NCBI GenBank assembly: GCA_003402345.1
Contig: QFXH01000007.1
Span: 1 to 64,000, forward strand
Direction: 5' to 3'
Source of the DNA: Candidatus Nitrotoga sp. MKT
GTDB taxonomy: Bacteria; Pseudomonadota; Gammaproteobacteria; Burkholderiales; Gallionellaceae
DNA: 64,000 nt
Both the position numbers and the translations under genes were made by a program. Numbering within the stretch: position 1 is the stretch's first letter; every line of letters starts with the position of its first letter. Of the stretch, positions 1-64,000 are shown piece by piece. The notes beneath the pieces are model-generated. The model saw only the letters and a list, made by a program, of their open reading frames with translations. It made no database searches and was not told the DNA's origin.

Positions 1-517
1 GTACTACTTCGATCCGATCGGTCACTAGTGGGTCGATGGCCGTAGCATGGTCGGGACTCAAAGCCGAAACATCGAGTATGCCGACGCCGTTCTGCATAAT
101 CCTTACACGATCACCATCAAGACCGCGAATTACGGGACGGCTCGAGTTCGGGCCAAAGTAGGTGGAGCTTACGCCGGGAAGCTTAGACAGCGTTTCACCT
201 AACGTGCTTTCTTGCCGAAACGATAAATCTTTTCCATCCAGCACTGAAACCGGGGATACAAGGTCAAACAGGGCGCTTCCTAGCGGGTTGGCGGTCACTA
301 CAATCTGCGGCAAAACTGCTTCGGGTGCTGATTGGTCAGTAACCGGCTGTGCGGTAGCGGGAAGGGTGATTTCAGCCGTGTGTGCGACAGAGGTTGTCGT
401 AAATGCCAGAAATAGTGAGGCCGGAAATAGTGAAGATAGCAAACTGGATTTTTTAGTCGCATCGGGAGCGCGCAAGTGCGCGTGTAGCGACCCGCCATAT
501 ATGACGTGCTTTAACAT
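1..517 (-). CDS. TonB-dependent outer-membrane receptor, ZnuD-like (N-terminal part, cut by window edge)
   Basis: Only the first ~172 residues are present; the gene runs off the left edge. The start is the ATG at 515-517, preceded by a GGAG Shine-Dalgarno. An unusually long leader (~47 residues, hydrophobic stretch LFPASLFLAF) precedes the TonB-box-like segment 'LPQIVVTAN'. The plug domain follows: 'GETLSKLPGVSSTYFG', 'SSRPVIRGLDGDRVRIMQNG', 'DVSALSPDHATAIDP', all typical of the zinc/haem receptor ZnuD and relatives. Family knowledge: such receptors import metal across the outer membrane using TonB-ExbBD. It is last in a tightly packed zinc operon, 48 bp after the DUF2946-like gene, which supports zinc as substrate. 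Substrate is inferred from context, since the barrel is not visible. Confidence 0.85.
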   Translation of the reverse strand, partial: MLKHVIYGGSLHAHLRAPDATKKSSLLSSLFPASLFLAFTTTSVAHTAEITLPATAQPVTDQSAPEAVLPQIVVTANPLGSALFDLVSPVSVLDGKDLSFRQESTLGETLSKLPGVSSTYFGPNSSRPVIRGLDGDRVRIMQNGVGILDVSALSPDHATAIDPLVTDRIEVV

Positions 518-565
518 AACAATTCTCCAAAATAAATTATATGACCCGTGTTAAACGGGGCGTAC

Positions 566-889
566 TTATGTAATTTCTTGGAGAAGGACCGGCGGGCCGC
601 GCGCAATGGCGGTAAGTGGGTGGATGGAACGTAAGGTAATGGCGAAAAACAGAACTGTTTCGCCCGGAATGTCATTAACTGCAAAAAAATGGGAAGAACT
701 GCCAACTGCACCACCTAGTTGCGTGTATGCAGAACAATATCCACATGTCGATGAATGTGGTGCATGCTTATCGTGCTGCTGATTTTTTTCCGCAAGGGCA
801 TGACGCAGAGCATGCATAGCTCCGCCTTGCTGGGCAAAAAGCAGCAACAAGGTAAGTAGTAGCGGGAAAAGGACACGGGATAATCGCAT
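566..889 (-). CDS. Small His/Cys-containing exported protein, DUF2946-like
   Basis: A ~107-residue protein. It has an N-terminal hydrophobic signal (MRLSRVLFPLLLTLLLLFAQ), a His-rich stretch (QQHDKHAPHSS) followed by a 'CGYC' pair, and a C-terminal 'ARGPPV' motif. This arrangement is typical of DUF2946-type small proteins found beside metal receptors. I chose the ATG at 887-889. A TTG at 904 in the same frame overlaps the stop of the upstream gene (TTGA) and is a possible coupled start. Neither has a clear Shine-Dalgarno. The His and Cys residues suggest periplasmic metal binding; this is inference. It lies between the DUF3299 gene and the TonB receptor in the same direction. Confidence 0.7.
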   Translation of the reverse strand: MRLSRVLFPLLLTLLLLFAQQGGAMHALRHALAEKNQQHDKHAPHSSTCGYCSAYTQLGGAVGSSSHFFAVNDIPGETVLFFAITLRSIHPLTAIARGPPVLLQEIT

Positions 890-900
890 GATGGTGGCAA

Positions 901-1581
901 TCAACGCGTATTTTTTAGATTGTTCGGTGGTTTGTAAGGCTCAATTAGATCAGCCTTGACCTGATAACTGGCAAAACCCATCGAAGTATTGGAGGAAACT
1001 GTTGCCAAGGTGCCGCTGATGGAAACTGTCCCATATATCAACATTGCCTGCTTTAGTGTCTTTTGTTGTTTTTTGGTCAAAGTTTTTGGAACTAAAACAT
1101 GCAGAATCTGATTGCCAGGTGGCGGTGGTACATGGATACAGGCACCAAAATAGGGTACCAAAAGAAATTCTTTAACACTGTCATAATTGACATCCAGTGG
1201 CACGACGAAACCTGGAATTTCAATGCGGGCACCGTTTAGGTCGAACACAATAGGAGAATCTTTCCAAGCTTCACGCACTCGTTCCAGGGCTTCTATGGCA
1301 CGGGGGTCGGAGTCTTTCAGCTTAGAGAGGTCTAACCCTTTGAGTGCTTTCATCGGATCCCAATCGGCGGGCATTAATTCGTCCCAGTTCAGCTTGCGGT
1401 AAGGGGCTGTAGAATTGGCCTTTGAAATTAATTTATTTGGCAGGCGTTCGCCTACTTTGTATTCTTCCTTTTGTGTTTTGACATCGATTTTATTATTGGC
1501 AATAGACAAGCCAATAAATCCAGACCAGAGAGCAATTAGCAAGGCTAATAATGGCCACCATTTATTTTTAAGTATTGGCAT
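901..1581 (-). CDS. DUF3299 periplasmic protein of the zinc operon
   Basis: A 226-residue protein with one N-terminal membrane/signal segment (WWPLLALLIALWSGFIGLSI). The DUF3299 signature lies in the second half: 'IPGFVVPLD...KEFLLVPYFGACIHVPPPPGNQI'. The ATG at 1579-1581 overlaps the stop of the permease gene (TGATG), so translation is probably coupled. Function of the family is not established. DUF3299 proteins are often encoded next to LolD/FtsX-like ABC transporters, as here. Position in a ZrgA-type cluster suggests a periplasmic accessory role in zinc handling (inference). Length is ordinary and no defect is seen. Confidence 0.8.
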   Translation of the reverse strand: MPILKNKWWPLLALLIALWSGFIGLSIANNKIDVKTQKEEYKVGERLPNKLISKANSTAPYRKLNWDELMPADWDPMKALKGLDLSKLKDSDPRAIEALERVREAWKDSPIVFDLNGARIEIPGFVVPLDVNYDSVKEFLLVPYFGACIHVPPPPGNQILHVLVPKTLTKKQQKTLKQAMLIYGTVSISGTLATVSSNTSMGFASYQVKADLIEPYKPPNNLKNTR

Positions 1582-2843
1582 CAAATTCTCGACATTAAAC
1601 CGTCCATAAGCGACATTTTATAAGCACGATACCCTGGCAGAAATCCGGCCAGCAAGCCCACGACCAAAACTCCAACCAGAAGTTTGAATTCTGCGGCAGA
1701 GACCAAAGCAGGCTGCAGTGTGATGCCGTAGTTTGCTTGTACCCATGGTGTAAGTGCTAACGATGCAACTGATAAAAATATGATGCCCAATGTGATCCCT
1801 CCCAGAGTCACCAGCAGGCTTTCACTAACCATAAGCAGAAAAATATCGCGCCGTCGGGCACCGATTGCCCGCAGGATGGCCATCTCCCGTCGTCGTTCAT
1901 TGAGGCTCGCCAGCAATACTGCCGCCAAGCCACTGAGGCCGACAAACACCACCATGCTGGTTACCGCCAGCAATGTTTTTTCTGCCACGCCTACCACCTG
2001 CCAAAGTTGCTCCAGGGCCACGCCCGGCATAACGGCGAGCAAAGGTTCGGCCTTGTACTCATTAATCTGCCGCTGCACTTTGAACACTGCGGCACGTGAT
2101 TTCATACCCACCAATGCAGCGGTGACGTCTTTGGGGGTTAGATCAAACTTGCGGACGTGTTCACCTGGGATCGTAAACCCATGCATCGGTACACCGCCTA
2201 CCCAGTTTAGATGGATAGCCGTGATGCCCTCCAAGGAAATGTGTAGGGTACGGTCTACCGGTGTCCCAGTCGGGGCAAGAATGCCGGAGATAATAAACGG
2301 CTTATCATCGTGCGCCAACAACCCGGCTTCACCCATACCGTGGTTGAGAATAATACGGTCACCAACGGCATAACCAAGTTGACTGGCAACTTCCATACCG
2401 AGTACTACATCAAAAACATCCTGAAACGGCTGGCCTTTAACAAAGGATAGCCGGCGGGAAGCGCCATACTGAAAATGTTTAAAATAGCCTGGTGTCGTTC
2501 CCATAACGGGGAATCCATGATGAGAGTCGCCGAGTGATATAGGAACCGCCCAAGCGACTAAAGGATTTTGGGCAATATCCTGAAAACTTTTCCAGCTGAT
2601 GTTGCTGGTGGCTTCCCCGATCCTGAATGCGGCATACAGCATCAGTTGTACCGGGCTGGTTCTGGCACCTACAACCAGGTCAGTGCCGGAAATCGATAGG
2701 TTAAATCCGCGGTGGGCCTCGTAGCGTAAGCGCTCAACGCCCAGCAGCATAGTTACGCTCAGGGCGATGGCTACCAGTGTGAGCCCCAAGGTTAGACGGC
2801 GATTCCATGCACTGCGAAATGCCATGTGAAAAAAATGGCTCAT
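1581..2843 (-). CDS. FtsX/MacB-family ABC transporter permease (zinc cluster)
   Basis: A 420-residue membrane protein. It has an N-terminal transmembrane helix (LTLGLTLVAIALSVTMLLGV), a large periplasmic MacB-like domain (about residues 45-270), and three C-terminal helices with the FtsX-domain motif 'LLASLNERRREMAILRAIGARRRDIF'. The start ATG at 2841-2843 overlaps the ATPase stop (ATGA). It pairs with the ATPase immediately upstream. Members of this superfamily (LolCE, MacB, FtsX) usually perform mechanotransmission rather than pore transport. In ZrgABCDE-type clusters such a pair is linked to zinc uptake. The exact activity is unknown. Confidence 0.85.
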   Translation of the reverse strand: MSHFFHMAFRSAWNRRLTLGLTLVAIALSVTMLLGVERLRYEAHRGFNLSISGTDLVVGARTSPVQLMLYAAFRIGEATSNISWKSFQDIAQNPLVAWAVPISLGDSHHGFPVMGTTPGYFKHFQYGASRRLSFVKGQPFQDVFDVVLGMEVASQLGYAVGDRIILNHGMGEAGLLAHDDKPFIISGILAPTGTPVDRTLHISLEGITAIHLNWVGGVPMHGFTIPGEHVRKFDLTPKDVTAALVGMKSRAAVFKVQRQINEYKAEPLLAVMPGVALEQLWQVVGVAEKTLLAVTSMVVFVGLSGLAAVLLASLNERRREMAILRAIGARRRDIFLLMVSESLLVTLGGITLGIIFLSVASLALTPWVQANYGITLQPALVSAAEFKLLVGVLVVGLLAGFLPGYRAYKMSLMDGLMSRI

Positions 2844-3547
2844 ACGACACACCCAACCGGCACGGCTCTGTTGATCGATGGCAGTGCTATTTCATAATGG
2901 AATTGCGTAGCTAATTGGCGGTTGTGGCTGACGAAAATCAGCGCGGCATTTGCTTCGGCGCATTCTTGCAATAATAAATCGAGAAATGCGGATTGCCGGT
3001 CCGTGTCCAATGCAGAAGTGGGTTCATCGGCGATCACGATTTCGGGTTTTCCTATGAGCGCGCGGGCAGCCGCCACACGCTGCTGCTGGCCGACGCTAAG
3101 TTGGGTGACGGGAATGTGTTCTGTGTTTTCCAGTTGCAGATGGGACAGCAGGCGTCGCGCTGTTTCTGGCAGCGTGCCGCCTTCAGCCAATGCCCGTTGC
3201 TGTCGGCGCGATGAAAAACGGCAGGGCAGCAGAACATTGTCCATTACCGACAGATAAGGGATCAGGTTGAACTGCTGGAAAATAAAGCCGATATGGTCAG
3301 CGCGCAATCTGTCGCATATCGTTGGGCGCATGTGGGCGATATTTTTACCTAGCAGGTTGAGTGTGCCTTGTTGTACTTGTATAACCCCGCCAATAAGGCT
3401 CAACAAAGTGCTTTTTCCGCTGCCGCTTGGGCCGTACAGGAATACCCGGGCTCCCGCCTCTACCCGCAATAGCTCTATGTCCAGGCAATCCACTGCTGCC
3501 CCCGGATAACGGAAACGCAAATCCCGGATTTCAATTGCGAGCGCCAT
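2840..3547 (-). CDS. LolD-like ABC transporter ATPase (zinc cluster)
   Basis: A 235-residue ATPase. Walker A is 'GPSGSGKSTLL', the Q-loop 'FIFQQFNLIPYL', the signature 'LSVGQQQRVAAARAL', Walker B '[12 protein letters not shown]' and the H-loop 'FVSHN'. The signature has V instead of the second G (LSVGQ), as often seen in LolD/MacB-type ATPases. I chose the ATG at 3545-3547, which overlaps the stop of the ZrgA-like gene (TAATG). A longer upstream extension is open but would lie entirely inside that gene. It forms a transporter with the FtsX-like permease. Confidence 0.88.
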   Translation of the reverse strand: MALAIEIRDLRFRYPGAAVDCLDIELLRVEAGARVFLYGPSGSGKSTLLSLIGGVIQVQQGTLNLLGKNIAHMRPTICDRLRADHIGFIFQQFNLIPYLSVMDNVLLPCRFSSRRQQRALAEGGTLPETARRLLSHLQLENTEHIPVTQLSVGQQQRVAAARALIGKPEIVIADEPTSALDTDRQSAFLDLLLQECAEANAALIFVSHNRQLATQFHYEIALPSINRAVPVGCVV

Positions 3548-4086
3548 TACCAGGCAATCCGCCGTTTGGATGGCGTCAGTATGGCGGCGGACTGACCGCG
3601 CGGAGTGGCAGCTTCCGTTTTCAATCGAAGCAAACCTGGAAAGTAAGTAAATAAATTGACTTCGAGATCGCGTAACTCGTTTGGTTTTGCGCAATAAAAC
3701 ACGAATTCGGCATTGAGGTCGGCATGATCATGTCCCTCATGTTCATGCCCCTTATGGTCATGTTCCTTATGTTTACCCGTTTCCAGTACCGGTGATTCCA
3801 GTGAGTATGTTTTTAAAGTACAACGCGCTGCCACCGTTGGCTGAAATAAACGTTCAGCCTGATGTAATTGATCCGCCATATGGCGAACTGCCGCTTTCTG
3901 TTTTTCTGTGCGCGGTTGATGCTCGAACCCCAATAAACTATCGAGTGGACTGGACAGGTTGAGATGCAACATGCTGTCATCCAACGCAAGTTGCAGGGTA
4001 GCCACGCCATGCACGTGTGCTTCTGCTGCCATGATGGGAAACGGCGCAAGTAGAATCAGAAGCAAGAAAAATTTGCATTTGGCCAT
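3547..4086 (-). CDS. zrgA: ZrgA-like periplasmic zinc-binding protein (DUF2796 family)
   Basis: A 179-residue protein with a signal peptide (KFFLLLILLAPFPIMAAEA) directly followed by the family motif 'HVHGVATLQLALDDSML'. A central His/Asp/Glu-rich segment 'HKEHDHKGHEHEGHDHAD' is a likely Zn(II)-binding loop, and a C-terminal 'VNLFTYFPGL' motif follows. This matches the DUF2796/ZrgA family, known from the zinc-regulated zrgABCDE genes of Vibrio. The ATG at 4084-4086 has a strong AAGGAG Shine-Dalgarno 6-10 bases upstream, which decides the start over an upstream in-frame codon. It lies 23 bp after the DUF1826 gene and overlaps the ATPase start. Confidence 0.88.
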   Translation of the reverse strand: MAKCKFFLLLILLAPFPIMAAEAHVHGVATLQLALDDSMLHLNLSSPLDSLLGFEHQPRTEKQKAAVRHMADQLHQAERLFQPTVAARCTLKTYSLESPVLETGKHKEHDHKGHEHEGHDHADLNAEFVFYCAKPNELRDLEVNLFTYFPGLLRLKTEAATPRGQSAAILTPSKRRIAW

Positions 4087-4109
4087 AATCAATCTCCTTT
4101 CAACTAAAT

Positions 4110-4766
4110 TTACCAAAGTGCATCCAAGGCCAGCAACACCCTAGGTGCTGTATTAGAGGGGACAGTGGGTGAGCGATGAATAATGCCACTGCCCTCGTTG
4201 CCCTGCCATTGAGAACCCTTGAGCAAAACGATGGCATACGGTGTAGCACGATGAATGCCGGCCGGGTTCAGGATGACCCCGGAATCTTCGTCGGCAACGT
4301 CCGGGGGTGCTGGCCCCAGTTTGCTGCGATCCGCGCAGGCGTCCTCTAGCCATTCGGTAGCTGGGCCGCGATAGGTACACAACAAACGAATACCAACGTG
4401 GTCGACATGGAAGCGTGGACACATGGCGCGATTCACCACTTCCAGCCGCAACCCCACGGACGGGCAATCCAGCAAATCGGCAAATATTCCCACGAGCTGA
4501 TTTAGGTCAGCTACGAAGGCCTCCTGCCCCGTATGCGCCGGTAGTAAGTGATGCGGAACAGTTGACCCCGCCTTCAAAACATGGCGAAAACCGCTGCCCA
4601 TTTGATGGGCTACAACGGCGAGATAGGCATCGATAACTGGATCAGGATTTCGTTTGACTATCACAACCTGTGTTTCCGCTTCAAAAATGTCAATGAGCCG
4701 AAGCAGTTCGCTTGATGGCTCCATTTCTGGCAATTGCTGTGATCGATACTGGATAGTGACACTCAT
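4110..4766 (-). CDS. DUF1826 domain protein
   Basis: A 218-residue cytoplasmic protein. Motifs 'CPRFHVDHVGIRLLCTYRGP' and 'IHRATPYAIVLLKGSQW' suggest a His-based metal or 2-oxoglutarate-oxygenase-like core (H-x-D near residue 130 and a distal His). DUF1826 genes commonly sit beside COG0523 GTPases in zinc-regulated loci, as here. The biochemical function is not known. The ATG at 4764-4766 overlaps the GTPase stop (TAATG) and has GGGAG upstream, so I prefer it to the earlier in-frame start. It could replace or maintain a zinc-dependent activity during starvation (inference). Confidence 0.8.
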   Translation of the reverse strand: MSVTIQYRSQQLPEMEPSSELLRLIDIFEAETQVVIVKRNPDPVIDAYLAVVAHQMGSGFRHVLKAGSTVPHHLLPAHTGQEAFVADLNQLVGIFADLLDCPSVGLRLEVVNRAMCPRFHVDHVGIRLLCTYRGPATEWLEDACADRSKLGPAPPDVADEDSGVILNPAGIHRATPYAIVLLKGSQWQGNEGSGIIHRSPTVPSNTAPRVLLALDALW

Positions 4767-5986
4767 TACGCTTCTCCCGGGAATTCCCGATCCATGCTGA
4801 TATCCCAATGCGGGAACGGATCAGGCAAGCTATGCCACGTCTCTTTGCCCTGCTCCATTTCATAATCCGTCAGCAAGCAGGCATTCAATGAATTACGTAT
4901 TTTGTGTTTATTCATGTCTATGCCGATAAACACCAGTTCTTGGCGACGATCGCCGAAATTGGCGTTCCAGTTTGCTTTAATCTGGCCAAGACTTTCCTGA
5001 TCGTCCGGCCATTGTGATTTGTCCACATCCGCCCACCATAAACCGGCATATCCATGGCGACAGGCGCCACCGGCTTGCGACCAACTACCCGCAAAGTCGA
5101 AACGAGAAGCCAACCAAAAATAACCTTTCGAGCGCAGCACGCCTGCCCATTCACTATGAATCAAATTCCAAAACCGTTCAGGATGAAATGGACGGGAGGC
5201 GCGATAAACAAAACTCTTGATACCGTATTGCACACTTTCCGGTAGATGTTCTCCGCGCAATTCTTTCAACCAGCCGGGAGCCTGCTCGGCCTGTTCGAAA
5301 TTAAATAGTCCGGTGTTCATAATCATGTCCAGCGGTACGCAGCCAAACTCTGAAATTACAATTTTGGCGCGCGGATTAAGGCTAGCCAGAACATGGCGTA
5401 GCCAGTCGAGATAATCACTACTGACCAGGTCTGCCTTATTGATGACAATCACATCGCAGAATTCCACTTGATCAACCAGCAGGTCAACCACAGTGCGGTC
5501 ATCTTCTTCTCCTAGGTTTTCACCACGTTCAATTATGGAATCAGCGGATTGGTAATCACGGAAAAAATTTAAGGCATCCACTACCGTAACCATCGTATCC
5601 AACCGTGCCATATCGGATAAACTGCGGCCTTGCTCATCTGCGAATGTAAACGTTTCTGCGATTGGCAGGGGCTCAGAAATCCCCGTCGATTCGATCAACA
5701 AATAATCAAACCTGCTTTCTTTCGCTAACCGGTTTATTTCCAGTAGCAAGTCTTCACGCAAAGTGCAACAAATACATCCATTGGTCATTTCGACCAATTT
5801 TTCCTCAGCACGCGACAATTCCGCACCGCCTTGACGTATCAATTGGGCGTCAATGTTAATCTCCGACATATCATTGACAATCACGGCTACGCGTTTTCCT
5901 TCGCGGTTGCTCAGCACGTGATTAAGCAAAGTAGTCTTGCCGGCACCCAAAAAGCCGGATAAGACAGTTACAGGAAGAATTTGCAT
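4766..5986 (-). CDS. COG0523-family zinc metallochaperone GTPase
   Basis: A 406-residue G3E GTPase. Walker A is '[13 protein letters not shown]' near the start. Next come '[16 protein letters not shown]', the metal-binding CxCC motif '[12 protein letters not shown]', 'LIESTG' (switch II region) and the base-recognition motif 'INKAD'. The C-terminal CobW_C domain follows (about residues 230-395). The subgroup with 'NDMSEINID' is the one usually under Zur control and thought to deliver zinc to client enzymes. The start is set at '[12 protein letters not shown]'; an ATG 12 bases earlier is an alternative. A small perfect inverted repeat lies just upstream at 6015-6031. Confidence 0.9.
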
Positions 5987-6014
5987 GGATTTACCCATAA
6001 TATTTGTTGAACAT

Positions 6015-6031
6015 CGGCAATAAAATTGCCG
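6015..6031. promoter_or_regulatory. Short perfect inverted repeat upstream of the COG0523 gene
   Basis: Arms CGGCAAT/ATTGCCG are separated by AAA. It lies between the ZIP stop (6086) and the GTPase start (5986). There is no T-tract on the minus strand, so a simple terminator is unlikely. It could be an operator or an mRNA stem near the translation start. Confidence 0.4.
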
Positions 6032-6085
6032 TTGGTATTTGTCCGAAAACAATCAATTTCAAGCAGATCATTGATTCGTTTTCCA

Positions 6086-6826
6086 TCAATGCAGCAAATG
6101 AGCCAGTCTTGCTGTGCCTACGCCAAGCAACATCAGCATGAATTGAATTAACGTATCTTGTGGTTTGCATTTACGGTGAAGCTGGGGTATCAAGTCGGCA
6201 ACTGAAATGTAAATGAAACTGGCTGACGCCAGAATCAGCATGTAAGGGATTGCAACCTGTAGCCGACCTAGCGCCAACCACCCGAGCACACCACCTAAAG
6301 TCATGGCGACTCCAGATAAAGCATTCAACGCGAGTGCACGAAATTTTGGTACTCCCGCGCCAAGCATGATCATGAAATCCGATATTTCTTGCGGAATTTC
6401 ATGTACCAATATGGCCAACGCAGTCGCCCAACCGAGCTTAGGGTCAGCAAGAAATGCAGCCGCAATCAGAATCCCATCCACGAAATTATGCAGGCTGTCA
6501 CCTACGATAATCATTGCAACTTGGGGATGATTTGAAACGTGTCCATTTATTGCAGAATGGTCATGGCGCCACAATGCCGCTTTTTCCAACAGAAAAAATC
6601 CAGCCAGGCCGCCTAATAATATCCACCCGGCCTGTTCCATATCCAGGCCAAGTTCTAATGCTTCCGGCAGCATATCGGTTAGGGAAAAAGTTAGCATGAC
6701 TCCCACGGCATATGCCACCATTTTGTCGGCAAAGCGGGCTAGTATGGAAAGGGAAAGTGTCGCTGCCAGCAGAACTGAAACAACGCCACCAACCAATGTT
6801 GCCAAAATTATTGATAACAAAATCAT
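6086..6826 (-). CDS. ZIP-family zinc transporter
   Basis: A 246-residue inner-membrane protein with about eight hydrophobic segments. The metal-site motifs of the ZIP family are clear: 'HNFVDGILIAAAF' (TM4) and 'HEIPQEISDF' (TM5). A His-containing loop (WRHDHSAINGHVSNH) precedes TM4. The function is zinc (or other divalent metal) import. I chose the ATG at 6824-6826 (MILLSIILATLVGG); a TTG seven codons earlier is possible. Two palindromes about 240-290 bp upstream probably control it. It precedes the COG0523 operon in the same direction with a 99-bp gap and may be its first gene. Confidence 0.88.
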   Translation of the reverse strand: MILLSIILATLVGGVVSVLLAATLSLSILARFADKMVAYAVGVMLTFSLTDMLPEALELGLDMEQAGWILLGGLAGFFLLEKAALWRHDHSAINGHVSNHPQVAMIIVGDSLHNFVDGILIAAAFLADPKLGWATALAILVHEIPQEISDFMIMLGAGVPKFRALALNALSGVAMTLGGVLGWLALGRLQVAIPYMLILASASFIYISVADLIPQLHRKCKPQDTLIQFMLMLLGVGTARLAHLLH

Positions 6827-7065
6827 GAGTGTTTTATTAAGGTCCAATGCATTGCAGTTAAATATTTGTTGGCCATGTATCCTGCGATCAGAAACAAGCT
6901 GCTTGTCATATTCAAAATGATTGTTATGACTTTATTTACAGCATGTAGATAACCAAAAAAGACGAACCGCCATTCATAATGGAATCAAACAAAAAATCAG
7001 CCTGAAAAAAATGGATACGTCATCCCAGCAAACAAACAAGCTTTAAGTCTATGCGGGTAACATTA

Positions 7066-7084
7066 AATGCAATAATGTTGCATT
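7066..7084. promoter_or_regulatory. Candidate Zur operator 1
   Basis: Perfect inverted repeat AATGCAA-TAATG-TTGCATT between the Zur-type gene and the ZIP gene. Fur-family repressors bind AT-rich palindromes of about this size. The ATGCAA-N5-TTGCAT core is shared with the second palindrome 39 bp away. The binding protein is inferred from the neighbours. Confidence 0.55.
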
Positions 7085-7096
7085 GTAACTGCGACA

Positions 7097-7131
7097 GACC
7101 AAGTTATGCAACATAGTTGCATAACTTGGTC
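7097..7131. promoter_or_regulatory. Candidate Zur operator 2, a 35-bp perfect palindrome
   Basis: Arms GACCAAGTTATGCAAC and GTTGCATAACTTGGTC surround ATA. Its centre contains ATGCAA-N5-TTGCAT, the same core as the repeat at 7066-7084. It lies 19 bp beyond the stop of the Zur-type gene. No T-tract follows on the minus strand, so operator is preferred over terminator, though a dual role is possible. Confidence 0.5.
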
Positions 7132-7150
7132 TTATTGAAGTGAAAAAGAA

Positions 7151-7570
7151 CTACCGGGAAATGGGACGGCCACAATCATCGCAGACGCCCTTGATATTGA
7201 GTTCAATTGACTCAACCGTAAAATGCTTGGGTAAATTGGCCAGTTCTGGCTCTATTTCTGTTAGACAGCAAATCTTGCCACACTCTATACATTGAAAATG
7301 TGCATGCCGGTGAGTTGTATCAGGGTGTGTAGCCTGAAATCGGCACGCCCGGCCAGTACCAGCTACTTTGTGGGCCAGACCATGAATAACAAGCCAATCC
7401 AGCACCCGATAAACAGTGACTCGATCAAACTCACCCAGGCTTTTAAGCTTTTCGAGAACTTCCGGATGAGTAAGAGCGCTTCCTGCATTTAACAAAACAC
7501 CAAGTACAGCACTCCTCACAGCCGTAGGACGCTCGCCAATTTCTTGTATCATTTGATCAGCTTTATTCAT
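7151..7570 (-). CDS. zur: Fur-family transcriptional repressor, probably Zur
   Basis: A 139-residue protein. The N-terminal winged helix includes 'LTHPEVLEKLKSLGEFDRVTVYRVLDWL'. The metal-binding region is 'HRHAHFQCIECGKICCL' and the C-terminal Cys pair is 'CDDCG'. The four structural-zinc Cys (CxxC...CxxC) and the His-rich 'THRHAHF' are typical of Fur-family sensors. Fur proper is excluded by the neighbourhood: every adjacent gene is a zinc-homeostasis family. Expected role: with zinc bound it represses the ZIP, COG0523 and ZrgA-cluster genes downstream. The start is ATG (MNKADQM). Confidence 0.85.
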   Translation of the reverse strand: MNKADQMIQEIGERPTAVRSAVLGVLLNAGSALTHPEVLEKLKSLGEFDRVTVYRVLDWLVIHGLAHKVAGTGRACRFQATHPDTTHRHAHFQCIECGKICCLTEIEPELANLPKHFTVESIELNIKGVCDDCGRPISR

Positions 7571-7747
7571 AATATTTAAATTAACGGCTTAATGGGTCAC
7601 GTCAATTAGCTTAGCTGTGTCATGACGAATCATGGATTTTCTCTTAATTTTTGTGTCAAATAATTTAGATGGGATCTTTCAATGAAAGATTATCATGGGA
7701 AGTATAGAGTTGATGTAATTAATTATGTTCGACCCGTGAATTTTGAA

Positions 7748-9073
7748 TTATTTAATTGGTGCGAGAATTGTCCTTGCACACAACATTCCACTCATTACCG
7801 CGCCTTCCAGCGTAGCCGGATATTTACCCGCCGTATAATCGCCTGCTAACAACACGTTGGGCATTTGTGTGGTATGGGCAGGGCGAAGCAGGTTTGTTTC
7901 ACAGGAGAAGGTGGCGCGTTTTTCTGCAATAACTTTTTGCCACACAGGCGCTTCCATTATTCCAAGTTGCTCACACAATTCTTGTGCCACCTTCTGTGCT
8001 AACAGTTCATGCTTTAAATTCTGATGTTTCCCTTGTGCGCTAATAACGGCGGCGATGAGGCCACGCTGTCCGGCGATTTGTCCTTTATCAAACAGCCATT
8101 GGGCAAAGCAGCGGTCTAAACCCAGCATCGGGTGCGGCAAACATACATGTTCGGGATATTGCAGATACACGGTATAAATTGGTTGATATGGAATGGCTGC
8201 AATTTGCCCAGCTATCAATGCAAGTTGCGGCACGGTATGGAATAGCCGCGCAGCCGAAATGGGTGAAGTTGCACAAATGACATGGCTGAATAGCTCAGTA
8301 TGCGCAGTGGATAGTATCGTTTGGCGGGTAGTTAACCTGATTTCGTCGCCGTTTGGAATGATGGTTTCTATGCTGCAAGCGGTAAGCACCGTGCCCCTAT
8401 GTTGTTTGACATATTCGGCCGCCCGCTCTGGAAATAGTGCCGTGAAATCTATGCGTGGCAGCAGCATGTCGCTATCGTTGCGCGCACCATTTAGGCTATC
8501 GCGTAATACGTTCAGTAACACCTGAGCGGAAGCAATATGCATCGGTGTGTTAAGTGCGGAGATGCAAAGCGGTTCCCATAGTAATCGTATTAGTCCATCA
8601 CTTTGGCTATGCGTGCGTAATAATTCAAACACACTGATGTCGTGCAGCAAGGTGAAATTAATGCGCCTCAGCGCCAGCATAAAACGTGCGGCACGCAGCC
8701 GTTCGCCAAATGACAATCCCTTTGCGCTGAGTAGTCCAACCAGTAAATGGAGTGGGGCAGGCAGATTGGGTGCTTTTAATTCAAAGCGATTGTGCAAGGT
8801 GAGTTGCAGCGGCAAACGGAGGAAGTCGTGCTCGATGTTACCGCCGACTTGTTCAATAAGCTGTAGTGTATGGTGATAGCAGCCAAGCAGGATGTGCTGG
8901 CCGTTATCAAGTTGAACATTGTTATGCCACACGCCGCGCGCGCGCCCGCCGAGTTGCCTGGCGCTTTCGAATACCGTAACTGGAATATTTGCCGCCGCGA
9001 GTGTAACGGCGGCGGCCATGCCGGAGTAGCCGCCGCCAATAATGGCGACATGATGATTTTTATTATTGCTCAC
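7748..9073 (-). CDS. hpnE: Hydroxysqualene dehydroxylase HpnE
   Basis: A 441-residue FAD-dependent amine-oxidase-like enzyme. The N-terminal dinucleotide motif is 'VAIIGGGYSGMAAAVTLAAANIPVTVFE' (residues ~9-36), then 'GGRARG', and the C-terminal FAD motif is 'NVLLAGDYTAGKYPATLEGAVMSG'. HpnE reduces hydroxysqualene to squalene, completing the HpnCDE route that replaces squalene synthase in many bacteria. It is the third gene of a same-strand hpnC-hpnD-hpnE set, 45 bp after hpnD. The cyclase gene (shc/hpnF) is not in this window, so the downstream hopanoid step must lie elsewhere. Confidence 0.92.
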   Translation of the reverse strand: MSNNKNHHVAIIGGGYSGMAAAVTLAAANIPVTVFESARQLGGRARGVWHNNVQLDNGQHILLGCYHHTLQLIEQVGGNIEHDFLRLPLQLTLHNRFELKAPNLPAPLHLLVGLLSAKGLSFGERLRAARFMLALRRINFTLLHDISVFELLRTHSQSDGLIRLLWEPLCISALNTPMHIASAQVLLNVLRDSLNGARNDSDMLLPRIDFTALFPERAAEYVKQHRGTVLTACSIETIIPNGDEIRLTTRQTILSTAHTELFSHVICATSPISAARLFHTVPQLALIAGQIAAIPYQPIYTVYLQYPEHVCLPHPMLGLDRCFAQWLFDKGQIAGQRGLIAAVISAQGKHQNLKHELLAQKVAQELCEQLGIMEAPVWQKVIAEKRATFSCETNLLRPAHTTQMPNVLLAGDYTAGKYPATLEGAVMSGMLCARTILAPIK

Positions 9074-9118
9074 AATACCAATTTTTTGTTCACTTTGGGC
9101 GTAGTGAAGTACAGGAAA

Positions 9119-9952
9119 TTAATTTTTCACCCAAGTCTTCCATGCCAGCCACAGTTTGTGCAGAGGGGTGAGCGAGACGCGTTCTTTTAACACATGACAA
9201 CCGCTGTCAACGATTTCTTCTAGAGTAGTCCGATAAATTGCCGCCATAATTAAACCGGTACGCTGTGGCTTGCGGTCTATAGCGGGCAGTTGCTCAAGTG
9301 CCCGCTGGTAATAGCGTTGTGCGCGGTCGACCTGAAACTGCATGAGTTTTTGAAAACCTTCGCTTTCCTTGTTATCAAGAATATCGTTGACGTGTACGCC
9401 AAAAAGCGCCAACTCACCAAGCGGCAGGTAGATGCGCCCGCGCCGGGCGTCTTCACCCACGTCGCGGATGATATTGGTAAGCTGGAAAGCAAGGCCAAGA
9501 TCGTGCGCATATTTAAGCGTATTAGGATCAGTGTAGCCAAAAATTTCCGCAGCGAGCAGCCCCACTACCGAGGCGACACGATAACAATACTGTTGCAAGG
9601 CTTTGAAATCGGCATATTGGTGTTGTTGCAAATCCATTTCCATACCGTTGATGATCTCGTGGAAATGTTCTTGAGGCAGGCTGTACTGTTTAACCACCGG
9701 TACCAATGCCCGTGCAACTGGATGCTGCGGCGTGCCCGTGTAAATGGCGGCCACTTCGGTACGCCACCACGCCAGCGTAGCGCGTGCTACGTTCTCATCT
9801 GAATTTTCGTCCACAACATCGTCTACTTCGCGACAAAAAGCATACAACGCTGTGATAGCGCGGCGCTTGTCTGGCGGCAGAAACATAAAACTGTAATAAA
9901 AGCTCGAACCGCTTTGGGCTGCCTTGTCTTTGCAATACTGATCTGGAGTCAT
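9119..9952 (-). CDS. hpnD: Presqualene diphosphate synthase HpnD
   Basis: A 277-residue trans-isoprenyl synthase of the squalene/phytoene synthase family. Two Asp-rich motifs are visible: 'FCREVDDVVDE' (near residue 44) and 'LTNIIRDVGEDARRGRIYLP' (near 165). It condenses two farnesyl diphosphates to presqualene diphosphate. The 'GRIYLPLGELALFGV' segment fits HpnD rather than HpnC. I chose the ATG at 9950-9952; a TTG four codons upstream is open. It lies 39 bp after hpnC. Confidence 0.92.
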   Translation of the reverse strand: MTPDQYCKDKAAQSGSSFYYSFMFLPPDKRRAITALYAFCREVDDVVDENSDENVARATLAWWRTEVAAIYTGTPQHPVARALVPVVKQYSLPQEHFHEIINGMEMDLQQHQYADFKALQQYCYRVASVVGLLAAEIFGYTDPNTLKYAHDLGLAFQLTNIIRDVGEDARRGRIYLPLGELALFGVHVNDILDNKESEGFQKLMQFQVDRAQRYYQRALEQLPAIDRKPQRTGLIMAAIYRTTLEEIVDSGCHVLKERVSLTPLHKLWLAWKTWVKN

Positions 9953-9991
9953 GCTAATTCGCAATCAACGGTAACTGGCTAGATTATTTCT

Positions 9992-10807
9992 TTAAAAGCT
10001 AAATGGCGCACTTTTTCCCAGCATAATAACCCAGTCAAATGGACGCAACACAGGACGCCGGCGAAACATGTCGAACTGCACGGCTTCAAGTTTATCGAGT
10101 ATGCGATTGCCGCCCGCAATGATGAGCCTCATCTCAATACCGATACGGCCAGTCAGTATGCTGCCAAGGGGGGCGCCACTACGCATCATGTCGCGTGTGC
10201 GTTGAACTTGAAACTGCATAAGTTGTTGCCATTCCTTATCTACGCGGCCATCCGCGATATGCGCTTCAGTTACGCCAAAGTGTGCCATCTCATCCTGCGG
10301 CAAATAGATGCGGTTGATGGCATAGTCTTTTGTTACATCCTGCCAAAAATTAATGAGTTGCAGACTGGTACATATAGCGTCGGAATATTGCAGATTTGGG
10401 GGGCTAGCTTCTTCATACAGGTGTAACAACAACCTGCCGACGGGATTAGCGGAACGGCTGCAATAATCCAGCAGTTCGTCGAAATTGGCGTAACGCTTTT
10501 TGAGTACATCCTGCGAAAAAGCGTCAAGCAGATCGTGGAATAATTGCAGCGGCAACTGATGCCGCGCAATGATCTCCGCCAAGTCACAAAACAAAGGGGT
10601 AAGCGGTGTTTCATTGGCCGCAATGCGCTTGAGTTCACTGCGAAACCCATCAAGCGCCGTAAAACGTTCTTCATTTTGGAGATCACCCTCATCGGCAAAA
10701 TCGTCAGCCTGACGGGCAAAATGGTAAATTATTTCAACTGCCCGCCGCAAACGTTTAGGCAGAAGTATGGAAGCGACAGGAAAGTTTTCGTAGTGATTGA
10801 CGGCCAT
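9992..10807 (-). CDS. hpnC: Hydroxysqualene synthase HpnC
   Basis: A 271-residue member of the squalene/phytoene synthase family. It begins 'NHYENFPVASILLPKRLR', typical of HpnC. The Asp-rich motifs are 'FARQADDFADEGD' and 'LINFWQDVTKDYAINRIYLP'. It converts presqualene diphosphate to hydroxysqualene. First of three same-strand genes (hpnC, hpnD, hpnE). Start is the ATG at 10805-10807. Confidence 0.92.
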   Translation of the reverse strand: MAVNHYENFPVASILLPKRLRRAVEIIYHFARQADDFADEGDLQNEERFTALDGFRSELKRIAANETPLTPLFCDLAEIIARHQLPLQLFHDLLDAFSQDVLKKRYANFDELLDYCSRSANPVGRLLLHLYEEASPPNLQYSDAICTSLQLINFWQDVTKDYAINRIYLPQDEMAHFGVTEAHIADGRVDKEWQQLMQFQVQRTRDMMRSGAPLGSILTGRIGIEMRLIIAGGNRILDKLEAVQFDMFRRRPVLRPFDWVIMLGKSAPFSF

Positions 10808-10969
10808 TTTGGGACAAGCTTTGATCAGTGATTATGGTGTTGATGGGAATTTAGGACACAGCAACTGTGAGGGTAATGGCCGCTACGTGGTACATGCTTG
10901 CATTAAGAAATGTACGCGGTGATGTCACCTCGCGCTTGGCAAGGGCTTGCTGATGTAACAAAGCCCCGG

Positions 10970-11269
10970 TCAGTCCGACGTGGGGTAGTGGTAGTAGATA
11001 GTATTCAGATGTCGCGCAACGTCTTCAACGTCTTCATTATTCCACCCAAGTTTTGCAATTCCCTGCCAGCGTTGTACTTCTGACTGTAGACTTGCCCAGT
11101 CAGTAACGAGCTTCTTTTCCCGCCAATGCACTTGGGTACTGTGGCAAGCAATGCAATGCGTTGAATACAACAACTCACCACGTGGAGCGTTGTGTATTAA
11201 TTGTGCTTCGGCGTTAGCGAAATTTCCGAATAAGACGAACAGCACGGCGAGTATCAATCTTTGAAACAT
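10970..11269 (-). CDS. Small periplasmic c-type cytochrome
   Basis: A 99-residue protein with a signal peptide (FQRLILAVLFVLFGNFANAEA) and one haem c site 'CIACH' at residues 38-42. A possible distal Met ligand is not obvious. The C-terminal part 'LQSEVQRWQG...WNNEDVEDVARHLNTIYY' is conserved in small cytochromes of Nitrosomonadales-type bacteria. Role unknown, presumably electron transfer in the periplasm. It lies 162 bp upstream of hpnC on the same strand; whether it is cotranscribed is unclear. Confidence 0.8.
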   Translation of the reverse strand: MFQRLILAVLFVLFGNFANAEAQLIHNAPRGELLYSTHCIACHSTQVHWREKKLVTDWASLQSEVQRWQGIAKLGWNNEDVEDVARHLNTIYYHYPTSD

Positions 11270-11639
11270 GTCGACCTCCCAGTAAACGTTAACATACGGT
11301 TCAGTATATACCCCCGTACAAGGTTTTGTCGCCTGGCACCCTTGGTGTTCATGGCGGAAGAGAGATCGCTGAAAAAATTTTTAAGCTCGGGTATTCTTCA
11401 AGAAGAACACTCTGACCCACGAGCTTTGACTGCCATTTTGGAGCGGTTGCAGACAGCCTTACTACCAGCGTTGGGACAACTCGCTTGAGGACAGTGATCA
11501 AAGTTTCAGCGTACCCGTCGCTAGCCGACAATTCTGCTGTGTGGGAGAATTAACTAAATTAGACAATAAAATTTAGACTCTGCAATCAAAAAAGCGAGAC
11601 AATGCATAAAGTAGAAAACAAAATCCCGACGCTTAATAA
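11270..11639. other. Intergenic stretch without a supported gene
   Basis: Between the cytochrome gene and the decayed coding sequence at 11640. I see short open frames but no recognisable protein. The stretch marks the left boundary of the accessory insert. Confidence 0.4.
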
Positions 11640-11943
11640 GGTCATCACATACCTCAGGACGGCAAATCTACAACGCTATCCGCAAGCAAACCCCTTCCTA
11701 ACTCCATCCGGTTCGGTGATCTGCTCTTTCAATTTGTCAAAGTCAAAGCGGATAACATCACGGATATCGAATGGGATCTGGTTGTACTCAACGAAGTGCA
11801 GCGCAATAAATTGATTCATAATATGAAATACAATTACTGAAGCGGGTGCAAAGGCAAACCCTATTCACCGTGAAATAGGGATCCAGATGTGGGGCAAGGG
11901 TAAACGCAATGTCGACGACCAAATTAAAGAAATTGGTAATTGA
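11640..11943 (+). pseudogene. Decayed coding sequence of unknown family
   Basis: Two adjoining frames both look coding and appear to be one broken gene. Frame one (11640-11840) has no ATG near its start and contains 'GKSTTLSASKPLPNS', 'RFGDLLFQFVKVKADNI' and 'DIEWDLVVLNEVQRNKLI'. Frame two (11827-11943) continues 'EAGAKANPIHREIGIQMWGK' and stops inside the first codons of the ATPase gene. I do not recognise the protein. It may be the C-terminus of a lost first gene of the cassette (inference). Confidence 0.4.
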
Positions 11944-13591
11944 AAAATTCCGTGCGCTGAATAATGTAGAAGTCGAGTTTGGCGATCACATTACAGTCAT
12001 ATGCGGAAAGAATGGCACGTCTAAGTCGTCTATTCTGGGTATTGCCGCGCAAATTTTTAGCTTTGAGAAAGACTATGTAAAGAATAAAAATCTTTCCTTC
12101 CGACAAATTGCTGGCGGGGCTTTCAAGTCACAATACAGTGAACACTTCAGAATCTCCGATAAGTTCGATTTATCTGGATCAATGACAGTCAATATCGAGT
12201 TAGATGAGGGATATACTAATCAAGCCGCGACGGCAAAACTCGAATTGATGAAGCGAGGGAAGTCGCCAAGACCCGTAGTCAGAAACAACAGCATAGCAAC
12301 CGGAAATACAAGTAGGAACTTTACGCATCCGGTCATTTTCCTCAGTTTGAAGCGCCTTTACCCCATCGCAGACAGAGACTACGAGATCAATGACTTCGAT
12401 TACCTGCAAGAACACAAGCAGGATTTCATTGCTCTTACCAACGAGCTTCTTAATCGTAGTTCTTCTCACGCCACGGGTACGGGAGGAACCATCAGCTCAG
12501 CCGTAGCGCACGGCGAAAACTACGACCAAGAGTCTGTTTCCGCAGGTGAAGACAATGCGGGCCAGATCATTTTGGCGCTAATGTCTTTCAGGAAGTTAAA
12601 GGAAGAGTATCCCGATTACAAGGGTGGGCTGCTGCTGATAGATGAAGCGGATGCAGGGCTGTTCCCGACTGCGCAGGTGAATCTGCTGAAAATCCTCGAC
12701 CGTGAGTGTAAGAGCCTGAATCTTCAGGTTGTCATGACATCACACTCACCGGTCTTGATTGAATATGCGTTCGAACAGAGCCAGAAGTTCAAAAGAAAAT
12801 ACAAGACGGTTTATCTGAGCAATACCTTTGGCGATGTTCAGGTGATGCAGGATTGGTCTTGGGCACAAATCAGCGCGGACATCAACACGAAGACCATTGC
12901 CGCAGCTTCTGGGGCGTCTTTACCGAAGGTCAACGTCTATTTCGAGGATAAGGAGGCTGCGGATTTTTTCGCTGCCTTGATGAGTCGGCAGCCAGTAAAA
13001 AAATTCACGACCCCCATGTCGGATATAACTCTTGGTTGCTCCAACTATCTGCAGTTGATTCAGAAGGGAATTCCCGAGTTTGCCCAAAGAAGCATCGTCT
13101 GTCTGGATGCGGATCAGGCGCTACAGATCGAAGGAAAGAACTTCAAGACGGTTGTTCTTTTGCCCGGCGCTTTGCCGCCCGACCAGTTGATTTTTGAGCA
13201 CCTGTATAACCTTTCCGCCGGTCACGAATTCTGGAAGAACGATATGCAGTTCACGCGAGATGTATTTACCAACGCAGCCCGTGAAGTGATAAACGAGTTC
13301 GCAATCAACGGAGATGCTGCTGATGTGAAAACGCGTGTCGCCGCGTATCAGGGAGAAAAAAAGCCAAGGGAAGTCTTCAAGCGATTTTACAAGGGCGAGG
13401 ACTTTCAAAATTTGGTGTCCTCTGGCGCAAAACCCTATAACCCGTGGATGCACTGGGTCAAAAATAATCCTGTGGTCAGCAACGAATTCTTGGAAAAATT
13501 CAAAACCGCCATCCACGACGTGATGAAAAACGGATATACCGTCGATGTGTCCAAGCTGACCGTGTTGGAAGTGACGCCGAGGAAAGTGTAG
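11909..13591 (+). CDS. OLD-like protein: AAA/ABC-type ATPase with C-terminal Toprim-like domain
   Basis: A 560-residue protein. The N-terminal SMC/ABC-like ATPase has Walker A 'CGKNGTSKSS' (~32-41), a signature-like 'SAGEDNAGQI' (211-220), Walker B 'LLLIDEADAG' (241-250) and the H-loop 'MTSHSP' (276-281). From ~340 a Toprim-like domain follows: 'VNVYFEDKEAADFF' with Glu346, and 'SIVCLDAD' with Asp400 and Asp402, then 'LPGALPPDQLIFEHL'. This is the layout of OLD-family nucleases and the AriA/AriB type of defence proteins. The start ATG has a GGGCAAGGG stretch upstream. The adjacent methyltransferase gene begins 2 bp after the stop. Role in phage or plasmid defence is inference. Confidence 0.8.
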   Translation: MSTTKLKKLVIEKFRALNNVEVEFGDHITVICGKNGTSKSSILGIAAQIFSFEKDYVKNKNLSFRQIAGGAFKSQYSEHFRISDKFDLSGSMTVNIELDEGYTNQAATAKLELMKRGKSPRPVVRNNSIATGNTSRNFTHPVIFLSLKRLYPIADRDYEINDFDYLQEHKQDFIALTNELLNRSSSHATGTGGTISSAVAHGENYDQESVSAGEDNAGQIILALMSFRKLKEEYPDYKGGLLLIDEADAGLFPTAQVNLLKILDRECKSLNLQVVMTSHSPVLIEYAFEQSQKFKRKYKTVYLSNTFGDVQVMQDWSWAQISADINTKTIAAASGASLPKVNVYFEDKEAADFFAALMSRQPVKKFTTPMSDITLGCSNYLQLIQKGIPEFAQRSIVCLDADQALQIEGKNFKTVVLLPGALPPDQLIFEHLYNLSAGHEFWKNDMQFTRDVFTNAAREVINEFAINGDAADVKTRVAAYQGEKKPREVFKRFYKGEDFQNLVSSGAKPYNPWMHWVKNNPVVSNEFLEKFKTAIHDVMKNGYTVDVSKLTVLEVTPRKV

Positions 13592-13593
13592 CG

Positions 13594-14469
13594 ATGTTCT
13601 CAAACAGATTGTATAGCCCCTTGCGCTATCCTGGCGGAAAAGCGCCATTCGCTCCATTCATTGCGAAGGTGATGGGGGAGAACGGCGTTGCAGGTGGCCA
13701 TTATTTGGAGCCGTATGCGGGTGGGGCCGGTGTCGCGCTCGATTTGCTTTTTCATGGTCATGCCAGCCATATCCACATCAACGATGCCGACCCTGCGGTT
13801 TACGCTTTCTGGATTTCCGTAACCCAGCATTCCAGCGCGCTCCTGAAGTTACTTGAGTCCACCCCGATAACTATCGAAGAGTGGTTCAAGTGGAGGTCGG
13901 TTCTCCGTGATGAGCGCAAAGCGAGTTTGGTGGAAAAAGGTTTCGCAACTTTGTTTATGAACCGGACGAATCGCTCTGGAATTCTAAAGGCGGGCGTTAT
14001 CGGCGGCAAAAATCAGGATGGTAATTACAAGTTGGATGCACGCTTCAAGAAAGAGATCGTAGCTGCACGTATCGAGGAGATTGCCAAGCGGGCGGGCGAC
14101 ATTTCGGTGTACTGCGAGGATTCGTTACATCTCTTGAATCGATGCTCGGAGCTTTTGCCAAAGCAATCTTTAATCTACCTTGACCCACCTTACTACGTTA
14201 AAGGCAAGGGATTGTATCGCAATTATTACGAACATGACGATCATGCTGCCATTGCCAAGATCATTCAGCAGAAAAAATTCAAATGGCCGTGGATTGTGTC
14301 TTATGACAATGCCACAGAGATTTGTGCCATGTATCAGATGAGCCAATCATTGAGCTATGGCCTGAACTACACAGCACAGAGACGCTATGTCGGAAATGAA
14401 GTAATGTTTTTTAGTCAAAACCTTGTAGTCCCAGATGAGGCCATTCCACAAACCAAGGCAGTTGGCTAA
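13594..14469 (+). CDS. D12-class DNA adenine N6-methyltransferase (Dam-like)
   Basis: A 291-residue methyltransferase. It begins 'SPLRYPGGKAPFAPFI' (AdoMet-binding region of D12 enzymes), then motif I 'YLEPYAGGAGVALDLLF' and catalytic motif IV 'LIYLDPPYYVKGKGLY' (~195-210). The order and length match Dam/M.DpnII-type enzymes, which methylate adenine. The target sequence cannot be read from the protein. It starts 2 bp after the ATPase-Toprim gene with no Shine-Dalgarno of its own, so it is probably translationally coupled. The pairing suggests self-marking for a nuclease partner rather than a housekeeping Dam. Confidence 0.88.
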   Translation: MFSNRLYSPLRYPGGKAPFAPFIAKVMGENGVAGGHYLEPYAGGAGVALDLLFHGHASHIHINDADPAVYAFWISVTQHSSALLKLLESTPITIEEWFKWRSVLRDERKASLVEKGFATLFMNRTNRSGILKAGVIGGKNQDGNYKLDARFKKEIVAARIEEIAKRAGDISVYCEDSLHLLNRCSELLPKQSLIYLDPPYYVKGKGLYRNYYEHDDHAAIAKIIQQKKFKWPWIVSYDNATEICAMYQMSQSLSYGLNYTAQRRYVGNEVMFFSQNLVVPDEAIPQTKAVG

Positions 14470-14596
14470 CAGCAGTCATACAAAGCAAATTAATGAGCTA
14501 CAAACAAAAACTCGAACCACCTGGACCAGCAAGAAAAAACACGCCCGGATTGAACCGCATATCCTGAGCGATCACCTCTTCAAACCCTTGGTGTGA
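14462..14596 (+). CDS. Possible 44-residue basic protein overlapping the methyltransferase stop
   Basis: An open frame starts with TTG overlapping the methyltransferase stop (TTGGCTAA) and ends at 14596. It contains '[20 protein letters not shown]' and '[14 protein letters not shown]'. The composition looks protein-like, but there is no family match I know and no Shine-Dalgarno. It may be a third cassette gene or a remnant. Confidence 0.25.
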
Positions 14597-14636
14597 GGTC
14601 GTGTACCTACAAATGTATGACATTAAGGAAGACGAA

Positions 14637-16997
14637 ATGCTGCTATCTGCCGCTCCCTTGACACCAGAAGAACTCCACTTGATTGACGCTTACTGGCGCG
14701 CCGCCAACTATCTTTCCGTTGGGCAAATTTACCTGCTGGACAATCCGCTTTTAAAAGTGCCACTGGAGCTGGCGCACATCAAACCACGCTTGCTGGGCCA
14801 CTGGGGTACTACACCGGGGCTCAATTTTATCTACGCGCATATGAACAGAATTATCAAAGCGCATGGCCTCAACATGTTTTTTGTCGCTGGCCCGGGCCAT
14901 GGCGGCCCAGCTGTGGTGGCCAACACGTATCTTGAAGGTACGTATAGCGAACTGTATTCCGATATTTCCCGGGACGAAGAAGGCATGCGGCAACTGTTCC
15001 GGCAATTCTCCTTCCCGGGCGGGATACCTAGCCATGCCGCACCGGAGACACCTGGTTCCATCAATGAGGGGGGAGAGTTGGGTTATTCGCTGTTCCATGC
15101 GTATGGCGCGGTGTTTGATAACCCTGGTCTTATCGCCTGCTGCGTAGTTGGTGACGGAGAGGCGGAAACTGGGCCGCTGGCCACCTCTTGGCATTCCAAC
15201 AAATTTCTCAACCCGCGCACGGACGGGGCTGTATTGCCCATCCTACATCTCAACGGTTACAAAATCGCCAGTCCGACCATACTCGCGCGCATGAGTCGGG
15301 AAGAGCTGGCGAATCTATTTGCGGGCTATGGCCACAAGCCTTATTTTGTGGAAGGTGACGAGCCTGAAGCTATGCACACACTCATGGCCGCTACTCTCGA
15401 TGTGGTGATCGCCGAGATTCGCGATATTCAGCGCAAAGCACGCGAGGGCAGCTTGGTGGGCCGTTCACTCTGGCCCATGATCGTGTTGTGCAGCCCCAAG
15501 GGATGGACCGGCCCGAAAGAGGTGGACGGAAAGAAAACCGAAGGCTATTGGCGCTCGCATCAGGTGCCGTTCGGCAACATGGAGAAGCCGGAACATGTGC
15601 GGCTGCTGGAAAGCTGGATGAAATCCTACCGGTCTGAAGAGCTGTTCGATGACAATGGTACGCTCAAACCAGAACTGACGGCGCTCGCACCGACTGGGGA
15701 TCGCCGCATGGGCGCCAATCCCCATACCAACGGCGGTATGCTGCTGCGCGACCTGCGCCTGCCGGATTTCCAGGATTACGCGGTGGCGGTAGATTTACCC
15801 GGCGGTAGTATCGCTGAATCCACTCGGGTAATGGGGGGCTTTCTACGCGATGTAATGCAGAAGAACCGCGATAATTTTCGCGTGTTCGGTCCGGATGAGA
15901 CCGCTTCCAATCGGCTGGGTGCGCTATTCGAAGTGACAGACCGCGTCTGGATGGGTTTACGGTATGATTTCGACGATCATCTCGCCCCCGATGGCCGGGT
16001 AATGGAAATACTATCCGAACACGCTTGTCAGGGTTGGTTGGAAGGTTATCTGCTCACTGGCCGCCACGGATTGTTCTCATGCTATGAAGCCTTCATCCAT
16101 ATTGTGGACTCAATGTTCAACCAGCATGCCAAATGGCTCAAGGTGTGCCGCGAAATTCCCTGGCGCCGTCCCATTGCTTCGTTAAATATCTTGCTCACCT
16201 CGCATGTCTGGCAACAGGATCACAACGGCTTCTCGCATCAGGATCCCGGCTTTATCGATCATGTCATGAACAAGAAGGCGGATATTATCCGCGTCTATCT
16301 GCCTCCAGACGCCAATACGCTACTTTGTGTTACCGACCAATGCCTGCGCAGCCGCAATTTGGTGAATGTTATTGTCGCCGGTAAACAACCCGCGCAACAA
16401 TGGCTGGATATGAAAGCCGCCATCAACCACACCAGCGCAGGCATAGGCTTGTGGGAATGGGCCTGCAACGACCAAGCCAGCGAGCCGGATGTGGTTCTGG
16501 CGGCGGCGGGCGATGTGCCCACACTGGAAATGCTGGCGGCCATAGATATTTTGCGCCAGCTGACGCCGGAGCTAAGAATGCGCTTTATCAACGTGGTCGA
16601 CTTGATGACCCTGCAACCGCAGGAGGAACACCCGCACGGCTTGTCCGGCAAGGAATTCGATTCCCTGTTCACCACCGGCAAGCCGATCATTTTCGCTTAC
16701 CACGGCTATCCGTGGTTGATTCATCGCCTGACTTATCGCCGTACTAACCACGACAATCTTCACGTGCGCGGCTACAAAGAAGAAGGCACCACTACCACGC
16801 CATTTGATATGGTTGTGCTGAACACCCTTGACCGTTTCCATTTGGTAATGGACGTGGCAAACCGGGTGCCGAAATTGCAGGCACAAGCGGTACACATCAA
16901 ACAGCGTATGCGCGACAAACTTAACGAGCATACGCAATACATTCACCAGTTCGGCCAAGATATGCCTGAAATACGCGACTGGAAATGGCCACAATGA
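14637..16997 (+). CDS. xfp: Xylulose-5-phosphate/fructose-6-phosphate phosphoketolase
   Basis: A 786-residue thiamine-diphosphate enzyme of normal family length. It cleaves X5P or F6P with phosphate to acetyl phosphate plus GAP or E4P. Family motifs are present: '[15 protein letters not shown]', '[15 protein letters not shown]', the TPP motif '[19 protein letters not shown]', 'SPKGWTGP' and '[18 protein letters not shown]'. I chose the ATG at 14637 because AAGGA lies 7 bases upstream; in-frame GTG (14601) and ATG (14613) are less likely. The acetate kinase gene overlaps its stop codon, so acetyl phosphate would be converted directly to acetate plus ATP. Confidence 0.93.
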
Positions 16998-18085
16998 GCC
17001 ATGCAATCCTTACCATTAACAGCGGCTCATCCAGCCTTAAGGCAAGCCTGTTCCGTGCCGACGGCACGCGCCGTGACTGGCGCTACGCCCATGTCGGAAA
17101 AAATTCCCCGCATAATCACGCTGATTTTTTCGACGCGCTACTGAATGATCTGGGTGGGGAAATACCGGACGCAATTGGTCACCGCTTTGTACATGGCGGC
17201 GAAGCAATCGATTCAGCGCGACTTCTCGATGCGGCAGAAATCAAGCGACTAAATGGCATTACACATCTTGCGCCGCTGCACATGCCGGGTAATCTGCTCG
17301 GGGTGGAGCTGTGCCGGGCGCGATTGGACGCGCCGCAAATAGCCTGTTTTGATACCGCATTTCACCACACCATGCCGGAATTGGCGCGGCGCATGCCGAT
17401 CCCGTGTGGCCTTGGCATGCGGCGCTACGGATTTCACGGCCTCAATTATGCTTACATCGCCTCTAAACTTCCGTCACTACTGGGAGAGGCTGCACAGGGC
17501 CGCATCGTGGTTGCGCACTTGGGCGCGGGGGCCAGCCTGTGCTTGATGGAAGGGCTGAAATCCATCGACACAACCATGGGTTATACGCCAGCTGGTGGTA
17601 TTCCGATGGGCACGCGCAGTGGCGACCTGGATCCGGGCGTGATGCTGGAGCTGGCAAAACGTTACGATAGCGCGGGATTAAGTGATCTGGTCAATCACCA
17701 TATGGGACTACTCGCACTATCTGCCGGAGAGAGCAGTGACATGCAACGTTTACTGGAGAGCCGTAGCGAGAACGCCTGTTTTGCGGTGAACTATTTTTGC
17801 CGCCAAGTGCGTGCCGCTATCGGTGCATTGGCTGCCAAGGCGGGCGGCATTGACGCGCTGGTGTTTAGTGGCGGTATTGGCGAACATGCGCCACAGGTAC
17901 GGGAGTGCATTTGCGGACCACTTGGTTTTCTCGGTTTGGCCCTGAACGTTGAAGCTAACCAATCCAACAGCATTCAGATCAACGCTACCGGTTTTAAGCC
18001 CGTGCTACGTATCGCTGCGGACGAAGAAGATGTCATTCGTGGCTTGGTTCAAGCTTTATTGAGGGGCATGCCTGCTGGCAATTGA
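16994..18085 (+). CDS. ackA: Acetate kinase
   Basis: A 363-residue ASKHA-fold kinase beginning '[16 protein letters not shown]', the phosphate-binding signature. Other motifs are '[11 protein letters not shown]', '[12 protein letters not shown]', '[13 protein letters not shown]', '[22 protein letters not shown]' and '[15 protein letters not shown]'. It is ~35 residues shorter than typical AckA (about 400), mainly through shorter loops. All visible active-site motifs are intact. The ATG at 16994 overlaps the phosphoketolase stop (ATGA), implying coupled expression. It makes ATP from acetyl phosphate. Confidence 0.92.
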
Positions 18086-18127
18086 ATGATTAAATTTATT
18101 GAATTTTGAATATCTACGAACAAGACA

Positions 18128-18760
18128 TTATTCAATCAAATGATGTTCGATCGCATAGCGAACCGCTTCAGCATTATTTTTCAATTTCATTTTCTCCAGT
18201 AAACGTGCACGATAAACGCTAACGGTCTTGGCGCTAAGTGATAAAGCCTCTGCTATTTCGCTCAAACTTTTGCCTGATGCCATCAAGCACAGTGTTTGGT
18301 ATTCGCGGTTGGATAAGGTTTGATGCAGCAGCTCCTGATATCCTTGTGACAGGCCATTGGCCAATTCTTCCGCCAGTTCGTTGCTAATGTATTTTTTGCC
18401 GCAGGCAACTTGGCGTATGGCGGTAACCAATTGTGTCGGGGCGCTTTGCTTGCTGAGATAGCCAGCAGCCCCAGCTTTCATGGAACGCAATGCATATTGA
18501 TTTTCCTCATGCATGCTTAATATGAGTACTGGTAATTGCGGTTGGTTGAGTTTAAGTTGTTTAAGTACATCGATACCATTTTTGTCAGGCATGCTGATAT
18601 CGAGTAGCACTAAATCATAAGCGTTTGCTTGCGCCATCTTGATGGCTTGCATGCCATTCTCAGCTTCCCCGGTTACGCGTATATCCTCGGTGTCATTGAG
18701 AATCTGTTTCATGCCTTTGCGGATCAGTGCGTGATCATCTGCTACTAATATGTTAATCAT
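18128..18760 (-). CDS. NarL/FixJ-family response regulator
   Basis: A 210-residue regulator. The receiver domain is residues 1-120: acidic pair 'VADDH', phospho-acceptor Asp54 in 'LVLLDISMPDKNG', and 'GYLSK' with the conserved Lys. The LuxR-type helix-turn-helix is ~143-205 ('LSNREYQTLCLMASGKSLSEIA', 'LSAKTVSVYRARLLEKM'). It is encoded 22 bp downstream of its likely cognate sensor kinase on the same strand. Target genes are not evident; it converges with ackA. Confidence 0.9.
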   Translation of the reverse strand: MINILVADDHALIRKGMKQILNDTEDIRVTGEAENGMQAIKMAQANAYDLVLLDISMPDKNGIDVLKQLKLNQPQLPVLILSMHEENQYALRSMKAGAAGYLSKQSAPTQLVTAIRQVACGKKYISNELAEELANGLSQGYQELLHQTLSNREYQTLCLMASGKSLSEIAEALSLSAKTVSVYRARLLEKMKLKNNAEAVRYAIEHHLIE

Positions 18761-18782
18761 GATTGATATTCAATAATATTTA

Positions 18783-20309
18783 TTACAGCAATTTTTGTTG
18801 TGGCTGTGATAAAAAAAAGTTACCGGTAGTTAATGGCTCAGGGTGATGCGGAATGCATGCTTTAATTGTAGTTCCTGAGCCAGGTGTGCCTTTGATGTGC
18901 ACATTGCCGCCAAAGTAGGCGACCCGTTCCTTAATGCCGCGCAGACCAAAAGAACGTGGTTTGATGCGGTCAGATTCGGTAAAGCCGCAGCCATTGTCGC
19001 TAACAATCATTTCAACGCAGGTCGCTTGGTTATATAGATCTATTTTTACTTTGCGGGCATGTGCGTGTTTCATGATATTGGTGAGCGTTTCTTGCAGGAT
19101 GCGGAACAGCGCGATGGCGATATCCGGATCTAAAGTAATATCTTCATCTGGGTGGTTAAATACGCAAGAAATACCGGTGCGCTGCTCAAATTCATTTACC
19201 TCGATTTCCATTGCTGTGGTGATTCCGAAGCAGTCTAGCGTGCTTGGGCGCAGGGAGTGGGAGATGTCGTTGGCGGCGGTGGTACACTTATCAACCAAGT
19301 TTTCAACATCCTTAATTTTTGCAATCAGTTCAGGTGTTTCCCTGTTCAGCCGTCCACCTAACCAAGCGATGTTGAGCTTAATGGCGGTAAGCGTACTTCC
19401 TAAGTCGTCATGGACCTCGCGTGCGATGTTAAGGCGCTCTTGTTCGCGTACAAGCTGGACGTGGGAAGATAGTTCACGTAGTTGCTCCTGTGAATGTTTT
19501 ATTTCGATTTCCGCCTGCTTGCTTTGGCTGATGTTCGACATAATGCCTTCCCACTGAATTTCGCCATGCAATGTTTTTCGGGGGCTACAGCGTAGATTGA
19601 TCCATTTAATCTCGCCTTCCGGCAATATCACGATACGCCCTTCCCAGTTCCAGAAAGTAAGATTATTTGCTGAAGTACGCATGGATTGTTCATATGAGCC
19701 ACGGTCATCCGGGTGCAACATATTCATGAACAAGTGTGGGTTTTTTTCTAAATCCTGTGGGTTCAAGTCGAGAAGGGCTTTACTGCCATCGCTGATATAG
19801 GGAAAGCAAATATCGCCATCATGCTTGAGTAATATTTGATAAGCCATGCCTGGCAGGTTAGTGATGAAGGCTTGCAGGCGCGCTTGATTTTCTTGCAACG
19901 CAATTTGCGCTTGGCGGTGCTCATGACGAATACGCGCTTCGCGTAAATTGTGCGCTATTGAGGGAGCGAGCCTATTTAAGCTTCCCTTAAAAATGTAATC
20001 GTTTGCACCGGATTGCATGGTATGGATGATTGTTTCTTCATGTAGGTCATGCGACAGGAATAGAAAAGGGAGGTCTACTCCTTGTGATTGCATGAGCTCG
20101 AGTGCGGCTAGTCCACAAAATCCAGATGGTTCATAGCTACATAGCACCACATCCCACTCATCTTCAGTTAAGGCAGCTTGCATGGCGGACGCATTATCTA
20201 CTCGCCGGTGTTCCACCTCGTAACCGCTCTGTTCCAGTTTTGCAAGCGTGCGCTGGGTATCATCCAGTGAGGTTTCCACTAATAAGGCACGAAGTTTATT
20301 GGTAGCCAT
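18783..20309 (-). CDS. Sensor histidine kinase with degenerate receiver, PAS and HisKA_3 domains
   Basis: A 508-residue cytoplasmic kinase with no transmembrane segment. Residues 1-125 form a receiver-like domain in which the phospho-acceptor position reads 'VVLCSYEPSG': Ser58 replaces Asp, so it should not be phosphorylated. A PAS/PAC domain covers ~140-265. The HisKA_3 dimerisation helix has 'REVHDDLGSTLTAIKLN' with phospho-His300. The HATPase_c domain has 'DNGCGF' and 'FGLRGIKERV' (~430-460). It should phosphorylate the NarL-type regulator encoded next. The pseudo-receiver may bind a partner or act as a sensing module (inference). Confidence 0.9.
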   Translation of the reverse strand: MATNKLRALLVETSLDDTQRTLAKLEQSGYEVEHRRVDNASAMQAALTEDEWDVVLCSYEPSGFCGLAALELMQSQGVDLPFLFLSHDLHEETIIHTMQSGANDYIFKGSLNRLAPSIAHNLREARIRHEHRQAQIALQENQARLQAFITNLPGMAYQILLKHDGDICFPYISDGSKALLDLNPQDLEKNPHLFMNMLHPDDRGSYEQSMRTSANNLTFWNWEGRIVILPEGEIKWINLRCSPRKTLHGEIQWEGIMSNISQSKQAEIEIKHSQEQLRELSSHVQLVREQERLNIAREVHDDLGSTLTAIKLNIAWLGGRLNRETPELIAKIKDVENLVDKCTTAANDISHSLRPSTLDCFGITTAMEIEVNEFEQRTGISCVFNHPDEDITLDPDIAIALFRILQETLTNIMKHAHARKVKIDLYNQATCVEMIVSDNGCGFTESDRIKPRSFGLRGIKERVAYFGGNVHIKGTPGSGTTIKACIPHHPEPLTTGNFFLSQPQQKLL

Positions 20310-20508
20310 ATTCTATTCGTTATTTCATAAGGTTAAGACTATATTGCAATAATACAGTAACCAGATTTTAGAGTGGTGTAAGAGTTATCACCACTGCATG
20401 ATAAATTACCGATTTAGCGTGAAATCTTTTGTTGAAAGTTTACCCAGCATCAAAATGCTAAATTCATCGCTGTTCATGCGCGCCAATACAGCATGTTCCG
20501 GTATTTTT

Positions 20509-20878
20509 TTAGAAGTAGTCAAGGTCTAGGGTGAACAATGCGAGAGGTTGCTCAAGCTTGGCGTTGCCATATGCTTCCCGCTGTTTGCGTAAGCCGCGTT
20601 TATCTAATAGGTAGGTTAGATTGTCTTAGCTCATTAAGATGCAGTTCACCCTGCCATGCTAACCAGTGCAGACCTGTTGGGTTATAAATACGAATTTCTG
20701 CGGAGATTTCATTTTATTCAGGAGGGCTGTTCAGAATTTTTTCCGGCGCCTGATCCCGATCCAAGGGATAAAGCATATTCAGAAAAGTATCGATGCGGCC
20801 ATCAAATTCGCCTGGTGGAAACCAAGATGTGACGCTAAGTCTGGCGATAGTTTCAGTATGCGGTCGGTCAGGTGTCAT
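20509..20878 (-). pseudogene. Decayed gene of unknown family
   Basis: Three consecutive frames on the minus strand each carry protein-like sequence interrupted by stops or frameshifts. They are, in order, 'ARLSVTSWFPPGEFDGRIDT' and 'FLNMLYPLDRDQAPEKIL' (from an ATG at 20878), then 'EISAEIRIYNPTGLHWLAW', then 'REAYGNAKLEQPLALFTLDL'. The protein family is not recognised. It lies downstream of the PEP-CTERM gene and of the second copy of the 22-bp element. Confidence 0.4.
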
Positions 20879-21048
20879 TCAAACGTCCCGGACTTTATGA
20901 CCTCCGATGCGGTATTAAGCCATCTGAATTTTCCAAATTTGTGTGTGTAACGTATAAGGAAAAATAGCCCTTCTTTATTAGGACTGGATGTATCAGAAGT
21001 GGTTTGGCCATGAGCTTGACCGAAAAGTTATGCTGAGTTTTTTGATTA

Positions 21049-21070
21049 GAAAGTGTAAAAAAAATCGACA
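21049..21070. repeat. 22-bp element, downstream copy
   Basis: Exact copy of the element at 22010-22031, same orientation. Its core on the minus strand is TGTCGATTTTTTTTACA. Here it also forms the T-tract of the terminator-like hairpin at 21070-21107. Confidence 0.6.
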
Positions 21071-21107
21071 AAGCCAACTTGATATCGCAATATCAGCAGG
21101 TGGCTTT
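21070..21107 (-). terminator. Probable terminator of the PEP-CTERM gene
   Basis: Read on the minus strand, a stem AAAGCCA...TGGCTTT encloses an inner stem TGATAT/ATATCA with a small loop. It is followed by GTCGA and eight T. It lies 37 bp after the stop codon at 21144. Confidence 0.6.
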
Positions 21108-21143
21108 GTGAACTAACGTGTGAGTAGAACTTAAAGCGGGTGA

Positions 21144-21800
21144 TCAGCTAAATTTTCTGCGCACACCAACGAGACCTAGCAAGCCAACACCAAGCAACCA
21201 TAATGCGGTTGGTTCAGGTACACGTGTGATTGTAGGGGTGTAGTCATAGCTGATATCCGCGCCACAATTTGCTGTTGTATTCTGAATATTCTGGATGTTG
21301 CCGCCGCCACCAACAAAGGTAGAGCTTGATAGGGTTGTACACCCAACGGTGAAGTTTCCAACTCCGATAAAGTTAGCGAGCGGGCCAGTTACTACTGCGC
21401 TGCCAGAATCGGTGGTTGTTCCAAGGTTCAATGTTACACCCGATCCAAGCGTGGGGAAGCCACCCGTTGTTGCCAATGTGGTTGTAAATGCCGGTGCTCC
21501 CACTGACACACCATTGCTAAAGGTAAAGAAATAATTGAGAATCGACTGAAAGCTAAAAGTTTGAGGGTTTGCAGCAGCATTAAACAGGCTGGTTGTACTT
21601 TCAGAGTTGCCTACTAGCGTCAATGTGACTGAATTCAATGTGCCAAGGCTGATATCGAACAACGGCAACAAACCACTCTGGTTGATTTCAGTTGTCAGCA
21701 TAGGATTGAGGAAAGAACCTGTAATTACAACAGCTTGCGCGCCGCCAGCTGCCGCAATACTGCTAACTGCAAGTAGCGCAGCAATCATGTTTTTTTTCAT
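21144..21800 (-). CDS. PEP-CTERM sorting domain protein, choice-of-anchor E type
   Basis: A 218-residue secreted protein. The signal peptide is at residues 1-23 (MIAALLAVSSIAAAGGAQA). A Ser/Thr/Gly/Asn-rich body follows, and the C-terminal anchor 'VPEPTALWLLGVGLLGLVGVRRKFS'-type tail has the PEP motif, a hydrophobic helix and basic end. Such proteins are processed by an exosortase (EpsH) and usually go to the exopolysaccharide or biofilm matrix. No exosortase is in this window. A sigma-54 promoter (21902-21919) and an upstream element (22010-22031) indicate regulated expression. It is a monocistronic gene with a likely terminator. Confidence 0.9.
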   Translation of the reverse strand: MKKNMIAALLAVSSIAAAGGAQAVVITGSFLNPMLTTEINQSGLLPLFDISLGTLNSVTLTLVGNSESTTSLFNAAANPQTFSFQSILNYFFTFSNGVSVGAPAFTTTLATTGGFPTLGSGVTLNLGTTTDSGSAVVTGPLANFIGVGNFTVGCTTLSSSTFVGGGGNIQNIQNTTANCGADISYDYTPTITRVPEPTALWLLGVGLLGLVGVRRKFS

Positions 21801-21901
21801 AATTATTATTCCTTGTTATTAATATACAAACTGTTCATATCTTTATATTTTTTGGCTAACTAAAAAATATTAAAGATATTTATGGCAACCCCGCCATCTC
21901 T

Positions 21902-21919
21902 AAAGCATAAATTGTGCCA
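21902..21919 (-). promoter_or_regulatory. Sigma-54 (-24/-12) promoter of the PEP-CTERM gene
   Basis: On the minus strand TGGCAC-AATTTA-TGCTTT. The invariant GG and GC are separated by exactly 10 bases, as required for RpoN. The predicted start is ~90 bp upstream of the ATG at 21800. PEP-CTERM genes in related bacteria are known to be controlled by RpoN with the PrsK/PrsR pair. Confidence 0.7.
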
Positions 21920-22009
21920 AAAATTAAAGTCAGTATAAATTATGTTTTATAACATGGGGTTGAATAGTGTAAATGTTAGAAATAGAAGTTGCAGAATGGC
22001 AATTACCGG

Positions 22010-22031
22010 GAAAGTGTAAAAAAAATCGACA
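22010..22031. promoter_or_regulatory. 22-bp upstream element, candidate enhancer-binding-protein site
   Basis: Centred ~110 bp upstream of the -24/-12 promoter, a usual position for RpoN activators. Core on the minus strand TGTCGATTTTTTTTACA, with TGT/ACA ends. An identical 22-bp copy is at 21049-21070. Confidence 0.5.
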
Positions 22032-22402
22032 TGCGTGATTTCGGGCAGTTCAGTATTGGCGATTGTTATAGATGTAATGCAGGTGTAGCGCTGGAAATCC
22101 AGCGCAAACGCAAGCAGCTTCTAAAATCAGGGGAATCTAACGGCGATTGTGCAGGCTAATTTGACTGCTGTAGCGTGTACTGTGAAGCAATCGCAACAGC
22201 GCATTTGGTAATTAATCCGACGGTTATCCTTGTTCAAGTCGAATATTTTTACATATTTTGCATTACGCAAGTTGTTATCAAACGCAAGCGTTTCAAGTAT
22301 TAGTTGAGGCAAGTCGTGCAGCGTTTTCTTCTCCGTTTTCATCGCAAAGGGGTTCGAATTTAAGCAAACCCATTTGATCCATCAACAACGGCTTCATTTA
22401 GA
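22032..22402. other. Intergenic stretch, no supported gene
   Basis: Downstream of ygfZ. A minus-strand open frame (22127-22342) begins plausibly ('LHDLPQLILETLAFDNNLRN') but its end is not protein-like and no family is recognised. Nothing else is seen. Confidence 0.3.
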
Positions 22403-23473
22403 TTAATAAATCGGATAAGGCAATCTCTTAAACCGAAGCGCCGCGCCTTGCAGGGATTTCCAGTGGATAGTTTGGTCTTTGTGGCTACTAATCTGTACCA
22501 CCGCCAGCATGTCATAACCGCCGTTTGGGGCAGGTGATGCGTTGACCACCATGCCACTGGCTTGGCCTTCCATGTCCGCGCTGTAAAGCTCGTCGCCCGG
22601 TTGCGGTGAACCATCACTATCGATATGCGCTAAATACATACGGCGCTTGAGTTTACCGAGATATTGCATGCGCGCCACAATTTCCTGGCCGGGATAGCAA
22701 CCTTTTTTGAAATTCACGGCACCGATTAATTCCATGTTGGCCATTTGCGGTACAAATTGCTCTTGGGTAGCCGGTAAGATCACTGGAATACCATCATGAA
22801 TCGTGAGCCAGTCCCAGCAAGGTGAACCAACCGGACGTCCGGTTACAATAAGTTTTTGCCATAGGGCGGGTGCGTGCTCGATCGTTGTGTTGATTTGAAA
22901 GCGCTGTTCGCCGAGGCGAATGACGCCAGTATCATTGTGGTCTGATACCCGGTTGCCTACTTCTTCCGCTCCCCAAGGTTCTACCGGAACCGAACCCAAG
23001 TATTCACGCAGTTGTTCCTCTGAACCCTCCCCAGCCCAGCCAAAACTGATTTGTTGGTCGGTTACGTTCTCAATTTTTACTTTGGAGCGTAGGATGTATT
23101 TGGATAGGCGTTGCTGGATGTCGGCGCACAAACTAAGCGGCAGTTGCAGGAAAAAAGCCTTGTCTGCGTCATCAAGCACCCCTTTGCGCCAGATTAGGAA
23201 GCTTGCCAACATTCGTCCTTTTGGACTGTTCAGGCTGCTGAATTGGGCATGCCATGGGGTGACTTCACGCACATCGCTACTACATAGGTTTTGCAGGAAG
23301 GTTTCAGCATCTTCACCAGAAACTTTGAGTACCCCAAGCTGGCTTAAGTAGCACAGTACCATGCCGTCTTGTGCGGCAGTGAGTTCGCCTTGCCCAGCGC
23401 CAAAATATTGCACGATGCCATCTTGTATTTCGGCCCCTTGTTCCCGTAAATAATCTTGCCAAATCGGATTCAT
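22403..23473 (-). CDS. ygfZ: Folate-binding YgfZ/GcvT-like Fe-S cluster maintenance protein
   Basis: A 356-residue cytoplasmic protein. The family signature K-G-C-Y-x-G-Q-E is present as 'FKKGCYPGQEIVARMQYLGK' (~245-265). YgfZ uses tetrahydrofolate to support Fe-S enzymes such as the tRNA thiomethylase MiaB. I chose the ATG giving 'MNPIWQDYLREQG'; an earlier start adds four residues. It is divergent from the peptide transporter operon, with ~80 bp between the starts. Confidence 0.9.
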   Translation of the reverse strand: MNPIWQDYLREQGAEIQDGIVQYFGAGQGELTAAQDGMVLCYLSQLGVLKVSGEDAETFLQNLCSSDVREVTPWHAQFSSLNSPKGRMLASFLIWRKGVLDDADKAFFLQLPLSLCADIQQRLSKYILRSKVKIENVTDQQISFGWAGEGSEEQLREYLGSVPVEPWGAEEVGNRVSDHNDTGVIRLGEQRFQINTTIEHAPALWQKLIVTGRPVGSPCWDWLTIHDGIPVILPATQEQFVPQMANMELIGAVNFKKGCYPGQEIVARMQYLGKLKRRMYLAHIDSDGSPQPGDELYSADMEGQASGMVVNASPAPNGGYDMLAVVQISSHKDQTIHWKSLQGAALRFKRLPYPIY

Positions 23474-23550
23474 CTTACTGCCCATTCATGAGGTTAAAAA
23501 TGGCCGCAACTTTACCACGAATAGTGATATTTCGGATAAACTCTCGCGCC

Positions 23551-25689
23551 ATGAAATACTTACATTACTTACCGCTGCTTCTGGCGCTTGCAGCTTGTGA
23601 CGGTGGTTTGTGGAATAATCCTTACCCGGCCAGTGATAAGGGTAAGTCGATTTATTATTCCGCTTTTGCCGAACGGCCTAAACATCTCGATCCGGCGTCA
23701 GCATATAGCGAGAATGAATATATATTTCTTGCGCAGATATATCAACCGCCGCTGCAATATCATTTCCTGAAACGTCCATATACGCTGGTGCCGCAGGCAG
23801 CCAGTGAAATGCCGACAGTGAGTTATTTGGACAAAAATAACCAGCCATTACCAGATGATGCGCCTGCCGAAAAGGTGGCATTCAGTGTTTACGAAATTCA
23901 TTTGCGTACCGGTTTGAATTACCAGCCGCATCCGGCTTTTGCGCGCGATACTAAGGGTAAATTGGAATACCATGCGCTTACAAGCAATGATTTAAGCAAT
24001 ATACATGCACTGACTGATTTCCCGCATAGCGGTACGCGTGCAGTGAAAGCGGCGGATTATGTTTATCAAATCAAACGGCTTGCCCATCCGACCATACATT
24101 CGCCGATTGCAGGACTTATGGTGGATTACATCGTTGGCCTTAAAGAATACATCGCAACTTTGCAGCAAGCTAAAAAAAAGAATCCCAATACTTTTCTTGA
24201 TCTCCACGACTATCTGCTGGAAGGCGCGCAAACAGTGGACGACCGCACTTACCGTATCAAAATTTACGGTAAATATCCGCAGTTTGCTTATTGGTTGGCG
24301 ATGACATTTTTTTCACCCATGCCAGTGGAAGCTGAGCGCTTTTATGCGCAGGATGGCATGTCTGAACGCAACCTGGTTCTGGATTGGTGGCCAGTGGGCA
24401 GTGGACCGTATTATCTATCGGAAAATAATCCCAACCAGCGTATGGTGTTGACGCGCAATCCGCATTTTTCCGGCGAAGTTTATCCGACGGAAGGTGAAGC
24501 GGGGGATAAAGAGGCTGGGTTGTTGGCTGACGCGGGTAAGGCTCTGCCGTTAATCAGCAAAGTAGTGTTTAGTCTGGAGAAGGAAACCATTCCCTACTGG
24601 AATAAATTTCTGCAAGGTTATTATGATGCGGCGGGCATCAGCTCTGATAGTTTTGATCAAGCAGTGCAGGTGAATGTTGGCGGCGAAACTAACGTTACAA
24701 ACGAGATGAAAGCACAAGGCATTAAGCTTTCTACCTCGGTAGCCACCTCTACTTCGTATATGGGTTTCAACTGGCTCGATCCGGTTGTGGGAGGATCGAG
24801 TGAACGTGCGACTAAGTTGCGCCGTGCCATTTCTATCGCGGTGGATTTTGAGGAATTCATTTCCATTTTTGCCAATGGCCGTGGCATTAGCGCGCAATCG
24901 CCTATTCCGCCTGGCATTTTTGGCTACCGTGAAGGCGAAGCAGGCATTAATCATTACGTGTATGACTGGGTCAATGGCGCACCTCAACGTAAATCAATTA
25001 ATGAGGCGAAAAAGCTACTGGCCGAAGCTGGCTATCCTGATGGTTTGGATGCAAAAACAAAACAACCGCTGATTATTTATCTTGATACGACCGCTACCGG
25101 CGTGGGCAGCAAGTCGCGCCTGGACTGGCTACGTAAGCAACTTGAAAAGCTTAATTTGCAACTGGTGGCGCGCAGCACTGACTACAACCGTTTTCAGGAT
25201 AAGCTACGTAAAGGCGATACGCAGATGTTTTATTTCGGCTGGAACGCTGATTATCCTGACCCGGAGAATTTTTTATTTTTGCTACATGGTGCGCAGGGCA
25301 AGGTTGAGAAGGGGGGTGAGAACGCGTCGAATTACAATAGCCCAGAATATGACCGCCTGTTTGAAAAAATGAAGAACATGGAAAACGGCCCAGCACGCCA
25401 GGAAATAATTGATGAAATGCTGGAAATTTTGCGCCGTGATTCGCCCTGGATATGGGGGCAACATCCTAAAGATTATGTATTGCGCCATGCTTGGCTGCAT
25501 AACAGCAAGCCTAATAAAATGGCCAATAACAATGTTAAATATTTGCGCATAGACGCAGCACAGCGTGATGAACTGCGTAGCGGTTGGAACCAGCCTAAGC
25601 TATGGCCATTGTGGTTAATTGGTTCTGCGCTCGCTTTATTGGGCTGGGGGTTGTGGCGTGTGTTGCGGCAGCGGGAAGAGGCACGATGA
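23551..25689 (+). CDS. Peptide/oligopeptide ABC transporter substrate-binding lipoprotein
   Basis: A 712-residue SBP_bac_5 protein. The lipoprotein signal 'LPLLLALAAC' places the lipidated Cys near residue 14. Family motifs are 'KHLDPASAYSENEYIFLAQIYQ', 'VGSGPYYLSENNPNQRMVLTRN' and 'MFYFGWNADYPDPENFLFL'. An unusual C-terminal transmembrane helix 'LWPLWLIGSALALLGWGLWR' with a basic tail ends the protein. It is longer than typical OppA/YejA (about 540-600). It heads an operon of two permeases and a fused ATPase. The start is ATG at 23551; an in-frame upstream extension lacks the lipoprotein signal. Confidence 0.9.
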   Translation: MKYLHYLPLLLALAACDGGLWNNPYPASDKGKSIYYSAFAERPKHLDPASAYSENEYIFLAQIYQPPLQYHFLKRPYTLVPQAASEMPTVSYLDKNNQPLPDDAPAEKVAFSVYEIHLRTGLNYQPHPAFARDTKGKLEYHALTSNDLSNIHALTDFPHSGTRAVKAADYVYQIKRLAHPTIHSPIAGLMVDYIVGLKEYIATLQQAKKKNPNTFLDLHDYLLEGAQTVDDRTYRIKIYGKYPQFAYWLAMTFFSPMPVEAERFYAQDGMSERNLVLDWWPVGSGPYYLSENNPNQRMVLTRNPHFSGEVYPTEGEAGDKEAGLLADAGKALPLISKVVFSLEKETIPYWNKFLQGYYDAAGISSDSFDQAVQVNVGGETNVTNEMKAQGIKLSTSVATSTSYMGFNWLDPVVGGSSERATKLRRAISIAVDFEEFISIFANGRGISAQSPIPPGIFGYREGEAGINHYVYDWVNGAPQRKSINEAKKLLAEAGYPDGLDAKTKQPLIIYLDTTATGVGSKSRLDWLRKQLEKLNLQLVARSTDYNRFQDKLRKGDTQMFYFGWNADYPDPENFLFLLHGAQGKVEKGGENASNYNSPEYDRLFEKMKNMENGPARQEIIDEMLEILRRDSPWIWGQHPKDYVLRHAWLHNSKPNKMANNNVKYLRIDAAQRDELRSGWNQPKLWPLWLIGSALALLGWGLWRVLRQREEAR

Positions 25690-25866
25690 TTATATTGTTT
25701 GCACGGACAAAAAAACCTTCGGTTTGGCAAAGATAATTTCGGATTAAGTGTTAAAGTGCAAGGTGATTTTATAAGAATGCCTGATAAAATTGTCAGTCTT
25801 TTGAAAGTAACATGCAGGTGTGCGGCAACACCTTTTTTGCCGCAATTTATAAAGAAAGGAATAATT

Positions 25867-26181
25867 TTGAGTCATTTTGGAAAAACAACATTTAGAGCCG
25901 TGTCGATCGCAATTTTGGCTATTGTGCCCGTGATTAGCCACGCTTATCCTGCCGATCCTGAGGAATGCAAGGCAGCTGAAGGAGTATGGATAGATTTTAA
26001 AACTACGCCTTCTGATGGCTGGTGCCGCGGCCCGAAAGCAACACCTACGGGCCCTATAATGGTCTGTGCCAAAGTTAAGGGAATTGAACAGAAAGTTGGT
26101 TCGGAAATGGTATGCATCCCGCGTGATGTAGCAAGACAAAAATTGTTGTTGGAGCACGATGTTCCGGCTAAAGCGATTTAA
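25867..26181 (+). CDS. Small secreted protein with four cysteines, unknown function
   Basis: A 104-residue protein. The start is TTG at 25867, supported by AAAGGA six bases upstream; it is the only position that places a signal peptide (AVSIAILAIVPVISHA) at the N-terminus. The mature part of ~78 residues has four Cys ('EECKAA', 'GWCRG', 'MVCAK', 'MVCIP'), enough for two disulfides. No family recognised. It sits inside the peptide transporter operon between the binding protein and the first permease, in a 730-bp gap that is otherwise AT-rich. It may be an inserted gene. Confidence 0.6.
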   Translation: MSHFGKTTFRAVSIAILAIVPVISHAYPADPEECKAAEGVWIDFKTTPSDGWCRGPKATPTGPIMVCAKVKGIEQKVGSEMVCIPRDVARQKLLLEHDVPAKAI

Positions 26182-26422
26182 AAAATAAAGAAAAATGGAA
26201 GCCGGGCTGGACGATGTTGGAAGAAGTACTTGAAAGAAAATCGGTCAAGCCTCTCGGGCCGTTTAGGATGATGGGAATGTGGATAACACCTTGCTTGTAT
26301 TAAAAAAACAGCAAGTTGTTAACTTGAAATTTGCAACTTATTTTCTCTGGCGAACATAGATACGTTTATGTATCGTCTCTCATTCATTATGGTGGGTAAG
26401 TGTACCCTACAGCTCTCTCTCA

Positions 26423-27400
26423 ATGATCGCTTATCTTATTCGCCGCATTTTATATGCTATCCCGATTTTGATCGGTGTGAACCTGCTTACCTTTTCCCTT
26501 TTCTTCGTAGTGAACACGGCAGACGATATGGCGCGGATGCAATTGGGTATGAAGCGTGTTACGCCTGAAGCGATCGAAAAGTGGAAGCAGCAGCATGGTT
26601 ATGATAAACCGTTGCTATTTAATGCCCATGCAGAGGGCGTAAGTAAAATCAGCGATACGATTTTTTTCCAGAAGTCGGCCAGGATGTTTGCATTTGATTT
26701 TGGTTCATCCAACGACGGGCGTAATGTTGCGCGTGAAATTCAGACCCGCATGATGCCTAGCCTCGCCATCGCGCTACCAACTTTTCTTATTGGCCTGCTC
26801 ATCTACATTACTTTCGCGCTGCTGATGACATTGTTCAGGGCGACTGCGCTGGACATGCTGGGCGTGTCGCTATGTGTTTTGTTGATGTCCATCTCCGGCC
26901 TGTTTTACATTATTGGCGGTCAGTTCGTGGCGAGTAAATTGTGGCACTGGGTGCCGATCTCTGGCTATGCGGGCGGGTTGGACAGTATCAAATTTGTGCT
27001 GCTGCCTGTATTGATTGGCGTAATGGGTAGTGTTGGTGCCAGTAGCCGTTGGTATCGAACGATTTTTTTGGAAGAAATCGGTAAAGACTATGTGCGGACC
27101 GCCCGCGCCAAGGGTTTGTCGGAATTGCGCGTGTTATTCCGTCACGTGCTGAAGAATGCAATGATTCCGATTTTAACCGGTGTGGTGGTTGTCATTCCGC
27201 TGCTGTTCATGGGCAGCTTGCTGACCGAATCATTCTTTGGTATTCCCGGTCTAGGCAGTTACACAATAGACGCAATCAATGCGCAGGACTTCGGTGTGGT
27301 GCGTGCCATGGTATTTCTTGGTTCGATGTTGTATATCGCTGGTTTAGTTTTGACCGATATCTCATATACCATTGTTGACCCGCGAGTGAGGTTGCAATGA
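26423..27400 (+). CDS. Peptide ABC transporter permease, DppB/YejB type
   Basis: A 325-residue inner-membrane protein. It opens 'MIAYLIRRILYAIPILIGVN', typical of OppB/DppB/YejB. The EAA-loop motif 'EIGKDYVRTARAKGLSELRVLFRHVLKNAMIPI' region is at ~215-248 and ends 'LTDISYTIVDPRVRLQ'. About six membrane helices are visible. No clear Shine-Dalgarno precedes the ATG at 26423. It pairs with the second permease downstream to form the transmembrane channel. Confidence 0.9.
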   Translation: MIAYLIRRILYAIPILIGVNLLTFSLFFVVNTADDMARMQLGMKRVTPEAIEKWKQQHGYDKPLLFNAHAEGVSKISDTIFFQKSARMFAFDFGSSNDGRNVAREIQTRMMPSLAIALPTFLIGLLIYITFALLMTLFRATALDMLGVSLCVLLMSISGLFYIIGGQFVASKLWHWVPISGYAGGLDSIKFVLLPVLIGVMGSVGASSRWYRTIFLEEIGKDYVRTARAKGLSELRVLFRHVLKNAMIPILTGVVVVIPLLFMGSLLTESFFGIPGLGSYTIDAINAQDFGVVRAMVFLGSMLYIAGLVLTDISYTIVDPRVRLQ

Positions 27401-27431
27401 GCGCCTTTATAAATATATTTCCTGTCCGCAA

Positions 27432-27474
27432 TGAGTCACACATTAAGCGCAGATCAAGCTTAATGTGTGACTCA
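27432..27474. repeat. Perfect 17-bp inverted repeat between the two permease genes
   Basis: Arms TGAGTCACACATTAAGC and GCTTAATGTGTGACTCA with a 9-base spacer. It lies within a 145-bp gap where these genes normally nearly touch. No T-tract follows. It may be a small mobile palindrome, an mRNA processing/stability hairpin or an operator. Confidence 0.75.
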
Positions 27475-27545
27475 ATCTGCCCATTTCAATTCCATTCTAT
27501 GCTCAGAACGAGCGATTTTCAGTACCCAGTGCCGGGGTAAATAAT

Positions 27546-28979
27546 ATGCCCGTAATTCTTTGGACAGATGCGATGATCTATCTGCTGCTCGCAACGGTTC
27601 TTGCTGCGGCATTGTGGATACGAAAACGTCCTCATCTTGTTCTCCCTTGGCAACGCGTGGCCAAGGGCAGCGTGGGCATGGTGTCGCTGCTGCTGTTGTC
27701 GTTATTCGTGCTGGTGGGGTTACTTGACACCCTGCATTACCGCGCCGCGTTACCAGAGAAGAGCAATGGCCAGACAGTTTATTCGGCGGAGGTACTGAGT
27801 GTCTTCGATGTACTTGCCAAAGGTATAAAAAGCCGTACCGAGAAAACTTATTCTGCGCCACTGGCGGCCTATCTGTATGCCAAGGAAAGTATGGAAACGT
27901 CGGATGGAAAGATACTTCGGGATTATCCGCGCTTGCGTTATGGTGGCGCCCATCTGGTTGATCCACAGCGCGAATTTCTGGGCGATGTGCTAAAACGCAC
28001 AGGAATCGGTGCTTTAGAGGGGTTGCTAATCGGCGTGTTATTGATTGCGATCAGTAATATGTTATTCCATTTTTTCATCAAATTTAGGACAGTCTGGTCG
28101 TCGACAGGACGGGAAATCAGTAAAGATAATTGGATATCCACCTTTACCAGAGCGATGAAAAACAAGCCTTTCAAAGCATTGTTGATAACAACTTTGTTGA
28201 TAGCCATGCTGCTTGGCATAACTGCCAATCTGGCCGCGGTTTACCACGTGCTGGGTACTGACAAAGTGGGGCAGGATGTATTGTATCTCGCGCTGAAAAG
28301 TATTCGCACCGGGCTTGTGATCGGCACTGTCACCACGCTGGTGATGTTGCCATTTGCATTGCTGCTGGGTATAGCGGCAGGATACTTGCGTGGTTGGGTG
28401 GATGATGTAATCCAGTATATTTATACCGTACTAAGCTCTATCCCCAGCGTGTTGTTGATTGCGGCCGCAGTGTTAATGATGCAGGTTTATATTGAGATGC
28501 ATCCCGAGTGGTTTGAAACTTCTGCTGCACGCGCCGATTTACGCTTATTGTTTTTGTGCCTGATTCTTGGGGTGACCAGTTGGACAGGACTATGCCGCCT
28601 GCTACGTGGCGAGACACTTAAGTTGCGAGAGCTGGAATACATCCAGGCGGCGCAGGCATTCGGCGTTTCATCTTCTCGCATCCTTACTCGTCATATCGTG
28701 CCAAATGTGATGCACATCGTATTGATTGCGGTGGTGATGGATTTCAGTAGCTTGGTACTGGCCGAAGCGGTGCTATCTTATGTTGGCGTGGGTGTTGACC
28801 CTAGTACTATGAGCTTTGGCACGTTGATAAACTCCGCCCGCTTGGAGATGGGACGCGAGCCGATGGTGTGGTGGACGCTGGCGGCTGCGTTCGGATTCAT
28901 GCTGGTGCTGGTGCTGGCCGCCAATCTGTTTGCTGATGCGGTACGCGATGCGTTTGATCCGCGCTTGAATCGTACTTAG
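27546..28979 (+). CDS. Peptide ABC transporter permease, DppC/YejE type, with long N-terminal extension
   Basis: A 477-residue membrane protein, well above the ~300-340 usual for this family. The classical BPD_transp_1 core is in the last ~270 residues: 'LGTDKVGQDVLYLALKSIRTGL', then the EAA motif 'YIQAAQAFGVSSSRILTRHIVPNVMHI', ending 'DAVRDAFDPRLNRT'. The extra ~200 N-terminal residues carry at least two more hydrophobic segments and a periplasmic stretch. The start ATG at 27546 has GGGG upstream. It is followed 8 bp later by the ATPase gene. Confidence 0.88.
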   Translation: MPVILWTDAMIYLLLATVLAAALWIRKRPHLVLPWQRVAKGSVGMVSLLLLSLFVLVGLLDTLHYRAALPEKSNGQTVYSAEVLSVFDVLAKGIKSRTEKTYSAPLAAYLYAKESMETSDGKILRDYPRLRYGGAHLVDPQREFLGDVLKRTGIGALEGLLIGVLLIAISNMLFHFFIKFRTVWSSTGREISKDNWISTFTRAMKNKPFKALLITTLLIAMLLGITANLAAVYHVLGTDKVGQDVLYLALKSIRTGLVIGTVTTLVMLPFALLLGIAAGYLRGWVDDVIQYIYTVLSSIPSVLLIAAAVLMMQVYIEMHPEWFETSAARADLRLLFLCLILGVTSWTGLCRLLRGETLKLRELEYIQAAQAFGVSSSRILTRHIVPNVMHIVLIAVVMDFSSLVLAEAVLSYVGVGVDPSTMSFGTLINSARLEMGREPMVWWTLAAAFGFMLVLVLAANLFADAVRDAFDPRLNRT

Positions 28980-28987
28980 GTGGCTGC

Positions 28988-31066
28988 ATGAAATTTGATT
29001 CCTCTCTCAACCAGCTTCGCCCCCTTCCCGGCGCTCTTCCCGAAAGTGGACGAGGGGAATTTATACTGAGTGTAGATGGTTTGGTGACGCGCCTGAACAA
29101 TGGCGCGCGTGTTGTGGACGACATATCGTTCAGCCTTAAACAAGGCGAGACTTTTGCGCTGCTTGGCGAATCCGGCTGCGGCAAATCTATGACGGCATTA
29201 TCACTAATGCGTTTGCTGCCGGATGGAATACGCGTCGCCAGCGGTGATATTAAACTTGGTGAAGAAGATATTTTGGCGCTGCCAGAATATGCCATGCGTA
29301 AAGTGCGTGGAGGTCAGATGGCAATGATTTTTCAGGAACCGGGGTTGAGTTTGAACCCAGTGATGACGGTCGGTGATCAGATTGCCGAGGTATTGATATT
29401 GCATCAGCGACTGCGTGGCAAAGAAATTCATTCGCGTTGTGTTGAATTGCTGGAGCAGGTAGGTATTTCCGATGCCCCTCGCCGTGCGTCTGAATATCCA
29501 TTTCAGCTTTCCGGTGGCATGAAACAACGCGTGATGATTGCAATGGCAATGGCCGGACAACCCAAGTTGTTGATCGCAGACGAACCCACTACCGCTCTCG
29601 ACGTGACCATACAAGCGCAGGTGCTTAAACTGTTGCGCGATACGCAGCAGGAAACCGGTATGGCGTTGTTGCTGATAACCCATGATCTGGGCGTAGTCGC
29701 TCAAATGGCGCATCAGGTTGGGGTGATGTATGCCGGACAAATTATTGAGCAGGCGTCGCGTGAACAATTGTTCGCGCGTCCCGCTCATCCCTATACCCAA
29801 AAATTATTTGCCGCATTGCCGGATGCGGGACGCAGTGGACAACCATTAGCAGCCATTCCGGGCAATGTACCCTCATTGGGTGCGCCACTTGCTGCTTGTA
29901 GATTCGCTCCGCGCTGCGATAAAGCATGGGCGCTGTGCCACGAGCAAGTGCCGGAGTGGACGCAGTTGGAAAACGGCCAGGGGGTAAGATGCCATCTGTA
30001 CACATCGCAGATGGGGAATGAGAAATTAAACTTGAAAACATCCCTTTCCCCGGCCCCATCTACCGCAAGCGGGGAAGGGGCTGGGGAAGAGGGGAGGGGC
30101 GCTTCATTTTTACAAGTGGAAAACCTGCAAGTCCATTTTCCCATCCGAAAAGGCATATTGCAGCGCACGGTAGGCCACGTTAAAGCGGTAGATGGAGTGT
30201 CAATGAATATTCCAGAGGGGCGTACGCTGGCGCTGGTGGGTGAATCCGGTTGCGGTAAAACTACGGTAGGCAAGGCGCTGCTGCAACTGATTACACCTAC
30301 TGCAGGCAGCGTGCGTTTTGCGGGTCAAGAACTCATAGGCATCACTGCGGGGCAATTGCGCAAACATCGTGCTGGGATGCAAATGATATTTCAAGATCCT
30401 TATGCATCTTTAAACCCCAAGATGCGTGTAGCGGAAATTTTACAGGAGGGCATGGATGCACTATCTATCGCTAAAAATAGCGATGAGCGGCAACGCCGCA
30501 TAGATGAATTGTTGGAACAGGTTGGGTTGGAGAAAGCTTCCAAGTGGCGATATCCGCATGAGTTTTCCGGTGGGCAGCGGCAGCGTATCGCTATTGCCCG
30601 GGTGCTGGCAGTTAATCCAAATCTGCTAATTTGCGATGAACCGACCAGCGCACTGGATGTTTCGGTACAGGCGCAAATTTTAAACTTGCTGAAATCATTG
30701 CAGCAGCAATTAAGATTAAGCTACCTGTTTATATCGCACAATCTGGCGGTGGTCGAATATCTCGCGCACGAGGTATATGTGATGTATTTGGGGCGTATCG
30801 TCGAGCGTGGCACGGTGGAGGAAGTATTGCATGCCCCTAAACATCCTTATACTCAGGCATTGCTGTCTGCAGTACCGAGAATAGATGGTCAGGGCATGAA
30901 AACTATTCGTCTGCCTGGGGAAACGCCCTCTCCCTCACATCCGCCGCAAGGCTGCCACTTTCATACACGTTGCGCACAAGCCATGGCGAAATGTCGCGAA
31001 GTTTATCCAAGTGAGACCATCATTAGCACTACGCACCGTGTGCATTGTTATCTGGCGGCGGAGTAA
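28988..31066 (+). CDS. Fused two-domain peptide ABC transporter ATPase, YejF-like
   Basis: A 692-residue protein with two complete ATPase domains. Domain 1: Walker A '[13 protein letters not shown]', signature '[17 protein letters not shown]', Walker B '[12 protein letters not shown]'. Domain 2: Walker A '[15 protein letters not shown]', signature '[17 protein letters not shown]', Walker B '[12 protein letters not shown]'. Each is followed by the oligopeptide-transporter C-terminal Cys region ('[15 protein letters not shown]', '[15 protein letters not shown]'). The linker near residues 352-370 ('[20 protein letters not shown]') is the translation of a REP-like DNA palindrome. The first 24 residues are also encoded by G/C-block DNA of similar look. 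Confidence 0.92.
29020..29058. repeat. Possible degenerate REP-like palindrome at the ATPase N-terminus
   Basis: C-rich block CCCCCTTCCCGGCGC followed by CTTCCCGAAAGTGGACGAGG, translated as '[14 protein letters not shown]'. The layout resembles the element at 30042-30094 but symmetry is weak. Confidence 0.35.
30042..30094. repeat. REP-like palindromic element inserted in frame in the ABC ATPase linker
   Basis: A C-rich arm (CCCTTTCCCCGGCCCC) and a G-rich arm (GGGGAAGGGGCTGGGG then AAGAGGG) flank GCAAGC. This is the layout of the common proteobacterial intergenic palindrome. It is a multiple of three in effect, leaves the reading frame open and adds a Ser/Gly/Ala/Glu-rich linker. Confidence 0.75.
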
Positions 31067-31088
31067 AAATGAGGTAGGTTGGCAATAA

Positions 31089-31326
31089 TGGAGTCCAACG
31101 GATTAAAAAATTGCTTTCTCTGTCGGCTGTAGAAATATTTTGATAACCTAGTTTTTCAGCGTCCCTCCCGGTAATGATAGACGCTTTGCAACTTCAGGTA
31201 TCGTCATCCCGTCCACTTCATGCAGGCGTACTACCTGCTCCTGAAATCTCTGTGTGTAAATCCCTCTTGGTATCCGTTCCATTTTAGTCTTCCGTTCCCA
31301 GTACTTTACAGAAACGTCGGACTCCA
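31089..31326 (-). mobile_element. IS3-family remnant (238 bp) with terminal inverted repeats and orfA fragment
   Basis: The ends read TGGAGTCCAACG and, inverted, TGGAGTCCGACG. Inside on the minus strand (31148-31282) is a 44-residue frame 'MERIPRGIYTQRFQEQVVRL' then 'MTIPEVAKRLSLPGGTLKN' and stop. This is the helix-turn-helix N-terminus of an IS3-type OrfA. The rest of orfA and all of orfB are gone. Confidence 0.75.
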
Positions 31327-31559
31327 TTTTTTCGAGTCTACCTCACGTTGGCTGCTGTTGCGGATCACTGTCGCATGCGGGGACAGCATGGCTTGGATGG
31401 CATCGAGTGCTGCCTCTGCCTTGCCTTTTTAAAAGACGGAACGCTTATCGTATATCTAAAAAATGAGTAAAATTGTTTAAAAAATTTACCCAGCATTGCC
31501 CTGACTGTCCAATTTTCCGAGGTAGAGGTGAGTGGTATTCAAGCGAAAGGAAGATAATC

Positions 31560-32444
31560 ATGGCACTACTCAAACGTCTTTTAGCTGCAACCGACCTTTC
31601 CGCGCCTGCTCGACATGCCGTCGAGCGCGCGGCCTTGGTGAGCCAGGAAACGGGAGCATCGTTGGACTTGCTCCATGTGGCCAACCTCGCACCATTGGAA
31701 AGACTTCGACAGCTCATGCTGGAAACGTCGGAAGAACTACAACAACGGGTACTTGATGCCGCGCGCGCGAAATTATGCGAGCTGGCCGAGGCGCTACTTA
31801 AGAGCTATAACGTGTCTGCCGGTACGCGTATCGTCTGTGGTTCCTTGCTTACGGAATTGGCCAAGGAACTGGATGCGATGGCGGCGGATCTGATCGTTTG
31901 TGGTGCCCGTGGCGAGAGTTTTATGCGGCACCTGCTGCTGGGTTCGACCGCTGAAAGAATGCTTAGTGAAACGAAATGCCCCATGCTGGTCGTCAAACAG
32001 GCCGCTCATGAACACTATCGGACGTTACTCGTACCCGTGGACTTCTCCCCTTCTTCTCTGCGGGCCATGGTAAATGCACGGGCCGTCGCCCCGCACGCCG
32101 ATCTTGTATTGCTGCACGTTTTTGAAGTTCCATTTGAGGGATACTTGAGCTACGTTAGTGTAGATGAGGATACCATCAATCATTATCGTGTGATTGCCAA
32201 GCAGGAGGCTGCTCAAAAGCTGCTTGCATTGATCAAGGAGGCTGAGCTACCGCTGAACACCGTCCGGTTCATCGTGCTGCACGGTGATCCATCTTTGCGC
32301 ATCGTCGAGCAGGAACAAGAGCTGAATTGCGATCTGATCGTAATGGGTAAGCACGGAGAAAATATGCTCGAAGAGCTATTTCTCGGCAGCGTCACAAAGC
32401 ACGTTTTGGCCGAGTCGCAATGCGATGTCCTGGTTTCGGTGTGA
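31560..32444 (+). CDS. Tandem universal stress protein (two UspA domains)
   Basis: A 294-residue protein made of two UspA domains, ~1-145 and ~148-294. Each has the ATP-binding-type glycine motif: 'LIVCGARGESFMRHLLLGSTAERML' and 'LIVMGKHGENMLEELFLGSVTKHVL' (G-2x-G-9x-G). Domain 1 opens 'RLLAATDLSAPARHAVERA', domain 2 'TLLVPVDFSPSSLRAM'. The ATG at 31560 is preceded by AAAGGAAG. It is isolated and lies just right of the IS3 remnant. The stress it responds to is unknown. Confidence 0.9.
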   Translation: MALLKRLLAATDLSAPARHAVERAALVSQETGASLDLLHVANLAPLERLRQLMLETSEELQQRVLDAARAKLCELAEALLKSYNVSAGTRIVCGSLLTELAKELDAMAADLIVCGARGESFMRHLLLGSTAERMLSETKCPMLVVKQAAHEHYRTLLVPVDFSPSSLRAMVNARAVAPHADLVLLHVFEVPFEGYLSYVSVDEDTINHYRVIAKQEAAQKLLALIKEAELPLNTVRFIVLHGDPSLRIVEQEQELNCDLIVMGKHGENMLEELFLGSVTKHVLAESQCDVLVSV

Positions 32445-32564
32445 CCCGTGCTTAATGTAATACATGACATGCTCACGCTAAAAGATGTGGCCTTATATCT
32501 GTAGGTGTCCAAGTGAATGCTGGATTACCAACAAAAGGTAAAGCAAATGGTAGCGGAGGAAAGG

Positions 32565-34037
32565 TTAAGGATATTGAGCAATGCGTTGCGTCTTGTACAT
32601 AAATTTCTTCATTCTTTTGCTGGCCATGCCAAGTTTACTGCGATTCTTATCAGCACTGGAAATGTGAGATGATTTATCGAGTTGCATGATGAAAATGTGC
32701 TGACCTGGATTGAGTGTTTTTACGTTGTTATTCCAACCTTGCAGCTTTTCCACACTCACTTTGTAGAGGCGGGAAATAGCACTCAAAGTGTCGCCTTTAC
32801 GTACCGTGTATCTAATAGTATTCCCAGGCAATTGGCTGGCAAGGGCAGGGTGGGAATTAAATGCCTTGAATTCATTTTCTGCACTCTGACCATTAAGTGG
32901 TACCAGTAGCATCTGCCCGGTATTTACCTTAAGTTGTTTTGTTGACAGGCCATTGATGGATCGAAATGTCTCTGGTGACAGGCCGAAGCGTGTCGCGAGT
33001 CCGTTTATTTGTTCCCCTTTCCTGCTTTTATAAGCCTGCCATGATACGAGCGGCAAACTGTTGCTTGCCAGATTGGTGCGAAAGGTTTCCACCTTATCCA
33101 CGGGTAACAATAGTACTTCTGAATTTTCTTGTAGGATAACCGGACGGTTGTGGGCGGGATTCAGCGCGCGGAATTCATCCAGCGTAACATCCGCCAACCC
33201 TGCGGCAAGTTCCATATCAATATTTTTTGATGTGCTGACAGCAACGAAATACGGTTGATCCGGAACGGGATGCAGCGCCAAGCCGAAGCTGGCTGGGTTG
33301 CTGACAATATTTTTTATTGCTTGCAGTTTGGGTACATAGTTGCGGGTTTCGGACGGCATTTTCAGGTTGGCGTAATTTGCCGGCAGACCCAATTTGCGGT
33401 TATGTGCGAGAGCCCGCTGTACTGCGCCTTCGCCCCAGTTGTATGCGGCAAGCGCCAATTCCCAATCGCCGAATATGCCATGCAGTTTTTGCAGGTAGTC
33501 GAGCGCTCCAAGGGTTGCGCTGATAATATTGCGCCGCCCGTCGTACCACCAATTCTGCTGCATGCCAAAATGTTTGCCTGTAGACGGGATGAACTGCCAA
33601 ATTCCAGACGCGTTAGAGACGGAATTGCCTCCTGGATTAAACGCGCTTTCAATCATGGGTAGCAGTGCGATTTCCGATGGCATTCCGCGCCGCTCTACTT
33701 CCTCCACAATAAAATGGAGATAGCGCTGCCCACGCTCCGTCATCCGTTGCATATAGTCTGGACGCTTTGCGTACCATTGCTCGTGGTTCGCCACTAGCGG
33801 GCTATTCAATGTGCGCAACGCGTAACCATTTCGGATGCGTTGCCATAAGTCGTTTTGCGGAAGGTTAGGGTCGACAGTGAGTGTCAGATTGGAGTCAGTA
33901 GAAGGTTGCGGTACGGAATCTACTGGTATGGAATCAAGCGAGCTATTCAAAACTTTTTCCTCCGCATGAGCCGTAGACACTACAGTAAGTGCAATGCAAA
34001 CGGAAAAAACGTATAAGTAAAGTTTGTTTAACTGCAC
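32565..34037 (-). CDS. mltD: Membrane-bound lytic murein transglycosylase MltD-like with LysM domains
   Basis: A 490-residue exported peptidoglycan lyase. The signal peptide is residues 1-25 (YVFSVCIALTVVSTAHA), without a lipobox Cys, unlike E. coli MltD. The SLT domain has 'MPSEIALLPMIESAFNPGG' with catalytic Glu130, 'ASGIWQFIPSTGKHFGM' and 'LALAAYNWGEGAVQRAL'. Two clear LysM peptidoglycan-binding repeats follow (~345-385 and ~408-455, 'YTVRKGDTLSAISRLYKVS'), preceded by a divergent LysM-like segment. The tail is basic. Transcribed alone on the minus strand. Confidence 0.9.
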   Translation of the reverse strand: MQLNKLYLYVFSVCIALTVVSTAHAEEKVLNSSLDSIPVDSVPQPSTDSNLTLTVDPNLPQNDLWQRIRNGYALRTLNSPLVANHEQWYAKRPDYMQRMTERGQRYLHFIVEEVERRGMPSEIALLPMIESAFNPGGNSVSNASGIWQFIPSTGKHFGMQQNWWYDGRRNIISATLGALDYLQKLHGIFGDWELALAAYNWGEGAVQRALAHNRKLGLPANYANLKMPSETRNYVPKLQAIKNIVSNPASFGLALHPVPDQPYFVAVSTSKNIDMELAAGLADVTLDEFRALNPAHNRPVILQENSEVLLLPVDKVETFRTNLASNSLPLVSWQAYKSRKGEQINGLATRFGLSPETFRSINGLSTKQLKVNTGQMLLVPLNGQSAENEFKAFNSHPALASQLPGNTIRYTVRKGDTLSAISRLYKVSVEKLQGWNNNVKTLNPGQHIFIMQLDKSSHISSADKNRSKLGMASKRMKKFMYKTQRIAQYP

Positions 34038-34173
34038 TGGTGATATCCTACAGAAGTCAAATTATGCCGAGGGTTGCTTAGGGTGAAAGGGCGTTTCAAT
34101 TATTGGGTAAGCAGTTTTCTACAGTGATATTACGGGTACGGAAATTTTTGAAATTGCTATTCGTATGGATTAG

Positions 34174-35067
34174 TTATATTGACGTTTGTTCCTTTGCTTT
34201 AATCAAGGCTTGTTCGGCTAACATTATATTGCGGCTTTTTGGTGTTTCCAAGCTGATGCGCCCAAGTGCTCCTGTGCGGTAATCCTGCAACAACATGAGA
34301 GCAGCTTTTTCCAGATCTGGAACGCCCCCCTTGAGTAGATAACCGCGCCGTTTTGCGACTGCTTCGATAATGCCTACTCCATCCAGGCCTTCTACGGAAA
34401 ATCCGTAACGGTTTGCAAGCAGGTTGGGGTAACCTGCCAGCAGGATATCGCCCAGAAAACTGGCCACTTCTTCGTCGATGATGGCATTTCGCCCTACCGC
34501 ATGGCTTGCGGCCAGCATGAGGCCATCGCTGTCATGTTCAATTTTTGGCCACATGAGTCCCGGCGTATCGATTAGCGTCATCCGTTCATTCAGGTCGAAT
34601 CCTTGCTGATTTTTGGTTACTGCTGGCTCATCGCCTACAGCCGCTACCCGACGCTTCAGCAGCGCATTTATCAGTGTGGATTTTCCTACATTAGGAATGC
34701 CCATGATCATCATGCGTAACGGTTTGAGCCTGTTATCACGATGCGGGGCAAGCATCTCGCATAAACTGGGAACCTTGGCGACATCTCCTGGTTTTTTGCA
34801 AGAAAGTGCTACGGCCTTAATTCCTTTTTGTTCATTGTAAAAATTCAACCAAGCTGTAGTAGCGGCAGGATCTGCCAAATCGGCTTTATTAAGAATTTTC
34901 AAACAGGGCCGTTGCCGATGTAAGCGCAGCTCCTTAATGATAGGATTGCTGCCTGCTTCTGGCACACGCGCATCCAGCACTTCTATGATCATATCGACAC
35001 GTTCCATGGTTTCGGCCGCTTTTTTGCGCGCCGAAACCATGTGGCCGGGAAACCACTGAATGGACAT
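34174..35067 (-). CDS. rbgA: Ribosome biogenesis GTPase RbgA/YlqF
   Basis: A 297-residue circularly permuted GTPase. G4 'LNKADLAD' (~60) comes before the P-loop 'GIPNVGKSTLINALL' (~123-137) and G3 'LIDTPGLMWP' (~165). It opens with the family motif 'MSIQWFPGHMVSARKKA'. RbgA/YlqF assists late assembly of the large ribosomal subunit. Length is normal and motifs are intact. Start is the ATG at 35067. It is on the same strand as mltD with a 136-bp gap. Confidence 0.92.
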   Translation of the reverse strand: MSIQWFPGHMVSARKKAAETMERVDMIIEVLDARVPEAGSNPIIKELRLHRQRPCLKILNKADLADPAATTAWLNFYNEQKGIKAVALSCKKPGDVAKVPSLCEMLAPHRDNRLKPLRMMIMGIPNVGKSTLINALLKRRVAAVGDEPAVTKNQQGFDLNERMTLIDTPGLMWPKIEHDSDGLMLAASHAVGRNAIIDEEVASFLGDILLAGYPNLLANRYGFSVEGLDGVGIIEAVAKRRGYLLKGGVPDLEKAALMLLQDYRTGALGRISLETPKSRNIMLAEQALIKAKEQTSI

Positions 35068-35432
35068 TTGTAATCAAGTATCTAACTAAAGGCACATTTT
35101 ACTCCTCACGGGCTGATACGTCATGTTTTGTCGTTACTTGAAGGTTTACTTAAGATCCTTCGAGCCATTATTGCTTTTGTTATGCTTGTTTTGATAGCGG
35201 CCTAAGTGCATAATCGTCTGTGAAAATTCAATATTATCTAGGACTTATCGTGATTGACAATGACTGTACATCCGACCGTTCTGCGGCCAAGGTGCTTATC
35301 GATTTGTTTGTTGGAAGTAGGTGTTTAGGCCACTTGTTTACTCGTTTGTTGTCCAACCTGGGCGCTGTAAATAGTACGTACCATGCTAGTCAATGGCATT
35401 GTTATATTAAGCACGTAAGAAAGGGCATTAAG
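35068..35432. other. Intergenic stretch between rbgA and the protease gene
   Basis: Divergent promoter region of about 365 bp. An in-frame extension of the protease upstream to 35220 is open but lacks a signal peptide and Shine-Dalgarno, so I treat it as non-coding. No other feature is seen. Confidence 0.4.
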
Positions 35433-36224
35433 GTGGCTGGATTTCCGTTTGATGGCCGAACAAAAAAAATTGCTATTGAGTTCATACGTACTTCGTTTTT
35501 GATCCTGTGTTGCCATTTTGGCAATGTATTTGCGGGAGACCTCTCTCAGACCATAGAAATAATCAAGCCTTCCGTTGTGGCTGTCGGAACCATATTGCAC
35601 ACTCGCGCGCCACCAGCCAATTTTCTTGGAACTGGATTTGCTGTAGGCGATGGTCTTCATATTATTACCAATGCCCATGTTGTTCCGCAAAATCTAAATA
35701 CGGAAAAAAAAGAATCGCTGGCTATTTTTATAGGTCGTGGTGCATCAGCCAAGGCTCGGCCTGCAACTGTAGTCGAGGTTGACGTTGAGCATGACTTGGC
35801 ATTGTTGAAAATCAGTGGCGAACCATTGCCTGCTTTGGTGATTGGCGATTCAGACACTGCAAAAGAGGGAGAAGTAGTTGCCTTTACCGGTTTTCCCATT
35901 GGCATGGTGCTGGGACTCTACCCGGTGACGCACCAGGCCATTATTTCGGCGATTACCCCTATTGTCATTCCGGCACTATCTACGAAACAGCTTGATATAA
36001 AAATAATCAAGCGGCTGCGCACACCATATTTGGTATTTCAATTGGATGGAACTGCCTATCCTGGGAATAGCGGAAGTCCGTTATTTGATCCAAAAACTGG
36101 CAAAGTGATTGGTATTCTAAACATGGTATTCGTAAAAGACACTAAAGAAAACGTGTTAGCCCATCCAAGCGGCATTTCATATGCCATTCCCAGCAATTAC
36201 ATCCGCGCAATTATGAAACAATAA
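35433..36224 (+). CDS. Secreted trypsin-like (HtrA-type) serine protease without PDZ domain
   Basis: A 263-residue protein. The start is GTG at 35433 with GAAAGGG seven bases upstream. This places the hydrophobic signal 'FIRTSFLILCCHFGNVFAG' near the N-terminus, whereas the open frame further upstream does not look like a leader. The trypsin triad is visible: His in 'IITNAHVV', Asp in 'VEHDLALLKI', Ser in 'AYPGNSGSPLFDP'. No PDZ domain follows, unlike DegP. It is probably periplasmic. Neighbours give no hint of substrate. Confidence 0.82.
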   Translation: MAGFPFDGRTKKIAIEFIRTSFLILCCHFGNVFAGDLSQTIEIIKPSVVAVGTILHTRAPPANFLGTGFAVGDGLHIITNAHVVPQNLNTEKKESLAIFIGRGASAKARPATVVEVDVEHDLALLKISGEPLPALVIGDSDTAKEGEVVAFTGFPIGMVLGLYPVTHQAIISAITPIVIPALSTKQLDIKIIKRLRTPYLVFQLDGTAYPGNSGSPLFDPKTGKVIGILNMVFVKDTKENVLAHPSGISYAIPSNYIRAIMKQ

Positions 36225-36390
36225 AAGCTTTACTGTGTCAGTAAATGATCATTGTCTTGCGTGGTGATTAGCAGGGTGTGCATCGAGTAAGGCTAAAGTA
36301 ATTTCAAAAATATATTTCAGCTGACTTTCCAGAATCGTTGAAGGATTTTCCATTAACCTTGCAAATTAAAAGAACATCATCCGAACACTA

Positions 36391-37716
<1,326 letters not shown>

Positions 37717-37759
37717 TCATTCAAAATTGCCCCACTTTTTCGGCAAGTGGGTGATAAAT

Positions 37760-38926
37760 TTAAAATTTCATTTTTACCACGTGCCATGCGCCATCACGCA
37801 TGACCAATTCGCTGTCACAATTGAGCTCAGCGCGCAGTTCCATAGCGCCCAAAAAATCGATTATCACTGCGTGTCCCTGTGCGCGCAACTGCACGATTTT
37901 TTCATGTAGCGCCGCGTCATTTCGATGCGGTGCCAATATACCCATAGGTTGTGGGTGTTGCGCCAGCAAGCCATGCAACTGGCGTAAATCCATGCTAAAA
38001 CCGGTGGCAGGGCGGGCACGGCCGAAACTTTTGCCCACGTCGTCATAACGTCCGCCCAACGCGATGGCATTGTGGCTGCCAGCATGATAAGCGGCAAATA
38101 CCATGCCACTGTGGTAGTGATAGCCTCGCAGCTCGGCAAGATCGATACCAATGCTGTGTGCTAAAGGTTGTAGGTGGGCTGCAGCTTGTTCCAGTTCATT
38201 TAGTGCCGCCGTTACTTCAGGATAATTCGGTAATGCCGCACGGGCTTGTGCTATCACCTCCACCCCACCGTACAATTTAGGTAATGCCAACAGCGCATTT
38301 TTAACTTCTGGTATCAAATCAGCGACTAATGGGCGCAATGCAGGCATATTCTTGCCTTGCAATGCGTTGGACAGCTCTACTTCTAGTTTTTTGGGGATTC
38401 CAGCGCGATTGATCAGTGCGCGAAACAGCGCAACATGGCCAAGATCAAGATGAACTCCTCCAATACCAAGTAGAGCTAAAGCCTGTAGCATTAGGCGCTG
38501 CACTTCCAGATCACTTTCCAAACCGCTGTGACCATACAGCTCTGCGCCAATCTGTAATAACTCGCGCGTGCGCATCAATCCCGCAGGCTGGGTGTGCAGC
38601 ACGTTTCCGGCATAGCATAACCGGGTTATGCCTTGACGATTGAGTAAGTGGGCATCAATGCGTGCCACCTGTGGCGTGATGTCGGCGCGCAGCGCCAAGG
38701 TACGTCCACTCAATTGGTCAACCAGCTTAAAAGTGCGCAAGTCCATATCATGGTTGCCAATGATCTGCAGGGACTCGGCATATTCCAACAGCGGTGGCGC
38801 TACTAATTGATAACCGGATAGGCGCAACAATTCAAGCACATTGGCGCGCATGCGTTCAATGCGCCATGCCTCATCCGGCAAGATATCTTGAATGTATTCT
38901 GGCAATAGCCAATTTGAATTCGGCAT
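37760..38926 (-). CDS. hisZ: ATP phosphoribosyltransferase regulatory subunit HisZ
   Basis: A 388-residue HisRS-like protein lacking the anticodon-binding domain. It opens 'WLLPEYIQDILPDEAWRIE', with 'LRADITPQVARIDAHLL' and 'YHSGMVFAAYHAGSHNAIALGGRYDDV'. HisZ activates the short-form HisG in the first step of histidine synthesis. The ATG at 38926 overlaps the stop of the DUF2065 gene (TAATG). Confidence 0.95.
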   Translation of the reverse strand: MPNSNWLLPEYIQDILPDEAWRIERMRANVLELLRLSGYQLVAPPLLEYAESLQIIGNHDMDLRTFKLVDQLSGRTLALRADITPQVARIDAHLLNRQGITRLCYAGNVLHTQPAGLMRTRELLQIGAELYGHSGLESDLEVQRLMLQALALLGIGGVHLDLGHVALFRALINRAGIPKKLEVELSNALQGKNMPALRPLVADLIPEVKNALLALPKLYGGVEVIAQARAALPNYPEVTAALNELEQAAAHLQPLAHSIGIDLAELRGYHYHSGMVFAAYHAGSHNAIALGGRYDDVGKSFGRARPATGFSMDLRQLHGLLAQHPQPMGILAPHRNDAALHEKIVQLRAQGHAVIIDFLGAMELRAELNCDSELVMRDGAWHVVKMKF

Positions 38927-39111
38927 TATTTAACCCAATACAGTAATAGCAACCCAGACAGCATGGCTGTGATGCCTAAGAAACGAATTTGTCCATCAGA
39001 AAGCAGCACCAGTTTGCGAAACGCATCACGCCACAAGGCAGGAAATAAAAATGGCATGATACCTTCAATAATCAGCATCAACGCCAACCCGATAAACCAA
39101 TAAGTTAGCAT
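38926..39111 (-). CDS. DUF2065 small membrane protein
   Basis: A 61-residue protein with two predicted transmembrane helices (TYWFIGLALMLIIEGIMPF and FLGITAMLSGLLLLYWV) and the family motif 'FRKLVLLSDGQIRFLG'. DUF2065 genes almost always follow hflC in proteobacteria. The function is unknown; a small accessory of the HflKC membrane complex is plausible from position. It begins 11 bp after hflC ends and overlaps hisZ. Confidence 0.9.
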   Translation of the reverse strand: MLTYWFIGLALMLIIEGIMPFLFPALWRDAFRKLVLLSDGQIRFLGITAMLSGLLLLYWVK

Positions 39112-39122
39112 GTTGAGAACAT

Positions 39123-40001
39123 TTATTTACTCGCTTTACTGGAACCCTTGAGATACTTAAAGAATGCGGAACTGGGGTCCATTACCATGACATCGCTCTT
39201 GTTCTTGAAGCTTTGTCTGTAAGCATCCATGCTGCGATAAAATGCATAAAACTCTGCGTTACGCCCAAACGCGGCAGCATAAATCGCGGATGATTTTGCA
39301 TCACCATCCCCCTTTATTTTTTGTGCGTCACGGTACGCATCGGCAAGCGTTACTTCTCGTTGCCGGTCAGCATCGGCGCGGATCTTCTCACTCTCGGCAT
39401 TACCGGTTGCACGTAGCTCATTGGCAACGCGTTTACGCTCGGCATCCATCCGGCGATATACCGATTCACTGATCTCAGTTGGGAAATCTACCCGCTTCAG
39501 GCGTACATCCAGTACTTGTACGCCGATTTTTCGTGCGTCTAGATCGGCTTTTTGACGCAAAGTATCCATAATTTTGTCACGTTCGCCGGACACGACTTCA
39601 TTGATAGTCCGTTTACCAAACTCTTCACGCATGCTTGAGTTTACTGTCTGCATCAAACGAGTTTTTGCACGGATCTCGTCTCCTCCCACACTGACGTAAT
39701 ACTGTTTCACATCGGCGATGCGCCACTTGACGAAGGAGTCCACCATTACATTTTTCTTTTCAGCTGTGATAAAGCGTTCTGGTTCCACGCTATCAAAGGT
39801 CAAAATGCGCGAGTCGAAATAACGTACATTCTGTACCAGCGGGATTTTGAAATAGAGGCCGGGTGCGGTCTTCACCCCTACCATTTCGCCGAGTTGTAAT
39901 ACGATGACTGTTTGGCGCTGATCTACCATGAACATACTTAGACTGAGCAAGATTAATACTGCGGCTGCACCCATCAAAATATTGACAAAATTAGTTTTCA
40001 T
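39123..40001 (-). CDS. hflC: FtsH protease modulator HflC
   Basis: A 292-residue SPFH/prohibitin-family protein. It has one N-terminal membrane helix (ILMGAAAVLILLSLSMFMV) and a large periplasmic SPFH domain: 'FDSVEPERFITAEKKNVMVDSFVKWRI', then a coiled coil rich in Glu/Arg/Ala (~175-235). HflC and HflK form a cage around FtsH in the inner membrane and limit proteolysis of membrane substrates. The ATG overlaps the hflK stop (ATGA). Confidence 0.94.
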   Translation of the reverse strand: MKTNFVNILMGAAAVLILLSLSMFMVDQRQTVIVLQLGEMVGVKTAPGLYFKIPLVQNVRYFDSRILTFDSVEPERFITAEKKNVMVDSFVKWRIADVKQYYVSVGGDEIRAKTRLMQTVNSSMREEFGKRTINEVVSGERDKIMDTLRQKADLDARKIGVQVLDVRLKRVDFPTEISESVYRRMDAERKRVANELRATGNAESEKIRADADRQREVTLADAYRDAQKIKGDGDAKSSAIYAAAFGRNAEFYAFYRSMDAYRQSFKNKSDVMVMDPSSAFFKYLKGSSKASK

Positions 40002-41203
40002 TGACGTGCCTCCCTGTTGCGGCCGCGTAATTCCTCGCGCGCGCGCGGCATTACTGCCGCAGCTTCATTCATCGGTGCGGATGGAACCGCCTGTTGTTCA
40101 GTATGACCTATTGTTGGTGTTTCGGATAAAGGTGGCCCATTCTGCGCGGTGCTTTGAATCAGCTTGTCCAACGGCAGGTAGAGCAGGTTGTTACCACTCT
40201 TTTGGTCTACCATTACCTTACTTGTGCTGGTCAAAACCTGTTGCATCATGTCGATATACATGCGTTCACGAGTAACAGCGGGTGCCTTTTCATATTCCAC
40301 CAGCACTTGCTGGAAGCGGCTGGCATCACCCTCGGCACTGGCGATTACGCGCTGGCGATAACCTTCTGCTTCCTGCATTAGACGCGCTGCCGCACCCTTC
40401 GCCCTGGGTATGACATCATTGGCGTAAGCCTGGCCTTCGTTCTTTTGGCGCTCCCTGTCTTGGCCTGCCTTCACCGCATCGTCAAATGCGGCCTGCACCT
40501 GTTCGGGCGGTTGCGCATTTTGCATGGTGACTTTGCTCAACAGGATTCCGGATTTGTAGCGATCCAAAATTTCTTGGGCGAGTTTGGTGGTGGCCGCGGC
40601 TACCTGTTCGCGTCCTTCGTACAGCACGAAATCCATTTTGTTTTTGCCAACAATTTCTCGTATTGAAGTTTCTGCCGCTTGACGCACATTTTCATCCGGT
40701 GCGCGGTTATTAAACAAATACTCGCCTGGGTCTTTCAAGAAGTATTGAACGGCGAATTGAATATCGATAATGTTTTCATCATCGGTCAACATCAACGACT
40801 CTTTTAAAATCTTGTTTTTGACGTTTTCTCGGTAACCGATTTCCACCGTCCTAACTTGACTAATATTTACGACTTCGACGGACTCGATGGGGAATGGCAT
40901 ATGCCAGCGTGGGCCGGGTTGAGTAGTCTCGACAAAACTACCGAAACGTAGCACCACGCCGCGCTGGCTAGCGTCCACGATGTAAAATCCACTAGCGATC
41001 CAAATCAGTACAACTACTACAACAATTAGGCCAATGCTGGCATTGAATTTATTAGGATTGCCACCACCGCCAGTATTTCCGGTACCGCCACCTTTGTTGC
41101 CAAACAGCGCGGCAATTTTTTTATTGATGTCGCGTAACACGGCTTCTATGTCTGGTGGACCGCCACTGTTTTTGTTGCCCCATTGAGGGTCATTCAATCC
41201 CAT
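39998..41203 (-). CDS. hflK: FtsH protease modulator HflK
   Basis: A 401-residue SPFH-family partner of HflC. The N-terminus is Gly-rich and begins 'MGLNDPQWGNKNSGGPPD', as in other HflK. One membrane helix follows ('IGLIVVVVVLIWIASGFYIV', ~55-75) with the SPFH domain and a coiled coil behind it. The C-terminal tail is Pro/Ala-rich. It lies 20 bp downstream of hflX. Confidence 0.94.
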   Translation of the reverse strand: MGLNDPQWGNKNSGGPPDIEAVLRDINKKIAALFGNKGGGTGNTGGGGNPNKFNASIGLIVVVVVLIWIASGFYIVDASQRGVVLRFGSFVETTQPGPRWHMPFPIESVEVVNISQVRTVEIGYRENVKNKILKESLMLTDDENIIDIQFAVQYFLKDPGEYLFNNRAPDENVRQAAETSIREIVGKNKMDFVLYEGREQVAAATTKLAQEILDRYKSGILLSKVTMQNAQPPEQVQAAFDDAVKAGQDRERQKNEGQAYANDVIPRAKGAAARLMQEAEGYRQRVIASAEGDASRFQQVLVEYEKAPAVTRERMYIDMMQQVLTSTSKVMVDQKSGNNLLYLPLDKLIQSTAQNGPPLSETPTIGHTEQQAVPSAPMNEAAAVMPRAREELRGRNREARQ

Positions 41204-41223
41204 AACTCATCCTATTTAATCAA

Positions 41224-42342
41224 TTATTTAGTTTCAGGGGTATCCCATTGTGTTCGGGTGTTACATACTTCTGCCAACGCCGCACGCAATTCATCTATCC
41301 CCGCGCCAGTTTTAGCGCTCAAATAAATGCGCGCAATTCTAGCATAATCGTCACGTTGCACGCCTGCGGGTAAACCCTGCAAATCAATCTTATTGAATAT
41401 CAAAATTTGCGGGATATGCTGTGCGCCAATTTCCAGCAATACTTTATTAACTTCAGCTATCTGGTCAAACCGTTCTGAGCTATTGGCATCCACTACATGC
41501 AGCAATAAATCGGCCTGCGCCGTTTCTTCCAGTGTGCTACGAAAGGCTGCAATTAAACTATGCGGCAGATGACGAATGAAACCTACCGTGTCCGACAATA
41601 CCACTTGACCCGATCCTTCGATATATACGCGCCGGGCAGTTGTGTCGAGCGTGGCAAACAACTGATCTGCAACATATGCATTCGAGTGGGTCAATTTGTT
41701 AAATAAAGTAGACTTGCCTGCGTTAGTGTAGCCAACGATAGACACCGATAACACATCTGATCGGGTACGTGACCGGCGTAGCACTTGGCGATGGAGATGA
41801 AGCTTTTCTAGGCGTTCTTTTAACAAAACTACACGCTTATCTAGTTTGCGCCTATCCAGTTCCAATTGTGTTTCGCCTGGACCGCGAGCACCTACTGCGT
41901 ACTTCTGTTGGCCCATGTCGGTATTCATCCCGACTAAACGGGTGGAAAGGTATTTAAGTTGTGCCAGTTCCACCTGCACCTTACCTTCATGGCTTTGAGC
42001 GCGCAAGGCAAAGATATCCAATATCAACATGGTGCGGTCAATCACACGGGCCTTAATTCTGGCGGTAAGATTGCGCATTTGCGCAGGGGACAGGTCGTGG
42101 TTAAAAATAACCAGCGGAACGTCGTTTTGTTCGACAATGGCGGATATTTCATCCACCTTACCACTACCCGCAAATAATGATGCATCAGGACGATGCCGCC
42201 GTCCTTCCACTAATGCGATGCAACGCACACCCGCGCTTTCCGCCAGCAGGCGCAATTCCTCCAGGCTTTCTGCATAATCCGGTGTACCAAAATCTAAGCT
42301 GACTAATACTGCCGTGTTGATTACCGCAGTGCTTTTGTGCAT
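41224..42342 (-). CDS. hflX: Ribosome-associated GTPase HflX
   Basis: A 372-residue GTPase. An N-terminal HflX domain ends in the Gly-rich 'GARGPGETQLELDRR'. The G domain has the P-loop 'VGYTNAGKSTLFNKL', 'LSDTVGFIRHLPHSL' and 'IFNKIDL'. HflX rescues stalled or heat-damaged ribosomes by splitting subunits. The ATG overlaps the hfq stop (TAATG). Confidence 0.95.
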   Translation of the reverse strand: MHKSTAVINTAVLVSLDFGTPDYAESLEELRLLAESAGVRCIALVEGRRHRPDASLFAGSGKVDEISAIVEQNDVPLVIFNHDLSPAQMRNLTARIKARVIDRTMLILDIFALRAQSHEGKVQVELAQLKYLSTRLVGMNTDMGQQKYAVGARGPGETQLELDRRKLDKRVVLLKERLEKLHLHRQVLRRSRTRSDVLSVSIVGYTNAGKSTLFNKLTHSNAYVADQLFATLDTTARRVYIEGSGQVVLSDTVGFIRHLPHSLIAAFRSTLEETAQADLLLHVVDANSSERFDQIAEVNKVLLEIGAQHIPQILIFNKIDLQGLPAGVQRDDYARIARIYLSAKTGAGIDELRAALAEVCNTRTQWDTPETK

Positions 42343-42572
42343 TACTCGGCGTCTAATGGCATGGTTATGGCGCGCGCAGGAACAATGGTGGAAATGGCGT
42401 GTTTGTAAACCATTTGCGTAATTGTGTTTTTCAGTAGCACTACATACTGGTCAAATGATTCGACCTGGCCTTGCAACTTAATGCCATTTACCAGATAAAT
42501 GGCGACCTGCACATGCTCCTTGCGTAGTGCATTCAGGAACGGGTCTTGTAATTGTTGCCCTTTTGTACTCAT
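42342..42572 (-). CDS. hfq: RNA chaperone Hfq
   Basis: A 76-residue Sm-like protein. It opens '[19 protein letters not shown]' and has the Sm1 region '[20 protein letters not shown]' and Sm2 '[11 protein letters not shown]'. It forms hexamers that pair small RNAs with mRNAs. The C-terminal tail is short, as in many Betaproteobacteria. First gene of the hfq-hflX operon. Confidence 0.96.
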
Positions 42573-43000
42573 TGGTTTTGCTCTTAATTGGTTATGGCGG
42601 GAAGCTACTTTACTGGATTTCTTGACTCTTCGGAAGACTGAGTGAACGATTCCTCTCGGTTAACGAGCGGATGTTATTGAAGTCGCATGTGATTATGTAC
42701 AGTGGCTGCCAGAATTTCAAAGGCTAGATGGATACGCCCAAATTGATGGCGCGCTTATGCAAAGAGAAAAACGAGCATCATGAACGAATGTTATAGCAAT
42801 TTTCAAAATTAAAGAAAAAATTAGGATGTCGTTATTTTCGTGAAGGATGGCCAAGAGTTTTTTTCCGTATGTTTAATCGCACTCAACTTTAAGGATACGC
42901 ACCCCTTTTTTGCCTTCAGGTCATGGTGGTCAACGCGTAATCTATACAGAGCGTTAATGATTACAACGGCAATTACGCCGCCACCATCTAGGAGACAAGC
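42573..43000. other. Intergenic stretch upstream of hfq
   Basis: A 428-bp divergent region. A plus-strand frame near 42690-42780 reads 'CDYVQWLPEFQRLDGYAQID', which looks like a relic of a coding sequence with no start. Promoters for hfq and the gene at 43001 should lie here, but I cannot place them securely. Confidence 0.3.
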
Positions 43001-43315
43001 ATGTTGAAAGTAATCTTTGGCATTACCGCAATAACTCTCGCATTTGTTGCATCCAGTTATGCTGATACTCCAAAAATTGACAATCGTGAAGCTAGGCAGG
43101 AACAGCGTATTGATCAGGGCATTAGATCAGGTGCCTTGACACCTAAAGAAGAGGCTAAATTAGATGCCGGACAAGCCAAGATAGAGAGGATGGAAGATAA
43201 AGCCAAAGCCGACGGCACCGTAACTAGGCATGAACGCAGGCGTATTAATAGAGAGCAGAATGAGCAAAGTAAGAGGATCCACGATATGAAACACAACGGA
43301 GCTCACACGCACTAA
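43001..43315 (+). CDS. Small exported charged helical protein, function unknown
   Basis: A 104-residue protein with a signal peptide (VIFGITAITLAFVASSYA) and a highly charged mature part. The core 'EARQEQRIDQGIRSGALTPKE' and 'DGTVTRHERRRINREQNEQS' forms two helix pairs that resemble an EF-hand-like repeat (SGALTPKEEAKLD and ADGTVTRHERRRI). It ends in 'HNGAHTH'. Such proteins are common and uncharacterised in Betaproteobacteria. A GC-rich hairpin follows at 43336-43354. Confidence 0.75.
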   Translation: MLKVIFGITAITLAFVASSYADTPKIDNREARQEQRIDQGIRSGALTPKEEAKLDAGQAKIERMEDKAKADGTVTRHERRRINREQNEQSKRIHDMKHNGAHTH

Positions 43316-43335
43316 CTCTTTATTTGAAGGGATGT

Positions 43336-43354
43336 CACGCCGGAAAACGGCGTG
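43336..43354. terminator. GC-rich hairpin after the small exported protein gene
   Basis: Arms CACGCCG/CGGCGTG with a GAAAA loop, 20 bp after the stop. There is no T-tract, so termination is uncertain. Confidence 0.4.
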
Positions 43355-43409
43355 GTATTGATCGCTTAAGCCAGCATTTTAAGGAGCATATCTGTAAACA
43401 GTAGGGAAG

Positions 43410-44220
43410 ATGCCATCGTTCGTCAGTCTAGGAGGGGTTTTTCTCTTGGCTTTGTCCATGATCTTGCTGCTGGTCGTGTGGCTACCGTTGTATGTTAGAA
43501 CCTTCCGTGACCGTATCATTGAGTACCGTTTGGAACAACAAGCAAGAGACATTGAAAATGGCGGACATGCTGAATCGGTGTCGTTGCTTAGTGGGGTAGG
43601 ACTCGTCAGTGATCTTGTCTATGGCAAGGATAACCAGCAGCGCATGGATGTCTACCTGCCACAACAAGCTAAAGGAGCGCCAGTGATCTTCATGGTGCGT
43701 GTTAACCCCAAGTAGTAATGTCCGGTTTCTCCCAAATAGAAATGTCCGCTAGTGATACAAGCTCCCCTCAGCAGGTGCGCATCTTGCCGCTCTTTTTAAT
43801 CGCTTCCCCTGACATGGCTTTTAAGCTGGGGGTAAAGCCATGGCTCGGCACCATTTTGCTCGGCAGCGCTGCATTTGACATGGTCAAGATCATGGAAACG
43901 TAACATGCTCGCTTGTATGATCTCGCCTTTGGAAATGATCCTGCGTACTGGCGAGCTACATCGCCTTTTCATGTACTTTTTGAAATTGCTATTCCATTTT
44001 TGGCTGTATGCTCTACGCGCCACACTGACTCATGCTCGCAGGCAGCACAGTTTATCACCGAAGCAGAATCGCTTAATGTGCATGCAAGCGCTCTGGAGCA
44101 AAATCTTTCCCATAAAAATATTAACCTACAGTTAGGCTTGAAGGCAGTTATGCGAATACGGTTGAATCATTCATGGGTGGGCTTGATGCGTCTGTAATAC
44201 GGATGCTAACAAATCATTGA
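43410..44220 (+). pseudogene. Broken alpha/beta hydrolase (lipase/esterase-like) with an insertion scar
   Basis: The 5' part (43410-~43700) encodes a membrane-anchored N-terminus and 'VYGKDNQQRMDVYLPQQAKG' then 'APVIFMV', where the oxyanion 'HGG' should follow. Instead ~90 bp of unrelated DNA appears with two AATGTCCG repeats, like an IS end. The 3' part resumes around 43795 ('SPDMAFKLGVKPWLGTILL'), has an in-frame TAA at 43901, continues 'ARLYDLAFGNDPAYWRATSP' and 'SALEQNLSHKNINLQLG', then shifts frame near 44145 and ends 'VESFMGGLDASVIRMLTNH'. The nucleophile region is missing, so the gene is dead. Confidence 0.8.
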
Positions 44221-44850
44221 TAGGGGAGCGCTAAAGCGTGTTTTTTGAAGAGATGGGCATGATTTTTTGTGAAGCAGGGCATTCTCTTTCGTATAGTCCA
44301 TCGTGTTTAAAAGATAGCGTCCGTTTGCAGTGATAGCAGTCATCTGATTAAGCGATACAAGGTTAAGGATCGTGGAGCGGGCATTAGCTGTTTCTTGGGG
44401 CGGCAGTTTTAGGAAGTTGCCCTTAGTATATAAAATATCGGTTAGACAACGGCAGGCTGGAAAACGACTCATGCCTTGGCGTGAAAAACATCGGAAAACT
44501 GTTTGCGGATACTGGGGTTGGTAGGACTTTTGCGAAGCAAAAACTTGCAAAATTGTATGCACGGTTTAATGGGGGAGGGGAGGCGAGAATTATTCTTCGC
44601 TATACCATGCGTTCTTGGTTGGCTACTTGCTGGCGTGATAGTCCGGTCATGCGTTCGATAAACTGGTTGAGTTCTTTTTCCGAAACCCGAACACCATCCT
44701 TGAGGTCCAGTCCAAAATGTCTTGATCTGCCCAAGGTCCGTCGCTTTTTTTCTTCCATGCTGTTCATCATGCTTCTCAATAATGGCCGGCTCGGCGAACC
44801 AAATTTTAGACTCATTTTATATGGGGAAAGCCCCCCTGTTTACTTTAAAA
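44221..44850. other. Unassigned stretch between the broken hydrolase and the efflux locus
   Basis: Minus-strand open frames exist here (44206-44562 and 44600-44815, the latter with 'RHFGLDLKDGVRVSEKELNQ'), but none has a recognised family or good start. The stretch may be decayed coding sequence. Confidence 0.3.
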
Positions 44851-44873
44851 CAAACGTTTGATACACTCGTTTG
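44851..44873. promoter_or_regulatory. Candidate operator for the TetR-family regulator
   Basis: CAAACG and CGTTTG separated by 11 bases, 100 bp before the regulator start. The left half also contains the small palindrome CAAACGTTTG. Autoregulation and control of the pump genes are inferred. Confidence 0.45.
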
Positions 44874-44972
44874 CTGTTAATTTGGAAGCAGTAAAGGGAA
44901 AGCTATGGTCACCGTAACGTCTGATGACAGGCCGTCTTGCGTCAAATATTTTGTATGTAGGCAGGTATTTGC

Positions 44973-45614
44973 ATGACTGCTGAAACAAAAATTAATTTAA
45001 GTGAGCAGGCACGCGAACGCTTGCTTGCGGCCGCTCGTGTGGTTTTCTCGGAAAACGGCTTTCAAAATGCCACAGTACGCGAAATTTGCCGCCGTGCAGA
45101 GGTAAATATTGCAGCGATAAATTATTATTTCAACAGCAAAGAAGCTTTATTCGCGGCCACCTTGAATTTTGAGCCACTTTTGGCACTGTGCAAGAAAATC
45201 AATCAAGGTTCAATCTGCGCCCAAGAGCGATTGCTTGATTTCATTCACGATTTTTTGATGCAGTTGCTGGATGAAAAGGAATTCTCGGTGCAATGTCAGT
45301 TTATGGCGCGTGAATTGGCGGAACCGACTCCAGTGCTAGGCAAGATCGTGCAGGAGGCCATCGCACCGATACATCAGTTTGTCGCTAACTTGGTGTGTGA
45401 AATTGTGGGTGAAAAGATTAATGAAGCAGAATTGCGCCGCTGTGTGTTCAGTATTTTCGGCCAGTGCATGTATTACCGTCACGGGCAGCCAGTAATTCAG
45501 CGATTGCACCCAAAATTGCGCTATGACCACAGAGAAATCGAAGCCATCGCGAAACATATCGGGGAATTTTCCCTTGCTGGTTTGAAGCAGATTGCTCAAA
45601 ACGAATGTCCGTAA
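44973..45614 (+). CDS. TetR/AcrR-family regulator (CerR/DUF1956 type) of the RND pump
   Basis: A 213-residue repressor. The N-terminal helix-turn-helix is 'SEQARERLLAAARVVFSENG' followed by 'ATVREICRRAEVNIAAINYYFNSKEALF'. The C-terminal domain 'QFMARELAEPTPVLGKIVQE' and 'FSIFGQCMYYRHGQPVI' matches the DUF1956/CerR type. It lies directly upstream of the pump operon on the same strand, with a palindrome before it. The inducer is unknown. Confidence 0.88.
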   Translation: MTAETKINLSEQARERLLAAARVVFSENGFQNATVREICRRAEVNIAAINYYFNSKEALFAATLNFEPLLALCKKINQGSICAQERLLDFIHDFLMQLLDEKEFSVQCQFMARELAEPTPVLGKIVQEAIAPIHQFVANLVCEIVGEKINEAELRRCVFSIFGQCMYYRHGQPVIQRLHPKLRYDHREIEAIAKHIGEFSLAGLKQIAQNECP

Positions 45615-45720
45615 TTCCCCGTGCTTTGTCATTCAGAAATTATTTTGAAATATTTTGCAGGATGATTATTTTTTCGAATGGCTTGGTGAAATTGAGGTGA
45701 ATGATTTGCTGGAGATATAA

Positions 45721-46872
45721 ATGAAACAAGACATTTTCTTGTCAGTTTGCAAGGCAGCTTGTGCGGCCGTATTTTTACCGATGCTGTTTTCAGGTTGCGG
45801 TCCTGGTGACAGTCAAAAAAAAACTGCAGCGGCTACAACTCCTCCGCCTCCTGAAGTTGATGTAATTACCGTTACTCGAAGTTCAGTTGTGCTCACTCAA
45901 GACCTGCCCGGCCGCCTTCAGGCATATCGTACAGCTCAAGTACGGGCCAGAGTGGAAGGAGTGGTTGAAAAACGAAAATTCACCGAAGGCAGCAATGTTA
46001 AAGAGGGTGATTCGCTGTATCAAATTTTTTCACGCAACTATCAGACAGCTCACGATGCGTCCAAAGCGGACGTAGCTGCTGCCCGTCAAACACTGGCGCG
46101 TTATAAATATCTTCTAGACGCAAAGGCAGTTAGCCGACAAGAATATGAATTAGCAGAGGCTAAGCTCAAACAGGTCGAAGCAGCCTTTTCCAAGGCACGA
46201 GAAGATTTGGACAATACTCGTGTACCCGCTCCTATTTCGGGTCGCATAGGGCGCTCCCAAATTACCGAAGGGGCGCTTGTAGGCCGTAACGAAGCCACGC
46301 TACTTGCAACTATCGAGCAAGTTCACCCTCTTTATGTAAACTTCACGCAATCGGGTGCCGATACTCTTCGTCTTCAGCAGGCAATTAAAGCTGGAAAATT
46401 GACGCGGACTGAACCAGCTAAAGTTGAGCTGGTTCTTGAAGATGGAAGTGTCTATCCCCAGTCGGGAAAATTTCTATTCTCAGATTTGGCCGTTGATCCT
46501 AGTACAAATAGCGTTTCACTTCGGGCAGAATTTCCAAATCCTAAACAAGAGCTATTGCCCGGGATGTTTGTTCGTATTCGCTTCCCTGAGGCGAATCTCG
46601 ACAATGCTATCAGGATACCTCAACGTGCACTGCTAGCAGATGCGCAGGGACAATTTGTGATGATTTTAGATTCACAGAGTAAAGTGATAGTCCAGCGGGT
46701 TAAAACGGGCAGTATGGCGAGTGGAGATTTCATCATCACCGAGGGATTAAAGGGCGGTGAACAGTTAATTGTCAACGGTTTGCAAAAAGTGAAACCGGGC
46801 AGCGTTGTGAAGCCCGTACCCTTAAATCAAACTACAAATACCCCAGTGGCAATAGCCCATACGAAAAAATAG
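45721..46872 (+). CDS. RND efflux periplasmic adaptor (AcrA/MexA family)
   Basis: A 383-residue membrane-fusion lipoprotein. The lipobox is 'LPMLFSGC' (Cys ~25). It then has 'LPGRLQAYRTAQVRARVEGVV', the lipoyl/hairpin region with a coiled coil (~100-165), 'NTRVPAPISGRIGRSQITEGALV', and 'PGMFVRIRFPEA'. It links the inner-membrane pump to the outer-membrane channel. First gene of the adaptor-pump-channel operon, 8 bp before the pump gene. Confidence 0.93.
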   Translation: MKQDIFLSVCKAACAAVFLPMLFSGCGPGDSQKKTAAATTPPPPEVDVITVTRSSVVLTQDLPGRLQAYRTAQVRARVEGVVEKRKFTEGSNVKEGDSLYQIFSRNYQTAHDASKADVAAARQTLARYKYLLDAKAVSRQEYELAEAKLKQVEAAFSKAREDLDNTRVPAPISGRIGRSQITEGALVGRNEATLLATIEQVHPLYVNFTQSGADTLRLQQAIKAGKLTRTEPAKVELVLEDGSVYPQSGKFLFSDLAVDPSTNSVSLRAEFPNPKQELLPGMFVRIRFPEANLDNAIRIPQRALLADAQGQFVMILDSQSKVIVQRVKTGSMASGDFIITEGLKGGEQLIVNGLQKVKPGSVVKPVPLNQTTNTPVAIAHTKK

Positions 46873-46880
46873 AGGCTGAC

Positions 46881-49800
46881 GTGTTAGCAAATTTCTTTAT
46901 AGACCGTCCTATTTTTGCCTGGGTCATTGCCATAGTAATCTTATTGGGCGGGGGGCTTGCGCTACGTAGTTTGCCGGTTACCTCTTATCCTGCTGTGGCT
47001 CCTCCGGCTCTGGCTATTACTCTTAGCTACCCTGGCGCCTCCGCTCAAGTAGTTGAGGAAACCGCCGTTGCCTTAATTGAGCAGGAATTGAATGGCATTG
47101 AACATTTGCTCTATATGGATTCGTCCTCCGAACTTGGCCGCGGCACCATCACACTAACTTTCGAAACTGGTTCTAATCTGGATATTGCCTCGGTCGAAAC
47201 CCAAAATCGTATCAAACGTGCCGAAGCACGCTTGCCAGAGGATGTACGGCGTTTGGGGGTGACTGTAGCGAAATCAGCACGTAATTACTTGATGTTCGTC
47301 ACACTTGTTTCGCCAGATAAAAGCCTAGATAACGTTGCTCTTGGCAGTTATGCGGCCGCCAACGTGCTGGAGAGCATTCGCCGTGTGCCTGGGGTAGGTG
47401 AAGGAATACTTTTTGGCACTGAATATTCAATGCGGATATGGCTTCAGCCAGAGCGGCTTCATGCATTTAGCTTGACCCCGGGCGATGTTTCACGCGCTGT
47501 ACGGGCGCAGAACATACAGCTTGCCATGGGTGAGCTTGGACAGCTACCAGCATTGGACGGTCAGCAATTGAATGCGGTCATCGTTACTCAAGGCAGACTG
47601 TCAACGCCTGAAGAATTCGGTAACATCATAGTACGCGCCAATCCAGATGGCTCCACTGTACGTATCAAAGATATAGCGTCGGTAGAATTAGGGGCACAGG
47701 ATTATTCCGTTGCCGCTCGTCTTGATGGTCAACCGGCTTCAGCCATAGCCATTCGTTTATCACCGGGTGCCAATGCCCTGGATACAGCCAAAGCTGTCAA
47801 AGCCAAGATGACGGAGCTAGCCAAATTTTTCCCAAAAGGGATCAATTGGGTGGTGCCTTATGACACCTCTCAATTTGTTGAAATATCGATCCAGGAAGTT
47901 GCGAAGACTTTGGCAGAGGCGATGGTACTTGTTTTTTTGGTTATGTACCTATTCCTGGGAAGTCTCCGTGCCACTATCATCCCCACTATCGTTGTACCGA
48001 TTGCTCTCATTGGGGCCGCCGTGGGACTGTACATTGTAGGCTACTCAATTAATACTTTGACGCTATTTGCCATGGTGTTGGCCATCGGCATTGTCGTGGA
48101 TGACGCCATTGTGGTAGTGGAAAACGTCGAACGCATCATGACTGAAGAAGGACTACAGCCACGTGAAGCTACGCGCAAGGCGATGGGGCAGATTATAAAT
48201 GCCATTATTGCCATCACACTGGTGCTGATTGCAGTATTTATCCCTATGGCCTTTTTTAGTGGCTCTGTCGGAGCCATCTACCGTCAATTCTCGGTAACGC
48301 TGATATTGACTATAGCTTTTTCAATGTTGATGGCGTTAACGTTAACGCCAGCGTTGTGTGCCACATTGTTGAGACACACGCCGGAAAACGAGAAAAAGCC
48401 TAACACGGGATTTTTTGGCTGGTTTAATCGTTTTTTCAGCGGAATGACTCAACGCTACAAATCTGGTGTGGGACATGTTTTGAAAAAGACCGGGCTCTAT
48501 CTTATTATCTATGCCGTTATTCTGGTTGCGGTGGGGGGATTATTTTCACGTTTACCAACCAGCTTCTTGCCTGAGGAAGATCAAGGTTATTTTATTAGTG
48601 TGATCCAGTTGCCGCCAGGCTCTACTCGAGAACGTACGCTTGAGGTTCTTACTCAAGTAGAGCAGTTTTATCTTAAGCAGTCTGAAGTTGAGCACGTTAT
48701 CGGCGTGGCTGGCTTTTCATTCTTTGGCCGTGGCCAGAATGCTGCTATCGCTTTTGTTCGGCTTAAGGGCTGGGATGCGCGCCCTGCGCCAGGAAACTCC
48801 GCTACTTCTCTAGTCCAACGCGCCAACATGACATTGTTTCGCATCAAACAGGCCATGATTTTTTCTATTAACGTACCACCCATTCCGGAGTTAGCTGCTG
48901 TAGGCGGATTCGATTTTCGCTTACAGGATCGTTCAGGTCAGGGACGTGAAAAACTACTTGAAGCGCGAAATATGGCATTGGGCATAGCCGGTCAAAATCC
49001 AGCATTAGTAGGCGTGCGACCCGAAGGACAAGAAGCGGGGCCACAATTGCGGCTGGATATTGACCGATTAAAAGCGCGTGCCCTAGGCATCGACTTGGCT
49101 GATTTGAACGAAACTCTGCAATCGGCACTAGGCGTTGCCTATATCAACGACTTCGTGCGTGAAGGCCGTATTCTGCGGGTTCAAATGCAAGCAGAGTCCA
49201 GCGTAGGCAAATCACCTGAGGAAATATTGCGCTTGCCTGTACGAAATACTCAAGGCGCAATGGTACCTCTGTCCGAATTTGTTTCTTCGCGCTGGGATGT
49301 CGGATCGCCGAAGCTGGATCGTTACAATGGCTTGCCTTCAATGAAAATTTCTGGAGGTCCCGCTCCTGGCCGAAGTAGCGGCGATGCAATAGCAGCGATG
49401 GAGCAAATGGCTAACCAATTACCATCAGGTTTTGGTTTTGAATGGTCTGGAACCTCTTATGAAGAACGCTTGTCTGGCAGCCAAGCGATATTACTCTTTG
49501 GCCTTTCGTTAGTTGCCGTGTTTTTGTGTTTGGCAGCACTGTATGAGAGCTGGTCAATCCCAGTAGCGGTTCTGCTGGTAGTGCCGATCGGTATCCTTGG
49601 CGCATTGCTAGCTATGACGTTACGAGGCATGCCAAACGATGTTTATTTCAAGGTAGGACTTATAGTTATCATCGGTCTTTCGGCCAAAAATGCAATTTTG
49701 ATTATTGAATTTGCGCGCGACCTGCAAGAGCGAGGCCATAGCCTGTTTGATGCTACGCTGGAAGCTTGCCGGTTAAGATTTCGTCCCATATTAATGACAT

Positions 49801-50003
49801 CGATCGCATTTATCTTGGGCGTATTACCCTTAGCTATTTCCACAGGCGCAGGGGCTAATGGCCGTCAAGCCATTGGCACCAGTGTCATGGGAGGAATGAT
49901 AGCCGCAACGATTTTAGCGGTATTTTTGGTACCGGTGTTTTTTGTGGTCGTACGTCGCATTTTCCCCGGTCATCCACGCCAACAACAGGACGATCATGCG
50001 TAA
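46881..50003 (+). CDS. RND multidrug efflux transporter (AcrB/MexB family, HAE1)
   Basis: A 1040-residue proton-driven pump starting at GTG ('MLANFFIDRPIFAWVIAIVI'). The proton-relay Asp pair is in TM4: 'GIVVDDAIVVVENVERIM' (~405-422). Two large periplasmic loops and twelve membrane helices fit HAE1 transporters. Other motifs: 'ALTLTPALCATLL' and 'GLSAKNAILIIEFARD'. The likely role is export of drugs, solvents or toxic organics. Substrate not readable from sequence. Confidence 0.95.
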   Translation: MLANFFIDRPIFAWVIAIVILLGGGLALRSLPVTSYPAVAPPALAITLSYPGASAQVVEETAVALIEQELNGIEHLLYMDSSSELGRGTITLTFETGSNLDIASVETQNRIKRAEARLPEDVRRLGVTVAKSARNYLMFVTLVSPDKSLDNVALGSYAAANVLESIRRVPGVGEGILFGTEYSMRIWLQPERLHAFSLTPGDVSRAVRAQNIQLAMGELGQLPALDGQQLNAVIVTQGRLSTPEEFGNIIVRANPDGSTVRIKDIASVELGAQDYSVAARLDGQPASAIAIRLSPGANALDTAKAVKAKMTELAKFFPKGINWVVPYDTSQFVEISIQEVAKTLAEAMVLVFLVMYLFLGSLRATIIPTIVVPIALIGAAVGLYIVGYSINTLTLFAMVLAIGIVVDDAIVVVENVERIMTEEGLQPREATRKAMGQIINAIIAITLVLIAVFIPMAFFSGSVGAIYRQFSVTLILTIAFSMLMALTLTPALCATLLRHTPENEKKPNTGFFGWFNRFFSGMTQRYKSGVGHVLKKTGLYLIIYAVILVAVGGLFSRLPTSFLPEEDQGYFISVIQLPPGSTRERTLEVLTQVEQFYLKQSEVEHVIGVAGFSFFGRGQNAAIAFVRLKGWDARPAPGNSATSLVQRANMTLFRIKQAMIFSINVPPIPELAAVGGFDFRLQDRSGQGREKLLEARNMALGIAGQNPALVGVRPEGQEAGPQLRLDIDRLKARALGIDLADLNETLQSALGVAYINDFVREGRILRVQMQAESSVGKSPEEILRLPVRNTQGAMVPLSEFVSSRWDVGSPKLDRYNGLPSMKISGGPAPGRSSGDAIAAMEQMANQLPSGFGFEWSGTSYEERLSGSQAILLFGLSLVAVFLCLAALYESWSIPVAVLLVVPIGILGALLAMTLRGMPNDVYFKVGLIVIIGLSAKNAILIIEFARDLQERGHSLFDATLEACRLRFRPILMTSIAFILGVLPLAISTGAGANGRQAIGTSVMGGMIAATILAVFLVPVFFVVVRRIFPGHPRQQQDDHA

Positions 50004-50030
50004 ATTCGAAAATAGCGCAATTTACTGATT

Positions 50031-51497
50031 ATGATAAATTTCACAAAAACCAAAACATCACTCACGCTTTTGCTTAGTGGTTCGCTATTAGCTGCATGCG
50101 CTGCGGGGCCAAATTACCAACGCCCGGAAATGGATTTACCTGAACATTGGGTAACCCAGCCAAGCGCTATTAGCCCTGCTACAGAGAAGTCGGCTAATGC
50201 GGCTGGAGAATATTGGTGGAATCTATATGCCGATCCGATCCTCGATAAGATCGAAGAGGAAGCGCTTGCTCATAATGTGGATGCCCAAGTTGCCACTGCA
50301 CGGATATTAGAAGCGCGTGCCCAGCTTGGAATAACCGAATCAGATCAGTATCCAAAACTCAACGCCAATGGAACTCAATCACGCACCAAAAGAAGTATTA
50401 ACCCCGGGCTTTTTATACCTCCAGTACGTATCTTGGAGTTCTCCCGCGTCACCTTGGACGCAAGCTATGAACTAGATCTATGGGGGAAATTCCGCCGAGC
50501 CAGCGAGGCCTCTCGTGCTGATCTATTTGCAGCTCAGTTTAACAAAGACGCTGTACGCTTATCATTAACTGCACAAGTAGCGCAGCAATATTTTGCTTTG
50601 CTGTCGGCTGATGCACAAGAGTCTGCTATACGCCGAGTATTGGCTGGACGCCAGGAAAGGCTCGCATTAGATACAAAGCGTTATGAAGTAGGGGTCATTT
50701 CAGAATATGAGCTACACCAGTCTGAGGCTGATGCTAATGCTGCACAATCACAACTAGTCTCCGTTACTAAAGCTCGTGACCAACAAGAAGCAAGCCTCGC
50801 GTTGTTGCTGGGCCGTTCACCGCGCAATGTGATGAATGGCAAATTAGAGCGGGGTAACCCTACGCTGACTAATATTTGGGTACCCGATGGATTACCGGCT
50901 GAATTATTATTGCGTAGACCAGATATACAAGAAGCAGAACAAAAGCTAATAGCAATGAATGCGCGTATCGGCGCAGCACGCGCGCAATTCTTCCCTTCAA
51001 TTAGTTTGACCTCCTATCTTGGCAGTGAAAGTATTTCTCTTTCTAATCTTTTCACCGGACCAGCGGGCATTTTTCAGTTTGCCGCTGGTATTGGTCAGCC
51101 AATATTTAATGCTGGCCGCATTAAATTGGGGATGCAGGGAGCAGAGTCTCGCCGTGATCAGGCGTTAGCTCAATATAAGCGGGCAGTCGCCAGTGCTTTC
51201 GCCGATGTGCGCAACGCTTTGTTCGCACAAGAATCGGCGTATCAGACACTAACCGCTGAAAGCTCCCGCAGCAGGGCACTTTCGAAAGCTCATAAACAAG
51301 CGGAATTGCGATATCAAGTAGGTATTTCCAGCCGCTTGGAATTTCTGGATGTGGAGCGGAATTACTTGCAAGCAGAATTGAACCGCATTGATGCAGAGCG
51401 TGCCCAGCGTACAGCAGTTGCTGATTTGTTTAAGGCGTTGGCTGGAGGATGGCCGCAACTTCCTGTTAAGTCGACACAGCGACCATTGCCGTCTTGA
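50031..51497 (+). CDS. RND efflux outer-membrane channel lipoprotein (NodT/OprM family)
   Basis: A 488-residue TolC-like outer-membrane factor. The lipoprotein signal is 'LLLSGSLLAACAAGPNYQRP', with Cys near residue 23. The family features 'YWWNLYADPILDKIEEEAL', 'LDASYELDLWGKFRRASEA' and 'LLLRRPDIQEAEQKLIAMNARIGAARAQFFPSI' region are present. It completes the tripartite pump with the two genes upstream, 27 bp after the pump gene. Confidence 0.93.
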   Translation: MINFTKTKTSLTLLLSGSLLAACAAGPNYQRPEMDLPEHWVTQPSAISPATEKSANAAGEYWWNLYADPILDKIEEEALAHNVDAQVATARILEARAQLGITESDQYPKLNANGTQSRTKRSINPGLFIPPVRILEFSRVTLDASYELDLWGKFRRASEASRADLFAAQFNKDAVRLSLTAQVAQQYFALLSADAQESAIRRVLAGRQERLALDTKRYEVGVISEYELHQSEADANAAQSQLVSVTKARDQQEASLALLLGRSPRNVMNGKLERGNPTLTNIWVPDGLPAELLLRRPDIQEAEQKLIAMNARIGAARAQFFPSISLTSYLGSESISLSNLFTGPAGIFQFAAGIGQPIFNAGRIKLGMQGAESRRDQALAQYKRAVASAFADVRNALFAQESAYQTLTAESSRSRALSKAHKQAELRYQVGISSRLEFLDVERNYLQAELNRIDAERAQRTAVADLFKALAGGWPQLPVKSTQRPLPS

Positions 51498-51925
51498 AAT
51501 TAAGTAATGGATATGGCCGTATCTGAAAATTAATTATCTTTTCACATCCTTGAACTAGGTACTGTATGGCTCCCTACACTGGAATGTACAAACTTGCAAT
51601 TTCTTTTTAGAAAGATGACAATAAGCACGAATTATTCGCATTTGCATTTCATGGATTTAGGTCGTTTTTCTAACGGTGAAAGAGATGGCAGTTTCTGAAT
51701 TGTATTGTGGTCGTATCGGCTTCCAGCTCTAAAACAAGTTTAGTTGTTTGTATCTAAAGAATTAGGATTTGCTTCAAAAGCGCGAAATGGTGATTAATTA
51801 TTATGGATCGAATAGATAGACTTCGGGCTATCCTTCCGCAACAAGCTAAAGCTGGTCACAAATTCTAATATTAGATAAATCCGGGATGTCAGCCATATTG
51901 GCTTACACACCATACAGGAGAAATC
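51498..51925. other. Intergenic stretch between efflux operon and FTR1 gene
   Basis: A 428-bp AT-rich region. I see no gene, no clear Fur box and no strong terminator hairpin. Confidence 0.4.
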
Positions 51926-52705
51926 ATGTTTCAGACACTGATGATTACTTTTCGAGAAGGTTTGGAAGCTTTTTTGATCATTGCAATTTCATTGATCTAT
52001 TTAACACAAACTAGCCGTCGCGAATTGATTCCGGCAGTATATAGTGGCGTAGGTTTGGCGCTGCTACTGTCCGCATTGCTGGGGGTAGTGTTGGCTCGGA
52101 TTGGCGCTATTTCCTCATTTTGGATGGGGATGATGGCACTTGTCGCTGCCATATCAGTCATTTATTGCACAGTGCATATGAGCAAAATGGGTAAGTTTAT
52201 GAAGAGAGAAATTACTGATGGCTTCAATAAAGCATCGGAACAGTCTTCCAGCCGCGCCTGGATGATTGCTTTCTTCTTTTCCGCATTTATGGTGGGACGT
52301 GAGGGAGTTGAAACAGCAACTATGATTGCCTCGCTCGCGGCGCAAGCAGAAACGTCGCATATGGCGATCGGAGCAGTGCTTGGCGTTTTACTGGCAAGTT
52401 TACTCGCATGGGCTTGGGTAAAATTTGGTCGGCGAATAAATTTACAGAAATTTTTTCAGTTTACCGCTGTTTTCATGACAATCTTTGCATTGCAATTAAT
52501 ATTCTACGCGTTCCATGAATTTACTGAAGCAGGTGCGCTACCTTTGGTTGATAACGCTTATTGGCATGTGGCCACTGAACCTTGGTCGCCGGAAGGTGAA
52601 TATAGTCAATGGTTTTCGTACAGTTTTGGCATTTTACCGTTAGGTTGGTTAATCTATACCTATTTCTCTGATCGAAAAACGAATGCCGCTAAACTAGCTT
52701 CTTAG
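51926..52705 (+). CDS. FTR1-family high-affinity iron permease
   Basis: A 259-residue inner-membrane protein with about seven helices. The two iron-binding REGxE motifs of FTR1 are present: 'FREGLEAFLII' (residues ~9-19) and 'VGREGVETATM' (~122-132). Family proteins import iron, often with a periplasmic ferroxidase partner (as in EfeUOB), but no partner gene is adjacent. The ATG at 51926 has ACAGGAGAA upstream. TonB-ExbBD genes follow on the same strand after 92 bp. Confidence 0.9.
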   Translation: MFQTLMITFREGLEAFLIIAISLIYLTQTSRRELIPAVYSGVGLALLLSALLGVVLARIGAISSFWMGMMALVAAISVIYCTVHMSKMGKFMKREITDGFNKASEQSSSRAWMIAFFFSAFMVGREGVETATMIASLAAQAETSHMAIGAVLGVLLASLLAWAWVKFGRRINLQKFFQFTAVFMTIFALQLIFYAFHEFTEAGALPLVDNAYWHVATEPWSPEGEYSQWFSYSFGILPLGWLIYTYFSDRKTNAAKLAS

Positions 52706-52797
52706 CTTGTCAACTCTCATTTAATATGCGCTAATATCCAGTTAAGGCAATGGCTTGCTAACTTCGTGCAATGGCAATTGCAATATAGAAACGGCAC

Positions 52798-53553
52798 ATG
52801 AGCGCAATATCATTATTTTCAGCACCACATCTTCCCATAATGACTTGGCCACAGGTCAAGCGCCTAGTCCCGCTGCTGTTAATCATCTTGCTTCACATCG
52901 GTTTTATCTATGCATTGCTAAACGGCTGGCTTTACCAAACCGAGCAAGTATTACCAAAAGCTGAACAAGGATTGCCAAAAGAAGTATTCGTCAGTTTAAT
53001 TACAGTTGACAATACACCAGAGCCAATGCCACCAGAACCTCAGCCAACACCAGTAACACCAACACCACCGAAACCAGTGCCGGTCGTCAAGCAAACTATC
53101 ACTCCGCCACCGGTAATTCCGGTTATTAACAGAACACCGTCAGAACAAGCTATCACAACGCCGCCCGTTCCTCCGCAACCACCTGTTCCGCCTCAGCCAG
53201 CCGTAGTGGCTCCACCCGCTGAACCGGTGTTGTCCGCTCCGCCTGCGCCTCCGCCTCCACCTTCCCAACCTAAAACTGTTTCAACTGGTGTGGAGTATCT
53301 ACAAGCGCCTGTACCGGAATATCCGTCGCTCGCCAGGCGCATGGGTGAAGAAGGACGGGTTACCCTTCGCGTATTGGTGAATGAAATTGGCCGCCCCATC
53401 CGGGTCGATGTACAAAAAACATCGGGCTCGCCTCGGCTCGACGAAGCAGCGCGGCAAGCTGTCCTACATGCAATGTTCAAGCCGCATATCGAAGATGGCA
53501 GAGCAACCACTGTTTATGCTATCGTGCCTATTACCTTTCATTTGGATAATTGA
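52798..53553 (+). CDS. tonB: TonB energy transducer
   Basis: A 251-residue protein. One N-terminal membrane anchor (LVPLLLIILLHIGFIYALL, ~24-42) has the His of the TonB/TolA signal. A long Pro-rich periplasmic spacer follows (~75-165, many PPxP and PVxP units). The C-terminal TonB domain is 'LQAPVPEYPSLARRMGEEGR' then 'SPRLDEAARQAVLHAMFKP'. It passes inner-membrane proton-motive energy to outer-membrane receptors, such as the one at the left edge. A second in-frame ATG at 52840 is a possible start. Confidence 0.93.
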   Translation: MSAISLFSAPHLPIMTWPQVKRLVPLLLIILLHIGFIYALLNGWLYQTEQVLPKAEQGLPKEVFVSLITVDNTPEPMPPEPQPTPVTPTPPKPVPVVKQTITPPPVIPVINRTPSEQAITTPPVPPQPPVPPQPAVVAPPAEPVLSAPPAPPPPPSQPKTVSTGVEYLQAPVPEYPSLARRMGEEGRVTLRVLVNEIGRPIRVDVQKTSGSPRLDEAARQAVLHAMFKPHIEDGRATTVYAIVPITFHLDN

Positions 53554-53566
53554 AGAAAGAATCATT

Positions 53567-54295
53567 ATGCAAGCAACTCCTTATGGGCTAGATAGTTTAT
53601 GGATTCAAGGTGATTTAATCACCAAGGGCGTCACTGTACTACTTGTTGTTATGTCGATCGCATCTTGGTACGTGATTGTCACTAAAGCTCTTCAACTATT
53701 GAGCTATCGTCGTGCGTCACATGCTGCCGGCCACGCATTCTGGGATACTACAAACTTGGCCGAAGGTGTTGCTACGCTTGGCACCAATAATCCATTTTCC
53801 GATATCGCACAGGCAGGTGTGATTGCCATGCGCCATCACGCTGCGCATAAAGGTCATTTACACGACCAGCTATTAGTCAGCGATTGGGTTACGCTGTCAT
53901 TGCGGCAAGCGATAGATGACACTTCCGGTAAGTTGCAAACCGGTATGGCTGTATTGGCATCGGTCGGTTCGACCGCGCCATTTGTCGGCCTGCTTGGTAC
54001 GGTGTGGGGTATTTATCACGCTCTTGTATCGATCGGCACTTCGGGACAGGCTAGTATCGATAAAGTCGCTGGACCAGTAGGCGAAGCATTGATTATGACC
54101 GCGCTAGGCTTGGCGGTAGCGATTCCGGCCACCTTTGGCTATAACGCTTTAGTCCGAAGCAATAAATCGACTATTGCAAAACTGAATAAATTTGGATTCG
54201 ATTTGCACGCACTGTTCATCACCGGTGCCCGTTCCAGCAGTACCGAGATTGTCGGCGATAATGGCGCTAAAATTGTCGCCGTTAGGAGCGCATAA
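53567..54295 (+). CDS. exbB: ExbB proton channel subunit
   Basis: A 242-residue MotA/TolQ/ExbB-family protein with three membrane segments. The channel helices are in 'LASVGSTAPFVGLLGTVWGIYHAL' and 'LIMTALGLAVAIPATFGYNAL'. I chose the ATG at 53567, 13 bp after the tonB stop, with GAAAGA upstream. A longer open frame upstream overlaps tonB and is not supported. It overlaps exbD by one base. Confidence 0.93.
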   Translation: MQATPYGLDSLWIQGDLITKGVTVLLVVMSIASWYVIVTKALQLLSYRRASHAAGHAFWDTTNLAEGVATLGTNNPFSDIAQAGVIAMRHHAAHKGHLHDQLLVSDWVTLSLRQAIDDTSGKLQTGMAVLASVGSTAPFVGLLGTVWGIYHALVSIGTSGQASIDKVAGPVGEALIMTALGLAVAIPATFGYNALVRSNKSTIAKLNKFGFDLHALFITGARSSSTEIVGDNGAKIVAVRSA

Positions 54296-54711
54296 TGGGA
54301 ATGGGCTCTCTGTCCGATACGGACGACGACTTTAACCCGGAGATCAACACCACACCCTTGGTAGATGTCATGTTGGTGTTGTTAATTATATTTATCATCA
54401 CAATTCCGGTGATAAACCATAGCGTAAAAATTGATTTACCACGCGCGACCAACCAGCGCGATGAAATCAAACCGGAGAACATCAATCTGTCGATTGATGC
54501 GCAAGGCCTTATGTATTGGAATAACGAAATTATTGATGCGGCGCAAATGAATGTTCGTATCGCTGAGGCTTCGAAAAAAACACCACAGCCTGAGCTGCAT
54601 ATACGTGCAGAACGTACTACTCAATATGAAAAAATTGTAGAAATAATGGCTGCCGCACAGTCTGGCGGCTTGAGTAAAATCGGATTCATAACTGATCCGA
54701 AAAATAAATAA
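54295..54711 (+). CDS. exbD: ExbD proton channel subunit
   Basis: A 138-residue protein with one N-terminal helix. The conserved channel Asp is in 'INTTPLVDVMLVLLIIFIIT' (~Asp26). A periplasmic domain follows ('LPRATNQRDEIKPENINLSI'). ExbB-ExbD energise TonB. Its ATG overlaps the exbB stop (TAATG). Confidence 0.94.
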   Translation: MGMGSLSDTDDDFNPEINTTPLVDVMLVLLIIFIITIPVINHSVKIDLPRATNQRDEIKPENINLSIDAQGLMYWNNEIIDAAQMNVRIAEASKKTPQPELHIRAERTTQYEKIVEIMAAAQSGGLSKIGFITDPKNK

Positions 54712-54769
54712 CGGGCGGTAATGGCGTATATGAAAGTGGGTGTATTGGGCTAATGATGACGCGATAAGC

Positions 54770-55116
54770 CATTTGGGTATTTATCTATCCAGCCTATTTC
54801 TCATAAAAAATGGCGAAAACGTGGATTGCCGTATTGATCTGGTTGACCACTTGACCGCAGCTATTACTGACACCTGTTACGCCCAGCTACATTACGCCCC
54901 CCTGTACGATCTATTGACGCAGGCAGATGGATTCTGCCTTGATTTCGACCACAGCGTCGCCGCCATCACCTATGGACAGCAGATGCTTTCTTTTTACAGC
55001 CACTATACTGCTAATTGCCTTTGCTGGTGTTTGAAGTTCCCCTGGGTATCTTGGGGACCGCCGTGCTGCGTCCGGGCAAATGTCCGGCCAGTGCCGAAAA
55101 TGCCATGATGGTTTGA
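54770..55116 (+). pseudogene. IS1380-family transposase remnant
   Basis: Fragments in two frames match the IS1380 transposase. Frame one has 'RIDLVDHLTAAITDT' and 'DGFCLDFDHSVAAITYGQQ', with a deletion between them. Frame two continues 'PLLVFEVPLGILGTAVLRPG' and 'CPASAENAMMV' to a stop at 55116. The element is non-functional. Confidence 0.65.
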
Positions 55117-55544
55117 GGAAGAACGTTCGCAGACATTCCGCTCTGTATCGCTCGTGGGCAACCGAAGAGTTTAGATCAAGCAGTTATTGCAGACCAGCTA
55201 TGAAACGATCTAGCGGCATATCACCACATAGTCAAACGTGATAGAGGAGGCCTGTGTCAGCTTCGAAGCTAGAAATTGCGCCGTAAGCGCTATGTAAGCG
55301 GGTAAGAGCGGCGAGGCATGATCAAGAGCTTAGCATTGTGAACGTTTGGAAATCGTTGGCCAAAAGATGTACATGGGTGATTGCGGGGCTTGTTATATGA
55401 CCACATAAATAAAATTATTCACAACCTTACCAAAATATAAATATAATCAATACGGCTCTGCCGCATGTTAAGCATTTAAGAAGTTTCCTATAGTTTGTTT
55501 ATGGGTGCGGGTGTCTCATTTCTACTTTAATTTAAGATATATAT
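55117..55544. other. Unassigned stretch before thrS
   Basis: Probably contains further IS1380 debris and the thrS promoter. AT-rich from ~55390. I recognise no gene or RNA in it. Confidence 0.3.
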
Positions 55545-57440
55545 ATGCCTTGTATTACATTGCCAGATGGCTCGCAACGTAGTTTTGCGCAGCCTGTTAC
55601 CGTTGCTGAAGTTGCGCAGAGTATAGGCGCCGGTTTGGCGCGTGCGGCGCTTGCTGGTAAGGTTGATGGGCATCTGGTCGATACCTCCCACCTTATTTCT
55701 TCTGATGCAGCATTGTCCATCATCACCGATAAGGACGAGGACGGGTTGGAGATTATTCGCCATTCCACTGCCCACCTTTTGGCCTACGCAGTTAAGGAGT
55801 TATTTCCCGAGGCTCAAGTGACTATTGGCCCGGTGATCGAAAACGGGTTTTACTATGACTTCTCTTATGCACGTCCATTTACCCCAGATGATTTGGCGGC
55901 ACTTGAAAAGCGCATGGCGGAATTGGCCAGGCGTGATATTCCGGTAACGCGCAAAGAGCTGCCGCGTGATGAAGCGGTGGCCTATTTTAAAAGCATAGGG
56001 GAGTATTACAAGGCGGAGATTATCGAATCTATTCCCGTCGAGCAGGCCGTGTCACTTTACACTGAGGGTGATTTCACCGATCTGTGCCGTGGCCCGCATG
56101 TACCGTCCACTGGTAAGCTTAAGGCGTTCAAGTTGATGAGTGTGGCTGGCGCTTACTGGCGGGGCGATCAACGTAATGCCATGTTGCAGCGTATTTATGG
56201 TACTGCCTGGGCTAAGAAGGAAGATCTTGATGCCTATCTACACCGCTTGGAAGAGGCAGAAAAACGTGATCATCGAAAACTTGCCAAGCAACTCAATTTG
56301 TTCCACATGCAGGACGATGCGCCCGGCATGGTGTTTTGGCATCCGAATGGTTGGGCTATTTGGCAGGTAGTCGAGAGCTATATGCGCGGCAAGTTCCGCG
56401 AGTATGGTTATCAGGAAGTTCGCACGCCCACCATGATGGATCGCACACTTTGGGAGAAATCTGGGCATTGGGAAAATTATCACGACAATATGTTCACTAC
56501 CCATTCAGAGGCGCGGGATTTTGCGGTGAAGCCGATGAACTGTCCGGGACATGTACAGATTTTCAATTACGGCTTGCGCAGTTATCGCGAGTTACCCTTG
56601 CGGTTGGCCGAATTTGGATCCTGTCATCGTAATGAACCGTCAGGTTCTCTGCATGGCTTGATGCGTGTGCGCGGCTTTACCCAGGATGATGCGCATGTTT
56701 TCTGTACCGAACGTCAGATCGAAAGTGAAGTAGCGGATTTCATCGTGATGTTGCAAAAGGTGTACGCAGATTTTGGTTTTAATGATGTTTTGGTGAAACT
56801 TTCTACTCGTCCAGAGAAACGTGTTGGTTCCGACGAAACTTGGGATAAGGCGGAGGCGGCGCTGGCTGCGGCATTACGTCAGAATGATCTGGAATATGAA
56901 TTGCAGCCTGGTGAGGGGGCATTCTATGGGCCGAAAATAGAATTCTCTCTAAAAGACACCTTGGGGCGTGTGTGGCAATGCGGCACCATTCAGTTGGATT
57001 TTAACCTGCCAGTACGTTTGGGTGCGGAATATGTGGACGAGGACAACGCGCGCAAAGCACCGGTGATGCTACATCGCGCCATTCTTGGTTCGTTAGAGCG
57101 TTTTATGGGGATTCTTATTGAACACCACGCTGGAGCTTTTCCGCTGTGGTTGTCGCCGGTACAAATGGCGGTAGTGAATATTTCGCAGGCACAAAATGGT
57201 TATGCTACTCAAGTGGCGGAAACTTTGCGAGCAGCCGGGTTTCGTGTGCACTTGGATTTGCGCAATGAGAAAATTACCTATAAAATACGAGAATATAGCT
57301 TACAAAAATTACCTTATATACTGGTAATTGGTGATAAGGAAATGGCTGCTGATTTGGTTGCCGTGCGAACCCGAAAAGGTGAGGACCTTGGGCAAATGTC
57401 GATGGCGGTGTTATTACAACATCTGCAATTGGAACTGTAA
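55545..57440 (+). CDS. thrS: Threonyl-tRNA synthetase
   Basis: A 631-residue class II synthetase with the full domain set: TGS (~1-62, '[20 protein letters not shown]'), editing domain ('[20 protein letters not shown]', '[12 protein letters not shown]'), catalytic core with zinc-ligand region '[10 protein letters not shown]', motif 2 '[29 protein letters not shown]', motif 3 '[18 protein letters not shown]', and C-terminal anticodon domain. First gene of the thrS-infC-rpmI-rplT-pheST-ihfA-merR operon. Confidence 0.96.
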
Positions 57441-57478
57441 GCGGGTAGCACGGTTTAATTTTTAATGGAGAAACTGCA

Positions 57479-57997
57479 ATAGCTCAGGATAAAGAACAAC
57501 GCCTTAACGAGCAAATAACAGCGCCTCAGGTGCGGCTTGTTGGTGTAGAAGGGGAACCACTTGGTGTCGTGGCAGTCGCGGAAGCCTTACGTTTGGCTGA
57601 AGAGGCTGATTTAGATCTGGTGGAAGTTGCGCCAATGGCGGAACCACCGGTTTGCCGCATTATGGATATTGGCAAGTTCAAATATGCTGAGAGCAAGAAG
57701 CAGCACGAGGCTAAGCTTAAGCAAAAGCAGATTCAGATAAAGGAAGTCAAGTTTAGGCCGGGTACGGATGATGGCGATTACAATATCAAATTGCGTAACC
57801 TGATCCGATTTTTAGGGGAAGGTGACAAGACCAAAATTACGTTACGTTTTCGTGGACGTGAGATCGCCCATCAGAATATTGGCATGCAGATGATGGAGCG
57901 GGTTATGGCTGATCTTGGAGAGCATGGTACCGTAGAGCAGTACCCTAAAATGGAAGGCCGTCAGATGGTGATGGTGCTGGCGCCGAAGAAAAAATAA
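57479..57997 (+). CDS. infC: Translation initiation factor IF-3, probable AUA start
   Basis: A 172-residue factor. The protein must begin upstream of the first GTG at 57530, because the conserved N-terminus '[20 protein letters not shown]' is encoded from 57482. The codon before it is ATA (57479-57481), placed 8 bases after GGAG. IF-3 genes usually use AUU and are autoregulated through IF-3 discrimination against non-canonical starts; AUA would serve the same purpose. The C-terminal domain '[20 protein letters not shown]' is normal. Confidence 0.92.
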
Positions 57998-58011
57998 TTT
58001 ATGAGGTAAAC

Positions 58012-58028
58012 CTCCGGCTACGTCGGAG
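58012..58028 (+). promoter_or_regulatory. Short hairpin in the infC-rpmI spacer
   Basis: CTCCG and CGGAG with a seven-base loop, followed by TGATTTTTAAT. In a 163-bp leader before rpmI-rplT it may be an attenuator or part of an L20-binding leader; evidence is weak. Confidence 0.3.
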
Positions 58029-58160
58029 TGATTTTTAATACTGCTCGGGTTAAGGGGCTGGTCAGAGCAGATTAGTAGTAAACAGTCCCAGATAAGTGAT
58101 TTCAGGTTTTAAAGTGTTCCTTCCAGGAGCCTCCTGATGTCATAAAATAAAGGAGTAGTT

Positions 58161-58358
58161 ATGCCTAAAATGAAAACAAAAAGTGGTGCTGCAAAGCGCT
58201 TCAAAGTGCGTGCAGGCGGCAGCATCAAGCGTGCACAAGCATTTAAACGCCACATCCTGACCAAAAAGACCACCAAGAGCAAGCGTCAATTGCGTGGTAC
58301 TACCGAAGTTCACGCAAGCAACACGGCGTCTATTCGCGCCATGATGCCCTACGCATAA
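58161..58358 (+). CDS. rpmI: 50S ribosomal protein L35
   Basis: A 65-residue basic protein beginning '[20 protein letters not shown]', the family signature, with '[20 protein letters not shown]'. A strong AAAGGAG lies upstream of the ATG. Component of the large ribosomal subunit. It precedes rplT by 10 bp. Confidence 0.96.
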
Positions 58359-58368
58359 GGAGTAAAAC

Positions 58369-58728
58369 ATGCCAAGAGTTAAACGTGGTGTAACGGCGCG
58401 AGCGCGCCATAAGAAAGTTTTAGATCTGGCCAAGGGTTATCGTGGCCGCCGTAAAAACGTCTATCGTATCGCCAAAGAAGCAGTGATGAAGGCTGGCCAG
58501 TACGCCTACCGTGATCGTCGGCAACGCAAGCGTCAGTTCCGCACATTATGGATTGCACGTATCAATGCAGCGGCACGTGAGCAAGGGTTGAGCTACAGTG
58601 TGTTTATGAATGGCCTAAAGAAAGCCGCGATTAGCATTGACCGCAAGGTGCTGGCGGATATTGCCGTATTTGATAAGCTTGCCTTTATACAGATCGTCGG
58701 ACAGGCTAAAACTAGTCTCGGCATTTAA
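58369..58728 (+). CDS. rplT: 50S ribosomal protein L20
   Basis: A 119-residue basic protein opening '[20 protein letters not shown]' and containing '[20 protein letters not shown]'. It nucleates 50S assembly and represses its own operon in E. coli. A strong terminator follows. Confidence 0.96.
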
Positions 58729-58750
58729 GCCATAAGCTAAATCACATTTA

Positions 58751-58774
58751 AGAGGCGTTTGGCGCCTCTTTTTT
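58751..58774 (+). terminator. Rho-independent terminator after rplT
   Basis: Stem AGAGGCG/CGCCTCT with loop TTTGG and a run of T, 22 bp after the rplT stop. It separates infC-rpmI-rplT from pheST, at least partly. Confidence 0.9.
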
Positions 58775-58908
58775 GTTTTTTATAAGGCTGTCAATTTATG
58801 TAATTGATTAGGAATTAATTTTTATGAGCGACTTTCGTGTAATTTGCGATCTCGGCTCGATTACGCCGTTAACCTCGCTGTCTTCTCTGTCAGTGTAGAT
58901 ACATATAA

Positions 58909-59937
<1,029 letters not shown>

Positions 59938-59938
59938 C

Positions 59939-62290
59939 ATGAAATTTTCAGAGAATTGGTTAAGATCCTGGATTAATCCCGAGCTTCCCAGCCACGAGCT
60001 GGCGCATGCGTTGACCATGGCTGGGCTGGAAGTGGAGGCGTTGGAATCAGTTGCACCTGCGTTCAAGAATGTAGTGGTAGCGGAAGTGCTGGAGGTGATC
60101 AAACATCCCAATGCGGATCGGTTAAATGTGTGTCAAGTCAATGTGGGCGAGGCTGCGCCGCTGAGCATCGTTTGCGGCGCACCCAATGTTGCCGTTGGCA
60201 TGAAAGTACCTTGTGCGCGCATCGGTGCGATATTGCCAGGTGACTTTGTCATAAAGCAAGCCAAGGTGCGCAATGTTGATTCTTTCGGTATGTTGTGTTC
60301 TGCCAAGGAGCTTGGATTGGCAGAAGAGAGTCAGGGTCTGTGGTTGTTACCTGAGAATGCGCCAGTGGGGGAGGGGCTACGCGAATACCTGGAGCTGGAC
60401 GACATGCTGTTCACCTTAAAGCTTACACCTAATCGCAGTGACTGTTTAAGCATGGCAGGCGTGGCGCGGGAAGTGGCGGCGATTGCTGGCGGCACGTTGA
60501 ATGCGTTGCAGGTTGATTCCGTTCAGTCGAGTTTGACTGAAACCTTAGTGGTAAATATTGATGCTCCCGAAGCTTGTCGGTTATATTGTGGCCGCATCGT
60601 GCGCGGTGTGAATTCTTCTGCTGCGACGCCGTCATGGATGATGCACCGCCTGGAGCGCGGCGGGCTGCGCAGTATCAATGCGGTGGTAGATATTACCAAT
60701 TATGTCATGCTCGAGCTTGGTCAGCCCCTTCATGCCTTTGACTTGGGAAAACTTACCGGTGGCATTACAGTGCGTTACGCGCGAGCGGATGAAGAATTGG
60801 TTTTGCTCAATGGGCAAAAGGTCATGCTGCAGGATGACATATTGGTGGTTGCAGATGATACGCAATTGCTAGCGTTGGCTGGAATTATGGGTGGTGCGGC
60901 AAGCGGTGTGGAAACGGCCACTCGTGATGTCTTTTTGGAGAGCGCTTTCTTTGTACCCGATGCAATTGTTGGAAAGGCGCGTAGATTGGCCATTTCCACT
61001 GATTCTTCATATCGTTTTGAGCGCGGTGTAGATTTTGCCGCGACACGCATGGCACTCGAGCGTGCAACACAATTATTGCTGGAGATTTGCGGTGGGCAAG
61101 CTGGTGTGGTCAGCGAGGTGCGTGGGGAATTGCCAGCACGCGATGCGATAATGTTACGCACCAGTCGAGTAAAGCGCATGTTGGGTATTATGCTGGATAC
61201 TGCCCAAATCACCGCTTTGCTGCAGCGCTTGCAATTTAAATTTGAACAGCAGGGTGATGATTTCTATGTAACACCGCCTAGCTATCGCTTTGACCTGTCT
61301 CTGGAAGTAGATTTGATCGAGGAAATTGCCCGAATAGTCGGTTACGATAATATTCCGGCGCAGCCACCACAAACCGCAGTTATGATGGTGCCACAAACAG
61401 AAACACAACGTTCAGTGTCTTGCTTGCGTCAAATCTTAGTGGCACGTGACTACCAGGAAACAATCAGTTATGCTTTTCTTGATGCAGCGGTCGAGCGTGA
61501 TTTGTGTGCTAATACTACGCCTATTACCCTGAAAAACCCCATTTCCAGTCAATTGGCGGTAATGCGTAGCAGTCTTTTAGGTGGTTTGATCGGTGCTTTG
61601 CGTATAAATTTTGTACGTAAACAATCCCGTGTGCGTCTGTTTGAAGCAGGAGTGTGTTTTACAGGTGAAAATCATGCTCAACGTGAGCGGTTCGCCGGAT
61701 TGTGTTATGGCCCACAGCTTCCTGAACAATGGGGGGCGGCGGCGCGTAGCGTGGATTTTTACGATGTAAAGGCAGATGTAGAAGCGCTGTTTGCTCCAGT
61801 GCTATTAACTTTTGTAGCATCACCGCATCCTGCTTCCCACCCTGGGCGTTCGGCACAAATATTGCTGCATGGACAAGTAGTGGGTTGGATAGGGGAGTTG
61901 CATCCGAAGTGGTTGCAGCAGTATGAAATTTCGCAGGGAGTGGTGTGGTTTGAGGTTGAGCTTGATGCCTTGATATCAGCCAATGTACCGCATGCCAGCG
62001 AAATTTCTAAGTTTCCGCCGGTTCGTCGCGATCTTGCTGTCGTTGTGGATGAAAGTGTAACAGTCCAATCTTTATTGGATGCCATGCTCGGTAGCAATAC
62101 CTCGTATGTGGCAGAAATCGCGTTGTTTGATTTGTATCGTGGTAAAGGTGTGGGGGACGGAAAAAAAAGCCTTGCTTTCCGTGTGTTATTGCAAGATACT
62201 CAAAAAACATTAATTGATAGTGAAATTGAACAAAGTATCGCGCGCTTGGCTGCTGTTTTGCAACAGCATGGTGCGCAGTTACGTATATAA
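59939..62290 (+). CDS. pheT: Phenylalanyl-tRNA synthetase beta subunit
   Basis: A 783-residue subunit of normal length. The domains in order are a tRNA-binding (EMAP-like) domain ~40-150 ('VCGAPNVAVGMKVPCARIGA'), the B3/4 editing domain ('INAVVDITNYVMLELGQPLH'), B5 ('ITALLQRLQFKFEQQGDDFY'), the catalytic-like core, and the C-terminal ferredoxin-fold anticodon-binding domain ('SKFPPVRRDLAVVVDESV'). It starts immediately after pheS and precedes ihfA. Confidence 0.96.
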   Translation: MKFSENWLRSWINPELPSHELAHALTMAGLEVEALESVAPAFKNVVVAEVLEVIKHPNADRLNVCQVNVGEAAPLSIVCGAPNVAVGMKVPCARIGAILPGDFVIKQAKVRNVDSFGMLCSAKELGLAEESQGLWLLPENAPVGEGLREYLELDDMLFTLKLTPNRSDCLSMAGVAREVAAIAGGTLNALQVDSVQSSLTETLVVNIDAPEACRLYCGRIVRGVNSSAATPSWMMHRLERGGLRSINAVVDITNYVMLELGQPLHAFDLGKLTGGITVRYARADEELVLLNGQKVMLQDDILVVADDTQLLALAGIMGGAASGVETATRDVFLESAFFVPDAIVGKARRLAISTDSSYRFERGVDFAATRMALERATQLLLEICGGQAGVVSEVRGELPARDAIMLRTSRVKRMLGIMLDTAQITALLQRLQFKFEQQGDDFYVTPPSYRFDLSLEVDLIEEIARIVGYDNIPAQPPQTAVMMVPQTETQRSVSCLRQILVARDYQETISYAFLDAAVERDLCANTTPITLKNPISSQLAVMRSSLLGGLIGALRINFVRKQSRVRLFEAGVCFTGENHAQRERFAGLCYGPQLPEQWGAAARSVDFYDVKADVEALFAPVLLTFVASPHPASHPGRSAQILLHGQVVGWIGELHPKWLQQYEISQGVVWFEVELDALISANVPHASEISKFPPVRRDLAVVVDESVTVQSLLDAMLGSNTSYVAEIALFDLYRGKGVGDGKKSLAFRVLLQDTQKTLIDSEIEQSIARLAAVLQQHGAQLRI

Positions 62291-62300
62291 GGGGTGATCA

Positions 62301-62606
62301 ATGACATTAACCAAAGCAGAGCTCGCGGATTTACTGTTTGAAAAAGTTGGTTTGAATAAGCGTGAAGCTAAGGATATGGTTGAGTCCTATTTCGAGGAAA
62401 TTCGTGCTCAACTTGAGCATGGTGAAAGTGTCAAGTTATCCGGTTTTGGCAATTTTCAGTTACGTGATAAGCCCCAGCGTCCTGGGCGTAATCCAAAGAC
62501 AGGCGAAGATATCCCCATAACAGCACGCCGTGTAGTGACTTTTCATCCTAGCCAGAAACTTAAGAGCATGGTAGAGCTCCATTATCATGGAAAACCACAA
62601 GCTTAA
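62301..62606 (+). CDS. ihfA: Integration host factor subunit alpha
   Basis: A 101-residue DNA-bending protein of the HU/IHF family: '[20 protein letters not shown]', the beta-arm motif '[20 protein letters not shown]' with the DNA-intercalating Pro, and a conserved tail. It follows pheT by 10 bp, the conserved proteobacterial arrangement. The merR-like gene overlaps its last 20 bp. Confidence 0.95.
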
Positions 62607-62955
62607 TGCCGTCCTGCCATCGATCCCGGCGAAAAGGTATTTTACTATAGGTGAAGTCAGTGACTTATGCGGGGTGAAGGCGCATGTATTGCGTTATTGG
62701 GAGCAGGAGTTTACCCAGCTGAAACCCGTTAAACGGGGCGGTAATCGGCGCTACTATCAGCATCATGAAGTTTTACTCATCCGTCGTATCAGGCAATTGC
62801 TGTATGAAGAAGGTTTTACTATCAGTGGAGCCCGTGGTCGCTTGAGTGATTTTGTTGGACAACAAATAGAAAATCAGCCGCAACCGCTTCAATCATCCGC
62901 TAATTTGTCTGAATTACGTCGTGAAATCAGCGAAATTATCGCCCTACTAGGGTAG
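62587..62955 (+). CDS. MerR-family transcriptional regulator
   Basis: A 122-residue regulator. The winged helix is at the N-terminus: '[26 protein letters not shown]' followed by '[26 protein letters not shown]'. The short C-terminal helix lacks metal-binding Cys. This gene regularly follows ihfA in Beta- and Gammaproteobacteria; its targets are unknown. It starts inside ihfA. The tRNA-Pro gene often found after it in relatives is not here; IS debris follows instead. Confidence 0.92.
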
Positions 62956-63038
62956 TAAGAATCCCCTAGTTTTAGACCATCATTTAGATGGTAGTCTGCT
63001 ATAACAAAAAAACTATAAGTGAGGGCGGGTGTCAATAA

Positions 63039-63200
63039 TGGACACCAACGGGTTCATGCGCCAATCTGTTTTCATATTGAGTAGCCCCTTTCCCCATGGG
63101 GCGTTGCTGTAGCCGTTCCCCTGGCGTGACATTGATGGTGCCATGCCGACTGATCGAGCAATTTTTGTACTTATGGGCGCAATACTGGCTACCCTCTGCC
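63039..63200 (-). mobile_element. IS3-family remnant: orfB 3' end and terminal repeat
   Basis: On the minus strand two frames read 'QYCAHKYKN' and then, shifted, 'GMAPSMSRQGNGYSNAPW'. This is the conserved DDE-region end of an IS3-type OrfB. It runs into an end TGGACACCAACGGG at 63039, similar to the end at 31089 (TGGAGTCCAACGGA), both preceded by CAATAA. The element is truncated and frameshifted. Confidence 0.65.
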
Positions 63201-63282
63201 TAGTTGACTAGGTTGTCACCGAACAAATCTTTGTGGCATGCCAGATAGAGCCAACCCTTATTAATTGGGGAGGTGGGTGATG

Positions 63283-63462
63283 TCAATCGCTTAGATATGA
63301 TTTGGGGCGATCACCCACCAAGCTAAGCGTATTAACCGCTCGGCGAAACTTCGCGGTTTTCCACCGAGTGAGATCAGTGTCGCATTCAGCAACTAATCGT
63401 AATGTGAGAAATAGGCCAATACCATGAATTTGCGTTAGATCAGGCCCAGCCAATGGGTACAT
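63283..63462 (-). pseudogene. IS110-family transposase fragment
   Basis: A 59-residue frame reads 'PDLTQIHGIGLFLTLRLVAE' then 'CDTDLTRWKTAK'. This matches the C-terminal transposase_20 domain of IS110/IS116/IS902 elements. The following sequence has lost the frame before the usual 'FTSWL' motif. Only this fragment is recognisable. Confidence 0.65.
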
Positions 63463-64000
63463 GGTGAAGGTCGCACCATTTGACTGCTTGGTACGGTGCG
63501 TGTTTTGGGAAGCGGCGTCTCTGGCATGAGTTGACCCGTATAAGCATATCGCGCATTGCAGGTTGTTACATCAGGATTTTTCTCACTCGCCCAATAGGTA
63601 GTTACTAGACATCGTGTATGTCACTCTTTTTGCCAGGTATGAAATACGCTTCGCGTGCATTGGCAAGAATGACATTAATGCCGTGCGACTCAAGTACTTC
63701 GTACGCCATAAACCCAATGAATGCCTGTGGATTTTATTGTGGCAGTTTCGATTAGCCAATCTGTTATTTGTTTCACGTTTAATAAAACGTGGGCCCATTT
63801 TGCTCAGCCTATCTCATCTTCGATGGGGTAATGATTTTACTGCTGATGTATAAATTAAATAATTTCAAAAAATATGGCTTATTGCCCATCGTTATATAGT
63901 AATATACATTTTGCTAGCCGCTTCGAAATAAAGTGGATGCATACGGTGCGATGGCGGGTTAGTTTGACTGAAGTAGGGCGCATCTGGAAGCTTAATTGAG
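63463..64000. other. Unassigned stretch at the right window edge
   Basis: Open frames on both strands around 63583-63853 have no recognisable family or good start. It is probably more decayed insertion sequence. Confidence 0.3.

Follow-up and report, generated by a model that had tools for sequence, protein, structure and literature searches.

The question raised by this locus is why a gene for an OLD-like ATPase should be followed, 2 bp later, by a gene for an adenine DNA methyltransferase, and whether the two form a defence system that has yet to be described, as an earlier note on the sequence had proposed. The features of the cassette in the window (the whole 64,000-nucleotide stretch of Candidatus Nitrotoga sp. 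MKT DNA that was analysed) are as follows.

11909..13591, + strand: OLD-like ABC ATPase with a C-terminal Toprim-like domain, 560 residues
12005..12028, + strand: Walker A, GKNGTSKS, residues 33-40 (Gly33, Asn35, Lys39 and Ser40 invariant, n = 52 aligned)
12641..12646, + strand: Asp245-Glu246 of Walker B, LLLIDE (both invariant, n = 52 aligned)
12743..12745, + strand: H-loop His279 (invariant, n = 52 aligned)
12929..13159, + strand: Toprim-like core, residues 341-417, with alternating strands and helices (from the C-terminal model, weak fold matches and a profile match)
12944..12949, + strand: Glu346-Asp347, end of the first Toprim strand (invariant, n = 52 aligned)
13106..13114, + strand: Asp400-x-Asp402 (DxD), end of a later core strand (invariant, n = 52 aligned)
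13594..14469, + strand: D12-class adenine DNA methyltransferase of the PD-Lambda-5_B family, 291 residues
13708..13731, + strand: methylase EPYAGGAG, residues 39-46 (Glu39, Gly43 and Gly44 invariant, n = 38 aligned)
14182..14193, + strand: methylase DPPY, residues 197-200 (invariant, n = 38 aligned)
11357..14566, no strand: accessory insert (approximate limits) between a putative cytochrome c gene and a phosphoketolase gene

The reading frames, the gap, the Walker A, Walker B and H-loop motifs and the Glu346, Asp400 and Asp402 set that the note had picked out are all present, and the key residues do not vary in an alignment of 52 ATPase sequences, the window protein among them, in which identity to the window protein falls as low as 29%. 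The ATPase exceeds the gathering scores of Pfam AAA_15, AAA_21 and AAA_23, and its residues 4-542 match PHROG phrog_3940 (E = 5.4e-147), a family of unknown function. The methylase motifs EPYAGGAG and DPPY are presumably AdoMet-binding motif I and catalytic motif IV, respectively. The enzyme had been called Dam-like; its D12 type is borne out by Pfam MethyltransfD12 (61.2 bits, cut-off 22), but it stays below the NCBIfam Dam cut-off (55.1 versus 114.85 bits). Compared with a homologous locus (L010), pN is 0.079 and pS 0.590 for the ATPase, and 0.059 and 0.517 for the methylase. Both genes are real and intact and are under strongly purifying selection; chance is excluded because the pair is conserved and pN is far below pS. 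Promoter and terminator scans did no better than on shuffled sequence, and the repeat search gave nothing notable.

The cassette does sit in an accessory insert. In four of the 18 other genomes of the genus that were searched the site is empty, with the flanks 194-216 bp apart compared with ∼3.27 kb here, and in another genome of the genus a type III R-M system occupies the same site. The insertion site is variable and of the defence type. The remnant at 11640-11837 has no Pfam match, and tRNA-linked integration was dropped as a candidate, the window being without any tRNA. The defence neighbours are ten proteins from seven loci that were picked by eye, and hence no enrichment statistic is given.

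The pair itself recurs across genomes. The best 80 of 107 ATPase relatives in IMG/VR were found with an alignment as the query (the single window ATPase sequence, searched against viral contigs, gave no matches) and their loci were fetched by the ATPase alone; a methylase homologue lies within ∼2 kb of the ATPase in 66 of the 80. In 60 of these pairs the methylase follows the ATPase on the same strand, the alignment ends being 49-155 bp apart; in three it is upstream and in three it is on the opposite strand. The remaining 14 loci comprise six with at most 513 bp of downstream DNA and eight, forming one small group (seven are near-identical to each other), in which the downstream DNA exceeds 1.1 kb and the ATPase is present without this methylase family; the methylase is thus not strictly required. 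All 15 genome relatives have the methylase near the ATPase (∼2 kb). The pairing spans Pseudomonadota, Bacillota, Fusobacteriota, Actinomycetota and one Bacteroidota MAG, in several gene orders, and is found on prophages, plasmids and chromosomes. The distances of the two proteins are only moderately correlated (Spearman 0.55). In E. coli, 85 of 5,426 genomes contain 80% or more of a two-gene query; a methylase-only query also gave 85 genomes (totals compared, not genome by genome), whereas an ATPase-only megablast gave two. As each of the 85 places found with the pair extends over 80% or more of the query, we put this low count down to megablast's need for an exact 28-base word. A version of the cassette occurs in E. 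coli prophages and can therefore be tested in laboratory strains.

The description of the first protein as an OLD-like ATPase with a Toprim-like domain is upheld, more by sequence profiles than by fold scores. Foldseek with the whole model placed GajA and the Thermus OLD protein on top (6p74, E = 7e-12). VIA-align of the whole model covered only about residues 1-330, and the C-terminal domain was therefore modelled separately (pLDDT 93.9, pTM 0.90). Among the Foldseek matches of this model, the first four places go to OLD C-terminal domains and to a PARIS chain, probably AriB, although the matches are weak (E = 0.051); in VIA an OLD C-terminal domain tops the list with a Z of 6.0 at 5.2 Å, which is within the chance range. 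The C-terminal profile aligned with that of five ATPase-Toprim_I-B relatives with a P of 1.6e-7 and with the acidic residues in register (five of five fetched loci), compared with 0.56 for a reversed-alignment control; with two of the five loci, the others having been removed by a Walker A filter, P was 4.9e-6. Run against the methylase profile as an unrelated control, the C-terminal profile gave 0.0044, so that only P values far lower than this count; against class 1 OLD C-termini it did not reach significance (P = 0.043, on the ten of 20 OLD loci that passed the Walker A filter). The domain might instead be flavodoxin-like or receiver-like and devoid of nuclease activity, in an SMC-like or PtuA-like sensor that uses another effector: receiver-domain (response-regulator) structures reach a Z of 5.9, on a par with the OLD C-terminal domain, Pfam finds neither Toprim nor DUF4435 in the 560-residue protein and the C-terminal profile has no useful match among PDB sequences (best E = 0.2). 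We consider this highly improbable, as the four acidic residues, which lie at the two canonical Toprim positions, are invariant in the 52 sequences, exactly these residues are paired in the profile alignment and the first four Foldseek matches are the OLD and PARIS ones named above. The protein has the make-up of the OLD family: an N-terminal ABC ATPase with Walker A, Walker B and H-loop, and a C-terminal Toprim-like domain with a glutamate and a DxD.

Whether the system is undescribed has a divided answer. No named system covers the 560-residue protein among the matches listed (the best 25 of 128 for PADLOC and the best 25 of 30 for NCBIfam) or in Pfam, and to that extent the proposal stands; the methylase half, however, is catalogued, since its residues 6-284 are a near-full-length match to PADLOC PD-Lambda-5_B (PDLC04018; 381 bits, 8.5e-115). 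The best PADLOC match of the ATPase is GajA (2.1e-17, best stretch residues 239-283), which also joins an OLD-like ATPase to a Toprim-like domain, but a Pfam scan of ten neighbours found no UvrD-like GajB helicase, and a methylase is present instead. The retron type I-B ATPase-Toprim effector (the PADLOC name; PDLC02914 matches residues 227-419) has the same domain order and its C-terminal acidic residues align; unlike in the retron, there is no reverse transcriptase in the ten neighbours and no match to an Rfam ncRNA family in 10800-14800, where an undescribed ncRNA is possible. In PARIS (AriA/AriB, or fused AriAB) a Toprim-type effector likewise accompanies an OLD-like ABC ATPase, and a PARIS chain is among the weak fold matches; the best stretch of the AriAB model, however, covers residues 5-75 only, and the window ATPase lacks the DUF4435 match. 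We know of no methylase in PARIS. The class 1 OLD proteins (P2 Old and Thermus OLD) carry ATPase and Toprim in a single polypeptide, as here, but ten relatives found with the Old model have E-G-x-x-E and DxD where the window ATPase has E-D and DxD; class 1 OLD proteins are described as single genes in PMC10568477, whereas the window ATPase does not stand alone but adjoins a methylase. Of a type II restriction-modification system, only the methylase half is recognizable in the cassette by Pfam and PADLOC. Septu, BREX and DISARM were dropped, there being no HNH partner or core gene in the ten neighbours scanned, and a paper on the A. baumannii methylome (PMC10287943) was set aside because it concerns a different RM system.

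The closest relative is PD-lambda-5, a two-gene, prophage-borne anti-phage system of E. coli that was selected experimentally and that altered plating or plaque size for all but one of ten phages; its discoverers term it an RM+Abi system (Vassallo et al., 2022; PMC9519451). In the same study the cloning host was without the mrr region, which suggests an active methylase, and our limited literature search found no published mechanism. The cassette shares with PD-lambda-5 the methyltransferase family and the two-gene layout, but the partner in PD-lambda-5 is the ParB-like PD-Lambda-5_A (models mostly 428-613 positions long), which is unrelated to the window ATPase (profile comparison probability 0.3%). 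Among PDB sequences the ParB-like profile matched, but only weakly (E = 0.61), a protein with a ParB-like nuclease domain. No PD-Lambda-5_A was found in the genome itself, either with PDLC04017 (one of 25 A models; it picked up none of the controls) or with a 12-sequence profile that recovered three of three positive-control records, all of them sources of its own proteins. The methylase is a hub: the same family occurs with the ATPase-Toprim protein, with the ParB-like PD-Lambda-5_A or, at five loci, with both together, while 14 of 65 methylase rows have ParB only and five of 65 have no recognized partner. On the best methylase tree there are five changes of partner between ATPase-only and ParB-only rows, and 14 when all four partner labels are counted. 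The best reading is thus that the cassette is a partner-swapped relative of PD-lambda-5, in which the OLD-like ATPase-Toprim protein has replaced or joined the partner known from PD-lambda-5.

As to how it works, we lean, with about even confidence, to a two-gene system against phages or other elements that is licensed by DNA methylation, in which the OLD-like, Toprim-like nuclease restricts unmarked DNA. The D12 methylase, presumably active, would mark adenines in the DNA of the host or of the prophage itself, and the ATPase would scan DNA as an ATP-dependent ABC dimer and read the methyl mark (no methylation reader was identified in it); on unmarked DNA the putative nuclease with Glu346, Asp347, Asp400 and Asp402 would engage, cleave and so restrict the invader, the expected outcome being anti-phage defence. 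The earlier note's supposition, in which methylation marks self and unmodified DNA is sensed or cut by the ATPase-Toprim protein, is plausible by analogy with the RM+Abi system PD-lambda-5, but abortive infection would suit the evidence equally well. The shared unit most likely guards cells and prophages from other viruses.

The same parts could also make an abortive-infection guard, a rather doubtful but serious competitor. Here the methylase or its mark would silence the ATPase-Toprim protein until a phage inhibits the methylase or unmarked DNA floods the cell, upon which host RNA or DNA would be cleaved and growth arrested, as with AriA/AriB. The ATPase part does resemble AriA (1.4e-16) and PtuA (5.1e-16) in PADLOC, the Toprim part aligns with the ATPase-Toprim_I-B relatives and, weakly, with what is probably AriB, and PMC12839542 both proposes OLD-ABC/Toprim modules at BREX loci as backup suicidal effectors and reports that AriB cleaves host tRNAs; Toprim relatives that act on RNA in this way favour a guard. 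The systems described by Vassallo et al. fall on both sides, however, with nine of 21 direct and 12 of 21 probably Abi (PMC9519451). It is unlikely that the genes are independent cargo, with an orphan methylase shielding the prophage from host restriction and a separate ATPase serving superinfection exclusion or DNA maintenance. The methylase rows with ParB only or with no recognized partner and the small group of ATPase loci without this methylase would suit such a reading, but the two genes stay together in several gene orders, in the five phyla named and on prophages, plasmids and chromosomes, and the pair and methylase-only queries gave equal totals in E. coli.

Methylation-licensed restriction by a partner-swapped PD-lambda-5 relative would define a new OLD class of ATPase-Toprim nucleases, in which one methylase family serves as the self licence for two unrelated effector or sensor proteins, which repeatedly replace each other and at times share a locus, with restriction and abortive infection as two layers under the control of a single mark; we offer this tentatively, with the balance tipped slightly against it. 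The methylase half was already known as PD-Lambda-5_B, and what the analysis adds is the repeated exchange of its ParB-like partner for an OLD-like ATPase-Toprim protein. This suggests why tools that need both PD-lambda-5 halves would report a lone methylase here, and it makes the mechanism of PD-lambda-5 testable, as features common to both partners should be gated by one methyl mark. Methylation is also a possible answer, in this lineage, to how OLD proteins discriminate self from non-self.

The two genes that the earlier note had recognized are present in the window as described.

11909–13591, forward strand, OLD-like ATPase with a Toprim-like C-terminal domain (560 residues)
13594–14469, forward strand, D12 adenine methyltransferase (291 residues)

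Two bases separate the ATPase stop from the methylase start, and GAGGAAAG near the 3′ end of the ATPase gene could be the ribosome site of the methylase. According to Pfam, the ATPase matches AAA_15, AAA_21 and AAA_23 and the methylase matches MethyltransfD12, each over its curated cut-off; no match reaches an NCBIfam cut-off among the best 25 of 30 for the ATPase and in 3/3 for the methylase. The family phrog_3940 (PHROG; function unknown) spans ATPase residues 4–542. The ATPase is single-copy in this genome (2.71 Mb, 23 contigs). 5′ of it, open stretches in two frames overlap (11563–11840) and resemble a coding remnant, of which the portion 11640–11837 had no match in a Pfam search.

The adjacent pair recurs across genomes, bearing out the conservation on which the earlier note's proposal depended: among loci retrieved with the ATPase alone as the query, a methylase lies near the ATPase in 15/15 genome loci and in 66 of 80 viral-contig loci. 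The latter are the best 80 of 107 relatives and include many near-copies; dropping ATPases ≥88% identical left 51 of the 90 from both searches. In 14 of the 15 genome loci the methylase is immediately downstream. In the other (L021) it is ∼1.9 kb off, adjoining a gene like PD-Lambda-5_A, the ParB-like half of the E. coli anti-phage system PD-lambda-5 (Vassallo et al., 2022; PMC9519451). There (5219–9664, record titled Mycobacterium sp. 1081908.1) an interrupted ATPase relative, 70–76% identical, is divergent to the ParB-like and methylase pair; such close kinship is unexpected in Mycobacterium and could stem from contamination or a recent transfer. Three loci (L020, L022 and L024) have one gene or both split into several pieces. 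On the viral contigs the methylase is downstream on the same strand in 60/80 (alignment ends 49–155 bp apart), on the opposite strand in three (2/80 within 60 bp, 1/80 at 2 kb) and upstream in 3/80. A methylase profile search found none in the other 14, six of which have ≤513 bp of downstream DNA and eight 1.1–6 kb. These eight (L094–L099, L102 and L107) form a single group with ATPases 38–41% identical to that of the window; seven are ≥96.8% mutually identical and L102 is ∼59–62% identical to these. The three scanned (L094, L098 and L107) have other adenine or N4/N6 methylases within 5 kb, and in L094 a CI/S24-type repressor gene precedes the ATPase gene.

Distant pairs were also seen in Streptococcus, Nicoliella, Fusobacterium, Staphylococcus and Psychrobacter. 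In E. coli, 85 of 5,426 genomes have a stretch, chromosomal in all, covering ≥80% of the phiNP two-gene query (the pair sequence used for that search); the methylase-only query found 85 genomes and the ATPase-only query 2, a low count attributed to the exact-word limit of megablast. At the single E. coli locus viewed (L187, strain Ec-RL2-1X, 7055–9768), two integrase-type genes bracket the pair, and phage tail genes lie to one side. The system is rare: in a phylum sample of 398 genomes, that of the window included, the ATPase is found in 2 (E 1e-20 or better) and the methylase subfamily in 13 (E 1e-40 or better).

Partner switching of the methylase is the main new result. Taking as partner a gene within 3 kb, the 13 phylum-sample methylases have a PD-Lambda-5_A-like partner in eight cases, the ATPase in two (including the window) and neither in three (one at a contig end). 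The two partners are unrelated (profile comparison probability 0.3%). Five PD-Lambda-5_A-like proteins had no Pfam match at 0.01; one annotated record names its copy ParB/Srx, and a split copy has a weak ParB_N match (E 0.0058) under the cut-off. A methylase tree of 65 rows, author-selected from several searches, has 41 ATPase-linked, 14 ParB-linked, five with both and five with neither, partners being missed where a record ends inside 3 kb. Over the 55 single-partner rows the best tree requires at least five ATPase/ParB label changes; the starred branches alone, set against rows of all other groups, force four changes for the ATPase label and six for the ParB label. The ParB-linked L132, for example, is sister to the ATPase-linked L105 (support 100/98) within a clade that is ATPase-linked elsewhere; five long branches (L037, L034, L139, L090 and L115) are of unsure placement. 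The labels cluster on the tree (14 changes; shuffled labels averaged 22.3 and fell this low in 0/200 shuffles), and switching has thus been repeated, not free.

All three genes occur together at five distinct tree loci (L005, L021, L047, L092 and L115; L114 looks the same as L115). In L115 (2151–7557) five consecutive genes encode an AbiLi-like ATPase, a weak PDC-M38B match, a PD-Lambda-5_A-like ParB protein, the methylase and the ATPase-Toprim protein, with the same profile matches in L114; this is possibly a stacked multi-layer system. The PADLOC candidate profile PDC-M38A (PDLC04607) has 715 positions, of which the first third match PD-Lambda-5_A-like proteins and the second half an AbiLi-type ATPase, a hint that ParB–ATPase fusions exist. 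In a Vibrio phage (10N.286.54.E5_PE002; L028, 4986–9428) the neighbours of a methylase of the family are a 459-residue protein, to which neither PADLOC nor Pfam had a match, along with a P-loop and a HerA-like protein; together these may make up a third type of partner set.

The earlier note took the pair for a possible undescribed system, which holds only in part. The methylase itself is catalogued, matching PADLOC PD-Lambda-5_B over residues 6–284 (381 bits). The pair is undescribed in the titles and abstracts of the literature searched; a 2020 ABC-ATPase survey (doi 10.1093/nar/gkaa726) may already mention it. OLD proteins are classed by context as single (1), Gabija (2), retron (3), PARIS (4) and an archaeal class 5, and the class descriptions in the available parts of these sources (PMC10568477, PMC12796447) include no methylase-linked class. 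The portions available of PMC12629846, PMC10799925 and PMC12421847 give no mechanism for PD-lambda-5. The residues of the EPYAGGAG and DPPY motifs are conserved in 38 aligned methylases, and related solved structures are 7m6b (1.3e-31) and the DpnII methylase 2dpm (4.3e-11). PD-lambda-5 was cloned in a host without the mrr region and Mrr attacks methylated DNA, which suggests that its methylase is active.

Across 52 ATPase sequences, including that of the window (identity down to 29%), the Walker A residues Gly33, Asn35, Lys39 and Ser40, the signature-like Ser211 and Gly213, the Walker B Asp245 and Glu246, the H-loop His279, and Glu346, Asp347, Asp400 and Asp402 are invariant. The full AlphaFold model has a pLDDT of 89.1 and a pTM of 0.59, so its domain placement is unsure. 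Its leading Foldseek matches are GajA (9.0e-13, 2.6e-12) and Thermus OLD (7.0e-12), with TM-scores of ∼0.3; VIA-align matched only approximately residues 1–330, with Z of 15–18 to the SMC, Rad50, PtuA and AriA heads among the 50 matches listed. Modelled alone, residues 330–560 reach a pLDDT of 93.9 and a pTM of 0.90, and the model places Glu346 directly past the first core strand and Asp400/Asp402 directly past a later one.

The earlier note read this C-terminal domain as Toprim-like. The best fold matches are the Xanthomonas OLD C-terminal domain (Foldseek E 0.051, probability 0.80; VIA Z 6.0, r.m.s.d. 5.2, 164 aligned), a PARIS complex chain (probably AriB, because the other chain bears the name AriA), Burkholderia OLD and retron Eco2. 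Response-regulator folds score nearly equally and nothing matches at E 0.001 or Z 8, so the fold scores by themselves are insufficient for a Toprim assignment. The profile comparison carries it further: against the C-terminal part of all five fetched relatives of ATPase-Toprim_I-B, the retron type I-B effector in PADLOC, P is 1.6e-7 (probability 93.9%), the acidic residues line up in register, and E-D and DxD are present in 5/5; controls against this target gave 0.56 (reversed alignment), 0.051 (methylase profile) and 0.26 (ParB-like profile). Two relatives had earlier given 4.9e-6, and using five made the already slight chance that the domain is not a Toprim a little slighter still; we consider it very improbable. 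Against class-1 OLD C-termini P is only 0.043, and an unrelated control (the domain versus the methylase profile) reached 0.0044; the domain is therefore named Toprim-like, of the type in retron ATPase-Toprim proteins.

The pair sits in an accessory insert, as had been proposed. Among 18 other genomes of the genus, six have both flanks near each other on one contig; flank matches are 194–216 bp apart in four (G010, G014, G015 and G018) and 540 bp in G009, versus ∼3.27 kb in the window. In G003 (L155, 642–6164) the equivalent site, with flanks 91–93% identical, has 5.8 kb that encode an HTH protein and two proteins resembling those of a type III system: a methyltransferase (PADLOC MTase_III, 8.1e-76) and a restriction protein (REase_III, 4.5e-21). 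Empty in four sister genomes and holding a type III-like system in G003, the site accepts exchangeable defence-type cargo and is a defence hotspot in the genus. Its flanks are housekeeping genes, for squalene/phytoene synthases, phosphoketolase, acetate kinase and a protein read as a putative cytochrome c, for which Pfam had no match at 1e-5. Ten neighbouring proteins of seven loci, picked by eye and not an enrichment test, agree with defence islands: DrmD-like helicases (L015, L016), PD-T4-4_A (L015), a type III methyltransferase and PDC-S05 (L013), an HKD+Snf2 protein (L019), PDC-M19B (L012) and the two type III proteins of G003; the one chosen in L023 had no match.

Both genes show pN well below pS in 16/16 comparisons (pN/pS pairs versus L010: ATPase 0.079/0.590, methylase 0.059/0.517); dN/dS is not quoted because pS is near saturation in several. 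The protein distances of the two correlate moderately over the 29 loci common to both alignments (Spearman 0.55; maximum of 1,000 permutations 0.48), in keeping with occasional reshuffling of the pair.

Methylation-licensed defence is the most likely reading, resting on genes, motifs, pairing, switching and site, from which we infer every activity. The methylase would mark self DNA; the OLD-like ATPase would engage DNA without the mark and then fire the Toprim-like nuclease, whose target would be invader DNA. If the nuclease instead destroyed host nucleic acid, the outcome would be abortive infection; restriction is slightly favoured of the two. The two-gene system is real and conserved and is probably defensive, and the pair belongs with the PD-lambda-5 and restriction-like kind as a variant, not as a separate kind.
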